Shown here: in pieces, positions 1 to 48,861 of the stretch
Numbering within the stretch: position 1 is the stretch's first letter
Layout: each line of letters opens with the position of its first letter
From: Planctomycetaceae bacterium
GTDB lineage: Bacteria > Planctomycetota > Planctomycetia > Planctomycetales > Planctomycetaceae
Assembly (NCBI GenBank): GCA_947476295.1
Contig: CANJQC010000031.1
Coordinates: 1 to 48,861, forward strand
Length of the DNA stretch: 48,861 nt
Reading direction: 5' to 3'
The notes under the pieces: model-generated
Databases searched by the model: none
What the model saw: only the letters and a program-made list of their open reading frames with translations
What the model was told of the DNA's origin: nothing
Made by a program: the position numbers and the translations under genes

Positions 1-348
1 AGGTATCGCAGCAGCAGCGAACTGTGGAACCCCGTTGAGGTTCGAATCGCAGGGCAAATTTTCCTGGGGTGCGCCGTTGTCACGGCGACCCCAGGCTTTG
101 TTGTAAAACCCCGTCGGGGTTGAGAAGCCTCTAGCTCTCAAACCAGCGGTCCACCGGCGTGAAGCCGGTTTGGGGCCGAGACTCGCGTGTCGTCCCTCTG
201 TCGCTCGTAATCCCGGGACCGACTTGACGATGGAAGGCTGTGTGATTATGCACGATTTGCTGAAAGGATGTGGGTAATGATGAGTCCGGCAGAAAGGACC
301 TACTTTAACAATCATCCGCGACTGCACCCCTGTCCCGACGGCGACGTG
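1..348. repeat. Intergenic hairpin repeat cluster
   Basis: No gene is seen in this stretch. It holds a set of GC-rich hairpins. A long stem runs from CCTGGGGT (63-70) with CGCCG (72-76) to CGGCG (83-87) with ACCCCAGG (88-95), leaving a 6-base loop. It is flanked by two direct copies of a self-palindromic 15-mer, AACCCCGTTGAGGTT (28-42) and AACCCCGTCGGGGTT (107-121), which match at 13 of 15 positions. Another stem, ACCGGC (153-158) with GCCGGT (164-169), follows. The arrangement resembles the modular palindromic repeats common between planctomycete genes. Whether it works as a terminator for the BatA-like gene that ends at 349 cannot be decided by eye. Confidence 0.6.
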
Positions 349-2718
349 TTAGGAGGATACGGCAAGAGCGTCGTTGCCATGGCCTTTGCGGATTGCCCGG
401 CGGGTCAGGAAGAGTTCAGCGACAAGAAACAGCAGGAACAGCGTGAGAAGTACGGCCCACAATTCGGCGATGCTTTCGTCCCCGTACATACGCTTCGCCA
501 GATCTTTGAGCGACGACGAAAAACGAATGCGATCATTGGTAGCAAGTCGGGCCTTATCGTCTACCGTCAGTTGTGTGAGGTCGTCTTCCGAATGGTCATA
601 GTTGACAACAAATGCATCGCCTTGCTCCGGAAACTCAGCATCAAGCTCCCTAGCCATTACGTAAACCCCCGGTGCGAACGTGTTCGTAAACACGGCCGAG
701 GCGTCGAGGTGTCCGTTCTGTTTTCCAGTCGAGTCTGTATTTTCAGAAGTTATGCGGATCTCAGACGTCATGCCGCCAGGCGTCACAAATGTCACAAATC
801 CATCCTCTGGTTCAGGTTTGGCGTCGGGAACGATTGTCCATTGGAGATGTGCAATCAGGGGCTCGCCAAAATCAACGTTGCGATGACTGCGCGACGAAAC
901 AGCATGAAACACGACTTCATGCAGAAATGGAACAAAATCGGAACGCGTTGGAAAATCATTCCAACGGCGGTCCAGCGTCGTGGTGATGACCAGCACGAAA
1001 CCATCACCGCAGCGTGATTCCAACAGCAAGGGATCACCGGTTGATAGCGCCGCCAGTATCAGCGGTCCCGATGTCAAAGGAACGTCCACTCCGCCGGTCT
1101 GTGTGGCGTGGATAGTCAAGGGCGGCTGATTCGTGTTCCTGCCGGCATCAGCGATGTTATCACCACCTGCAACCTGCACGGCCGATGGTCCAATTCTTGT
1201 CAGACACCACGCATTAAACGTGGCCTTCAGAAAACTGCGTGCCGGATCAGAACGAAATCTATCTAACCAGCCGGACTGGAGACTCAACGGAGCCACACGA
1301 ATAATTTGTTCAGCCTGCGGTGGTGCTTCCCGAGTCCGCAAGACCTGAAGCTGCGGCAACAGGCCGGAATCACCAAAACACGCCAGAAATGACTCTGGAG
1401 TTGTGTTTGGGCCACACGCAATAACTAACCCATTACCCGCCGCAACGAAGCCCCTCAAAGCCGTCGCGACATCAGGCGAAATATTGCCAACATTGCAGAA
1501 GATTGCAGCCGAAACGGACTGAAAATCGGCGGGCTTTAGATCAATAACTTCGACCAGTCGAGCCTTTACCCATGGTGGCTTTTCTTCTGGCGGCGCGAAG
1601 GCTAACTCCACGAAAAAACTGTCCCGTTCGGCAGGCCTCGCGGCCGGAGTCCCATTGACAAGCAGCACATCGAGAGACTTGGCCACATCAATTGCGACAT
1701 GACTCACATTATCGACTGGAACGGCATCGTCCTGCACCTCTGCTTCGACACTAAGCACATGCGTTCCTTCCGCTCGCAAAGCATGATCGAATTCAATAAC
1801 CGATTCTCCGTGATGCGGGATCGACAGACTTTGCCGCTTGCCTGCCAGTGGCTGACCATCCATCAGCAGCCGCAGCGGAACCTGAACCTCCATATTGGAT
1901 TCATTATGAATGGCCACCTTTAACCGTACGGGAAAATCAGCCACTGTCATTTCTCGCGACAACTCAATGCGTCCCACCGACACGTTGCGTGTCACCGGAC
2001 CAAGATGCGGTGCAACGTCGATCACCCAGACATGCGGTCGCACTGACGGAAATTTGATCAAGTCATCAAAACGAACCCATTCGGCTTCGTTGTCGGACTT
2101 CCAACTGTTGCCCTGTCGATCGGTGAACACCACGACCTCCCGCGCCGATGCACTGGAACGGCCAAGTATCGCGATGGATTTTTCAATTGCCGACAGCATT
2201 CCACAGGAACCACTAGGTGGTGGAAGCCGTCGGATTTCCTGTTCCACCACGGTGAGATCACGCAACGGCGATTCAATGACCGATCGAGGCTGATCGCGTG
2301 CATCAATCAGAGCGACGTTATCGTCCGGTCCCAGCGTGCGGAGAAACTCACTGGCGCGACGAATCGCATTCTGGTGCATCGAATTGACGCCATCCGTTCG
2401 CGACATCGAATTTGAACCGTCAATCACGACGACGACGGTACGCGAACCGGCAGAGTAATAACCACGGAGCCAGCCGCCAGGCAGCCATGGACGTGTCACC
2501 GAAAGCACGATGAGCGTGATCAGGCCGATGCGGAGCAGCAACAGCAGCAGTTCCTCCAGTTTCAGACGTCGTCGGGTCATCTTCGACGGATTCAGAAATT
2601 GCATCGCCGCCCATTCAACGACGGCATAGCGTCGGCGACTTAATAGATGAGCAACGATGGGCAGACCGATTCCTGCCAAGCTGATCAACAGCCACGGATT
2701 CATGAAGAACTGAAACAT
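349..2718 (-). CDS. BatA-type membrane protein with von Willebrand factor A domain
   Basis: A 789-aa inner-membrane protein. The N-terminus has the BatA/aerotolerance-regulator pattern: a hydrophobic segment around residues 7-26 ending in a Ser-Arg-Arg-Arg turn, a cytoplasmic stretch, and a second membrane helix around 57-76. A VWA domain begins near residue 95 and carries a MIDAS-like D-G-S-N-S motif. A region around residues 400-440 has a GATase1-like fold pattern, and a final membrane helix lies near residues 755-775. In planctomycetes such proteins usually sit with MoxR ATPases and DUF58 proteins; neither is next to it here. It lies 12 nt downstream of the SDR gene on the same strand and is probably co-transcribed. 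The exact role is unknown; the family is linked to envelope or stress functions. Confidence 0.85.
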   Translation of the reverse strand: MFQFFMNPWLLISLAGIGLPIVAHLLSRRRYAVVEWAAMQFLNPSKMTRRRLKLEELLLLLLRIGLITLIVLSVTRPWLPGGWLRGYYSAGSRTVVVVIDGSNSMSRTDGVNSMHQNAIRRASEFLRTLGPDDNVALIDARDQPRSVIESPLRDLTVVEQEIRRLPPPSGSCGMLSAIEKSIAILGRSSASAREVVVFTDRQGNSWKSDNEAEWVRFDDLIKFPSVRPHVWVIDVAPHLGPVTRNVSVGRIELSREMTVADFPVRLKVAIHNESNMEVQVPLRLLMDGQPLAGKRQSLSIPHHGESVIEFDHALRAEGTHVLSVEAEVQDDAVPVDNVSHVAIDVAKSLDVLLVNGTPAARPAERDSFFVELAFAPPEEKPPWVKARLVEVIDLKPADFQSVSAAIFCNVGNISPDVATALRGFVAAGNGLVIACGPNTTPESFLACFGDSGLLPQLQVLRTREAPPQAEQIIRVAPLSLQSGWLDRFRSDPARSFLKATFNAWCLTRIGPSAVQVAGGDNIADAGRNTNQPPLTIHATQTGGVDVPLTSGPLILAALSTGDPLLLESRCGDGFVLVITTTLDRRWNDFPTRSDFVPFLHEVVFHAVSSRSHRNVDFGEPLIAHLQWTIVPDAKPEPEDGFVTFVTPGGMTSEIRITSENTDSTGKQNGHLDASAVFTNTFAPGVYVMARELDAEFPEQGDAFVVNYDHSEDDLTQLTVDDKARLATNDRIRFSSSLKDLAKRMYGDESIAELWAVLLTLFLLFLVAELFLTRRAIRKGHGNDALAVSS

Positions 2719-2730
2719 TAGGCACGCAGA

Positions 2731-3579
2731 CTATTCCGAATCTTGATGTCTGTCAGTTGTTTTTTTTGCGGCATCGTCTTCCGGAAGGCTCCGCTTCGGT
2801 CGGAAGTAGCGTTTGGATTCATTCACTGCTGTGCGTCTGGTCATGAATCGCACCAGTATTGTCAGCAGGTAATTATTCCAGCCTGGAACCACGTACTGCC
2901 GGCGTTTCTCCATCGCCTTGAGAGCCGTTCTAACGACTTTTGTCGGCGTGATCGAAGTGTGTTTTTCCAGCCAGCCTGGAGCACCCGCCTTATCGAAGAA
3001 ATCCGTCCGCGTGACGCCGGGGCAAAGTGCCGTCACTGTCACACCGCGACCGCGAACTTCGGCCCACAGCGCTTCGCTGAAATGCAGAATGAAGGACTTG
3101 CTGGCAGCATACGTGGCCATAAATGCGACGGGCTGAAAGGCAGCCTGTGACGACATGTTAATAATGGCACCGTGTCTGCGTTTAAGCATTCCCGGCAACA
3201 CACGATACGTCAGATCGGCCAGTGTGACCAAATTCAGATTCAGCAAACGACGGACGTCCTCCGGCGACGTCGATTCAATCTGACCAATGAGCCCGATGCC
3301 TGCGTTGTTGACGAGCAATTCGACGTCCACATTCAGCCGTCGGGTTTCTTCGAACAGCCGACGACTCGCATCCGGGTCGGCCAGATCAATTGCAACGATA
3401 TGGCAGCGTGTCCCGTGTCGGGTATTCAACTCCGTCGCAAGTTCAGCCATCCTGTCTTTGCGGCGAGCGGCAAGAATCAAGTGCATTCCTCGCCCCGCCA
3501 GCTGCGCAGCAAACTCCGCTCCGATTCCGGAGGATGCGCCTGTGATCAGTGCCCAGCGATCGTTGTAGCTGTCAATCAC
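2731..3579 (-). CDS. Short-chain dehydrogenase/reductase (SDR) family oxidoreductase
   Basis: A 282-aa classical SDR. The Rossmann cofactor motif TGASSGIG is at residues 13-20. An NNAG motif follows in the middle of the domain, then an N-M-S-S stretch with the catalytic serine and a Y-A-A-S-K motif holding the catalytic Tyr and Lys. The length fits the DltE/YqjQ-like SDR group acting on lipid or unidentified carbonyl substrates; the substrate cannot be read from sequence. The start chosen is a GTG, because it puts the glycine motif at the usual distance from the N-terminus; no strong Shine-Dalgarno is visible. The BatA-like gene follows after 12 nt. The C-terminal tail is basic and then acidic, without a clear membrane anchor. 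Confidence 0.9.
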   Translation of the reverse strand: MIDSYNDRWALITGASSGIGAEFAAQLAGRGMHLILAARRKDRMAELATELNTRHGTRCHIVAIDLADPDASRRLFEETRRLNVDVELLVNNAGIGLIGQIESTSPEDVRRLLNLNLVTLADLTYRVLPGMLKRRHGAIINMSSQAAFQPVAFMATYAASKSFILHFSEALWAEVRGRGVTVTALCPGVTRTDFFDKAGAPGWLEKHTSITPTKVVRTALKAMEKRRQYVVPGWNNYLLTILVRFMTRRTAVNESKRYFRPKRSLPEDDAAKKTTDRHQDSE

Positions 3580-3760
3580 TCAGAAAACTCGTAAACAATT
3601 CAGAAGGACGGATTACGTTTTGCAATCGCTGTACGAAGCCGAAATCTACAGCCACGCCGGTCGAGCAGGTGCAGAGTCTAAGCGGATGCAGTAAAACACT
3701 CAAACAGATCGGGCCGTGGTCGTCCCGTAAATTGTCGGAGTCGTTTATTGAGAGCCTTCA

Positions 3761-4450
3761 ATGGAATACCTTAAAAGTTGGCTCATCCGCCAGATCGATG
3801 CTGCAGCCGTCCAGGAACTGGGGATGGCCGGGCTGCTGTTGATGGAAAACGCCGCACACGGGGCCTGTGAGGTCTTGGAAGCTTTCGATCCACAAGGCAG
3901 AATCATCATTGTGAGTGGCCCCGGCAACAATGGAGGTGATGGTCTCGCCATTGCCCGCTTGCTTGCGGCGAATGGAATTGAAAGCGAAGTCCACCTTGCA
4001 CGCGCTGGGAAGACACTCACGAACGATGCACAATCCAATCTGGAATTTCTGAACAGAAGCGGCATTGTTGTCCAGGAGGCCGATTCAAAGTCCCTCAAGA
4101 CCGTGCTGGAAGTTTTGACACCCGGTGACTGGATCGTTGATGCGTTGCTGGGCACGGGAATTCGGGGAACACTTCGCAGTCCCTTTCGCGAAATTGTGGA
4201 AGCGATGAATCAATCCTCTGCACGAGTGATATCAGTTGATGTTCCATCCGGACTTGACGCGGATACAGGGGAAACGTGCGGCGTAGCCGTGCGAGCCAAC
4301 GTCACTGTCACGTTCGTGGCGACGAAGGCCGGCTTCCGCTTTCCACATTCGCTGCCATATCTTGGTCAAATTGAAGTACGGCAGATCGGTCTTCCGCAGA
4401 GATGGCTTACCGCGTGGTGCGAATTGCATGGGAATGGATCTATTTCGTGA
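3761..4450 (+). CDS. nnrE: NAD(P)H-hydrate epimerase (YjeF N-terminal domain)
   Basis: A 229-aa protein matching the YjeF_N/AIBP family. This enzyme epimerises the R form of damaged NAD(P)H hydrate so that a separate dehydratase can repair it. Visible family motifs are MENAAHG near residue 29, the GPGNNGGDG signature near residues 52-60, DALLGTGIRG in the middle, and VDVPSGLDADTG near residue 160. Only the epimerase domain is present; the NnrD dehydratase domain often fused to it in bacteria is absent, so a partner must be encoded elsewhere. The 3' end overlaps the convergent TPR gene by 11 nt. Confidence 0.9.
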   Translation: MEYLKSWLIRQIDAAAVQELGMAGLLLMENAAHGACEVLEAFDPQGRIIIVSGPGNNGGDGLAIARLLAANGIESEVHLARAGKTLTNDAQSNLEFLNRSGIVVQEADSKSLKTVLEVLTPGDWIVDALLGTGIRGTLRSPFREIVEAMNQSSARVISVDVPSGLDADTGETCGVAVRANVTVTFVATKAGFRFPHSLPYLGQIEVRQIGLPQRWLTAWCELHGNGSIS

Positions 4451-5258
4451 CCGCCTTCACCTTTTGCAGTTCCAGATACTGCAGCCTTCCGACGTGCCAC
4501 ATGTAGTCCGGGCCAAAGCCGGCTTTTCGTGGCCATGAATTCAGCGTCGCCATTCGCAGGGAGATTTTTGCGTCGTCTGTCCTGCCTTCGACAACCTGAT
4601 TCATGCCGATATACAGATGGCTGTAGAACGAACGCGACTCACGCGAGGCCTCTGGAAGATCGTCAGGAATAGCTTTCAGGACTTCTTCCTCCGTCAGGCT
4701 TCCGTCGAACAGTCGATACACTTCCTTAAACGGAGGGCGATCGTCCTTCTCGTATCGCAGCAACTGCCGCCTCGCCTCATCCTTTCCAAACGCTCGGTAG
4801 TGTGAAAGGTATCGCCAAATTCCGTTTTCACGATCAACGTTGTCGAAGGAATTGTACTTGTCAAACTGCTCCGCTGCCTGCCTGGGATGATTCGCAAAGA
4901 ACATGGCGATCCCAAGTCGCCAATGCGACGTATCAAGTTCCGGTTTCAGTTTCACCATTTTCAGATAGTCAGCCTCAGCCTTTTCGAATTCACCCAGAAA
5001 CATCAAAGAGTCTCCGCGTTCTGAATACTGACTCACGGCTTTGGCGCCGGCGGCGGGATCAATCTCTATTTTTTCTTCGAGTTGCCTGGTAAGCGATTCG
5101 ATGAGTTCTGCATTGAGTTTTTCGATCTGTAATTCCTGATCATTTGCGACAATCGGCTCTGTCGCTTCATCCACGAACCCAAACGACTGAGTGAAGGAAC
5201 AGACGGAGGTGAAAAGGATAATCAATATTCTGGTCAATGAGGATGGACGGAATTTCAT
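4440..5258 (-). CDS. Exported tetratricopeptide-repeat protein
   Basis: A 272-aa protein starting with a hydrophobic segment (residues 8-28) that looks like a signal peptide or N-terminal anchor. At least two TPR-like helical pairs follow. One lies around residues 75-105, with alternating small and aromatic residues such as G-D-S-L-M-F-L-G-E-F and a conserved A-x-x-D-Y-x-K. The next lies around 108-140. The C-terminal part, with A-R-R-Q-L-L-R-Y and S-F-Y-S-H-L-Y-I-G motifs, resembles the lipoprotein NlpI/TPR style. It probably acts as a periplasmic protein-binding scaffold; the partner is unknown. The 3' end overlaps nnrE on the other strand by 11 nt, so transcripts of the two genes would be complementary at their ends. 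Confidence 0.75.
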   Translation of the reverse strand: MKFRPSSLTRILIILFTSVCSFTQSFGFVDEATEPIVANDQELQIEKLNAELIESLTRQLEEKIEIDPAAGAKAVSQYSERGDSLMFLGEFEKAEADYLKMVKLKPELDTSHWRLGIAMFFANHPRQAAEQFDKYNSFDNVDRENGIWRYLSHYRAFGKDEARRQLLRYEKDDRPPFKEVYRLFDGSLTEEEVLKAIPDDLPEASRESRSFYSHLYIGMNQVVEGRTDDAKISLRMATLNSWPRKAGFGPDYMWHVGRLQYLELQKVKAVTK

Positions 5259-5420
5259 GCGGGTGGTTCCAATGAAAACAAATTAGGTTGAGAAATTGAC
5301 GAACATCCCTGCTCCCGCGGATTTGGCCGCAGGCCGATTCGGCTTATCAGCCACTCGTCCAACTCTGCGATCGGTGCATCATTGGAACTAAACTGGACTG
5401 CTTTCAGGCATTCGATCGAC

Positions 5421-6293
5421 TTATGAAACGTCGCTTCTGTCCGGATTCCGGTAAAACTGTTTCAGGTCGATGCCGCCTTTGGATTCCATTTCAATAATTT
5501 TCAGGCGCTGTTCCAGTTTATTGAGGCGTGCTTCCAGAACTGCGGGCAGTTTCTCATTGTCATTAGCACGCTGCGAACGCGGTACTGCGGGATAATCCAG
5601 CTGGCGTTGCAGCGCAGCGAAAAAGAACAACGGATCGCGTCCAATGTTGGCCTTGGCGATGCGGCCTTCCTGATCTCCGAACAGCATCGCGGGAGCGGGC
5701 GTGGTGTTCACTTCAGACTCGACAGTCTTCTGAGTACTGCGTGTCGCGCGACGATTGTGAAAATGCTGAGATGCCAGATAGACGATCTCAGACAGTTCCT
5801 TGCCGCCCAAATCGTTGCTCAAACGCATAATCCATCGCGTCCAGTCGTCGGAGTACAGTGGATCCATCGCAATCGCTCTCAAACCTTCTGCATAACCAAG
5901 GCGGTTTCGGGCAATGCACTCAAACTGGTACACAAACATTCCGGACGGTGTTGGGTTACGAGCCCGATAGGTGGCCTCACTTTCCAGGATTTTCAGTGCT
6001 ACGAACTGTTCAAAGCGGGATTCGTCGTCTTCCGCTCGCTGAATGACAAAAGTCTGAAACGGAGCAAAATAGTGGGGTAGCCGCTGCATGGCATCACTGA
6101 TGCGGCCACTGTGCAGGATTTCCGTCCGTAGAAAATCGATCGCCATCGGCAACCGCGTTGTTGCAAGAATCTCTTCCTGAATGGACTGCAGAATTTCCTG
6201 TGACGGCACATTTTCCTGCAGCCGTTCGCGATATATGCGGAAGAAATATGCCTGTTCAATATATTCTTCACGATCAAGAATCGGAGAACGCAT
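5421..6293 (-). CDS. Hypothetical protein with C-terminal coiled coil
   Basis: A 290-aa predicted soluble protein without signal peptide or membrane helix. I do not recognise a characterised domain. The N-terminal two thirds are mostly helical in composition, with R-I-Y-R-E-R-L and Y-F-A-P-F-Q-T-F motifs. The last 40 residues form a short heptad-like coiled coil (L-E-A-R-L-N-K-L-E-Q-R-L). Codon use and base composition resemble the neighbours, and both ends sit between other genes, so it is very likely a real gene. It could be a cytoplasmic structural or regulatory protein of planctomycetes; no function is assigned. Confidence 0.7.
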   Translation of the reverse strand: MRSPILDREEYIEQAYFFRIYRERLQENVPSQEILQSIQEEILATTRLPMAIDFLRTEILHSGRISDAMQRLPHYFAPFQTFVIQRAEDDESRFEQFVALKILESEATYRARNPTPSGMFVYQFECIARNRLGYAEGLRAIAMDPLYSDDWTRWIMRLSNDLGGKELSEIVYLASQHFHNRRATRSTQKTVESEVNTTPAPAMLFGDQEGRIAKANIGRDPLFFFAALQRQLDYPAVPRSQRANDNEKLPAVLEARLNKLEQRLKIIEMESKGGIDLKQFYRNPDRSDVS

Positions 6294-6572
6294 TCACGGA
6301 CTCATCTGAAAGACTTCGTAATACAGAACTGCCAAGGTGACACGACAGTGTACTCAGTTTGCGTGCCTTTTCGTACGGTTGCACACGGGAATGCGCGTCC
6401 GCTGAGCGAGGTTGCCTGCGACGAAACACTGAAAACTGCCGCGTTCTCCGGAAAATCGCAAGGATTGGTCGATCATCGAATGAACCTGCAACGGCATCAC
6501 GATACCTTCCCGTTAAAATGACACGATCAGAATTTACACATCGATCTCGTTAGAATTGAAGGCAACAGCATC

Positions 6573-8123
6573 ATGGGAATTCCGAAAGTGGCGATCGTCG
6601 GTCGTCCCAACGTCGGAAAGAGCTCGCTGCTGAACTGGTTGGCGGAGCGACTGATTTCCGTTGTCGATCCGACCGCTGGCGTCACGCGAGACCGCGTTAC
6701 ATGGATCATGCACAAGCATGACCGCTACTTTGAACTTGTCGATACCGGCGGTATCGGCATCGTGGATAGTGACGATCTGTCGGCAGATATTGAACGCCAG
6801 ATCCAGACCGGACTCGACGAATGCGACCTCATGCTGTTCGTCGTCGATGCCAAAGCCGGACTCACGCCACTGGACGAACTAGTTGCCGACCGGCTGCGGC
6901 GTATGAGCAAACCCACGCTGCTGGTTGTCAACAAGTGCGATTCGACAAAACTGGACCTTGAAGCATCGTCCTATCTGCAGCTCTGCGACGTACCGATTAT
7001 CACGACCAGCGTCAAAGCCAACCGCAACCGCTACGAGCTGGTCGAAAAGATCGTCGAACTTCTTCCCACAGCGTCGCCGACGGAAACTGCTGAAGGCGAT
7101 CAGCTGCTCAAGCCAGCCGATATGCGAATCGCGGTTGTGGGACGAAGAAATGTAGGCAAGAGCACGTTCATCAATCAACTGGCTCAGAGCGACCGCGTGA
7201 TCGTGAGCGAAATAGCGGGCACGACGCGGGACAGTATCGACATTCGCTTCGAAGTCGATGGTAAAGCGTTTGTCGCGATTGACACGCCCGGTGTTCGCAA
7301 GAAGAAGAGCCTGGCGAACGACATTGAATTTTACGGTCTGGTCCGAGCCCAGCGGAGCATTCGTCGCGCCGATCTGGTGCTGATGTTTTTCGATGCGACG
7401 GAGACGATCTCAAAGGTCGATAAGCAGCTGGTCGAAGAAATCAGCGAACACTACAAGCCCTGCATCTTCGTTATCAACAAATGGGACCGCGCGATGGATC
7501 AGGAAATGACGACCGACAAATGGTCGAAATACCTGACAGATGCGTTCAGTTCCATGCGACACGTTCCAATTGCAATTATCACAGCGAAGGACGGGAAGAA
7601 CATCCGAAAGCTGCTGAACCTTGCTAGGTCTGTGTACAAGCAGGCCAATGCGCGAATGAGCACCGGACGCCTGAACAAGGCCGTCCGAATGGCGATCGAC
7701 AGGAATCCGCCGCCCATTCGATCCAACCGTCGCCCTAAGATTTTCTTCGCGTCACAAGTCGCCGGCGCGCCGCCCACGATCGTGCTCAAGTGCAACGAAC
7801 CCGCGTTGCTGGACGAATCATGGAAGCGTTATCTGCTGGGTTTCCTGCGTGAAGTGACACCGTTTCAGGAAGTCCCCATTCGTTTGATCCTTCGTGGACG
7901 AAACGAATCTGAGGAGGAACTTGGCGGCGGGTCGCGTCGCCAAGAAGTCGAACCACCGGAGTTGACGGAACTCACCGACGACCAGATGCTCGATCCGACC
8001 GAAGATGCAGAAGCCCTAGAACAGGCTCTGGACGACCTTGAATCGGACGACCTGCTGACGCTTGAAGACGATGTCGATGTGGACGAGTGGGCCGATGAAG
8101 CGGAGGACGAAGGAGACAGCTAA
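6573..8123 (+). CDS. der: Ribosome-assembly GTPase Der (EngA)
   Basis: A 516-aa protein with two tandem GTPase domains followed by a KH-like domain, the diagnostic Der layout. The first P-loop, GRPNVGKSS, is at residues 10-18, with DTGG as G3 and NKCD as G4. The second P-loop, GRRNVGKST, lies near residue 190, with DTPG and NKWD as G3 and G4. Der binds the 50S precursor and is essential in most bacteria. The protein is longer than the usual 440-490 residues because of a strongly acidic tail from about residue 445 to the end, rich in Glu and Asp; this tail is the odd feature. A GAAGG Shine-Dalgarno precedes the ATG. Confidence 0.97.
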   Translation: MGIPKVAIVGRPNVGKSSLLNWLAERLISVVDPTAGVTRDRVTWIMHKHDRYFELVDTGGIGIVDSDDLSADIERQIQTGLDECDLMLFVVDAKAGLTPLDELVADRLRRMSKPTLLVVNKCDSTKLDLEASSYLQLCDVPIITTSVKANRNRYELVEKIVELLPTASPTETAEGDQLLKPADMRIAVVGRRNVGKSTFINQLAQSDRVIVSEIAGTTRDSIDIRFEVDGKAFVAIDTPGVRKKKSLANDIEFYGLVRAQRSIRRADLVLMFFDATETISKVDKQLVEEISEHYKPCIFVINKWDRAMDQEMTTDKWSKYLTDAFSSMRHVPIAIITAKDGKNIRKLLNLARSVYKQANARMSTGRLNKAVRMAIDRNPPPIRSNRRPKIFFASQVAGAPPTIVLKCNEPALLDESWKRYLLGFLREVTPFQEVPIRLILRGRNESEEELGGGSRRQEVEPPELTELTDDQMLDPTEDAEALEQALDDLESDDLLTLEDDVDVDEWADEAEDEGDS

Positions 8124-8716
8124 GGACTGTCCGCGAAGCATTCAGTGTCGAAGCAGACACGGATTTTTCAACAACACCAGATTCAGTCCTGAGTAATTCG
8201 CTTGTCCCCAATTCGCTTGTAAAATGCACCGCTCCGTGCTGACACATCGCCAAACCAGGCGACCTCTCAGGCGAGCTGCATTTCGGCGACCGTAGGAAGT
8301 TGAACAACCGAATTAGAGACAAGCGAATGAATCTTGTTGTGGGCGTCGCCCGCAACCCAATTGTGCAGTTGTATAAGGCCCGGAGGGCAGGCACATCCAT
8401 TGCCGGTGGCGTGAGCCACCGGAAACAAATATTCGCGCAAATTGAGGCCTGAAAGGCCGACACAACACATCTGTTGACGAGGCGTCGTGCATCCCTTTGT
8501 GTCGGCCTTTCAGGCCTTGATTTGTCTCATGGCTTCAAACCGGGGCCTCACGACCCCGGCAAAGAATGTGTCTGCCCTCCGGGCCTGAATCGCAATCAGT
8601 TCTTTGGCATCGTTTGCTGAGAAGGAAAATCGATGGCAGAAAAATGAATACGCACACGGCCGTTCATATTTCTGCCGCCCATCTTTTTGTCGAAATCAGA
8701 CGGACTTCTATCTTTT
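8124..8716. repeat. Repeat-filled spacer with large nested inverted repeat
   Basis: No gene is seen. The spacer holds a nested inverted repeat. The outer arms are 8377-8396 and 8566-8585 (19 of 20 complementary). The inner arms are 8444-8465 and 8497-8518 (21 of 22). Between outer and inner arms sit two local hairpins, 8403-8422 (8-bp perfect stem with a GTGA loop) and 8540-8559 (6-bp stem), which are themselves roughly inverted copies of each other. Upstream, 8196-8220 holds a tandem ATTCGCTTGT unit with an inverted arm ACAAGCGAAT at 8319-8328. A hairpin-type stretch near 8338-8360 resembles the start of the palindromic element at 14713. Confidence 0.75.
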
Positions 8717-9835
8717 CTAATCCAGCGTAAACTCCGGCAGTCTAACGATTTCTCCGCCCTTGTTTGCAGACTCATGCGCACAAATGCCGACGCAGGTCCA
8801 GTTGGCACTGGTGACGGCGTTGGGACGTGGGTCACGATTTTCTGACAGGGCGCTGAGGAATTCGTGTACTAGGTGAGGGTGTGAACCGCCGTGACCACCG
8901 CCCTGCAGGAATGACAGGTGATCGGCGTCATGGATTTCTGCCGGCTGAGTGAATCGACGGATGGATTCCGGCAGCAGATGAGCAAAGTCCGGGACCGTGA
9001 TTTTTTCCGGAATCTCAGGCTCCGGCTTCTTCGCCGTATGAATCACATGTGGCTCGTGTTCGACCAATGTCCATTCGAAACTTTTCTTTGTGCCGTACAC
9101 ATCGAAACTTTCACGGTACTGCCGCGCTACGTCATACAGACATCGCCAGATATGCGCCGTCAGATCCGTGTTCCTGATTTTAATGTGGCAGGTTTCCACA
9201 GCGAACTTGTTGCCGGACTTTTTGGCAATGTCATCGCGAACAGTTCCGGAACCGAAGCAACTGACGTATTCGGCCAATCCATCGACCAGTCCAAGACACG
9301 GGCTCACCACATGAGTCGCATAATGCATCGGAATCATCTTTTCCCAGTAACTCGGCCAGCCGTCCATATCTTGCGGATGCGACGCGGCGAGATGCTGAAT
9401 TTTGCCGAGTTCCCCTTTCTTGTACATTTCTTTGATAAACAGATATTCGCGGCTGTAAACGACGGTTTCGGCCATCATGTACTTCAGGCCGGTCTGCTTG
9501 ACTTTTTCCACAATCTGACGGCACTCTTCGATGGTCGTCGCCATTGGAACGGTACAAATCACATGCTTGCCAGCATCCAGCGCTTTGAGTGACATCCAGG
9601 CGTGGTCGGAAATCGGACTGTTGATGTGGACAAAATCGATACTTTTGTCAGCCAAGACTTCGTCGTAGCTGGTGTATCGTTTTTCGATGCCGAACTGATC
9701 GCCGCACTTCTTAAGTTCCGCTGGATTACGTCGGCAAATGGCCGCGACGGTGGCGTTTGGATGCGCCTGATAAATTGAAATAAACTCCGCCCCGAATCCA
9801 AGCCCGATCATCGCCACATTGAATTGCTTTGTCAT
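8717..9835 (-). CDS. Gfo/Idh/MocA family oxidoreductase
   Basis: A 372-aa NAD(P)-dependent oxidoreductase. The N-terminal Rossmann fold opens with a beta strand and the glycine motif GLGFGAEF near residues 12-19. The Gfo/Idh/MocA region K-H-V-I-C-T-V-P-M-A (residues about 88-97) corresponds to the usual EKP motif with Lys and Pro changed to a TVP version. The C-terminal part (about 130-340) is the substrate beta-sheet domain; H-G-G-S-H-P near residue 317 is typical of a planctomycete subgroup. The enzyme probably oxidises or epimerises a sugar or cyclitol. The substrate is unknown, and no sugar operon surrounds it. No signal peptide is seen, so it should be cytoplasmic. AGGGCG upstream of ATG is the likely ribosome site. 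Confidence 0.9.
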   Translation of the reverse strand: MTKQFNVAMIGLGFGAEFISIYQAHPNATVAAICRRNPAELKKCGDQFGIEKRYTSYDEVLADKSIDFVHINSPISDHAWMSLKALDAGKHVICTVPMATTIEECRQIVEKVKQTGLKYMMAETVVYSREYLFIKEMYKKGELGKIQHLAASHPQDMDGWPSYWEKMIPMHYATHVVSPCLGLVDGLAEYVSCFGSGTVRDDIAKKSGNKFAVETCHIKIRNTDLTAHIWRCLYDVARQYRESFDVYGTKKSFEWTLVEHEPHVIHTAKKPEPEIPEKITVPDFAHLLPESIRRFTQPAEIHDADHLSFLQGGGHGGSHPHLVHEFLSALSENRDPRPNAVTSANWTCVGICAHESANKGGEIVRLPEFTLD

Positions 9836-10318
9836 TGGTCGCCCTTAGTCTGATAACGTAATGCCCAGTCAGGATTCCATGGTGATTTGTGTTCACGGCG
9901 TAACTGTGTCGCGAAAACGTCAGAAGTTCAACCATCGCCGTACGTCGGAAGGGGAACTTTGTGTCGGGCTGCCTCTCGTTTCTGGGATAGTTCTGGCGAA
10001 TTGCAGGAGAGGTCCGAACCTCCCGTGAACGGGCAGCCGGACAAAATTCTGAACTGCGATCTTCTTCGATCTGAACACAACACGGCCACGCCCATCGCCA
10101 GATCTCGTTTTGAAACCGTTGAGGAACACGAGTCGCGATCACTGCTGCAACTCGGAGGGCTGACGCCCTGCCGCTCGCCTTTCTAGGACTACCGCGTCGG
10201 GAAGGAACACCGAAACAATGGTGCTAGGAACCATTTCATGAGAACCCCCTTATTTGGTTCGTGACACTTTTTCTGTCTGCTGACACCTTTTCTGTCTGGC
10301 GTTGGCTCATCGCAGAAG
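9836..10318. other. Intergenic region, no gene recognised
   Basis: About 480 bases with short open frames on both strands but no recognisable protein or clear start. The only structure noted is a tandem pair at 10262-10298, in which TGACACTTTTTCTGTCTG is followed after one base by a copy differing at one position. It lies 21 bases beyond the parE stop. Confidence 0.5.
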
Positions 10319-10603
10319 TCACAGCCGTTGAACGTCACGTGCGCCATGCAGCACTCGGGCGAGTTCGATTCCGTCCGACGTTGGCCGATAGTAGACGACG
10401 TAGTTTCCGACCGTGAAACATCGAATGTTTCGACCGAGTTCGGGCCGCAATTCGCCGAGCTGCGGTTGGTTGGCGTAGGATTGGCAACGCACGCCGAGGT
10501 GATCGAGAAAACGATCAGCGGCGCTCGGATTGTCAGTCGCGATGTAAGTCCAGATCTGGTCAAGATCCAGATTTGCGCCAGAAGAAACAGAAACAACCGG
10601 CAT
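10319..10603 (-). CDS. parE: RelE/ParE superfamily toxin
   Basis: A 94-aa protein of the ParE toxin family. Features are an N-terminal strand, an L-D-Q-I-W-x-Y-I motif typical of the first ParE helix (residues 14-21), A-A-D-R-F-L-D-H-L in the second helix, L-G-E-L-R-P-E-L-G before the sheet, and a C-terminal Y-V-V-Y-Y-R and I-x-L-A-R-V-L-H-G-A-R-D pattern. ParE toxins usually inhibit DNA gyrase; some relatives cleave mRNA, and the target cannot be decided here. The ATG overlaps the TGA stop of the upstream antitoxin gene by one base (TGATG), which indicates translational coupling. Confidence 0.92.
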   Translation of the reverse strand: MPVVSVSSGANLDLDQIWTYIATDNPSAADRFLDHLGVRCQSYANQPQLGELRPELGRNIRCFTVGNYVVYYRPTSDGIELARVLHGARDVQRL

Positions 10604-10860
10604 CAGTCAGCTTTCTCCAATGATGCCAGTCGCTGCTGTCCCCGCCGTTTAATGTCGTTGATGTCCAGTATTGTCGATTGGCCTGCGTCCAGTTGTTCAA
10701 GACCCGCTTGGATATCGCCTCGTAACGCATCTAACTTCTGTTCTCTGTCTCGAAGCAGATTCAGGCCTTCACCGACGGCTTCTTCCTCGGACCGAAACCG
10801 ACCGCTGGCAACACCACGAGAAACGAACGTCTGAAAATCTTTCGGAATCGTGATCGACAT
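10603..10860 (-). CDS. parD: ParD-type antitoxin
   Basis: An 85-aa ribbon-helix-helix antitoxin of the ParD/CopG type. The N-terminus (M-S-I-T-I-P-K-D-F) gives the beta strand that contacts operator DNA. The two helices follow to about residue 42 with the usual G-R-F-R-S-E-E-E-A-V motif. The C-terminal half, with heptads up to residue 70, would wrap the toxin. The gene comes first in the operon, with parE directly after, so ParD can neutralise the toxin and probably represses the pair. A promoter should lie just above 10860, between this gene and the spacer; no clear operator was picked out. Confidence 0.9.
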   Translation of the reverse strand: MSITIPKDFQTFVSRGVASGRFRSEEEAVGEGLNLLRDREQKLDALRGDIQAGLEQLDAGQSTILDINDIKRRGQQRLASLEKAD

Positions 10861-11415
10861 GGGAATTGAACCTGTTCAGAACAACAATGGATGACTTTGC
10901 CAATGGACTTTGCGGCAGATGGAACATTCTAACCACGGTGAGGGCTCGTCGTCACCTGTTTTTTATTGCGGCATTGTCGCCTCTTACCTTGCCGTATTGT
11001 ACGCGTTGCATGTTTGAGCCACGAAGAGACTTGTCGCAGGCTCGCCCAGCAACCCAGGGAAAGACATGAAAGAGTTTTAACCACAGATTTCGCGGATTTC
11101 ACAGATGAATACACGGCGACTCATCCGTGCGATCGGCGAAATCCGTGGTCAAATATTGCGATTCGTGAAGTGGACTCCTGTTCGATGTGAACCTCGTGAA
11201 TGATCGAGAAGCATTGAAAAAAACTCCGTTTCTCGATCGTAACATTATGCCATAAAACATCTTGAGAATTACCGGTTCTGTTGGGACGGTGAACGTAGAA
11301 TCATCTGGCGTGATAAAAACTAAAAGTTTTCCTGTAATCGCAGACCGTCCTGTGTTTCAACGACGCCGATCTGTGGCATGAATCAGGTGGATGATCCGCT
11401 TGAGGCGCACCTTCC
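10861..11415. repeat. Intergenic region with interspersed inverted repeat
   Basis: No gene is seen. At 11079-11107 a stretch beginning AACCACAGATTTCGCGG and at 11122-11149 a stretch ending GCGAAATCCGTGGT form imperfect inverted arms. This is the widely scattered repeat of the type accacagattt...aaatccgtggt seen in many planctomycete and related genomes. The preceding bases (11021-11078), with a GCCACGAAGAGAC tract, look like part of the same element. The remaining bases up to the SCO gene look AT-richer and should hold its promoter. Confidence 0.6.
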
Positions 11416-12852
11416 ATGCAGCATCTGAATCAACACACCTTCTGCCGACGCCCGGGCTCGCCACGCGGGATGTCGAGGACGGCTTTCATCGCCGGGCTGG
11501 CGATGTGGACCTTGGTGCTTGGAGCGTTGTACTTGGTTGCTGTTCGTAAACTGTCGAACGACAGTGCCCAGACGGAAGTGTCGCAGGCGGACGGCGCTAA
11601 GCAACCTCGCCAAGAAACTGAACTGGAGCCAATCGAAGCCACTCAGAAAACCGTGATCATCAGCTTTCCCAGCCGTGAGCTGCCGGAGTTTGAGTTTCCG
11701 GAAAGCGCGGGCGGAACAGTAAGTCGCGAAAGCATGAAGGGCAAACGGTGGCTTGCGAACTTTATATTCACACGCTGTGCTGGTCCGTGTCCTTTGATGA
11801 CACGCGACGTGTCGGAACTTCATCGTCTTGTGGCGCAGTCAAATCCTGATTTTCGTTTTGTTACGTTCAGTGTCGATCCTGGCTATGACACCGCCGAAGT
11901 GCTTCAGAAATATGCGGAGACATTTCGCGCAGATCAGGAACGCTGGAAATTTGTCACTGGCGACGAAACCGCGATGCATGATTTTATTCGGCGAGGTTTT
12001 ACGCAGTATGTTCAGCCGAATCTGGGCGACCTGCGAAAGCCCGGCTTTGAGGTCGCTCATTCCAACCGTGCTGTGCTGGTGAACGAAGAAGGGGTGCCCG
12101 TGGCTTCGTTCGTGATGACGATTTCGGAAGATGTTGCAAAACTTCGGCGCATCATCGAAGGCAAGGGTGACTTTCCAAAGCCAGATCCAGGACTTACATT
12201 TTCTGCAACGAGCGGTGAGAACCCAACCGTCCCTCTGACGCTCGTTCCGGTGGCAGAAGACAGCGACACTGAATCAGAGACCACAGACGGCAACAAGGCG
12301 GACGACACAACACTGCCTGAAACGCCGCAGGCCCGAAATCGAAAAATTGACGAACTGCTGCCGACATGGGCTGCAAACATGCCGACGATCAATGCGTGCC
12401 TGAACTCCGCCTGCATTGTACTGCTGCTGTCGGGGCTGGGCGCGATCAAATCCGGGAATAGAATCAGACATCGCAACTTGATGATCGTGTCGTTCCTTGT
12501 ATCTGTAGCATTTCTGGTCTGTTATCTGTCGTATCACGAGGTTCTGTATCGGTTTACTCAGTACCGTGGTCGTGGGTTTGAAGGCAGTATTTGGGCGACT
12601 CGCGTGTATTTCACCATTTTGATTCCCCATGTGATTCTTGCGGCATTGGTGCCGATTCTCGCGCTTCGGGTTTTCTATCTTGCGTTCCGCGAGCGCTGGC
12701 CAGAACACCGACGTCTTGCAAAAATCACTTTGCCGATCTGGTTGTTTGTGTCGATCACAGGTGTGGTGATTTATGGTATGCTGTACCATTGGCCGTGGAG
12801 GAACGCACCGGCGTTGCTGGGTGTGCTCGATAGTTTGAAGGGGTCTGTCTGA
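11416..12852 (+). CDS. SCO1/SenC copper chaperone fused to DUF420 (CtaM/YozB-like) membrane domain
   Basis: A 478-aa two-part protein. After a short N-terminal tail and a membrane helix (about residues 22-43) comes a thioredoxin-fold SCO domain (about 65-255). It has the copper-binding cysteines C121 and C125 in C-A-G-P-C-P and the ligand histidine H215 in V-A-H-S-N. SCO proteins deliver copper to the CuA site of haem-copper oxidases. An acidic low-complexity linker (about 262-315) joins it to a C-terminal membrane domain of about four to five helices (320-478), with motifs R-H-R-N-L-M and G-S-I-W-A-T-R-V-Y. This matches DUF420, the family of the oxidase assembly factor CtaM/YozB. Normally these are separate proteins. 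A GAGG site precedes the ATG; an alternative start is M19. The next gene overlaps its stop codon. Confidence 0.9.
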   Translation: MQHLNQHTFCRRPGSPRGMSRTAFIAGLAMWTLVLGALYLVAVRKLSNDSAQTEVSQADGAKQPRQETELEPIEATQKTVIISFPSRELPEFEFPESAGGTVSRESMKGKRWLANFIFTRCAGPCPLMTRDVSELHRLVAQSNPDFRFVTFSVDPGYDTAEVLQKYAETFRADQERWKFVTGDETAMHDFIRRGFTQYVQPNLGDLRKPGFEVAHSNRAVLVNEEGVPVASFVMTISEDVAKLRRIIEGKGDFPKPDPGLTFSATSGENPTVPLTLVPVAEDSDTESETTDGNKADDTTLPETPQARNRKIDELLPTWAANMPTINACLNSACIVLLLSGLGAIKSGNRIRHRNLMIVSFLVSVAFLVCYLSYHEVLYRFTQYRGRGFEGSIWATRVYFTILIPHVILAALVPILALRVFYLAFRERWPEHRRLAKITLPIWLFVSITGVVIYGMLYHWPWRNAPALLGVLDSLKGSV

Positions 12853-13139
12853 TGAAATCGCTGCTTCGCGTGACACTTGCTGCTGGGATTTTTGCTGCAA
12901 CCGCTGGCGTTGTGCCTCATGCGTGGCAATCCCAGGCTGCGGCGTGTCCAGGCTGCAAGAACGCTAACGAAACGGACTCGCGGCGACCGACCGCTTACAT
13001 GTACAGCATCCTGTTTATGCTTGGGATGCCAGCCACGATCTTCAGTTGTTTCGGAATTGCCTTCTACCGCATGTCACGTCGTGAAATGCTTGAACAGCAG
13101 GACGTGCTGGCCGCTGGGGACGTTGTAGAGAATAGTTGA
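12852..13139 (+). CDS. Small membrane protein with CPGC motif
   Basis: A 95-aa protein whose ATG overlaps the stop codon of the SCO-DUF420 gene (TGATG), so the two are translationally coupled. It has an N-terminal signal-like segment (residues 4-30), then a C-P-G-C pair at about residues 33-36 that would face the periplasm. One clear membrane helix (about 53-71) is followed by a charged cytoplasmic tail. The Cys pair next to an oxidase-assembly gene suggests copper or redox handling, but that is inference. No named family is recognised. Confidence 0.75.
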   Translation: MKSLLRVTLAAGIFAATAGVVPHAWQSQAAACPGCKNANETDSRRPTAYMYSILFMLGMPATIFSCFGIAFYRMSRREMLEQQDVLAAGDVVENS

Positions 13140-13221
13140 CCGCGAATGCGGTTCTGCGGAATGGCGATAGCCCCGGTTACTGTATCTCTGACTCATCACA
13201 CTGTTCAGGAATGTTGGCTCC

Positions 13222-14088
13222 GTGCAATTGTTCCGCTACATCCGCAAGGCATTCGCGAATCATTGGAACCTGTTGGGGCTGGTCGGAGGCATTGGGTTTT
13301 CCCTTTTGTCCGGAAGTCCTGAGATCGGATTGCCACTCGTTGCCGCTGCAGAAGTTGCCTGGTTGGGATTTGTGGGGACTCATCCCCGCTTCCAACAATA
13401 CGTGGACGTGACCGAAAATGAAGTTGTACGGTCTCAGGACGTCGCAGCCACCGACGAACGCATGCGAAAAATGTTCGCGTCGCTTCCCCGCGGGCTACAA
13501 AATCGATTCACAGAACTGCTCAAACAGTGCAATGAGTTGCGATCCATCAGCCAGGGCTACCACGCCGCCAACAGCGAGGCTGAAGAAGGCACGGTCGCCG
13601 AACTTCGCATGAACGGGCTCGATAAACTGCTGTGGCTGTATTTAAAGCTGTTGTATACGGAATACTCGCTGAATCGTTTTTTTGAGACGACCGGTGCCGA
13701 ACAAATTCAGCGTGATCTGAAGCAGGTACAGGAACGTCTCAAATGCGAACAGGATCGTCCGGCGGGAACCCAGCGCGATCGCATAATTGCAACACTGCAG
13801 GACAATCTGCAAACCTGCGCACAGCGTCTGGCCAATTTTGAACAGGCACGGGATAGCTACGAGCTTGTCCGCGCTGAACAGCAGCGTCTGGAAACTCGTA
13901 TCCGCTCACTGGCTGAAATGAGCATCAGTCAGGGCGATCCCGGGACCATCTCATCTCAGGTGGACACGGTCGCGGGGAGCGTGACGGAAACCGAAAAGAC
14001 GCTGGAAGATCTAAAGTTTGTTACCGGGATGTCATCATATGATGAATCCGTTCCGGAAATTCTTCCGCGACAAAAGGTGGCACAGTAA
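13222..14088 (+). CDS. Membrane-anchored coiled-coil hypothetical protein
   Basis: A 288-aa protein with two membrane-spanning segments near the N-terminus (about residues 15-50, separated by S-G-S-P-E-I-G) and a long mostly helical soluble part. Residues about 155-255 are rich in heptads, with many Gln, Arg, Glu and Leu, and should form a coiled coil. The start is GTG; an AGGA box lies 12-15 bases upstream, and the ATG at 13211 is in another frame. The family is unrecognised beyond its general appearance in planctomycetes. It sits 82 nt downstream of the small CPGC protein and may belong to the same transcript, but a link to oxidase assembly is not shown. Confidence 0.75.
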   Translation: MQLFRYIRKAFANHWNLLGLVGGIGFSLLSGSPEIGLPLVAAAEVAWLGFVGTHPRFQQYVDVTENEVVRSQDVAATDERMRKMFASLPRGLQNRFTELLKQCNELRSISQGYHAANSEAEEGTVAELRMNGLDKLLWLYLKLLYTEYSLNRFFETTGAEQIQRDLKQVQERLKCEQDRPAGTQRDRIIATLQDNLQTCAQRLANFEQARDSYELVRAEQQRLETRIRSLAEMSISQGDPGTISSQVDTVAGSVTETEKTLEDLKFVTGMSSYDESVPEILPRQKVAQ

Positions 14089-14092
14089 ACGT

Positions 14093-14689
14093 ATGGACAA
14101 AACATCCCAATCACATCGGCTAACCGTGCAGCAATCACAGCTTGTTGTGATCGATGTTCAGGAGCGACTACTGCCGATGATTCAGGATCAGCAGAGCGTC
14201 TCGGCCTCGATTCGTTTTCTGATGGATGCAGCCGCGATACTTGCAGTGTCCGCCATCGTGACAGAACAGTACCCAAGGGGACTTGGGTCAACAGTGGAAC
14301 TTCTTCGAAATCATCCTGTCACAATTAAGACGCTGGAAAAACTGCGGTTCAGTGCAGCGGAGGCACTCGCGACTGATGCCTGGGCTCCGGACGCTTCAGC
14401 GACGCAACGCCTAGGCGGCAATCCGCAACAGATTGTTTTGGCGGGTATCGAGACGCATGTCTGTGTGCAGCAAACGGCTTTGGAACTCTGCGAAAAAGGA
14501 TTGCAGGTCGTCGTGGCCGCAGATTGTGTCGGGAGCCGATTCGCCGACGATCATCAATGGGGATTACACCGCATGGCCAACGCAGGCGTTGTGATCACGA
14601 CAGCGGAAGCCATCGCATTTGAATGGTGCGAGCGAGCAGGCCATGATCGCTTCAAGGCCTTCAGTCGCCTTGTTCGTGACCGTCGATAG
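14093..14689 (+). CDS. Isochorismatase-like cysteine hydrolase
   Basis: A 198-aa protein of the isochorismatase/nicotinamidase-like hydrolase superfamily. The catalytic triad is visible: D21 in V-V-I-D-V-Q-E, K83 in L-E-K-L-R-F-S, and C124 in G-I-E-T-H-V-C-V-Q-Q-T. The closest style is the YcaC-type or mammalian ISOC-like group with a G-x-E-T-H-x-C motif; the substrate is not predictable. The frame is open upstream to 14018, but that part would overlap the preceding gene and is not family-like, so the ATG at 14093 is preferred. It lies 4 nt after the coiled-coil gene and is probably in the same operon. Confidence 0.9.
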   Translation: MDKTSQSHRLTVQQSQLVVIDVQERLLPMIQDQQSVSASIRFLMDAAAILAVSAIVTEQYPRGLGSTVELLRNHPVTIKTLEKLRFSAAEALATDAWAPDASATQRLGGNPQQIVLAGIETHVCVQQTALELCEKGLQVVVAADCVGSRFADDHQWGLHRMANAGVVITTAEAIAFEWCERAGHDRFKAFSRLVRDRR

Positions 14690-15111
14690 TGTGACTGCGA
14701 TTTTTACTTGGCGCGGGCTTCGCCCGCAACCCAATCAGCCGCAGGGCGCTAGCCCCGGTTGCATGACGCACGAACCGGGGCCAGCGCCCTGCGGCTGATC
14801 ATGATAAATCTTCTCCTAAAAACAATCCTTTCAACGTTTGCTGAGCAGGAATTTCCGCGTCTGTGTTCCTTCGGCCATGAGATCGTTGCCGGGCAGAGCG
14901 GAGTTCTGTTCAAGTGGTACGCACCTGTGTCTGATCACAGCCACGAGAGTGAACTGTCAAATCTTCGCTAACAATGCGGAAGGCGGCCGGGAGTCTTGTG
15001 TTCAGCGAGAAACGTTCCGATACTCTCGGTCCCGCCGTTGTTGCCAATTTTCCTGCTCAAGGATATTTCTGGCTCTCCGCAAATGCTCTTCCTTCGTCTG
15101 AGTACAATCCC
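14690..15111. repeat. Intergenic palindromic element
   Basis: No gene is assigned here, although the frame of the next gene is open from 14974. The spacer contains a small hairpin (GCGGGC 14713-14718 with GCCCGC 14722-14727) followed by a large one. Its 27-base arms at 14734-14760 and 14773-14799 are complementary at 26 of 27 positions around a 12-base loop. The first hairpin and the bases after it (CGCCCGCAACCCAAT) recur near 8348-8360, so this is an interspersed family. The long stem just downstream of the isochorismatase gene could also stop transcription, although no T run follows. Confidence 0.75.
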
Positions 15112-17031
15112 ATGAAACGAACTCAAATGCCATTTCATTCAGGAATTCTTATCGTCGCCGTTGCGGTGGGCCTAAACGTGTGCGGCTTGAGAATCGCCGA
15201 CGGGCAACATCAGGCAACGACGACGCTGTCGGCAGCCGAACGCACAGATTCCTTTGAAACGAAAATGAAACTGCTTCAGGATGCATGGCAACGGAAGGAC
15301 TATGATCTGGCACGATCACTGACTCATTCCCTGCGAGATTCCGTGGTACAGACGCAGGTTGAAGAGGAAAATCCCGGGACATCGCTCATTCCCGCGTCGC
15401 AGTTTCAGTCGGTCGATGCTCTCCCGGTCCAATGGAAGCAGTGGGCTCGCGGCTGGAAGTATTTCAAGCAGATCTCAATAACGGAAACCGCAGGTGAGGC
15501 GAGAAGTTCAGAGCCTGTTGAAGTGCTGATGAGCTTTCCAGAAGATCAGGTCAGTTCACTTGGCCGCGAACTGCGAATTGCCCGGGTCGCCGACGGCAGA
15601 CTGATAGAGGTACCGAGCCAGGTCTTCGGCGAAGTGCGACGAAAAAGTGACCGTTTCTGCCACGTCCTGTGGCTGGCTGACAGTCTTCCCCGACAGAAAC
15701 AGATCTTTTTGGCCTTCTACGGAAATCCAGACGCCGAGCTGCCGCAATATCCCTCGGACCTGGAAACAACGGGCGAAGGATTTGGGCTCGACATTTCCAA
15801 CGCATTCTTCAAAGCATCCCTCTCGCGTCAAACCGGACAGCTTGAGCGTTTGACATTGCGCCGCGAACATGGTCTGGAACTGTTCTCGGGTGGGGAGGGA
15901 CACGGTGAGGCACCGGGAATCGACTGGGCGCATGACTACGTTGACACGGATTCCTTTCAGAAACTACGGATCTCATTATGGGACACCTGTCCTGACTATG
16001 AAGTCATTCGCGGACCGCTCTGTACGATCGTTCGCCGATGGGGCTTTCCGCATTCACCGGTACATCCGATTTACTCACCCGCACGCCTGAAGATTGACGT
16101 CGAGTATCGATTCTATTCCGGGCTTCCCTGGTTTCATAAGTTCGGCTCAATGACCGCCGTGCAGGATTTTCGTGCAGAAGCATTGCGGGATGATGAGTGG
16201 GTCTTTTCAGGTCAGTCCTTCACCGACCCATTGTGGATGGATCACAATGGCAAGTTAAAGATCGGTGATGTTCCGGGTGATCAGCAGGAGAACATTCATG
16301 GAGTCGGCTTTTTCCATAAGGACAGCAAAGACTCATTTGTTTCACTGTTTCTGGACCACTCCGCTGAGGGGCTTCCGGACCTGAAACATAACGGCGCGCC
16401 GACAATGTACTATCGGTGGCACGGAGCCGTTTGGAGTCGATATCCACTGCCCCTGAAGGATGTCCCCGCCGGCGCGATTCTGCGTCAAAAGAATGCGTAC
16501 ATTTCCATTCCGTTCACTGCCACCGATGGCCCACCAGCCATCGAGAAAATGCGTCGATGCCTGATGAGCCCGCTTCTGATCCTGTCGGGCGAAGAGAAGT
16601 TATCTAACGAAGCGAATCAAACTGCTGTCACCCCGGAACAGCCATCGAATCGCCTAGCTCGAAATGGCGAATCCGGAGACAGTTTGATCTCGAAACAAGA
16701 CATTTGGAATGCTCTGAGGGATTGCAAGGATGCCCAACTTTACACGGCTGATATTAACGTCGTCGAACTTGGGCTTGTGGACGACGTTCGAGTCCGCGGC
16801 GATGTTGTCACCGTGGTCATGTCCATGCCTCATCGTGGTCGTACCCGAGTTGGCTATTTTATTGATGGCTCAATTTCGGTGCATCCGACATTATCTGTTC
16901 CAGTTCGGGAACGACTGATGCAGATTCCGGGAGTACGTCAGGTCGTGGCGGAACAAACTTGGCACCCAGCCTGGAATTCCAATTGCGTCACAATCGATGG
17001 TCGGAGGAAACTCGGACTGCCGGTGGATTAA
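15112..17031 (+). CDS. Exported protein with C-terminal MIP18/DUF59-like domain
   Basis: A 639-aa protein. The ATG at 15112 is followed by a basic then hydrophobic segment (residues about 8-32) like a signal peptide. The frame is open further upstream, but those residues are not convincing. Residues about 35-95 are helical. The large middle part (100-500) is beta-rich with many aromatic and charged residues and resembles carbohydrate-binding or lyase-type beta sandwiches; I cannot name it. Residues about 525-639 match the MIP18/DUF59 family (iron-sulfur assembly, PaaD/SufT type): an N-terminal helix, E-L-G-L-V-x-D-V, V-T-V-V-M-S-M, I-P-G-V-x-x-V and W-H-P-A-W. The conserved cysteine seen in many cytosolic relatives is missing. 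An exported version of this domain is unexpected, so the function is open. Confidence 0.7.
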   Translation: MKRTQMPFHSGILIVAVAVGLNVCGLRIADGQHQATTTLSAAERTDSFETKMKLLQDAWQRKDYDLARSLTHSLRDSVVQTQVEEENPGTSLIPASQFQSVDALPVQWKQWARGWKYFKQISITETAGEARSSEPVEVLMSFPEDQVSSLGRELRIARVADGRLIEVPSQVFGEVRRKSDRFCHVLWLADSLPRQKQIFLAFYGNPDAELPQYPSDLETTGEGFGLDISNAFFKASLSRQTGQLERLTLRREHGLELFSGGEGHGEAPGIDWAHDYVDTDSFQKLRISLWDTCPDYEVIRGPLCTIVRRWGFPHSPVHPIYSPARLKIDVEYRFYSGLPWFHKFGSMTAVQDFRAEALRDDEWVFSGQSFTDPLWMDHNGKLKIGDVPGDQQENIHGVGFFHKDSKDSFVSLFLDHSAEGLPDLKHNGAPTMYYRWHGAVWSRYPLPLKDVPAGAILRQKNAYISIPFTATDGPPAIEKMRRCLMSPLLILSGEEKLSNEANQTAVTPEQPSNRLARNGESGDSLISKQDIWNALRDCKDAQLYTADINVVELGLVDDVRVRGDVVTVVMSMPHRGRTRVGYFIDGSISVHPTLSVPVRERLMQIPGVRQVVAEQTWHPAWNSNCVTIDGRRKLGLPVD

Positions 17032-17050
17032 CGGCATGGAATGCGTTCTG

Positions 17051-17938
17051 TCATGCCGTTCGGCGGATCACTGGCTGATTCGCATACAGGGACAGAGCAC
17101 CCGCCAGCCGGGCTGCGTATTCGTTGTGAATGCGTTCCACAGCCTTTCCCGCGAGTTTCGCAAAAACTCGCGGCAACGGAAGTCCCAGAGTTGATCGCAC
17201 TTCGATTCGCTGTCCAGTCGGTCGCTCTTCGAACCCCATACCGCGCTTGAACAAATCCAGCGAATTCATTCCGGCCTGCAGAGACTGCAAGCCAATACAC
17301 ACTTCAGTTGTATCTGCACGACTGAACGCCTGCTGCAGAAACGTATACAACATGGCGTTGTTTGGGCGGAAATTAAGCAGTTCTTCGTTCGAACGAATGA
17401 TGCAGATATTCTCCACACTGCCGATCCGAAACGAAATCAGGAACGATGCCAGTGCCCCCTGATACCGTGTCGCCCAAACAGTCGCGGACGGACACTGAGA
17501 AACAGCGTCGAAGTATTTTCGCCAATAGGACTCGTGGCCGTCTGAGATCTTCCGTCCCTGACGACGAAAGGTCCGCGTGTGAAGTTCAATGCCGTCGTTC
17601 CCCAACTCCTGCGCATCCTCTGGACCGGATGTGCAATTCTCAAGCCCCTGACGCGTCTGGTTGCGTGCCTTGGGGCCCAGTGATGACAGGCTGTAATTTC
17701 TATCCGCCACAATGTGCCGGAAACTGCGCGCGCCATCTTCGACATTGCAACAAAAACGAGCCATTACGCCGCGATGATCCATGATTTTTGATAAATCAAT
17801 AGTTGCTGGATTCAACTTCGTCTCAAGCGGGAAGCACGTCCATACGCGGGAGAAAACGTCAAACCAATGCACACCGTTGGATTCCCGAACCGTGTGTCCG
17901 ATGCGTTCCAGAAACGCGGCATAGTAATTAGGCGACAT
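17051..17938 (-). CDS. GNAT/FemAB-like acyltransferase
   Basis: A 295-aa protein resembling the FemAB/acetyltransferase group (Acetyltransf_6 style) of the GNAT superfamily. It shows an N-terminal F-x-x-R-I-G-H-T stretch and a middle region with W-R-K-Y-F-D-A-V. The C-terminal core includes A-L-A-S-F-L-I and N-N-A-M-L-Y-T-F-L-Q-Q-A, then a strand pattern ending in R-G-M-G-F-E-E-R. These enzymes often transfer acyl or aminoacyl groups to sugars or peptides in polysaccharide and peptidoglycan work. The frame is open to 18013, but the ATG at 17938 has a good Shine-Dalgarno (AAAGGA, 8 bases away) and is preferred. It converges with the upstream plus-strand gene, 19 nt apart. Confidence 0.7.
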   Translation of the reverse strand: MSPNYYAAFLERIGHTVRESNGVHWFDVFSRVWTCFPLETKLNPATIDLSKIMDHRGVMARFCCNVEDGARSFRHIVADRNYSLSSLGPKARNQTRQGLENCTSGPEDAQELGNDGIELHTRTFRRQGRKISDGHESYWRKYFDAVSQCPSATVWATRYQGALASFLISFRIGSVENICIIRSNEELLNFRPNNAMLYTFLQQAFSRADTTEVCIGLQSLQAGMNSLDLFKRGMGFEERPTGQRIEVRSTLGLPLPRVFAKLAGKAVERIHNEYAARLAGALSLYANQPVIRRTA

Positions 17939-18511
17939 GAATGAATCCTTTCGCCGCTGTGCTTCCGGCCAGTATTCGATGCGTAGCACCAAACGTTGAA
18001 ATCCTAATTGCAATCAGCCCTCCGAGAGCATGGACGCGATAGTATTCCTGCATGTCCTCACGAGTTTTGGGTGGCTGGGCTCTCATCGGGCACACGACCT
18101 GTTCGCCTGACCCACCTGATAAATAGCCGATCTGGTATTCATTCGATGTATTCGCATCTCCATCCCGGAAAGCATTCGAATCCATTTGTAAAAGCGAGTC
18201 TAAAAACTTAATTCAATCAATGCAATAGGTGAAAATCATGCCTCCGCATGCAGTCAAGAAAGCCACCGTCAGTCATTAAACTGGCCTATATCGTGGCTTC
18301 ATGCTCTGTCCTGTCGATGTTCCGAATTGCCGCCCTCATCGGATGGGACTGGCGTTTTCCAGTTCCTTTTGCAGGTAAACCGGTCACTCCGTTTGCGAGG
18401 CTGTCGCCATGATCTCGTGACAGCACAATCTGCACCGAGTAAACTGCCCCACCCATCCCGGTCTGCGGCAATTTAATACTGAACCACTTGCGTTTCCCGA
18501 GGTTTCCAGTC
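17939..18511. other. Intergenic region, no gene recognised
   Basis: About 570 bases between the divergent acyltransferase and cupin genes. Short frames exist, including an 85-codon one on the minus strand at 17928-18185, but none shows a family pattern. The region should hold promoters for both genes. A GAGG box at about 18499 serves the cupin start. Confidence 0.5.
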
Positions 18512-18862
18512 ATGAGCACTCACTACAAATCCCTGCTTGGTTTCCGGGACCAGGCAAAGAGGCTTCATATTCATCTGACCGAGATCCAGGATACGGCGTC
18601 GCATCAGCCATACCAGCATCAGCACATGGCGGAGGAAGCCTTTTACCTGCTGGATGGTTCGGCGGAATATCGGTTTGCAGGGAAAACAATCGTGGCAGGA
18701 CCAGGTGACGTTGTCTTCATACCTTCAGGAGTCCTGCACGCGGAGATCAATTACTTAACGCCCTCTTTGCGTTATTTGACAATCCGCACTGTCGAACCGG
18801 ACGATGAACCCTGTTGTTGCGGCGAAGACCGCGATCCGCGTTCGAACGCCTCAATACCGTGA
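18512..18862 (+). CDS. Cupin-domain protein
   Basis: A 116-aa single-domain cupin. Motif 1 is visible as H-Q-H with M-A-E-E-A-F-Y-L-L-D-G (residues about 37-51), supplying His and Glu metal ligands. Motif 2 is P-G-D-V-V-F-I-P-S-G-V-L-H (residues about 68-80). The C-terminus contains C-C-C-G near residue 103, an unusual triple cysteine. Such proteins bind a divalent metal and act as small isomerases, dioxygenases or sensors; the substrate is unknown. The ATG at 18512 follows a GAGG box. It lies 68 nt upstream of the carboxyltransferase gene on the same strand, so it may be transcribed with the acyl-CoA cluster. Confidence 0.85.
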   Translation: MSTHYKSLLGFRDQAKRLHIHLTEIQDTASHQPYQHQHMAEEAFYLLDGSAEYRFAGKTIVAGPGDVVFIPSGVLHAEINYLTPSLRYLTIRTVEPDDEPCCCGEDRDPRSNASIP

Positions 18863-18930
18863 CAAACTCGCCTTCCTGTGAGTAAACTCAACACCATGCC
18901 GCCGAGTGGTCTTACCTGAAGGAAGATTTT

Positions 18931-20517
18931 GTGCCGACTTTGCTGGAGATGAGCGAGACAATCCGACTCGAGGAGCAGACCCTGCTGCAGGGAGGAGGAA
19001 AATCGGGTGCAGATCGGCAGCGGAAACTGGGGCGATTGCCGGTCCGTGAGCGACTCGCAGCGCTGCTCGATTGCGATCATCCCTTTCTCGAGTTGGGACT
19101 TTGGGCCGCGCATCGAATGTATCCGGATTGGGGCAACGTACCTGCTGCTGGTGTCGTCACTGGGCTAGGCTGGATCAGCGGCCAGCCATGCATGATCGCA
19201 GCCAACGATGCAACAGTTAAAGCCGGAGCGATGTTTCCACAGTCGGTCAAGAAGTTGATCCGGGCTCAAAAAATTGGGCACCGTCTTCGGGTGCCGATCG
19301 TTTATCTGATGGACTCCGCAGGTGTTTTTCTGCCGCTCCAGGACGAGATTTTTCCAGACGAAGATGACTTTGGCCGGATCTTTCGTAACAACTCGATCCT
19401 TTCTGCTGACGGAATTCCACAATATGCTGCTGTCATGGGAAACTGCATCGCCGGCGGTGCCTACCTGCCGGTGCTGTGCGATAAAATCCTGATGACCGAG
19501 GGAAGCCAGCTCTGTTTAGCTGGTCCGGCGCTCGTCAAGGCAGCCATCGGACAAACGGTGGATCCTGAAGAGCTGGGTGGAGCCAGCATGCATTCCGCCA
19601 TCAGTGGCACGGTTGATTTTCACGAGCAGGATGACGAATCGTGCCTCACGAGGCTGCGATCATTGATCGGCCTGCTTCCCGATCGACCTGCGACGAAGAC
19701 CGGCGCTGAGCCAACTCGCGATCCGAAGGATGTCTACAACATTGTCTCGGCAGACGGACGCGGAGAATACGACGTGCGTGATCTGCTCAACTGTATTATC
19801 GATGCCGAAAGTCTCCAGGAGTTCAAGCCAGACTACGCACGCACCCTGGTCACATGCTACGCTCATATCAATGGCGAGCCAGTCGGAATTGTCGCCAACC
19901 AGCGTTGCCGAACAAAGACCGTTCAGGGGGAACTTCAGATCGGCGGAGTGCTGTACGGCGACGCTGCCTTAAAAGCGGCCCGCTTCGTCAAGGATTGCAA
20001 TCAGACACGAATTCCACTTGTTTTTTTTCAGGACGTCCAGGGCTTTATGGTTGGAAAGCAGGCCGAGCAGTCCGGGATCATCCGCGCGGGGGCAGAATTT
20101 GTATACGCGATGAGTGTCGCCACTGTCCCCAAGTTTACTGTGATCGTCGGCAGTTCCTACGGTGCCGGGAACTACGCGATGTGCGGTCGCGCCTATGACC
20201 CCTCAATGATTCTTGCTTGGCCCAATGCTCGTTACGCCGTGATGGGTGGTAACCAGGCGGCCGATACGATGCTTTCACTGCGCATTCGTGAGGCCGAGAA
20301 ATCGGGTCAAAAGCTCTCGCCGGATGCCATCAATGAACTTCGGGAGACCATTCGTCAGCAGTACGAAGACCAAACGGATATCCGCTATGGAGCCGCTCGT
20401 GGCTGGGTTGACGCGATCATCCCGCCACATGATACGAGGCTATGGCTGGCCGCCGCTCTGTCTGTCGTTCCTCATACGACTCTGGCAGTCAAACCCAGCC
20501 AGACACGGGAAGTGTGA
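18931..20517 (+). CDS. Acyl-CoA carboxylase, carboxyltransferase (beta) subunit
   Basis: A 528-aa carboxyltransferase of the methylcrotonyl-/geranyl-/propionyl-CoA carboxylase family. It transfers the carboxyl group from biotin to an acyl-CoA. Both crotonase-like halves are present: the N-terminal half with K-L-G-R-L-P-V-R-E-R and N-D-A-T-V-K-A-G-A, then G-N-C-I-A-G-G-A-Y-L-P and G-P-A-L-V-K-A-A-I-G; the C-terminal half with Q-D-V-Q-G-F-M-V-G and S-S-Y-G-A-G-N-Y-A-M-C-G-R. The pattern is closest to MCC beta/AtuC types. The start is GTG with GAAGGAAG upstream. The biotin carboxylase partner is not found in this window. AtuA follows after 5 nt. Confidence 0.93.
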   Translation: MPTLLEMSETIRLEEQTLLQGGGKSGADRQRKLGRLPVRERLAALLDCDHPFLELGLWAAHRMYPDWGNVPAAGVVTGLGWISGQPCMIAANDATVKAGAMFPQSVKKLIRAQKIGHRLRVPIVYLMDSAGVFLPLQDEIFPDEDDFGRIFRNNSILSADGIPQYAAVMGNCIAGGAYLPVLCDKILMTEGSQLCLAGPALVKAAIGQTVDPEELGGASMHSAISGTVDFHEQDDESCLTRLRSLIGLLPDRPATKTGAEPTRDPKDVYNIVSADGRGEYDVRDLLNCIIDAESLQEFKPDYARTLVTCYAHINGEPVGIVANQRCRTKTVQGELQIGGVLYGDAALKAARFVKDCNQTRIPLVFFQDVQGFMVGKQAEQSGIIRAGAEFVYAMSVATVPKFTVIVGSSYGAGNYAMCGRAYDPSMILAWPNARYAVMGGNQAADTMLSLRIREAEKSGQKLSPDAINELRETIRQQYEDQTDIRYGAARGWVDAIIPPHDTRLWLAAALSVVPHTTLAVKPSQTREV

Positions 20518-20522
20518 GAACC

Positions 20523-22301
20523 ATGATTCGAGTTGGAAATGCGCAGGCGTTTTGGGGCGATCGTCCATCTGCGGCTTTCGAAATGCTCACTCAGGTGCCG
20601 AACCTGGACTTTCTCACGATGGACTATCTGGCCGAGGTCTCGATGTCGATCCTAGCCCTCCAGCGCGAGCGCGATGCAACGCGGGGATTTCCCCAGGATT
20701 TCGTCGATGTCGTCGGGGGATTAGCGGCCTACTGGGCAGCTGGAGGACACTGCCGGCTGATCGCGAATGCCGGCGGTCTGAATCCGGTCGGCTGTGCGTG
20801 TGCCTGCATGGCGGCTCTGGAGAATGCCGGCTGTCGCGCCCTGAAGATCGGCGTTGTCGCCGGTGACGATGTTCTGCCGCTGTTGCTGGCGGGCGATTCA
20901 TCGAGCAAAACCTTTCAAAACCTGGACTCGCAGTTGTCCCTTTCCAGTGTTCGCGACAGGCTGGTCACTGCCAATGCCTACCTGGGATGCAGCGGGATTG
21001 TACGGGCACTCCAGGCGGGCGCGGACATTGTGATTACCGGCCGCGTGGCTGACCCTTCGATGGTCGTGGCCCCGTGTGTCTATGCTTTCGGATGGGAAGA
21101 AACCGACTGGGATCGCCTGGCGGGAGCGACGGTTGCCGGACATCTTCTGGAATGCGGAACTCATGTTACAGGAGGCATCTCTTCGGATTGGCTCGATGTT
21201 CCTGATCCCGCGCATCTTGGATTTCCGATTGCCGAAATCGAAAGTGATGGCACCTGTACGATTACCAAACCGGAATCTTCTGGTGGACATGTCACTGTCG
21301 AGACAGTTAAAGAGCAACTGATCTACGAAATTGGCGATCCGAGTCAGTATCAGAGCCCCGACGTCACGGTTTCGTTTTTGAAACTGGAAATTGCACAGGA
21401 AGGTCCCGATCGCGTTTCTGTGCGCGGGGCGAAGGGCCGACCATGTCCATCCACACTCAAGGTCAGTGCCACTTACCGCGACGGTTTTCGTGCCGCCGGG
21501 ATGTTGACAATCTTTGGACCTGAATCGGTGCGCAAAGCTCGTCGATGCGGCGAGATCGTACTTCAGCGACTGCGCGAAGCCGGTCATGTCTATCGCGATG
21601 CCATTGTCGAATGCCTCGGCAATGCAGAAAGCGTTCCAGTCGATAATCTCACTACACGAACGGAGGATTCGTTCGAAACCATCCTGCGCATCGCGGTGGA
21701 ATCGGAATCAAGGCAGGCGGTCGAGCAATTCTCGCGCGAAGTGATGCCGCTGGTCACCGCTGGTCCGCAGGGAACAACCGGTTACGGCGAAGGAAGACCA
21801 CGTATTCATGGAGTGATTCGATATTGGCCCTGCCTGATTGAATCGGTCCACGTCCCTCCGCAGGTCGATTTTTTCAGCACTTCAGACACGATCAGGAATC
21901 GCAAACTGCCAGCCGTCTGGTCACCTCTCCTCGTCAGCAATCTCCAGAAGCCGATACGGGACGCGCGAATTCGTCAGGAAATCACACTTGCAGCAGCGAA
22001 ATGTCTCGCGGACATTGCCTATGGCCGAAGTGGCGACAAAGGTACGAGTGCGAATGTTGGAATTCTCGCTCGTTCCTCGTCAAATTATGAATGGCTGGAA
22101 TCGTGGCTGACGGCCGAGCGGGTTCAACAGTTTTTTGAGCCGATCGGAGTTGCGTCGGTCGAGCGGTTTGAACTGCCGAATCTTGGTGGATTGAATTTTG
22201 TGATTCGCGGCATCCTGAAACGCGGCCTGCGAAACGATGCGCAGGGCAAGGCGCTGGCCCAGGCTCTGCTATCGATGCCGGTGAACGAATCGTCGTGTTG
22301 A
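20523..22301 (+). CDS. atuA: Acyclic terpene utilization protein AtuA (DUF1446)
   Basis: A 592-aa member of the DUF1446/AtuA family. The N-terminal domain has A-N-A-G-G-L-N-P (near residue 82), A-N-A-Y-L-G-C-S-G-I and I-T-G-R-V-A-D-P-S. The C-terminal AtuA-like domain carries L-A-D-I-A-Y-G-R-S-G-D-K-G and N-V-G-I-L-A-R-S. In Pseudomonas the atu genes degrade citronellol and geraniol, and AtuA is required but its reaction is unknown. It lies between the carboxyltransferase and the acyl-CoA synthetase with spacers of 5 and 12 nt, which strongly suggests one operon. The frame is open upstream inside the carboxyltransferase gene; the ATG at 20523 is preferred because it follows the upstream stop and begins the family pattern M-I-R-V-G-N. 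Confidence 0.9.
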   Translation: MIRVGNAQAFWGDRPSAAFEMLTQVPNLDFLTMDYLAEVSMSILALQRERDATRGFPQDFVDVVGGLAAYWAAGGHCRLIANAGGLNPVGCACACMAALENAGCRALKIGVVAGDDVLPLLLAGDSSSKTFQNLDSQLSLSSVRDRLVTANAYLGCSGIVRALQAGADIVITGRVADPSMVVAPCVYAFGWEETDWDRLAGATVAGHLLECGTHVTGGISSDWLDVPDPAHLGFPIAEIESDGTCTITKPESSGGHVTVETVKEQLIYEIGDPSQYQSPDVTVSFLKLEIAQEGPDRVSVRGAKGRPCPSTLKVSATYRDGFRAAGMLTIFGPESVRKARRCGEIVLQRLREAGHVYRDAIVECLGNAESVPVDNLTTRTEDSFETILRIAVESESRQAVEQFSREVMPLVTAGPQGTTGYGEGRPRIHGVIRYWPCLIESVHVPPQVDFFSTSDTIRNRKLPAVWSPLLVSNLQKPIRDARIRQEITLAAAKCLADIAYGRSGDKGTSANVGILARSSSNYEWLESWLTAERVQQFFEPIGVASVERFELPNLGGLNFVIRGILKRGLRNDAQGKALAQALLSMPVNESSC

Positions 22302-22313
22302 CTTCTCTTCGTA

Positions 22314-24050
22314 ATGGCGGTGAACATGGATACTAGTCAGACATCAGAACGTCGCTCGGACTCGCCCCCGGTCAAGGCGGCAACTCCCTGGTTGGAATCA
22401 CTGACCATCGGACAGGTTCTCCGGGAGACCGCGGGAAAGTTCCCGAATCACGATGCTGTCGTCTTCTGCAGCCCCGATTGGCGCTGGAGCTGGTCAGAGT
22501 TTGATCACGAAGTTGATCGCACTGCGCGGGCCTTGCTCGCGATCGGGCTGAAGCGCGGTGACCACTTTGGCGTCTGGGCCACCAATGTTCCCGAATGGGT
22601 GCTGCTGCAATTCGCGACGGCTCGGATCGGTGTCATCCTAGTAACAATCAATCCATCCTATCGAACCAGCGAACTTGCTTATGCTGTGCGGCAGGCCGAT
22701 CTCCGCGGATTGGCATTAATCGATAAATTCAAGAGCACGGACTTCTTTGCCTCACTGCGGGAGGCGATTCCCGAACTCGCGTCGCACAGTCCGGGAACGC
22801 TGGCAAGTCCGCAGTTTCCCAAGTTGAAATGGGTGATCACTCTGCGTGGAGATTCTCTCGAGGGCACGATTTCCTGGCAGGAGTTCCTGGCGATGTCCGA
22901 GACCGTGTCTTCCCAAAATCTCGAACAGGCCGAACGCGAGGTGCAGTGTACCGACCCGATCAATATTCAATATACGTCGGGAACGACCGGCGTTCCCAAG
23001 GGTGCCATGCTTTCTCATCGCAATATCCTGTTGAATGCCTATTACGCCGGGCTCTGCCAGCAGTTGTCCTGTGACGACCGGATCTGCATTCCCGTCCCCT
23101 TGTATCACTGTTTCGGTTGTGTGCTGGGGACGTTGTGTTCGGTTGTTCATGGGGCAACAATGGTCTTTCCGGGAGAGAGTTTTCATGCCGGAGCGGCGCT
23201 GCAGGCCATAGAAACCGAACGCTGCACCGCCGTTTACGGAGTTCCCACCATGTTCATCGCGATGCTGGAACATGCCCACTATCATGAGAGACGGCTGACC
23301 ACGCTGCGCACCGGAATCATGGCGGGCAGCCCGTGTCCCATCGAGCTGATGAAACGAGTGACGGGTGAAATGGGAGCATCGCAGATGACAATCGGTTATG
23401 GGCAGACCGAAGCATCGCCGCTGATAACACAAACACGGACCGAGGACTCGCTGGAACTGCGAGTGGGAACGATCGGGCGACCTTTGCCAGGCATCGAAGC
23501 CAAAATCATTGATCCGGCGACGGGATGCGAACTGGAAGACGGGCAATCCGGAGAATTGTGCAGTCGCGGCCACAACGTGATGCTCGGATATTTCCAGTTG
23601 CCGGAAAAGACTGTCGAAGCGATTGATCCGCAGGGTTGGCTGCACACCGGCGATTTGGCACTCCGTGAAACCAATGGATACTATCGAATCACCGGGCGTC
23701 TTCGCGATCTGATCATCCGGGGTGGTGAGAACATTTCTCCAAGGGAAATTGAAGAAGTGCTGTACCAGCATTCATCCGTTCAGGACGTCCAGATCATCGG
23801 CGTCCCCGATCGAAAATTCGGCGAAGCGGTCATGGCCTGGGTCCACATCCGCGAAGGAAATACGGCTTCGGAAGACGATTTGAAGAACTTCTGCAAAGAA
23901 CGGCTTGCTTACTTCAAAGTCCCGCACTACTGGAAGTTCGTCAACGTTTTCCCTACAACAGTAACCGGCAAGATTCAGAAGTTCAAGATGCGTGAGGTGA
24001 GCATCGAAGAACTGGGACTGCGGGATATCGCTGACATCCAGACGGCTTAG
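22314..24050 (+). CDS. AMP-binding acyl-CoA synthetase
   Basis: A 578-aa ligase that activates a carboxylic acid with ATP and CoA. Motifs of the ANL family are clear: Y-T-S-G-T-T-G-V-P-K-G (P-loop), Y-G-Q-T-E-A-S (adenine binding), G-W-L-H-T-G-D, R-D-L-I-I-R-G-G-E-N-I-S (A8 hinge), and a C-terminal G-K-I-Q-K-F with the catalytic lysine. The similarity is to FadD3/AtuH/medium-chain type synthetases; the acyl chain is not known. The start may also be the ATG four codons downstream (22326). It is the third gene of the carboxyltransferase-AtuA operon and converges with the enoyl-CoA hydratase, a gap of only 6 nt separating the two stop codons. Confidence 0.95.
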   Translation: MAVNMDTSQTSERRSDSPPVKAATPWLESLTIGQVLRETAGKFPNHDAVVFCSPDWRWSWSEFDHEVDRTARALLAIGLKRGDHFGVWATNVPEWVLLQFATARIGVILVTINPSYRTSELAYAVRQADLRGLALIDKFKSTDFFASLREAIPELASHSPGTLASPQFPKLKWVITLRGDSLEGTISWQEFLAMSETVSSQNLEQAEREVQCTDPINIQYTSGTTGVPKGAMLSHRNILLNAYYAGLCQQLSCDDRICIPVPLYHCFGCVLGTLCSVVHGATMVFPGESFHAGAALQAIETERCTAVYGVPTMFIAMLEHAHYHERRLTTLRTGIMAGSPCPIELMKRVTGEMGASQMTIGYGQTEASPLITQTRTEDSLELRVGTIGRPLPGIEAKIIDPATGCELEDGQSGELCSRGHNVMLGYFQLPEKTVEAIDPQGWLHTGDLALRETNGYYRITGRLRDLIIRGGENISPREIEEVLYQHSSVQDVQIIGVPDRKFGEAVMAWVHIREGNTASEDDLKNFCKERLAYFKVPHYWKFVNVFPTTVTGKIQKFKMREVSIEELGLRDIADIQTA

Positions 24051-24065
24051 AATCGTTCACGATTC
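24050..24065. terminator. Short hairpin between convergent stop codons
   Basis: GAATCG (24050-24055) pairs with CGATTC (24060-24065) around a 4-base loop that contains the minus-strand stop codon. The TAG of the synthetase gene ends at the first base. It may act as a compact bidirectional terminator, but the stem is short and lacks a T tract. Confidence 0.3.
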
Positions 24066-24833
24066 GCGGCTCATCCAGCTCGGCGATCGTTTCTCCAGAA
24101 ACGCTGCAAGCCCCTCGATGGCTTCGGGACTGCGGCGAGCTCCCAAATGGACGTCGAGCATGTGCTGGAGCGACGTCGCTGGTGTCGGTTGGTAGGCGGC
24201 ATTCAAAAGCATCTTGGTGGCAGCGATTGTGTCAGGCCCGCCAGCCAGGACGCTCTTCGCAATTTTGATCGCGCGATCCAGTAATTTGTCAGGCTCAACG
24301 ACGTGCTGCAACAAACCGATTTGCTGCGCACGGGCCGCATCGACCACATCTCCAGCAAGGAACAGTTCACGCAAATCCCCTTCGCGCACCTTGAGACTCA
24401 ACACGGCGCAGATCAATGCGGGAAGCAATCCTCGTCGAGCCTCCGGAAAACCGACCTTGAGATCACTGGTTCCAACCGCGATATCACAGGCAGCCATCAA
24501 GCCGGCTCCTCCCGCATACGCACCGCCGTGTGCGGCGGCGATGGTCACCACCGGTGTGCTGCGCATCAACTGCAGCGCGCGAGAAACGGACTCAGCAGAC
24601 CGCTGGACGAGATTGGGATTGGAAGCTTCTGACAGATCCAGACCAGACGAAAAGACAGATCCCGCGCCACGAAGAATCAGGACTCGTGCCGTGCCGTCGG
24701 TCGCCATCCGTTCTACGCGGGTACACAAATTCTCCAGCAGTTCAATGCACAGGGCATTGCGTCGTTCCGGGCGATTGAGTGTTACCAGGGCGAGTTGCGA
24801 TCCGATCCATTCGACGGTGATGGATTCTGTCAT
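24057..24833 (-). CDS. Enoyl-CoA hydratase/isomerase family protein
   Basis: A 258-aa crotonase-fold protein. Family signs are N-R-P-E-R-R-N-A-L at the N-terminus, the oxyanion-hole region S-V-F-S-S-G-L-D-L, then A-A-H-G-G-A-Y-A-G-G-A-G-L and F-P-E-A-R-R-G-L-L-P-A, with the usual helical C-terminus. It likely hydrates an enoyl-CoA or a 3-methylglutaconyl-type intermediate made by the neighbouring carboxylase, fitting AtuE/LiuC roles. The identity of the substrate is inferred only from context. It is transcribed away from the thiolase gene, sharing a 99-base divergent promoter region. Confidence 0.92.
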   Translation of the reverse strand: MTESITVEWIGSQLALVTLNRPERRNALCIELLENLCTRVERMATDGTARVLILRGAGSVFSSGLDLSEASNPNLVQRSAESVSRALQLMRSTPVVTIAAAHGGAYAGGAGLMAACDIAVGTSDLKVGFPEARRGLLPALICAVLSLKVREGDLRELFLAGDVVDAARAQQIGLLQHVVEPDKLLDRAIKIAKSVLAGGPDTIAATKMLLNAAYQPTPATSLQHMLDVHLGARRSPEAIEGLAAFLEKRSPSWMSRES

Positions 24834-24932
24834 CGTGGTTCTCCAGTCGGTTGATGCCGAATCGATTTAGTGTATGTTGCCTACCGCCCATTTGCGACAG
24901 CATCCCGGAATTCTCCCTCGCGCGAGTACGTC

Positions 24933-26144
24933 ATGGTCTCTTCTTATCTCATTGCCGGATGTCGAACTCCGCAAGGAAAATATCTCGGTCGTTTATCATC
25001 TCTGCGATCCGTCGAACTGGGAGGACATACTATTCGCGCGACGCTGGATCGATCAGGGTTGGATCCTGCGTCGATCGATCAAGTCATCATCGGGCAGGTC
25101 ATTCCGGCTGGAGTTGGTCAGGCTCCGGCAAGGCAGGCGGCGTTTCACGGTGGACTGCCAACGAGTGTCGGAGCGGTGACGGTCAACAAGGTCTGCGGCT
25201 CCGGACTGTACTCCGTCATGCTGGCCGACATGGCCATTCGAGCGGGAGAATATCAACGAGTAGTCGCTGGCGGGATGGAAAGCATGAGCCATGCGCCGCA
25301 TCTCCTCAGAAATGGTCGTGGTGGCTGGAAGTATGGAGAGCAAACGCTGCTCGATGCAGTGGAAATCGACGGCCTCCGCTGCGCTCATTCGGGAATCGCG
25401 ATGGGTTGTATCGCCGAATGGGTCGCCAAAGAAGCTACGATTTCCCGACAGAAACAGGATCAGTGGGCCGTGCGCAGTCACCAGAGTGCGATCGCCGCCC
25501 AAGACGGGCAGGCGTTCAGTGCCGAAATCACGCCCGTGACAGTTGTCGAATCAAGAAAATCCGTGGTTTTGACTGCGGATGAATGCCCACGTCGCGATTG
25601 TCAGTTGGAAAGTCTGGCCAGACTGTCGCCCGTATTTTTGTCACCACTCGTCGCATCCGACAGTGCATCGACATACCAAGGAACGGTGACTGCGGGAAAT
25701 TCTTCGATGCTTGGCGACGGCGCTGCCGCCCTCATGGTCGTCGATGAAGCGACTTTTCGGGACTCAAAATCAGATTGGGCATTCCGCATTGTCGGCCATT
25801 GTTCCTGGGCCGCTGACCATCAGAAGCTCTTTACTGCGCCGGTCGGTGCGGTGCGCAGACTGCTTCAGAAGACAAAAATGACTGTTGCAGACATAGATCT
25901 GTGGGAAATTAACGAAGCCTTCGCGGCTCAGACTCTGGCTTGTGTGCAGGAGCTTGATCTCGATACTGATCGTGTAAACGTCTGCGGCGGTGCCATCGCG
26001 CTCGGACATCCATTGGGATGCAGTGGAGCACGAGTCCTAGTGACTTTGCTTCACCAATTAGTGTCGCGCGGATTGACTCGTGGTATTGCAACACTCTGTC
26101 TGGGCGGTGGCGAAGCAGTTGCGATGGTGGTGGAACGTGTTTGA
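24933..26144 (+). CDS. Thiolase family acetyl-CoA C-acyltransferase
   Basis: A 403-aa thiolase. Catalytic residues are visible: the nucleophile cysteine in V-N-K-V-C-G-S-G-L, the histidine in A-I-A-L-G-H-P-L-G-C-S-G-A-R, and the second cysteine in T-L-C-L-G-G-G-E. The motif N-E-A-F-A-A is also present. It cleaves a 3-ketoacyl-CoA or condenses acetyl-CoA. The frame continues upstream to 24870, but the ATG at 24933 begins the family pattern with a strand and G-C-R-T-P. It faces the acyl-CoA dehydrogenase convergently, with the repeat at 26194-26307 between them. Confidence 0.93.
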   Translation: MVSSYLIAGCRTPQGKYLGRLSSLRSVELGGHTIRATLDRSGLDPASIDQVIIGQVIPAGVGQAPARQAAFHGGLPTSVGAVTVNKVCGSGLYSVMLADMAIRAGEYQRVVAGGMESMSHAPHLLRNGRGGWKYGEQTLLDAVEIDGLRCAHSGIAMGCIAEWVAKEATISRQKQDQWAVRSHQSAIAAQDGQAFSAEITPVTVVESRKSVVLTADECPRRDCQLESLARLSPVFLSPLVASDSASTYQGTVTAGNSSMLGDGAAALMVVDEATFRDSKSDWAFRIVGHCSWAADHQKLFTAPVGAVRRLLQKTKMTVADIDLWEINEAFAAQTLACVQELDLDTDRVNVCGGAIALGHPLGCSGARVLVTLLHQLVSRGLTRGIATLCLGGGEAVAMVVERV

Positions 26145-26193
26145 CGGCAGACTTCAAATTGTGCCGACCATTGGAGTCTTGGTATGTTAGGAT

Positions 26194-26307
26194 GGACATT
26201 CATGTCCGTCGCATGGCCAGGAAACATTGTCGGAGCATTGGTTAATGTAACTCAGGAATCTTGCGCCAGCGGCACACGTTCAGGCGAGGACTCGGACATG
26301 AATGTCC
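26194..26307. repeat. Planctomycete-type inverted repeat, copy A
   Basis: Perfect 15-base inverted arms GGACATTCATGTCCG (26194-26208) and CGGACATGAATGTCC (26293-26307) bound an 84-base centre. Each arm is also self-palindromic (GGACAT with ATGTCC). A related copy lies at 46023-46142: its right end matches at about 29 of 33 positions and its left end keeps TGTCCGTCGCA. It sits between the convergent thiolase and acyl-CoA dehydrogenase genes. Confidence 0.75.
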
Positions 26308-26355
26308 AAGGTACATAAATCACACTGTTGGATGACGAGTGTTTCTCGAACGGCG

Positions 26356-28431
26356 CTAAATGAATCGATCAATGAAGCGCGGGTCCAGGGGAATACCGCT
26401 GATTTCGATATCTGAGATCAGATCCGCAAACAAACTGGATTCAGAATTCATCATTTTCTTCCCAATCTCAGCCCAGCTGCGCTGCAACTCGGCGGATTCG
26501 GTGATTCCCTTCATTCGCAGTTCGGCTTCCTGATCCAAAACCTGCGCAACGCGGACGTATTCGGAATTCGAATCGTTCAACGTCAAGGCGTAGACCAGTG
26601 ATGCCAGTGAGTAACAGAGTTGGTCAAAGACGCCACCCTCATCTCCCAGAAGAAAGCTCTGATCGATGAAACTCTTCTGGTGTCGCGCGATGACGATCAG
26701 GATTCGACGTCCGAGAATACGATTTCGGCGCAAGGCTCTCCGGATCAAACGCTCCTTTTCCGGGAAGAGATTCTGGATACCCGCCAGTGATCCAGTCCAC
26801 GGGTTCAGCGAACCGAGGACAGTTCGGACGATGAACCAGCCGAATTTCGCTTTAACCAGCCAACCGAACCGGCCATTCACTTCGGCCATCCCAATAGGCT
26901 CAAGATATCTGGTGCGGATTCCACGCGTCATCGCATTGGGAGCACCGATATCTGCCAATACCGGATTGGGGCCCTCGTAGACCGTGGCAATCGTGAATTC
27001 GTGCATGTTCTCGCCGATGTAGTTCTCGATCAGAGGACTGGCATCAGCCAGCGATCCTTCACCGCCACGACGAATGGCTTGGCGACGCTCGTCTCGATGA
27101 ACCGATCGCCCGCCCTGAATCTGGTAGGCGTTGATCGCAGTCTGCAGCAAGGCCTTCGTCGCATAGACTTTCGCGATCATTCCCATCGTCTCGTCGCGTA
27201 CCCCGTTTGCTGCCAGACGAAAACAGACGTCCCCAAGCACGCGGCTGGCCAGGGCGTGACACGTGGCCCGTCCGATCCAGGCCTGAATGCGAGGTGCCTC
27301 CCCGATCGGCTTACCAAATGTGTTGCGGAACGCCGTCCAGCCGCCGGGCTTGCTTCGCCGCGTTAGCCCACCTGTGTCATCGGTGCTACTCGGGTCCAGA
27401 ATAATCTGAGCCAGAAGTCGAAAGATCTTGGCGGCACTGTTCACGCAGATGCCACCGCGCCCCTTCGCCAGCGAACTGAATGCCTGCGCCAGCCCCTTGC
27501 CCGGTGGTCCCAGTAGCCTGTCTGCCGGAACCTCAAAATTTGTCAATCGAAACCGCGCATTCCACAGGTAGTCGAATGCCGCCAATTGATTACGAACCAT
27601 ACGGAAGTGTTCGTTGTTCTCTCGGGGGATCTCGAAGATCAACATGCCGGAATCGCGACCCTTGGGAAGACCCTGGCCGTCAATTTTCAGAACTAGAACA
27701 CAGAGTCCTCCGTAGACAACATTAGTAATCGGCCATTTGACACCGGAGACGAAGTATTTGTCCCCATCTCGTCGAGCCGTCAGACTCAGTTTACTGGGGT
27801 CGGCACCGACACCGGGTTCGGTCAAACCAAAAGAACCCAGCAACTCACCCCGAGCCATTCGGGGGAGATACTCCTTTTTCTGCGCTTCCGTACCGAAATC
27901 CAAGAGCGGGGTGACAGGCCCGAGGAAATTATGAACTTCGAACAAGACCGCTAGGTCTGGATGCACGGCCGTCAACGCACGCAGCAACGGACCCAGATCG
28001 CCAAGTTTCGCACCTTTGCCCTCATATTGGGTGGGAATGGCCAAACCGAAGAAACCAATGCGTGCGAGCCCCGACAGCGTGTCGGTGTGAATCAACATCT
28101 TCTCGTGATCGAGCAATGTGCCTGCCTTCTTGCGTTTCAGCAGGAACTCTAGGCTGCCAGCCATCGTTTGAGCAACGTCCGGCGACGGACTAAATCGACC
28201 CGCGTCGAATTCCACCGCATTGGCGGTCCCGAACAGCGAAGTCAACGTAGGGGCTTCACCGGAGAACTGATTCTCTGCACTACGATCTGCATCATCCAAA
28301 GTCGCCAGCGCAGCCACTTCCTCCGCCGTTTTGCCAGCCTGCTTCAGAATCAACGAAATGGCATCCAATTGGGAGTTGGTCTGATTCTGAGAAAGGCCAA
28401 GCGAATTCCCACTTTTATCAATCTTCATCAT
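26356..28431 (-). CDS. Acyl-CoA dehydrogenase
   Basis: A 691-aa flavoprotein with the acyl-CoA dehydrogenase fold and an unusually long C-terminus. The N-terminal alpha domain is followed by the FAD motif region F-G-L-T-E-P-G-V-G-A-D (near residue 200). The C-terminal helical domain has the catalytic glutamate in T-V-Y-E-G-P-N and the Y-Q-I-Q-G-G-R motif. The extra roughly 150 residues after the YEGP motif contain hydrophobic helices and resemble the large ACAD9/VLCAD-like or FadE forms. It would introduce the first double bond in the degraded acyl-CoA. The frame is open to 28587, but the ATG at 28431 is preferred because the upstream residues look out of family. Confidence 0.92.
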   Translation of the reverse strand: MMKIDKSGNSLGLSQNQTNSQLDAISLILKQAGKTAEEVAALATLDDADRSAENQFSGEAPTLTSLFGTANAVEFDAGRFSPSPDVAQTMAGSLEFLLKRKKAGTLLDHEKMLIHTDTLSGLARIGFFGLAIPTQYEGKGAKLGDLGPLLRALTAVHPDLAVLFEVHNFLGPVTPLLDFGTEAQKKEYLPRMARGELLGSFGLTEPGVGADPSKLSLTARRDGDKYFVSGVKWPITNVVYGGLCVLVLKIDGQGLPKGRDSGMLIFEIPRENNEHFRMVRNQLAAFDYLWNARFRLTNFEVPADRLLGPPGKGLAQAFSSLAKGRGGICVNSAAKIFRLLAQIILDPSSTDDTGGLTRRSKPGGWTAFRNTFGKPIGEAPRIQAWIGRATCHALASRVLGDVCFRLAANGVRDETMGMIAKVYATKALLQTAINAYQIQGGRSVHRDERRQAIRRGGEGSLADASPLIENYIGENMHEFTIATVYEGPNPVLADIGAPNAMTRGIRTRYLEPIGMAEVNGRFGWLVKAKFGWFIVRTVLGSLNPWTGSLAGIQNLFPEKERLIRRALRRNRILGRRILIVIARHQKSFIDQSFLLGDEGGVFDQLCYSLASLVYALTLNDSNSEYVRVAQVLDQEAELRMKGITESAELQRSWAEIGKKMMNSESSLFADLISDIEISGIPLDPRFIDRFI

Positions 28432-28848
28432 TAACCTGCATGTCCGTCGGATAAAACTTTCGAGCAGAACTCGATGGAATAACAGACTTGCTGCAAAGCT
28501 GCGATTTGTGCAGCGAGTGCGAGTCCGAGAATGGAATTGAGTAATTGAACCCCACTGTGAGAAACGAAAACGCTCCACGAGGATCACGACTCGAATTGAC
28601 GTAAATGGTTATACGCGGCTAAAAGCAAAATTCTTGGCGTCATCTTCGATGATTTAATCGCTGCGTAAAAGGGTACTCAAACCAGAGGCGGCTGGAAACT
28701 GAGTTGATCGATCAGATCCAGCTGAGTCTGGAATGTCGGGATAGGCGAATGAAGACAGAAACGATCGTTCAGGAAACCAATTTTTCTCAACACTGCGTCC
28801 TGAGACTTCTTCGTACTACGCATTGCTTCATCTTTCAAGGTCGCTTCG
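28432..28848. other. Divergent intergenic region
   Basis: About 420 bases between the acyl-CoA dehydrogenase and the TPR metalloprotease, transcribed in opposite directions. It should carry both promoters. I see no convincing gene or strong repeat; the short frames on both strands have no family pattern. Confidence 0.5.
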
Positions 28849-31428
28849 ATGCTTCCACAGCCCTTTCGCAAATTCCTTCCAATATTGATTCTATGCTCGC
28901 TGAATTTACGAACAGGCAAAATGCAGGCCGCTGAGACAGTTGCCTCGTGTCAGGAGATGCTGCATGCAGGGCGATATGAGGAATGCCTGCGCGCGACGAC
29001 CGAGGCAATTGCTGGTCGCAGCTACGGCGAAGAATGGCCGATTCTGAAAACGGAAAGCGAACTGGCACTTGGAAAGTATCCGGAAACGCTTGAAACCATT
29101 GCTGCGGGGATCGAACGCTATTCATGGAGCGTCCGTCTGCGGTTGCTCGAATACAAATGTGCGCTAGCCAACGGAAAGCGAGATCAGGCCGCTGCGGCTC
29201 TTGTAGAAACTGAAAGACTCGTCAGTTCTGCATCGTGGCGTTACACCGATGCAGACGATCTTGTAGCGCTCGGCGAAATCGCATTGGCGCTTGGGGCCGA
29301 TGCGAAAGCCGTGCAGGAAGGATTCTTCGAACGCGCGCGGGAAAACTATCCGAATCGCCCCGATGGTTTTCTGGCCGCTGGTCGGCTCGCTCTGAAAAAA
29401 GGTGACGCCGCCTTCGCTGCGGAATTGCTCAGCACCGCCGAGAAGACGATGCCGGATCAGGCAGAGATTGCTTTCCTGCTTTCCGAATCATATCGCACGT
29501 CCGACCGCGAGCATGCTGCAGCGCTGCTGAAGAAGTCGCTGGAACTCAACACTCAGTACGCTCCTGCACTACTGCGAGTTGCTGAGCAGCAGATCGATGG
29601 TGAGGACTATCCCGGTGCGGAAAGGACACTGCAGCAATTACTGACTGTCAATCCAAACCTTCCGGAAGCACACAGCCTGCAGTCCGTGATCTGGCATCTT
29701 CGCAACGATGCTGCCGCTGCTGAAACGTCGCGCGCCGCAGCCCTGAAATTCTCGATCACCAATCCGGAAGTCGATCATCTGATTGGTCGTAAACTGTCGC
29801 AGAAGTATCGCTTCGCTGAAGGGGCTGGGTTTCAACGAAAGGCGCTCGAAGCCGATGTGGGATTCGTGGACGCCCGGATTCAGTTGGCTCAGGACCTGCT
29901 GCGTCTGGGGCAGGAAGACGAAGGATGGATGCAGGCGGAACAGGCGCATAAGGCCGACGGCTACAACACGACGCTGTTCAATCTGCTGCAGTTGAAGGAT
30001 TCGCTGGATCGATTCACTACCGTCACCAGTGAGCATTTTCAGGTTCGCATGGAGACTCAGGAAGCCGCTGTCTATGCCCCGCGCGTTGTGGAAATACTGG
30101 AACAGGCATGGACAGAGCTCACTGTGCGTTATGACTACACGCCGGAAGTTCCTGTGTACGTCGAAATTTATCCGCGCGTCGATGACTTTGCTGTCCGCAC
30201 GTTTGGGGTCCCGGATGTTGCGGGATTTCTGGGTGTCTGCTTTGGGAAAGTTGTAACAGCCAACAGCCCAGCGACGCGCAAAGAAAACCCCGGCAGTTGG
30301 GAATCTGTCCTGTGGCATGAGTTCTGTCACGTGATCACACTGCAAAAAACCAGTAACAGGATGCCACGCTGGTTGAGCGAAGGAATTTCCGTCTTCGAAG
30401 AACGGCGTACGGATTCTCGCTGGGGACAGCACATGAATCCCGAATTCCGGGACCGAGTCTTGGTCGGCAAAATCACGCCCGTCGCTGAGCTCAGCAATGC
30501 GTTCCTGACGGCGACGACCGGTGAAGATCTGAATTTTTCTTACTACGAATCATCTATGCTGGTGGAACATTTGGTCACTCGTCATGGACTGCCTGCGTTG
30601 AATGCGATCCTGAAAGATTTAAACGATGGCGTTCAGATCAATGACGCGCTGGATCGGCATACCAAAGGACTGGATGAGCTTGAAGAATCGTTTGCAGCGT
30701 ACCTGAACGAGCAGGCAATGGCGTACGCCGACGGAGTTGAGTTCGCGACGGATGAACTTGCCGAAGCGGCACCGACAGAACCGGATGCCGTCAAAGCATT
30801 TCTTAACGAGCATCCTCAGAATTTTTCAGCCATGCTTCTGTATGCGTCACTGATGATGAAAGCTGACCAGCTTGACGAAGCCGAAACTGAATTGAAGAAA
30901 CTGATTGTACTCGTACCACAGGACGACAACATCAACGGTCCTCGGCGTTTACTGGCAGACGTCTATAAGCGTCGCAGTCAGACAGAGCTGGAGATACAAA
31001 CCTTGACCGAACACCTGCAGTATTCAGCCGATGACCTTGAAGCTGCGCTGCGACTTCAGGAACTCTGCGCACAGCAGCAGCAGCAGCAGCAACCGGATCG
31101 TGTCGTTGAAGTTGGCAGAACAATCTTTGCGATCGATCCGTTCCAGTCAGCTGCTTTAATGCGCACGGCAGCTGCAGCTGAAGCCACCGGGCAAATCAAC
31201 GTCGCCGTAGGTACTCTCAAGAGTCTACTGCAGGTTCAAAAAGACGATGCCGCACGCCTGCATTTCCGGATTGCCACACTGCTGAAACTGACCGACGTCG
31301 AATCTGCCCGCCGTCACGTCCTGCTGTCACTGGCTCAGGCACCCCGCTATCGAGACGCTCATAAGCTGCTGCTGGAACTGGTGTCGGAAGCGCCGGAAGA
31401 GCCACCGCCCCAAAAACCCGCCGAGTGA
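28849..31428 (+). CDS. Exported TPR protein with peptidase MA-like gluzincin domain
   Basis: An 859-aa protein with a signal-like N-terminus (residues 9-30). Multiple TPR-like repeats fill residues about 30-370 and again 640-850. In between is a zinc-metalloprotease core: H490-E491-F492-C493-H494 forms HExxH, and E511 in W-L-S-E-G is the probable third ligand, as in the peptidase MA family. A stretch of seven glutamines is at residues 742-748. Proteins of this kind are probably periplasmic; the substrate is unknown. An alternative start is M25 at 28921. A hairpin element begins only 4 nt after the stop. Confidence 0.85.
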   Translation: MLPQPFRKFLPILILCSLNLRTGKMQAAETVASCQEMLHAGRYEECLRATTEAIAGRSYGEEWPILKTESELALGKYPETLETIAAGIERYSWSVRLRLLEYKCALANGKRDQAAAALVETERLVSSASWRYTDADDLVALGEIALALGADAKAVQEGFFERARENYPNRPDGFLAAGRLALKKGDAAFAAELLSTAEKTMPDQAEIAFLLSESYRTSDREHAAALLKKSLELNTQYAPALLRVAEQQIDGEDYPGAERTLQQLLTVNPNLPEAHSLQSVIWHLRNDAAAAETSRAAALKFSITNPEVDHLIGRKLSQKYRFAEGAGFQRKALEADVGFVDARIQLAQDLLRLGQEDEGWMQAEQAHKADGYNTTLFNLLQLKDSLDRFTTVTSEHFQVRMETQEAAVYAPRVVEILEQAWTELTVRYDYTPEVPVYVEIYPRVDDFAVRTFGVPDVAGFLGVCFGKVVTANSPATRKENPGSWESVLWHEFCHVITLQKTSNRMPRWLSEGISVFEERRTDSRWGQHMNPEFRDRVLVGKITPVAELSNAFLTATTGEDLNFSYYESSMLVEHLVTRHGLPALNAILKDLNDGVQINDALDRHTKGLDELEESFAAYLNEQAMAYADGVEFATDELAEAAPTEPDAVKAFLNEHPQNFSAMLLYASLMMKADQLDEAETELKKLIVLVPQDDNINGPRRLLADVYKRRSQTELEIQTLTEHLQYSADDLEAALRLQELCAQQQQQQQPDRVVEVGRTIFAIDPFQSAALMRTAAAAEATGQINVAVGTLKSLLQVQKDDAARLHFRIATLLKLTDVESARRHVLLSLAQAPRYRDAHKLLLELVSEAPEEPPPQKPAE

Positions 31429-31431
31429 TTT

Positions 31432-31490
31432 ACAACCGAATGCAAGAGAAAACTCCATTTGCATTCATTCGGTTGTCCCCATTCGGTTGT
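31432..31490. repeat. Hairpin and tandem ATTCGGTTGT element
   Basis: The arm ACAACCGAATGCAA (31432-31445) pairs with TTGCATTCATTCGGTTGT (31459-31476) with a small bulge. The unit ATTCGGTTGT is then repeated after CCCC, ending at 31490. A sister copy with ATTCGCTTGT units is at 8196-8220, with its inverted arm at 8319-8328. Both lie just downstream of a gene, so they may serve as 3' end signals or mobile repeats. Confidence 0.65.
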
Positions 31491-31534
31491 GCAACAATCA
31501 CGATCCGGCTGGAGTGCTTCAGTTTACGATTTCG

Positions 31535-32407
31535 TCATTCTGTTGCATCTGCCGCAAGATGCGTCACGAACCACGCAACCATTTCTTCGGTGGATTTCTT
31601 TGCGTCGTCGCCCTGGAACCCATGTCCGGCACCTTTGAATTCAATCAATTGGCTTTTCACCTTTGCCTGTTCAAACGCTGCCTGAATGTTTCGGCTGTGT
31701 TCCACTGGCACAAGGTCGTCCTTGTCTCCCGCCAGCAGTAGTGTTGGAGCGTCATCGGAAGTGACGTGTAGCAATGGAGAATCAGCTTCTGCGGTCTTCG
31801 AATCGATATCTAGGGCTGGGAATTTAGCGTACGCCGGCAATCGATCCGGAGCATCTTTTGCCATGATTCGCAAATCGGTGGGAGCCACGTATGCCACCAC
31901 CGCGTTCACTCGATCGCTCACTTTGTCAACCGGATCTTTTGCATTGGGATCACCGTCGTCCGACGCAGTGCCGAGCATCAGCGATAAATGACCACCGGCG
32001 CTCATTCCGTAAACTCCAATTCGGCTCGGATCGATCTTGAATTTCTCGGCGTTCATGCGGATGAAACGCACACTGTGTCGCACGTCAGAAACGGCTTCGG
32101 CAATACTAAATTTCGGACTGCTGCCGTGCCGCACAGCAAACACAGTGAATCCTTTGTCAGTCAGAGATCGAAATGCAGACTGCGACTTTTCCGGCGGCGT
32201 CCAGTTCGAGTACCAACCGCCACTGACCATGAACAGCACGGCGGCTCCGTTCGCGTTTTCGGTCGGAGTAAACACATCACATGTCATTGCCAGGCCCAGC
32301 TTGTGACCGTAGACGACATCCGGTGTGATCGTGACGTCCGCTTGAGCCGATTGCGTCGTTAACGAGACAACCACTATCAGCAGAAGCGTTTGAATCTGGA
32401 TTGGCAT
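31535..32407 (-). CDS. Exported alpha/beta hydrolase (BD-FAE/esterase type)
   Basis: A 290-aa protein with a hydrophobic signal sequence (residues 6-24). The alpha/beta-hydrolase core has S136 as nucleophile in G-M-S-A-G-G-H. The acid is probably an aspartate in L-A-G-D-K-D-D-L-V-P, and the base His is in G-A-G-H-G-F. An oxyanion V-S-G-G-W region precedes them. The pattern matches carboxylesterase/BD-FAE-like enzymes common in planctomycetes, which often remove acetyl or other ester groups from polysaccharides; the substrate is inferred only. It converges with the metalloprotease gene. Confidence 0.9.
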   Translation of the reverse strand: MPIQIQTLLLIVVVSLTTQSAQADVTITPDVVYGHKLGLAMTCDVFTPTENANGAAVLFMVSGGWYSNWTPPEKSQSAFRSLTDKGFTVFAVRHGSSPKFSIAEAVSDVRHSVRFIRMNAEKFKIDPSRIGVYGMSAGGHLSLMLGTASDDGDPNAKDPVDKVSDRVNAVVAYVAPTDLRIMAKDAPDRLPAYAKFPALDIDSKTAEADSPLLHVTSDDAPTLLLAGDKDDLVPVEHSRNIQAAFEQAKVKSQLIEFKGAGHGFQGDDAKKSTEEMVAWFVTHLAADATE

Positions 32408-32514
32408 TGCATTTAACTTTCAATAAATTTGGAAGACAACACTCGTCTGGCTGTACCGGTGGGATGACACCCACCGCTCGATGCAGAAATCTGGATTTTC
32501 GCAATACCTGACGA

Positions 32515-33429
32515 CTATTGCCGTATAAATACAGTTCTTGGTTGCAGACGCAGGTCCGGTGTGACGATGGCAATTGCCAGCAGTTCACTGAAACCGTTCG
32601 CTGTCAAAGCGACCTGCTCGTCGGCGAACAGTGCATGATCGGATCGCAGTCGGTCTTCTGCGATGGAAAGAATTCGACCGCACAACAAATTGGCGACGTC
32701 GTCGGATGAACAGTCATACTTTGGCAAGTGTATCACAATGCTGACGGCAGGGCACAGTGACTTTTCAATCGTGCTCAGTGTCAGATCAGCCGCAGAAATT
32801 GCTTCGCCGCTGGAGAACGCTCCGACTCGCGTTCTTTCCAGACGACACATCAGTCCGCCGCAACCCAAATCTCTGCCAAGGTCACGAGCGATCGAACGAA
32901 TGTATGTGCCGGAACCGCAAATGATTTCCAATTCCAGTCTGGGCCATTCGTAGCTCAGCACCTGCATGGAATGAATTTCCACATTCTTCGCGGCCAGTTC
33001 GACTGCCGCGCCGCGCCGCGCTAGATCGTAGGCACGCTGGCCGTCCACATGCACCGCAGAAAAAATGGGCGGCACCTGAGACACGACGCCGATCATTGAT
33101 TGAAGTCGCGCATTGATCATTTTGACAGTCGGCAGTTCGGACGGCGCAGGCAGTCGCTCAACCTGCCCAGTGCTGTCGTCTGTATCACTTGTCTGCCCCA
33201 GCACAAATTCCGCAATGTATGTCTTCGCCCCGTCCTGCAGCATCGTTATCAGTCGAGTCGCCGGACCGATGCCGATCAGCAGCACGCCCGTCGCCATCGG
33301 ATCCAATGTCCCCGCATGGCCGCATTTCGTCGGTCGAATCAGTCGCTGCACAGAATTTACAACATCCCGCGACGTAATTCCGGCTGGCTTGTAGACGTTG
33401 AGGACACCGAAAAGGTTTTGGTCGGCCAT
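32515..33429 (-). CDS. truB: tRNA pseudouridine(55) synthase TruB
   Basis: A 304-aa TruB. The catalytic aspartate is D43 in K-C-G-H-A-G-T-L-D-P-M-A-T-G. N-V-Y-K-P-A-G-I-T-S lies at the N-terminus, and G-S-G-T-Y-I-R-S-I-A-R-D-L-G is in the core. It isomerises U55 in the T loop of tRNAs. The frame continues to 33489, overlapping the sigma factor gene; the ATG at 33429 gives the family N-terminus. It lies 46 nt after the sigma gene on the same strand. In many bacteria truB sits with rbfA and infB, which are absent here. Confidence 0.96.
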   Translation of the reverse strand: MADQNLFGVLNVYKPAGITSRDVVNSVQRLIRPTKCGHAGTLDPMATGVLLIGIGPATRLITMLQDGAKTYIAEFVLGQTSDTDDSTGQVERLPAPSELPTVKMINARLQSMIGVVSQVPPIFSAVHVDGQRAYDLARRGAAVELAAKNVEIHSMQVLSYEWPRLELEIICGSGTYIRSIARDLGRDLGCGGLMCRLERTRVGAFSSGEAISAADLTLSTIEKSLCPAVSIVIHLPKYDCSSDDVANLLCGRILSIAEDRLRSDHALFADEQVALTANGFSELLAIAIVTPDLRLQPRTVFIRQ

Positions 33430-33475
33430 ATTGTTGTTTCCGCAGCGTATCCATCCTGCATGCGAACGGTCGTCT

Positions 33476-34117
33476 CTATTCCAGCCCAAGCTCCGATAGA
33501 GTGCTGTTCTGGATTTTAGCCAACTTAGCGGAATCTTTAAGCTTCGTCACCACGAAAAACTTATGATTCGCCACGGCCTGCTCAGTTGTGTTCAGTCTCA
33601 CAGCAACGTCCTTATTTGCCCAGCCAAGGACAAAGATGAGTTCCACGCATTGCAGTCGCTCCCACGCTCCGTTGACTTTGAAGTCCTGAATCAGGTCCCG
33701 CAGACACGCTTCAATCACTGTTGATTCTGCTTTGGACTTTTCGCTGCTGCGCATAATGCTTGAGGCCGCTCGACCTGGCCCCGTCAAATCCCGCGCGGCA
33801 CCGTCTTTAGATTCTGACGTCAACAACGGCAACACCGGACGACGACCGGAACGACGCATGAAATCGATGAGCTTATGCGCGGCGATGGAAAACAACCAGG
33901 ACTCCATCGGAGTCCGATCATCGTAGTTCGGCAACGCCTTGAGAAATCCGAGAAACGTTTCCTGCACAATGTCTTCCGCAGCGGATCGGTCCTGCAGTCG
34001 AGTCCGTGCGAATGCCAGCAGGCGACCTTCGTATAGATCGATGCACTGCTGCCACGCATCCGCTTCACCGGCGCGGATGCGTTCAACCAATTGTCGGTCG
34101 GCTTCACTGGCTACCAT
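33476..34117 (-). CDS. ECF-like RNA polymerase sigma factor
   Basis: A 213-aa sigma-70 family protein with region 2 (residues about 25-90: A-E-D-I-V-Q-E-T-F-L-G-F and a W-L-F-S-I-A-A-H-K motif) and region 4 (about 150-200), joined by a linker of some 60 residues. The arrangement is of the extracytoplasmic-function group. The ATG overlaps the end of the rhomboid gene by 7 nt (ATGGTAG), so the two are translationally coupled. No anti-sigma factor is seen. The target promoters are unknown. Confidence 0.85.
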   Translation of the reverse strand: MVASEADRQLVERIRAGEADAWQQCIDLYEGRLLAFARTRLQDRSAAEDIVQETFLGFLKALPNYDDRTPMESWLFSIAAHKLIDFMRRSGRRPVLPLLTSESKDGAARDLTGPGRAASSIMRSSEKSKAESTVIEACLRDLIQDFKVNGAWERLQCVELIFVLGWANKDVAVRLNTTEQAVANHKFFVVTKLKDSAKLAKIQNSTLSELGLE

Positions 34118-35322
34118 TCTGGTTCCTCATCCTGAACTCCGCTGCGAACCTGTTCCTTCGCCGCCCGTACAATTTTCTTAGCCAAAGTTTGAAGTTGTTC
34201 GTTGACTGCGGCCAGCGAGAGCCCTTTCAGCGTCTGGAGTGCGGCATGCGGGCGTCTCAGCTGAGACAACAGCAGTTGCGCCATCCGAATGCGTGCCCAA
34301 GCATTGTCTTCCGGATACAGGTCAATGTATTCCTGCAGCCAGATCTCAGCATCGTCGAACGCCTGAGCCTGCAACAATCCCATCGCAAGTCTTTTCATAC
34401 GAGCTTCATCAGGACAAATGTCTGTCTCACGCAGTCGCATGGTCATCAATTCGTCGGCAGCGGTTAGAACATCGCCGCTGTCGATCAATGCATTCACCTG
34501 CTTCATCGCGCTGGAGGTTTTTCGGATACGGATTGCAGGCGATGCGTCCGTGACATTTACGTCGGTGCCTGTCGGCAGCGGCAGTTCACCGTAGACTTTT
34601 CCGGTGATCGATGGAGATCCCAACGCCCAGTTTTCTTCTGCAAAGCGACCATATTTTCCGCTGAGGACCGAGAATAAATCCCACTTCTCGCAATCTACCC
34701 ACCCCTTCCTGAGGAATACCACACCGACCGCGAATCCAATGACGCAACCGACCATGTGTAATCCCGATGATCCCATTTCAAACTTTGACAACAGCAACTC
34801 CAGAATATTGAGCGCCAGATACCAGAGTGAATAGACCATGATCGTCACATGAAATGACACCACGCGGTACACCAGAAAACCGACAATATGCATTTCATTC
34901 TTAGGTGCCCACACAAGACTGATGGCCATGAGTGAGAAGATGACACCGGAAGCCCCGAGACAACGACCATCCGTGCGATGCACAGTCAGCAAATCTACAC
35001 TCGCCCCCCAGGCTGCCGCCATCGCAAGGTACAGCGGAATAAACACGCGCCAGCCGAGTTTGCCTTCAACAACCAGTCCAAACCCCCACAGAAAGAACAT
35101 ATTGCCGATCAGGTGCATAAATCCGCCGTGAGCAAACGCCGCAGGAATCCATTCCAGCGGATTCAGTCCCTCACCATATTGCAGCAACCACGGTTCCAGC
35201 AGCCGTTCATTGGTGGCACAGCCCGTAGCCACAAAACAAATCGTGTTCACCACAATCAGTCCGATCGTGGCATATGGAAAGTGATACAGCGGTGCGTCGG
35301 TGTTGATCGGAATCAGCGGCAT
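34111..35322 (-). CDS. Rhomboid family intramembrane serine protease with cytoplasmic TPR-like tail
   Basis: A 403-aa protein. The first 200 residues contain about six membrane helices. They hold the H70-x-x-x-N74 motif (M-H-L-I-G-N-M), the nucleophile S125 in G-A-S-G and the histidine H189 in G-L-H-M-V-G. This supports an active rhomboid that cleaves membrane-anchored substrates within the bilayer. Residues about 210-400 form a soluble helical tail with TPR-like units, probably on the cytoplasmic side. It is the first gene of the rhomboid-sigma-truB series and overlaps the sigma gene by 7 nt. Confidence 0.9.
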   Translation of the reverse strand: MPLIPINTDAPLYHFPYATIGLIVVNTICFVATGCATNERLLEPWLLQYGEGLNPLEWIPAAFAHGGFMHLIGNMFFLWGFGLVVEGKLGWRVFIPLYLAMAAAWGASVDLLTVHRTDGRCLGASGVIFSLMAISLVWAPKNEMHIVGFLVYRVVSFHVTIMVYSLWYLALNILELLLSKFEMGSSGLHMVGCVIGFAVGVVFLRKGWVDCEKWDLFSVLSGKYGRFAEENWALGSPSITGKVYGELPLPTGTDVNVTDASPAIRIRKTSSAMKQVNALIDSGDVLTAADELMTMRLRETDICPDEARMKRLAMGLLQAQAFDDAEIWLQEYIDLYPEDNAWARIRMAQLLLSQLRRPHAALQTLKGLSLAAVNEQLQTLAKKIVRAAKEQVRSGVQDEEPEW

Positions 35323-36143
35323 AGATCACGCACCTGAGGGACAGTATCAAAAAAGCAGGTTGGCTGCTCATCAGTCTAAACAAGCTGCCGCCTAGTTTGA
35401 AGAGAGTGATAGCAGCCCGCGTGGCAAAAACTCAGCCCTAAGGATGGCGTTAGTGCTCGTCGCTTCAAGTTTCGATGGCCCCGGTGTTCCCGCTGCATGT
35501 ATTTCCGGATTTCGGAGTCCTCGATCTCCGGTTTGATTTGCGATGGCTCGCCTCGCCATCAAATGGTGCAGTCGAAATAACGACAAACGCCCATTGAGAA
35601 AGCCGCGAGGGTGATCGCGACGTCGGCATGAAACGGATCCGGTTCAAATAGCACATGAGGGCGTGACATGAGTCAGAAAGTGATTCCAGCAACTCACGGC
35701 TTTCGACCAAACGGATGCCGTTTTTAGACGGTCTCCAGAGAGCAATTCAGCCAGCTGATCTTGTGACATCGCAGCTCAATCTTGCCATGCAAGCGGCTGG
35801 TGTTCAGCATTGTGCTGTAACGCATCTTAGGATGCGCCGTATGGAAACTTCACAGACTCGCTCTATTTTCATTCTCGTCGTGATGGACTTGAAGACTCGC
35901 CGCATCCCAATCGCGTGTGTCACGCATCCCCCACAGTGCGTCGCTACTGGGACGCAATCCCACCCGTATGCAGGATGTCATTAGTACTGCGCAACGCGAA
36001 ATCGATCACTGGATTCGGACTTAGAACGGCACACATCAAACAGCGCAGCAACAGCGGCCGCGCCAGATCCGTGACTTGAGTTCGTGCCCTCTCGGCTGCT
36101 CACCGATAGGGCACCCTTGTGGTCCCGCAATCGGGGAGCCTGC
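35323..36143. other. Intergenic region with decayed sequence and hairpins
   Basis: No intact gene is seen. A hairpin near 35537-35566 pairs ATTTGCGATGGC with GCCATCAAAT apart from one bulged base. The part from about 35841 to 35984 contains a possible integrase remnant, listed separately. The rest shows only short frames. Confidence 0.5.
35841..35984 (+). pseudogene. Possible remnant of an rve-type integrase/transposase
   Basis: Over roughly 30 codons the frame reads T-R-S-I-F-I-L-V-V-M-D-L-K-T-R-R-I followed by P-I-A-C-V-T-H-P. This resembles the first catalytic strand (aspartate in M-D) and the T-R-R-I ... T-x-H-P pattern of integrase-core transposases. Neither the rest of the DDE core nor any terminal inverted repeat is visible, and the frame breaks soon after. 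The call rests on one short motif, so it could be chance. Confidence 0.35.
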
Positions 36144-36251
36144 TCACTTGGACTGGGGTTTAGGCTGCTTTCCCTTCGTCTTCTGTTCCTGTTTGTCCGC
36201 GTTCTGCTTCTTACTCTTTTCCTTATCCTTCTTGCCGCCTTTGTCGCCCAT
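36144..36251 (-). CDS. Short lysine-rich protein
   Basis: A 35-aa open frame beginning M-G-D-K-G-G-K-K-D-K and made mostly of Lys, Gln, Asp and Pro. An AAGGA box lies 8 bases upstream of the ATG at 36251. Short proteins with this M-G-D-K-G-G-K-K start recur in many bacteria, in my recollection as unnamed small proteins. It is too basic and disordered for a fold prediction; nucleic-acid binding is only a guess. The frame extends upstream from a TTG at 36341, but those residues do not fit. Confidence 0.6.
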   Translation of the reverse strand: MGDKGGKKDKEKSKKQNADKQEQKTKGKQPKPQSK

Positions 36252-36601
36252 TTCGTAATCCTTTGTTATTGCATTGATCGTTCGTGTGAGTCCGCATCTC
36301 GGATGAAGGATATTGTCTCCAACCAGATCTGCGATGTCCAATCGCAGCCAACCGTTTTCCTGGACATCGCGAGATAGGCCCCAATCTTGAAACCGTGCAG
36401 GTACCTTTGTTCACACTTCAGTGATATTCTTACGAATACGCTCTTCTCCATCCGCGCGATGCGTTATCCTATCGCTACTGAGGCCACACCGGCGTCCTCG
36501 GCGACCGTGTTCAGAACTACGCCACGCCCGTTGATACCCTCTGCCCCACGGAAAACAGATTCCGATCCGTTGGTTGTCGTGACACCACCTGGAACAAGAC
36601 C
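36252..36601. other. Region upstream of the topoisomerase-helicase gene
   Basis: No convincing gene. A 72-codon plus-strand frame (36387-36605) ends across the GTG start of the fusion gene but has no family pattern or clear ribosome site. The area should carry the promoters of the small protein and of the fusion gene. Confidence 0.45.
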
Positions 36602-39600
36602 GTGACCATAGTTGTTGTCGCCGAGAAGCCGTCTGTTGCACGTGATATTGCACTGGTGGTCGGCGCGCGGACACGGGCATCCGGTTGGCTTCACGGCAAC
36701 GGATACGTGGTCACGTGGGCGATTGGGCACCTCGTGGGATTGGCGCAGCCACACGAGATCAATCCCGATTGGAAAGCGTGGCGTGCAGAGTCGCTGCCCA
36801 TGCTGCCCGATCATTGGCCGCTGGCCGTGCTCGAGTCCACAAAAGAACAGTTCCGCATTGTCAAAAAACTCATTCAGGGCCGCGATGTCGAATACATGGT
36901 CTGTGCCACGGATGCGGGGCGCGAGGGTGAGCTGATTTTCCGCTTCATTTACGAGGCCGCGGGGTGCCGCAAGCCGGTTCGCCGGTTGTGGATTTCGTCG
37001 CTTACGCCCAGCGCGATCAAGTCCGGACTGCTGGCGATGAAAGACGGGAGCGCGTACGACTCGCTGGCGGCGGCAGCCCGCGGCCGTGCTCAGGCGGATT
37101 GGCTCGTTGGATTGAATCTGTCGCGTGCGTATACGATCGCGCAGGGCGAGACTCTTTCCGTCGGCAGGGTGCAGACGCCGACGCTGGCGATGCTGGTCGA
37201 ACGCGAAAAGGAGCTCCGCGAGTTCGTCCCTGAGGCGTACGTCGAAGTTGTCGGCACGTTTGGCACCCAGCCCTACGTGGGTACGTGGTTCAAGACCGGC
37301 GAAACTCCCTCAAGCGAATCTAAGCGGCTCCCACCCGACGGACAGAATGCGCGGGCCATCATCGACCGAGTGAAGCTCGCGGGCACGGGGATGATCGAGT
37401 CCATGACGCTGGAGAAACGTCGGATGCCGCCCCCGCTGCTCTACGATCTTACCGAGTTGCAGCGGCACGCCAACCGTCTGTGGGGGTTCAGCGCCAAGCG
37501 GACGCTCGAACTCACGCAGGGGTTGTACGAGACAAGGAAACTTCTCAGCTATCCTCGCACGGACAGTCGGCATTTGTCGTCCGACGTGGCTGCAACGTTG
37601 CCGCAGGTGGTACAGGCGATCCTTGGTGCCTATGAGACGCAGCTTGCCGATGGGACAGGCACGCGGGCGCTGAGCCGGCGGTTTGTGGACGATGCGAATG
37701 TCACTGATCACCACGCGATCATCCCGACGACGATGAACCCGACGCAAGTTTCTCTCACCGACGATGAACGACGGATCTACGACCTAGTCTGCCGTCGGCT
37801 GCTGATGGCATGGCACGAGGAACATATCTGGGCAGTGACCACGGTCATTACAGCTGTGGCGTCACCTGTAACCGCAAGTCCTGCCAGATCCTCTGCGGTC
37901 GCCGCCACCATTCCCATCATCGACCACTTCCATACCGTCGGCACTGCCGTGGTCCAGCTCGGATGGAAAGTGCTCGACATCCCTGCACGCAAGAAAGACG
38001 GCGACGTGGAAGAGCAATCCCTTCTCGCTGGCCTCACTAAAAACGCGACCCAGCCGGTACGCGATGTCGTCATGCAGGAGAAGCAGACGCGCCCCCCCAA
38101 ACGGTTCAACGACGCGAGTTTGCTGACCGCGATGGAGACGGCTGGAAAATCGCTCGACGACAGGGAACTCTCTCGCGCCATGAAGGATTGTGGGCTGGGC
38201 ACACCAGCGACCCGCGCGGCGATCATTGAGACACTGATTACGCGTGAATACATCGTGCGCGACGGCAAGTCGCTGGAAGCCACCGACAAGGGCATCCGGC
38301 TGATTGACGCGGTCCACGCCGACGTCAAGAGCCCGGCGATGACCGGACAATGGGAGGCACGTCTGCACGCAATCCACAGAGGCGAGTCGCAGTTACCGCC
38401 GTTCATGACGGGGATCGAGACGTATGTCCGCGAGGTCGTGAAGCTCGTGCTCGACGGGCCGCCCGGGCCGCCCGGGCCGCAGACCATCGAGCAGACCATC
38501 GAGCAGACCATCGAGCAGACCTTCGAGCAGACCTTCGAGCAGACCTTCAAGCAGACGCTTGCCACAAAAACCGGGCAGCCTGCCAACGCAACTGCCAACG
38601 CTGTTCAGCCGCGATCGCCGCTGTCGCGAGACATTACAGAGCTGCTCACGAGCACCTTTGGCCATGCCGGTTTCCGCCCGCACCAGGAGGCAGTCTGCAA
38701 AGCGGCTCGCGACGGCGAAGATGTACTGCTGGTGATGCCGACCGGGGCGGGCAAGTCGCTCTGTTACCAGCTCCCGGGCCTGGCGCGCGGCGGGACGACG
38801 CTCGTGATCAGCCCGCTCATTGCTTTGATGGAAGATCAGGTTACAAAGCTCCAGGCGTTGGGCCTGCGGGCGGAACGGATCCACTCCGGCCGCTCTCGTC
38901 CGGAGTCGCGTGCCGTGTGCCTGGAATACCAATCTGGCGGGCTCGACTTTCTCTTTATAGCGCCCGAGCGACTGGGCGTGCCGGGCTTTCCCGAGTTTCT
39001 CGCCCGCACTAAGCCCACATTGATCGCCATCGACGAGGCCCACTGCATTTCGCAATGGGGGCACGACTTTCGTCCCGACTATCGTATGCTGGGCCAGCGG
39101 CTCCCCTCGCTCCGTCCCGCACCAGTGATCGCGCTGACCGCGACCGCGACACCTATCGTGCAACGCGACATCATTGCGCAGTTGAATCTCAAATCCGACA
39201 GCCGCTTCATCCACGGCTTCCGCCGGAACAACCTCGCCATCGAAGTCGTCGAGGTTCCGCGGCCCGACCGCATGGACGTGATCCTGAAATTGCTGGAGAA
39301 TTCCGCGCACCGGCCAGCGATCGTTTATGCTCCATCTCGTAAGGACGCGATCCTGCTCGCCGAGCAACTGGCCGAGGTCATGCCTGCCGCTGCCTACCAC
39401 GCCGGTATGGCTGCGGCCGACCGTGACCGTGTCCAGACCCGCTTCCTCCGTGGTGATATCGACGTGATCGTCGCCACTGTCGCCTTCGGCATGGGAATCG
39501 ACAAGGCCGACGTGCGGACCGTCGCGCACCTCGCGCTGCCTCAGACGCTCGAGGGCTACTACCAGGAAATCGGCCGCGCCGGCCGCGACGGCAAACCCTC

Positions 39601-40663
39601 CCGCGCCATCCTGCTGCATTCTTTCATCGACCGCAAAACCAATGAATTCTTTCACGAGAAGAACTATCCGCCCGTCGCCACGCTGAAAGAAATCTTCAAG
39701 CAGCTCACCGCAAAGCCGCAGTCGAAGCACGCCTTGCGGGACCGCACGCAGATGAACGACGACCTGTTTGACCGCGCACTGGAAAAACTGTGGATCCACG
39801 GTGGCGCGCTTGTCGATCCCGACGAGTCTGTCTGCCGAGGCACCAACACGTGGGCTCCGTCCTACGAAACGCAGGTCGCACACCGACTCGTGCAGTCCGA
39901 GCAGATGGCGCGTTTCGCACAATCGCACGGCTGCCGCATGGTGCATCTTATCCAGCACTTCGGCGATGATGATGACCCCGGTACGCCCTGCGGAATTTGT
40001 GACGCATGTGACTCAACTGTGTGTGTCGTGCAAGCCTTTCGCACGCCAACCAGGAGTGAAACCGAAATTATGCAGGCGACGCTCGCCTCGCTTACAAAAC
40101 TTAACAACCAATCCGTTGGTACGCTGCATCGCAATGAGAGCGCTGCGCTGGCACGCCACGACTTTGAGACGATTGTCTCCGCGCTCCTCCGCAACGGTAT
40201 GGTGAGCAGCCGCCCCGATGTCTTTGAAAAAGACGGCAAGTCAATCCCGTTCCATCGACTCACACTGACACGGCTCGGTGAGAAAGCGAGCGCACACACG
40301 CTGGCCGCGCTCCAAGTACCGATGAAGGTTGAAACCCAGAAAAAGGAGCCGCGCCCGCGCTCGAAGCCTAGGGCGCGATCCACGTCGAAAACTCGTGCCA
40401 CGCCCAAGTCGAGTTCGAAGAAGAGCGCAGCGCCGGCCACGCCGCGCATAGGGAGGATCGACGCTGCACTGCGAGCCTGGCGCAAGGCCGAGGCGACAAA
40501 AAAACGCGTCCCCGCGTTCCGCATCATGACCGACAAGGTGCTACTGGGTGTCGCTGCGTCGCGCCCTGAAAGCGAGACTGCCCTGCTCGCGGTCCCTGGC
40601 GTTGGACCGTCGCTGGTTAAGAAGCACGGGGTGATAGTCCTTAAAATTGTGCGCGACGCCTAA
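36602..40663 (+). CDS. Fused DNA topoisomerase III and RecQ helicase
   Basis: A single 1353-aa open frame holding two enzymes. Residues 1 to about 610 form topoisomerase III (TopB): TOPRIM motifs A-E-K-P-S-V-A-R-D and T-D-A-G-R-E-G-E, and the catalytic tyrosine Y317 in L-L-S-Y-P-R-T-D. Residues 619-650 form a linker of G-P-P repeats and six Q-T-I/F-E tetrapeptides. From about 655 a complete RecQ follows: Walker A T-G-A-G-K-S at 714-719, D-E-A-H at 811-814, the helicase C-domain, a zinc-binding region with the C-G-I-C-D-A-C cysteines, a winged-helix part, a Lys/Arg/Ser-rich stretch and a C-terminal HRDC-like domain. RecQ and TopIII normally act as separate partners that unlink DNA. The GTG start gives the exact TopB N-terminus. 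The gene looks GC-richer than its neighbours. Confidence 0.95.
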   Translation: MTIVVVAEKPSVARDIALVVGARTRASGWLHGNGYVVTWAIGHLVGLAQPHEINPDWKAWRAESLPMLPDHWPLAVLESTKEQFRIVKKLIQGRDVEYMVCATDAGREGELIFRFIYEAAGCRKPVRRLWISSLTPSAIKSGLLAMKDGSAYDSLAAAARGRAQADWLVGLNLSRAYTIAQGETLSVGRVQTPTLAMLVEREKELREFVPEAYVEVVGTFGTQPYVGTWFKTGETPSSESKRLPPDGQNARAIIDRVKLAGTGMIESMTLEKRRMPPPLLYDLTELQRHANRLWGFSAKRTLELTQGLYETRKLLSYPRTDSRHLSSDVAATLPQVVQAILGAYETQLADGTGTRALSRRFVDDANVTDHHAIIPTTMNPTQVSLTDDERRIYDLVCRRLLMAWHEEHIWAVTTVITAVASPVTASPARSSAVAATIPIIDHFHTVGTAVVQLGWKVLDIPARKKDGDVEEQSLLAGLTKNATQPVRDVVMQEKQTRPPKRFNDASLLTAMETAGKSLDDRELSRAMKDCGLGTPATRAAIIETLITREYIVRDGKSLEATDKGIRLIDAVHADVKSPAMTGQWEARLHAIHRGESQLPPFMTGIETYVREVVKLVLDGPPGPPGPQTIEQTIEQTIEQTFEQTFEQTFKQTLATKTGQPANATANAVQPRSPLSRDITELLTSTFGHAGFRPHQEAVCKAARDGEDVLLVMPTGAGKSLCYQLPGLARGGTTLVISPLIALMEDQVTKLQALGLRAERIHSGRSRPESRAVCLEYQSGGLDFLFIAPERLGVPGFPEFLARTKPTLIAIDEAHCISQWGHDFRPDYRMLGQRLPSLRPAPVIALTATATPIVQRDIIAQLNLKSDSRFIHGFRRNNLAIEVVEVPRPDRMDVILKLLENSAHRPAIVYAPSRKDAILLAEQLAEVMPAAAYHAGMAAADRDRVQTRFLRGDIDVIVATVAFGMGIDKADVRTVAHLALPQTLEGYYQEIGRAGRDGKPSRAILLHSFIDRKTNEFFHEKNYPPVATLKEIFKQLTAKPQSKHALRDRTQMNDDLFDRALEKLWIHGGALVDPDESVCRGTNTWAPSYETQVAHRLVQSEQMARFAQSHGCRMVHLIQHFGDDDDPGTPCGICDACDSTVCVVQAFRTPTRSETEIMQATLASLTKLNNQSVGTLHRNESAALARHDFETIVSALLRNGMVSSRPDVFEKDGKSIPFHRLTLTRLGEKASAHTLAALQVPMKVETQKKEPRPRSKPRARSTSKTRATPKSSSKKSAAPATPRIGRIDAALRAWRKAEATKKRVPAFRIMTDKVLLGVAASRPESETALLAVPGVGPSLVKKHGVIVLKIVRDA
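38480..38551 (+). repeat. Tandem 12-bp repeat in the linker of the fusion gene
   Basis: Six successive 12-base units: three CAGACCATCGAG, two CAGACCTTCGAG and one CAGACCTTCAAG, followed by a partial unit. They encode Q-T-I-E or Q-T-F-E/K tetrapeptides and are preceded by three GGGCCGCCC-type units (38456-38479). Being in frame and a multiple of three, the number of copies can change without breaking the gene. Confidence 0.95.
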
Positions 40664-40959
40664 ACGCCACAGGAGCGATCCTGACAAACTATTGGTCATT
40701 CCCGAACGTGCTATAAGTCGGCTAGATCACGTTATCTAGTGACAGGTTTTCGGTCCTTATTGCTGATTCAAGATTAACCGACCTGAAGTCGTTTCTCTCC
40801 CCTTCAGCCCGACCCGGCCACATCGTCCCCCCCGGCAAGTGGTTCTTAATAAACGGCGTCGGTGGTCACGACCTGAATGGGAATCCGAACTTGTCTTGCG
40901 CGCGTCGGTCCGACACACGAATGGCACGTAGTTCGTAAAGATGCGACGAAGTTGAAGAT
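40664..40959. other. Intergenic region after the fusion gene
   Basis: About 300 bases without a recognisable gene. A small hairpin, CTAGAT (40722-40727) with ATCTAG (40734-40739), lies about 60 bases after the stop and might help end transcription. Confidence 0.4.
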
Positions 40960-42033
40960 TCATTTATCACTGCGGCCGATTTTTGGTTCTTCACAGTGCT
41001 TCAAAGCCAATACGGCCATTGCGGTGCCAGCGTGGCTGATGAAATGGTGGTTGTCCTGGAACAGCGACCGCGTGTACCAGCGACCGCTTTCGCGTTGATT
41101 TGACTTGAGCCACGTTACGCCGTGCCGAACGACGTCATCTGAAGACGAAACCTCGGCACGCCGCAGTGCATAGAGCACAAAGCCTGTGCCGTAGCCGTCG
41201 CTGTGTTCGGTGTCCTGCTGCAGTTCGTCACCACGTTTCCAGTTGCCAAGTGTTGCCAACGCCCAGCCGCCATCGGGCTTTTGCAGAGCCGTCAACTGCT
41301 GAATGGTTGTTGTCTTTTCTTCGGCAGTGAGCAGATCGGGAACATAGCTGTTGGCCCACAGCAGCATCGCCTGATGATGCAGTGTCGGCGGAGCATTCGC
41401 TTTTAACCAACGTCGAATACCTTCCAGGCCTTTCTGCGCGGCAGGCGTTGCTGCGTAGTCATTCGGAGCAACTCCGACCGCGATCGCTGCCAGCGTCACA
41501 CCGTAATGATCATCCGATTCCATCGGAGGCCAGTCGCACTTGAGCCAACTGAAACCGCCGTCTTCTTTTTGCACTGTCCAAATTCGATCGAGCGCCATTC
41601 GCGAAACGGCGTGAAGTTGTCCGGTGGTGGCTGCATCATTGAACGCCAGAGCCGCAGCTGCTGCGACGACTTCGGCATCCCAGCGAGGCCCCTCCTTGAC
41701 CCATCGCGCCTGCACAAGTTCTTCTGCATACGCGCGGACCTGTTTGTGCGCCATCGCGTCGGCTGAAATCGCAGGTCGAGCGTAGAGATACGCGAAGTTC
41801 GTATGGCAGGTGAAACACTTGCGATCCTTCTGCCATGTGAGTGCAGCGGAATCAAGGAAGTGAGCTGCCTTCTCCAGCGACATTTCCTTCGCAACCGGTT
41901 CGTCGGCCTGATTCGGCCCCGGAGCAACGACGCTGTCCAGCGTCACTGCGTCATCTGCAAACACGGCCGCAGGATTGCATACACAAAACCACGGAATTAG
42001 AACACTGACACTCGCCAAGAATATCGTTCGCAT
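40960..42033 (-). CDS. Exported haem-motif protein with prenyltransferase/squalene-cyclase-like repeats
   Basis: A 357-aa protein. A signal peptide (about residues 1-26) ends at A-F-A-D-D. A single C73-F-T-C76-H77 motif would attach haem c. The rest has alpha/alpha-barrel repeats of the prenyltransferase/squalene-cyclase type: Q-K-E-D-G-G-F-S-W, Q-K-P-D-G-G-W-A-L and Q-R-E-S-G-R-W-Y, the QW-like repeats being spread across about 130-340. It has no clear catalytic acid motif of cyclases. The start chosen is the ATG at 42033, supported by an AGAGG site; the frame is open to 42060. Family members are common in planctomycetes, and the function is unknown. Confidence 0.85.
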   Translation of the reverse strand: MRTIFLASVSVLIPWFCVCNPAAVFADDAVTLDSVVAPGPNQADEPVAKEMSLEKAAHFLDSAALTWQKDRKCFTCHTNFAYLYARPAISADAMAHKQVRAYAEELVQARWVKEGPRWDAEVVAAAAALAFNDAATTGQLHAVSRMALDRIWTVQKEDGGFSWLKCDWPPMESDDHYGVTLAAIAVGVAPNDYAATPAAQKGLEGIRRWLKANAPPTLHHQAMLLWANSYVPDLLTAEEKTTTIQQLTALQKPDGGWALATLGNWKRGDELQQDTEHSDGYGTGFVLYALRRAEVSSSDDVVRHGVTWLKSNQRESGRWYTRSLFQDNHHFISHAGTAMAVLALKHCEEPKIGRSDK

Positions 42034-42429
42034 TGTTTCGGTTCCTCTGTAAGACATCATGTTCGGCGTACTTCACGCGGAACCAGCCATCAGTCCGGCA
42101 CCGACTTTATCCAGTCAGTCATCGTCTGGCAATTCAAAATCATGAAGTTGCTGAGGCGCGCGAATGGGACCCAGCCTTTACTTTTCGGCATAAACCTCTA
42201 CGAATGTGCTTGAAGAATTTGGCACGGGAATGAACTGACCGTCCTCTTTGAGACCCTCAAGATGAAATTGGGGTGGAAACACGAACTTCCGTTGCGCACC
42301 CAAAATTTGAACCAACTGCACTAGGTGCAATTCCCGTTTCTTGCGTGAACTGGCTGGGACCGTGCGTTACAATCGAAAATCCATCCTGACCTGATTCCTG
42401 CCCTCAGATCTTATTCTTGGACGTTGCTC
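42034..42429. other. Divergent intergenic region
   Basis: About 400 bases between the haem-motif protein and the PSCyt gene, transcribed in opposite directions. No gene is recognised; short frames without family pattern occur. It should carry promoters for both genes. Confidence 0.45.
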
Positions 42430-45400
42430 ATGCGATTCGCATCCCCTGCCCTGCTCACGCTGGTGTTTTTTGGCGTCTCAGCATCGACTGTGAGTGCTCA
42501 GAAAGTCGATTTCAATCGGGACGTACGGCCAATCATTTCGAATCGGTGCCTGGCCTGCCACGGTCCGGATGATGCCAAGCGCCAGGCTGGATTACGGCTG
42601 GATGATCCTGACTTGGCCACAAAGGTTCTGGATTCGGGACACACGGCAATCGTTGCGGGCAATGTCAGTGAGAGTGAACTCGTCGCGCGCATCACGAGTG
42701 ACGACGAGTCCGTGCGTATGCCTCCCATCGAATTCGGTAAGCCACTCAAGCCGGCAGAAATTGCAACGCTGCAACGCTGGGTTGAACAGGGAGGTCAATA
42801 CGCACAACATTGGTCGTACGTGAAACCCGTTCGGGCAGAAATTCCTGCCGCCGGCGCTCCGTATGCGAACTGGCCAAAGAACGCCATCGATAATTTTGCG
42901 CTGCACACGATGCTGGAACTGGGATTGCAACCGACAGAACAGGCAGACGCGCGAGCCCTGGTGCGGCGGCTGTTTCTGGATCTCATCGGATTGCCGCCAA
43001 CCGTAGACGAATGTGATGCGTGGGTGCAGCGTTTGGAGGAAAACACTAATTCCGACAAGTCCACCGCAGTCGATGACGCTGCATATTCGCAACTCGTCGA
43101 TCACTTATTTCAGCGACCTGAATTCGGAGAACACTGGGCACGCAAGTGGCTGGATCTTGCCCGCTATGCCGATTCTGCAGGCTACGCTGACGATCCGTCG
43201 CGTACGATCTGGCCGTGGCGAGACTGGGTCATTCGATCGATCAACAACAACATGCCATTTGATCAGTTTACGATCGAGCAACTGGCTGGCGACATGCTGC
43301 CAAATGCGAGCGACGAGCAGGTGATAGCCACTGCGTTTCATCGCAACACGATGACAAATAATGAAGGCGGCACTCAGGACGAAGAGTTCCGCAACGTCGC
43401 GGTAGTTGATCGAGTCAACACGACAATGGCTGTCTGGATGGGAACGACGATCGCGTGTGCTCAGTGTCACAGCCATAAGTACGACCCGCTGACACAGGAC
43501 GAATACTTTCAATTGTTTGCCATTCTAAACAATACGCAAGATGCCGATCGGCGGGATGAATCTCCGCTGCTGGAATTCTTTACGCCTGAACAGAAGGAAC
43601 GACGGTCAGTCATTGAAAGCCGACTCGCCGAGCTCAATCCGATTTTGGCCAGCCCGACTGACGCGATCACAGCGTCTCAGCTTCTATGGGAACAGCGAGT
43701 GCAATCCCAGCCTGCGTGGGCCGGAATGAAGCCAGCATCTGTGAATCGACTGTCCGGCGGAGCGGCGACTGTCGCGGACGATGGCACGATCTTTGTCGCC
43801 ACGGCGGCCGAAAAGGACGTGTATACCATTGAGATTCCTTTCGATCCGTCGAATCCAACCAACAAAAGCATCGCTGCGATTCGACTTGAAACATTGCCGT
43901 TGGCGGCTTTGCCTAACGCTGGCGCAGGGCACGGCGGCGGCAACTTTGTCATCACTGAGCTTAAAGCTCAACTTGTTCCTGCTGGTCAGTCAGCCCCGAC
44001 CGCACGGATAGTGCGGATTGAGATTCCGGGGTCGCAAAAGATCTTGTCTCTAGCAGAAATTCAGGTTTTTTCCGCTGGGACTAACGTCACATTGGCGGGG
44101 AAAGCGACTCAGAGCTCCACCGACTATGCCGGACCTGCTGAATATGCGATTGACGGGAATACGGACGGGCAATTTGAAAACAAATCAGTGACGCATACCG
44201 CTATGTCGGACAATCCGTGGTGGGAAGTCGATCTTGGCGGTGACACGGCGATCGAGCGCCTGACAATCTGGAACCGGACAGGTGGCGGTATCCACACACG
44301 ACTGGCCGACTTTCGTATTTCGCTGCTGAACGAAGCACGCGGTGTTGTCTGGGAGCAGAACGTTGCTGAACCGCCAAATCCATCAGCCGACTATTCTCCC
44401 AGCAATGTACGCGACATCAAGTTCACTACTGCGATCGCCGATTTTCAACAGTCAGGATTTTCTCCCGAAGAAGTTCTTGACGGAAAGACCGAAGCGGAGA
44501 ACGGCTGGGCTATCGGCGGCAGTATCACGGATAGTCACGCTCTGGTACTTGTGCCGAGCCGTCCAATCCTCGCCAATGAGCCTGCAACTTTGCGGCTGAT
44601 CATTGAACAGAATTCGCCGCATGTGAATCATATTCTCGGCAACTTCCGCATAGGTTTCAGCAATGACGCAGTGGCGATCGAACGAGCCCGCCTGCCTCAG
44701 AGTATTCTTGCGATCGTCGAGAAGCCTCCTGCCGAAAGAATGCCTGCCGAGGCATCGCAATTGGCCGAATACTTCCGATTGAACCTTGCTCCGGAACTTG
44801 CCGACGTGCGGCAGGAATTGAAGACGTTGACAACCGAAATCAGCGGCATGAAGCCCGACGCCTCCGTGCCCGTCCTGCGTGAAGTTGCGGGTGAATCCCG
44901 GCGTAAAACGCTGCTGCAGTTTCGCGGCAATTATCTGGACAAAGGCCATGAAGTCCACGAAGGCGTCCCTGCGGTCTTTCCACCGATTTCTGACGGCAAA
45001 CCAGCGAGCCGCCTGACCTTCGCGAAGTGGCTGGTGAATGATGAAAACCCGCTCACCGCACGAGTCGTCGTCAATCGCTATTGGGAGAACTTGTTTGGTC
45101 GAGGCATCGTACTGACGAGTGAAGACTTCGGTTCGCAGGGTGAACTGCCGACTCATCCGGAACTGCTGGACTGGCTGGCGCGGGAACTTGTCGAATCCGG
45201 CTGGGACACTCGCGACCTGTTGAAGATGATCGTCACGTCAGCAACGTATCGACAGTCTTCGAGGGTGACTCCTGAGGCGGCAGCCGCTGATCTCGACAAT
45301 CGCTGGCTGGCGCGAGGTCCGCGCGTGCGTCTGAGTGCCGAAATGGTAAGAGACCAGGCATTGCAGGTCGCTGGTTTGTTAAGTCAGAAAATGTACGGCC

Positions 45401-45945
45401 CGCCTGTCAAGCCGCCGCAGCCAACTTTGGGGCTCACGGCTGCATTTGGAAGTTCGACGGACTGGCAAACCAGTATGGGCGAAGATCGCTATCGTCGCGG
45501 GATTTACACAACATGGCGTCGCAGCAATCCATATCCATCAATGGCCACATTTGATGCGCCGAATCGTGAAGTCTGCACGTTGCGGAGAAATCAGACCAAT
45601 ACGCCGCTCCAGGCACTGGTAACCATGAACGATCCCGTCTATGTCGAAGCCGCCCAGTCTCTGGCGCGGATGCTGCTGCAACACGATGGTGCTGTCAATG
45701 TTCAGATTGCAAATGGATTTAAACGCTGCCTGCTGCGAGATCCTTCGGACTCAGAACTGGCAGCACTGGTAACTCTGTTTAAGGACATGCAGATGGAACT
45801 TGCATCCCAGTCGGACAACGCGATGAAACTTGCAACAGATCCGCTCGGCGCGCTTCCGGATGGTATGGATCCAATCAACGCAGCCGCGATGACAGTTGTC
45901 TGCAACGTGCTGCTGAATGTCGATGAGATGTTTTTAAAACGATGA
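42430..45945 (+). CDS. PSCyt1/PSCyt2/PSD1 family giant cytochrome-type protein
   Basis: A 1171-aa exported protein. After a signal peptide (1-23) comes a c-type cytochrome domain with C40-L-A-C43-H44 (PSCyt1). It is followed by the DUF1549/PSCyt2 domain (about 140-360), which contains a second C343-A-Q-C346-H347 motif and H-S-H-K-Y-D-P-L-T-Q. The central part (about 460-690) includes a discoidin/F5-8-type sugar-binding domain with E-I-Q-V-F and P-W-W-E-V-D-L-G. The C-terminal PSD1 (DUF1553) domain fills about 850-1160, with R-V-V-V-N-R-Y-W-E-N-L-F-G-R and T-P-L-Q-A-L-V-T-M-N. Such proteins are typical of planctomycetes and usually sit beside a DUF1501 gene, which is absent here. The ATG at 42430 is preferred over an upstream TTG. 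Confidence 0.95.
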   Translation: MRFASPALLTLVFFGVSASTVSAQKVDFNRDVRPIISNRCLACHGPDDAKRQAGLRLDDPDLATKVLDSGHTAIVAGNVSESELVARITSDDESVRMPPIEFGKPLKPAEIATLQRWVEQGGQYAQHWSYVKPVRAEIPAAGAPYANWPKNAIDNFALHTMLELGLQPTEQADARALVRRLFLDLIGLPPTVDECDAWVQRLEENTNSDKSTAVDDAAYSQLVDHLFQRPEFGEHWARKWLDLARYADSAGYADDPSRTIWPWRDWVIRSINNNMPFDQFTIEQLAGDMLPNASDEQVIATAFHRNTMTNNEGGTQDEEFRNVAVVDRVNTTMAVWMGTTIACAQCHSHKYDPLTQDEYFQLFAILNNTQDADRRDESPLLEFFTPEQKERRSVIESRLAELNPILASPTDAITASQLLWEQRVQSQPAWAGMKPASVNRLSGGAATVADDGTIFVATAAEKDVYTIEIPFDPSNPTNKSIAAIRLETLPLAALPNAGAGHGGGNFVITELKAQLVPAGQSAPTARIVRIEIPGSQKILSLAEIQVFSAGTNVTLAGKATQSSTDYAGPAEYAIDGNTDGQFENKSVTHTAMSDNPWWEVDLGGDTAIERLTIWNRTGGGIHTRLADFRISLLNEARGVVWEQNVAEPPNPSADYSPSNVRDIKFTTAIADFQQSGFSPEEVLDGKTEAENGWAIGGSITDSHALVLVPSRPILANEPATLRLIIEQNSPHVNHILGNFRIGFSNDAVAIERARLPQSILAIVEKPPAERMPAEASQLAEYFRLNLAPELADVRQELKTLTTEISGMKPDASVPVLREVAGESRRKTLLQFRGNYLDKGHEVHEGVPAVFPPISDGKPASRLTFAKWLVNDENPLTARVVVNRYWENLFGRGIVLTSEDFGSQGELPTHPELLDWLARELVESGWDTRDLLKMIVTSATYRQSSRVTPEAAAADLDNRWLARGPRVRLSAEMVRDQALQVAGLLSQKMYGPPVKPPQPTLGLTAAFGSSTDWQTSMGEDRYRRGIYTTWRRSNPYPSMATFDAPNREVCTLRRNQTNTPLQALVTMNDPVYVEAAQSLARMLLQHDGAVNVQIANGFKRCLLRDPSDSELAALVTLFKDMQMELASQSDNAMKLATDPLGALPDGMDPINAAAMTVVCNVLLNVDEMFLKR

Positions 45946-46022
45946 GCCGTTGGAGTACACGTTCCAGTATACGGCACCAGGCAATGGTCTTGGCCGGATC
46001 GTATGTAGACAAGATGGAAGAA

Positions 46023-46142
46023 CCATTCTTGTCCGTCGCACTGTCAAATGACGTAGTCGAAGCGAAAGTTATTGTGCTGCGAGGGACTTTCGAAAACTGA
46101 ATGATTTCTGGCGAGGTCTCGGGCAGGAATGTCCACGGTACA
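46023..46142. repeat. Planctomycete-type inverted repeat, copy B
   Basis: Shares its ends with the element at 26194-26307. CCATTCTTGTCCGTCGCA (46023-46040) corresponds to the left end. The right end, 46110-46142, with GGCAGGAATGTCC and the following GGTACA, matches copy A at about 29 of 33 positions. The centre is unrelated. The element touches the start of the gamma-glutamyltransferase remnant. Confidence 0.7.
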
Positions 46143-46183
46143 GGAGCCGTCGTTTTAGAACACAATGCACGCGATGGAGAATC

Positions 46184-46459
46184 AAGCACGCCTTCGCGGA
46201 TCGCGCCGAGTTTCTGGGTGGTGATCCAGATTTTGTTGACGTACCCGTTGCAAAGCTGCTCTGCCCGGAATATGTCGCGCAGATCGCAGCTCATATTGAT
46301 CCACTGAATTGGTATGAGCGGCAGGAACTGCCAGTCTGGTCATCTTCAACCGGCGGAATTGAGAAGCCGCAGTGCATACAGCTGCAGCAACTTCCGAAGT
46401 TTCGGTCAGCGGAGTTTGCGACTGGTATTTTCGCCACATCCTCAAAGCACTTATCTTGA
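46184..46459 (+). pseudogene. Remnant of a gamma-glutamyltransferase
   Basis: From 46184 the plus-strand frame reads K-H-A-F-A-D-R-A-E-F-L-G-G-D-P-D-F and then V-D-V-P-V, with P-E-Y-V-A-Q-I-A-A-H-I-D. This is the central pattern of the gamma-glutamyltransferase family, where A-x-K-x-A-F-A-D-R-x-x-x-L-G-D-P is highly conserved. One extra glycine sits in G-G-D. The family match fades by about 46310, and the frame stops at 46459. No start, catalytic threonine region or other part of the gene is found, so this is a decayed fragment. Confidence 0.6.
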
Positions 46460-46592
46460 AAATCCGCGAGGCGTGGCCTAGTCTTTATGCCCCTCCATTG
46501 AACATGCCCGTGCGTGTCCCGAAGTGGTTTCTGCGAAATCGAAACGGTTCCCCGCAAACAAGCGATCCCACCGACCAGCCTGCAATCGCCTC

Positions 46593-48861
46593 ATGAACGA
46601 TCATTCAAAAATCTGTTGGACCATTGTTGCAGTAAGCTTTCTGACTGCGATGTTGGGCATTCCCGCGGGTACTGGCCAGAGTGGATTGCTTGCACAGGAC
46701 TTGGACGAATTTCAGGTGTATCACCTGACTCAGAGTACGCCCACAGAAGCTCGTCGGATGCTGACAGAGCTACTGGGTGCTGAGGCTAAAACCGCAAAAC
46801 TTGTGGCCGATGTCGAAAATTCGGATCTGCAAGTCTCGGGACCGCCCGCTGTCCAGCAACTGGCAAAACAGCTTGTTCAGCAGATCAATGCTGCGACCGC
46901 TCACCAGCCTGCGGAGACAGCACCCGTCATCGTTAGGACTTATACATGTAATCCAGCAGAATTTGATCGGCAACTGCAATCCGTCAGGAACTCAATAAGC
47001 CCTTCAAGTCGTGTTTCATCTGATCGAAGCCGTAACCAAATCGTAATTGCGGGACCAGCTGCAGATCAGAGCACAGCAATTGGAATCTTGGCAGCACCCA
47101 CGTCTGAAGTTCAGTCTTCCTTTGCGACATCGACCGACTGGGCATCGACCGATTGGGCCCCAAACGGCGGCAGTGGTGATTCAGTCCCTCGAGCCGCCAT
47201 CAAAGCCAAATCCGCAGCGGCCCGAACAACTTCAGACAAACGGATGAATGCGGAACTCCCCAGTTTATCGTTGCTCGATACTGAAGTTCCACAGCAAAGG
47301 ATTGCGACACGTCATTCTGGCATAGAAGCAACCGCTGACCACGCCGTTCGTTTGCGATTTCGCAACATCTCGGTCAAGCAGGCAGAAACGGGGTTACAGC
47401 GACTGCTTCGATCGAAAGTTCTTGAACTGGAGCCTCATCGTCTGAGCTTCTCTGTAGGGCGAAGTCGACAGATTACGATGTCATTTGACGAGATGTCTCA
47501 GTCCTGTTTGCTGGAGGGATCTCGGGATCTGGTGCTCCAGTTCGCAACGCTTTTACAACAGTTTGAAGACGCTCGTGATCAAAATATACAAGATACGATT
47601 CGATTCGTTCCGCTGACAAATGTCGATCCGGACGTTCTGGATCGTGCGTTGATCATCTGGAAGCAATCCGTTCGCCGCGGGCAGGCTCCGATGGAACAGA
47701 CAAACCAGAAGCAGAGTTCGCAGCGTCGGCGTGATATGAATATTCGCCCCGCAGGATTTCAGCAGATCCCTGGTGAACCAGAAATTCCAATCGAATCAGC
47801 CGGTCAGCCACCGGCAGATGGTTCGCTTCTCCAGACGGATCCGGCACAGGATGACCTGTTGCGTCGTCCGTCTTCGGATATCACTGTCGAACCACTTCCG
47901 GATCTGGATGTGTTGATTCTCCGAGGTCGCGATCCGGACGTTGAAGAGTTGACTCGCATCATCCGTGAAATTGAACGTCTCAGCGCGGAGACCGCACCGG
48001 AGATTGATATTGTCTATCTGCAAAATGTACAGGGAGAAGCCCTGGATAAACTGATCACCGAGGTGCTCGATGATCTGACAGGACCATTGCAGGGGCGCGT
48101 TTCCATCACTCCGCTTGTCAAACCAAATGCTCTGCTGTTAATAGGTTGGGGCGAAGCTGTGACAGCGGCGAAGAAGCTGATCGCCCGTCTGGATGAATCA
48201 GTTTTTCCGCAGACTCAGATGCAGATGTTTTCGTTGAAGCATGCATCGGTCAACCAGGTGGAGGAAACGGTTCGCGAATTCCTTAACAATCGTGGCGGAC
48301 TGGGACCGGATGTTAATATTACAGCCGATCCTCGCACGAATACTCTGATCGTAAATGCCGCTCCGCGCGACCTGCAGGAAGTCACGCGGATGATTCAGAA
48401 ACTGGATGCCGGGACCTCAGCTTCCATCAATCAAGCGAAAATCATCCAACTAAAGAATGCTCTGGCTGTGGACGTTTCACAAACGATTACGGCGGCCATC
48501 ACAGCCGCTCGTGGAGGAACCGGCACGCAGCGGGCGGCCGCGTTAGAGATGCTCATGGTTGGCCCCGACGGGAAGAGCGTTGCAGCCTCCGGACTACTGG
48601 ATGACGTGAAACTGACTCCTGATTCAAGAACCAATCGAATCTTTATCACGGGACCGCCTGACAGTCTGTCACTTGTTGAACGGCTAATCGAGAGTTTTGA
48701 CGAATCACCAGCTGCGTCGGCTCAGATTAAGGTGTTCCAGATCACCAACGGTGATGCCAGTGATCTGGTTCAGGTGCTGCGATCGCTGTTTCCTGAACAG
48801 GCAGCTGTCTCGAATGTGCCACAGTTGGCGACAGCGGAAGGCGAATCATCGCTGGTTCCTG
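46593..48861 (+). CDS. Secretin N-domain-containing exported protein (cut by the window edge)
   Basis: The frame is open without a stop from the ATG at 46593 to the end of the window, 756 codons. A signal peptide (about residues 8-35) is followed by many secretin-N-like repeats, each with a strand, an L-x-N/H motif and a V-x-x-x-L helix. They start near residues 333, 470, 542, 615 and 711 (for example V-Y-L-Q-N-V, F-S-L-K-H-A, I-Q-L-K-N-A and F-Q-I-T-N-G). Weaker repeats occur from residue 40. A low-complexity linker (about 365-430) splits them. Multi-repeat proteins of this kind belong to the GspD/PilQ N-domain group; the outer-membrane barrel is not seen here and may lie beyond the edge or be missing. 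Confidence 0.85.
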   Translation, partial: MNDHSKICWTIVAVSFLTAMLGIPAGTGQSGLLAQDLDEFQVYHLTQSTPTEARRMLTELLGAEAKTAKLVADVENSDLQVSGPPAVQQLAKQLVQQINAATAHQPAETAPVIVRTYTCNPAEFDRQLQSVRNSISPSSRVSSDRSRNQIVIAGPAADQSTAIGILAAPTSEVQSSFATSTDWASTDWAPNGGSGDSVPRAAIKAKSAAARTTSDKRMNAELPSLSLLDTEVPQQRIATRHSGIEATADHAVRLRFRNISVKQAETGLQRLLRSKVLELEPHRLSFSVGRSRQITMSFDEMSQSCLLEGSRDLVLQFATLLQQFEDARDQNIQDTIRFVPLTNVDPDVLDRALIIWKQSVRRGQAPMEQTNQKQSSQRRRDMNIRPAGFQQIPGEPEIPIESAGQPPADGSLLQTDPAQDDLLRRPSSDITVEPLPDLDVLILRGRDPDVEELTRIIREIERLSAETAPEIDIVYLQNVQGEALDKLITEVLDDLTGPLQGRVSITPLVKPNALLLIGWGEAVTAAKKLIARLDESVFPQTQMQMFSLKHASVNQVEETVREFLNNRGGLGPDVNITADPRTNTLIVNAAPRDLQEVTRMIQKLDAGTSASINQAKIIQLKNALAVDVSQTITAAITAARGGTGTQRAAALEMLMVGPDGKSVAASGLLDDVKLTPDSRTNRIFITGPPDSLSLVERLIESFDESPAASAQIKVFQITNGDASDLVQVLRSLFPEQAAVSNVPQLATAEGESSLVP

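Follow-up and report, generated by a model that had tools for sequence, protein, structure and literature searches.

In a member of the Planctomycetaceae, two DNA-untangling enzymes known as usually separate proteins, topoisomerase III (TopIII, TopB) and a RecQ helicase, are joined in one chain. The physical union is judged from the gene sequence. We consider it probable that the product is a functional single-chain RecQ–topoisomerase III, a "dissolvasome", whose activities, coupling, and substrate we infer. The gene and its parts are located as follows in the window, that is, the whole stretch of 48,861 nucleotides that was analyzed.

36602..40663, + strand: topB-recQ fusion gene, GTG start, 1353 aa; a single frame here and also in relatives
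36611..37000, + strand: TOPRIM domain, aa 4–133, with E8, D104, and E108 (Pfam PF01751; residues kept among fusions)
37055..38407, + strand: type IA topoisomerase core, aa 152–602 (Pfam PF01131, 1.2e-104; AF2 model closest to E. coli TopIII)
37550..37552, + strand: codon of the active-site tyrosine, Tyr317 in SYPRTDS (Y in 20/20 aligned fusions)
38444..38626, + strand: low-complexity tether, about aa 615–675 (29–287 aa long among fusions)
38479..38556, + strand: 12-bp tandem repeat, 6.5 copies, within the tether (repeat analysis)
38675..39151, + strand: RecQ helicase domain 1, aa 692–850, Walker A K718, DEAH 811–814 (Pfam PF00270)
39269..39592, + strand: RecQ helicase domain 2, aa 890–997, motif VI R992/R995 (Pfam PF00271)
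39665..39844, + strand: extra winged-helix-like insert, about aa 1022–1081, at the boundary of helicase core and zinc module (AF2 helices and strands)
39869..40009, + strand: RecQ zinc module, aa 1090–1136, Cys 1111/1130/1133/1136 (Pfam PF16124; aligns with the cysteines of RecQ 1oyw)
40052..40267, + strand: RQC-type winged helix, about aa 1151–1222 (AF2 model; spanned by several RecQ-core structural matches)
40340..40435, + strand: basic disordered linker ahead of the HRDC, about aa 1247–1278 (pLDDT < 50)
40466..40651, + strand: HRDC domain, aa 1289–1350 (Pfam PF00570, 5.3e-16)

The frame contains no internal stop and spans all of TopB and, after it, all of RecQ, with helicase core, zinc module, winged helix, and HRDC; the ATG of relatives aligns with its GTG start. 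Each Pfam match exceeded its curated cut-off: Toprim (4–133), Topoisom_bac (152–602), DEAD (692–850), Helicase_C (890–997), RecQ_Zn_bind (1090–1136), and HRDC (1289–1350). Both halves lie within a single open frame in 24 genomes. Because independent genomes hold the same one-frame fusion, chance, an assembly artefact, and a frameshift are ruled out as its source. A previous, sequence-only reading had described one uninterrupted 1353-aa TopB–RecQ frame, and the frame check, the domain models, and the independent genomes all bear this out; the stop or frameshift between the halves that it had named as fatal to the idea is absent here and from the one-frame copies of those genomes. Its list of motifs (E8/K9, TDAGREGE 103–110, Tyr317, Walker A 714–719, DEAH 811–814, and the zinc cysteines) stands, and the C-terminal end that it called "HRDC-like" can now be sharpened to a full HRDC domain with a Pfam match above the cut-off.

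By sequence models, the first half is a topoisomerase III, with decatenation as its predicted activity. It exceeded both curated NCBIfam cut-offs for TopB (TIGR01056, 540.9 vs. 515.75; PRK07726, 643.1 vs. 597). TopIII chains were its nearest solved structures, and the AF2 model matched E. coli TopIII with a TM of 0.77–0.81 in the best eight rows of the structure search. Bacterial TopB (E. coli 1D6M/2O59) thus resembles it in the TOPRIM and tyrosine core, in the TopB cut-offs passed, and in a predicted fold at a TM of about 0.8. However, E. coli TopB is free-standing, whereas here a tether and an entire RecQ come after TopIII. All aligned fusions carry Gly106 where D105 stands in E. coli TopIII, and the single TopB rows of alignment A2 have glycine there too. 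Opposite the E. coli 240s, where the decatenation loop lies, the fusion has a stretch about as long, a candidate for that loop; the stretch is shortened in L017 and L019 and present in L023.

RecQ proteins are 3'–5' motors in which the zinc and winged-helix modules bind DNA and the HRDC binds junctions. The second half exceeded the curated RecQ family cut-off (TIGR00614, 390 vs. 219.8) and fell below those for E. coli-type RecQ equivalogs (TIGR01389, 467.5 vs. 640.2; PRK11057, 382.4 vs. 1015). These models place it in the RecQ family but outside the E. coli-type equivalogs. Its nearest solved structures were RecQ and BLM, and it shares the helicase core, zinc cysteines, RQC winged helix, and HRDC with RecQ (1oyw; Deinococcus 4q48) and human BLM. 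It differs from them in its place behind TopIII, in the low TIGR01389 score, and in the winged-helix-like insert of about 60 aa. This insert was present in the 26 same-clade rows of alignment A1, partial in L062 and L139, and absent from L064, L065, L072, and L098.

TOPRIM, tyrosine, Walker A, DEAH, motif VI, and zinc residues were kept, where covered, in the 20 aligned fusions, which are the most complete of the 24 known; the four zinc cysteines were present in all 20. Against two near relatives, G012 and G033, dN/dS was 0.18 and 0.12 for the topoisomerase half, 0.13 and 0.18 for the RecQ core, and 0.16 and 0.20 for the HRDC. The connecting segments gave 0.66 and 0.39 (tether) and 0.71 and 0.60 (aa 1241–1285), so that the linker range of 0.39–0.71 is higher than the 0.12–0.18 of both enzyme cores. 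Most of the 12-bp repeat is missing from the G012 and G033 tethers. The approximately ten-fold range in tether length among fusions argues against a rigid interface between the halves. The fusion of the myxobacterial genome G221 seems to lack the HRDC.

The fusion was the only TopB found in the genus, alongside TopA and two ordinary RecQs; a separate TopB-level match was found in none of its 18 genomes at E 1e-60. In the window's own genome, a check for separate recQ and topB genes gave two of the former and none of the latter, and the only other type IA topoisomerase found was TopA-like. TopIII therefore never occurs here without an attached RecQ, whereas RecQ also exists in unattached copies. 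The 1:1 ratio of the two activities that had been suggested earlier thus holds from the side of TopIII and not from that of RecQ.

The gene is whole or partial in 5 of the 18 genomes (G000, which is the window's own, G001, G005, G012, and G017), and broken remnants are found in two congeners, G004 and G015. These two have no working copy, so the fusion must be dispensable there. The G005 copy and both remnants have common flanks at 91–93% identity and represent one locus. Contamination of the bin is unlikely, given the five genomes, the two remnants, and the common flanks. We suspected a mobile element with fixed ends because the flanking frames of the window had no match in the stretches from G001, G004, G005, G012, G015, G017, and G033 (tblastn at E 1e-12, with several of the stretches short). 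The single locus in G005, G004, and G015 speaks against such an element, as does the shared segment 36139–36602 upstream of the gene. The fusion gene may nevertheless be mobile. Plasmid or phage carriage gained no support: among the best 5000 plasmid records (more match) and 47 phage records, no single place spanned 80% or more of the query.

Judging by record titles and samples, fusions occur in some Acidobacteriota, Myxococcota, and Bdellovibrionota in addition to the window's own group. Two copies (L047 and L054) are assigned by record title to the Myxococcaceae, a family with genetic models. The distribution is recurrent yet patchy. The trees all came from quick, bootstrap-free searches, and same-gene duplicates, short pieces, and weaker RecQs were left out of them. 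In them, the topoisomerase halves of first 16 and then 22 fusions formed one clade (SH-aLRT 99), for which reason one origin followed by horizontal spread would be the simplest history. The planctomycete copies fell into the same group with L150, L151, L191, and L192 in the trees of both halves, which suggests that the two halves move as one unit.

RecQs of the same clade also occur alone: in 7/20 genomes (G107–G112 and G116) that lack any TopB match at E 1e-30, in 7/99 sampled genomes that lack one at E 1e-100, and in 4/48 sampled genomes that lack one at E 1e-120. This RecQ does not, therefore, need the topoisomerase half. One fusion genome, G100, had two extra topoisomerase matches at 37–38%. 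Nine RecQ-only rows (acidobacterial loci or sample) were nested among the fusions in the best RecQ trees. The first set rejected a constraint that kept the fusions in one RecQ clade (p-AU 0.004; 46 of 53 rows, those with at least 300 bits), but an enlarged one did not (p-AU 0.135, with one identical sequence placed in two groups); a further p of 1e-40 is unusable because L171 and L173, fusion pieces at contig edges, were labelled single. The RecQ-alone relatives may be fissions of the fusion, or topB and recQ may have fused repeatedly. A fusion that is common and already characterized would have undercut the earlier reading; as far as the genomes and papers covered here show, this one is not, and a natural TopIII–RecQ single chain has no account among the matches listed in titles and abstract openings of open-licence PMC papers.

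In reverse gyrase, the helicase part comes first. Here, by contrast, TopIII comes first, followed by a RecQ with zinc module and HRDC. The reverse gyrase model TIGR01054 scored 95.6 against a cut-off of 471.7, matching the fusion protein only at model positions 704–1157 of 1172, and reverse gyrase structures matched the topoisomerase half far below E. coli TopIII. The low score and the opposite domain order led us to reject membership of that family.

The same enzyme pair acts in the BLM–TopIIIalpha–RMI1–RMI2 and Sgs1–Top3–Rmi1 dissolvasomes, a comparison of how the systems work. The excerpted text of PMC4109787 describes these as separate polypeptides complexed with RMI proteins, whereas Pfam matches of the fusion protein included no RMI-like domain. 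We propose that the RecQ half would unwind or migrate branched DNA, exposing single strands, and that the tethered TopIII would cut one strand via Tyr317, pass the other strand, and reseal. Converging junctions, hemicatenanes, or late replication links would thereby be undone without crossover. The flexible tether would hold TopIII near the strand exposed by RecQ, and covalent linkage would replace the role that protein contacts and RMI1 have in the BLM/Sgs1 complexes. The built-in RecQ–TopIII pair first put forward by the sequence-only reading is favored by the domain models and predicted folds, by catalytic residues that stay in place, and by selection, which acts on each half; dissolution of double Holliday junctions would be its predicted activity. 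Against it count the E. coli reports that RecQ does not act with TopIII, the RecQs that occur alone, the extra topoisomerase matches of G100, the variable tether, the two congeners with remnants, and Gly106, although glycine is shared there by single TopBs.

In reverse gyrase, an SF2 helicase-related part and a type IA topoisomerase are naturally joined (PMC8185306, in extract). More tentatively, the present protein could belong to a second natural class of type IA topoisomerases that are driven by ATP within one chain: a processive, self-contained dissolvase or decatenase that arose once, has stayed fused in four bacterial phyla, and has passed between them whole. If so, recipients without any TopB would gain a complete pathway through one gene.

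It is rather unlikely that the RecQ half is instead a recruiter, with its HRDC, winged helices, and zinc module bringing TopIII to forks or junctions and the main job being the removal of precatenanes or R-loop-linked strands in replication, not recombination. Such a role would suit the long, flexible tether, a RecQ clade with an extra DNA-binding-like winged helix, and the evidence on E. coli Topo III, which is strongest for a part in replication (PMC7140829 and PMC13244152, as excerpted). However, 20/20 aligned fusions keep Walker A, DEAH, and motif VI, and purifying selection acts on the helicase core, which points to a motor that is probably in use. That two useful enzymes were joined by chance and spread together by transfer, each acting alone, seems improbable: the patchy distribution, tethers differing by lineage, RecQ-only relatives, and a gene GC of 0.618 vs. 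0.548 for the window are what one would expect, but one topoisomerase clade stays fused across four phyla, and the TopB of the genus is found only in fused form. A machine in which helicase and ATP drive the topoisomerase toward a one-directional supercoiling change is highly improbable despite the precedent of reverse gyrase, given the opposite domain order, the TIGR01054 score, a topoisomerase half structurally far nearer E. coli TopIII, and the long low-complexity tether separating the halves.

The single-chain RecQ–topoisomerase III bears on a dispute over whether the two enzymes form a functional pair in bacteria. In the parts of these sources available, a review finds the E. coli pairing not well supported (PMC7140829), a 2026 study has RecG, not RecQ, acting with TopIII in E. 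coli (PMC13244152), and E. coli RecQ is reported neither to interact nor to act with TopIII (PMC7140829, PMC13244152); the opposite is reported on RecQ–TopIII complex formation (PMC8191776). Because the fusion is well kept across several phyla, it suggests that RecQ and TopIII work as a pair in the bacteria that carry it. Also in favor of the pair, separate topB and recQ genes adjoin in Listeria. Retention of one fusion in several phyla, with selection acting on both of its active sites, speaks strongly, on comparative grounds, for a real pair in bacteria other than E. coli; the fusion also offers dissolution tests a single polypeptide in which the stoichiometry is fixed.

The topB-recQ gene (36602-40663, +) is open throughout its 1353 codons, and its GTG start aligns with the ATG of genus mates. 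Pfam and NCBIfam matches bore out the sequence-only reading of a single unbroken frame carrying TopB and then RecQ:

Residues 4-620 of the fusion, + strand: full TopB (Pfam and NCBIfam)
Residues about 680-1353 of the fusion, + strand: full RecQ (Pfam and NCBIfam)

In a sequence search of the PDB, TopIII chains ranked first for the topoisomerase half (11yy, 11fc and 1d6m, the last being E. coli TopIII in the Foldseek listing), and 1oyw, which we take to be E. coli RecQ, ranked first for the RecQ half. AlphaFold2, run on alignment A2 (25 rows) for the topoisomerase half and A1 (32 rows) for the RecQ half, gave mean pLDDT values of 89.9 and 85.9, respectively. With these models, Foldseek rows 1-8 for the topoisomerase half were all E. 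coli TopIII (TM 0.77-0.81), and BLM and bacterial RecQ cores came first for the RecQ half. In VIA-align 2 the RecQ half superposed on Deinococcus RecQ over 470 residues with an rmsd of 6.4 (Z 34.1), level with human RECQL5 (Z 33.2).

Both active sites of the fusion are kept and under constraint. Among 20 distinct aligned fusions, the most complete of 24, the TOPRIM motif, Tyr317, Walker A, DEAH, motif VI and the four zinc cysteines are invariant. E8 and K9 are kept in 19 of the 20; the remaining one, from G033 (a relative in another genus), ends at a contig edge. Against G012, a genus mate, and G033, dN/dS in the topoisomerase core (0.18 and 0.12), the RecQ core (0.13 and 0.18) and the HRDC domain (0.16 and 0.20) was below that in the tether (0.66 and 0.39) and the basic linker (0.71 and 0.60). 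Both cores also gave 0.16 against L150, a comparison that carries little weight because dS (1.7-1.9) is close to saturation.

Two features mark the joining region and the helicase half:

Window 38479-38556, + strand: 12-bp tandem repeat, 6.5 copies, in frame, TIEQ/TFEQ units, inside the tether
Window 39665-39844, + strand: RecQ insert of 60 residues between the helicase core and the zinc module (A1, AlphaFold2)

The repeat is mostly absent in G012 and G033 and is possibly a length-variable linker. The tether covers roughly residues 615-675. Measured between the equivalents of residues 614 and 681, its length is 67 residues in this protein and ranges from 29 to 287 among the other fusions, with low complexity in the tethers inspected. 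Within the whole RecQ-half model, the insert has predicted helices and strands that resemble a winged helix. It is present in 26 same-clade A1 rows (fusions and their RecQ-only kin), partial in L062 and L139, and absent from L064, L065, L072 and L098; the E. coli-type RecQ rows are without it.

In a set of 99 relatives that takes in the own genome, the fusion occurs as one frame in that genome, in G012 (86%), in G033 (79%) and, as a piece spanning both halves whose match includes one TAG, in G017. In G005 two fusion parts lie at the ends of two separate contigs and are presumably joined. G001 has the RecQ part alone, at a contig edge, and G004 and G015 have broken short remnants. TopB-level scores, by our own line of >380 bits to TIGR01056, occurred in 14 of the 99 (11 passed the curated cut-off). 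Six of the 61 genomes of the family reached this level, four by the fusion (G000, the own genome, with G005, G012 and G033) and two by a separate TopB (G027, G031). No separate TopB-level match was found across the 18 genomes of the genus, all drafts; in the drafts of G002, G009 and G017 a TopA-level match is also missing at the same threshold. As to separate recQ and topB genes in the own genome, the first was found, as two separate RecQs, and the second was not, the only other type IA topoisomerase found there being TopA-like.

Outside the family, 10 of the best 80 loci from the genome_contigs collection carry the fusion (six acidobacterial, three myxobacterial and one bdellovibrional by record title). 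Two phylum samples were each centred on a genome picked for having the fusion and are named for the phylum that the record title of the centre locus points to. Around a Bryobacterales MAG, 5 of 99 genomes have the fusion, 7 more have a same-clade RecQ but lack any TopB match at E 1e-100, and 8 have a separate TopB-level match (at most 6 candidates scored per genome). Around a Myxococcaceae MAG the fusion is in 7 of 48; 4 more have RecQ only (E 1e-120), and 1 has a separate TopB. In total, a single open frame encodes the two halves in 24 genomes, of which four belong to the window's family, ten are acidobacterial, nine are myxobacterial and one is bdellovibrional. One of them, G100, has two extra topoisomerase matches (37-38%). 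RecQ-only genes of the clade (L129-L133, L136, L154-L160, L183-L186) lie in genomes without a TopB match at the thresholds used, and several have an extra C-terminal stretch that is second-HRDC-like by eye.

In the topoisomerase-half tree, one branch (SH-aLRT 99) splits 16 fusions from 20 single TopB rows; the enlarged tree separates 22 of the 24 fusions from 21 single rows with the same support. In the trees of both halves, planctomycete copies group with L150 and L151 (acidobacterial sample) and L191 and L192 (myxobacterial sample), with support of 95 (topoisomerase half) and 98 (RecQ half). Since this supported group mixes phyla in both halves, transfer of the fused unit between phyla is suggested. 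GC is 0.618 in the gene, higher than the 0.548 of the window; the G033 copy has 0.644 and its flank 0.622. RecQ-only rows are placed among the fusions in the RecQ tree, which may reflect loss of the topoisomerase half or repeated fusion. Constraining the fusions to one RecQ clade was rejected in one set (p-AU 0.004) and not rejected in a larger one (p-AU 0.135).

The fusion fails the reverse gyrase model, and the domain order of reverse gyrase is reversed relative to it. A topoisomerase review describes reverse gyrase as a known single chain of helicase and type IA topoisomerase (PMC8185306). No natural TopIII-RecQ chain appeared in titles or abstract openings among the literature matches listed, and none is named in the RecQ, fused or fusion passages of three topoisomerase reviews (PMC7140829, PMC8185306, PMC8191776). 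The novelty is the union of TopIII and RecQ; the component families are already known. E. coli RecQ stimulates TopIII in vitro, and BLM, TopIIIalpha and RMI1 dissolve double Holliday junctions (PMC7140829, PMC4109787, PMC8191776). We infer both the coupled catalysis of the fusion and its substrate; the flexible tether, as a covalent link, would hold TopIII at RecQ-exposed strands. The fusion bears on the dispute whether bacterial RecQ serves TopIII, which one study reports not to be so in E. coli (PMC13244152), and suggests that selection has held RecQ and TopIII together in other lineages.

Upstream of the fusion, in divergent orientation, a lysine-rich small ORF of 35 codons (MGDKGGKKDKEKSKKQ...; window 36144-36251, -) precedes a stretch resembling a hairpin, and the DNA of this ORF is conserved in G005, G004 and G015. 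Another conserved stretch of about 70-140 bases (window 35532-35673; L169:4283-4424; L173:4120-4189) lies 5' of the fusion in the window and 3' of it in G012 and G001, and had no Rfam match at gathering scores when the window was searched. A profile search also gave a Rhodopirellula/Verrucomicrobium-type ECF sigma match in the window, which points to Planctomycetota as its probable phylum. Separate neighbouring topB and recQ genes adjoin in Listeria (plasmid-collection match H1) and lie within 2.6 to 4.6 kb of one another in three further contigs, two from Bacteroidota and one from Enterocloster (L058, L059, L110).
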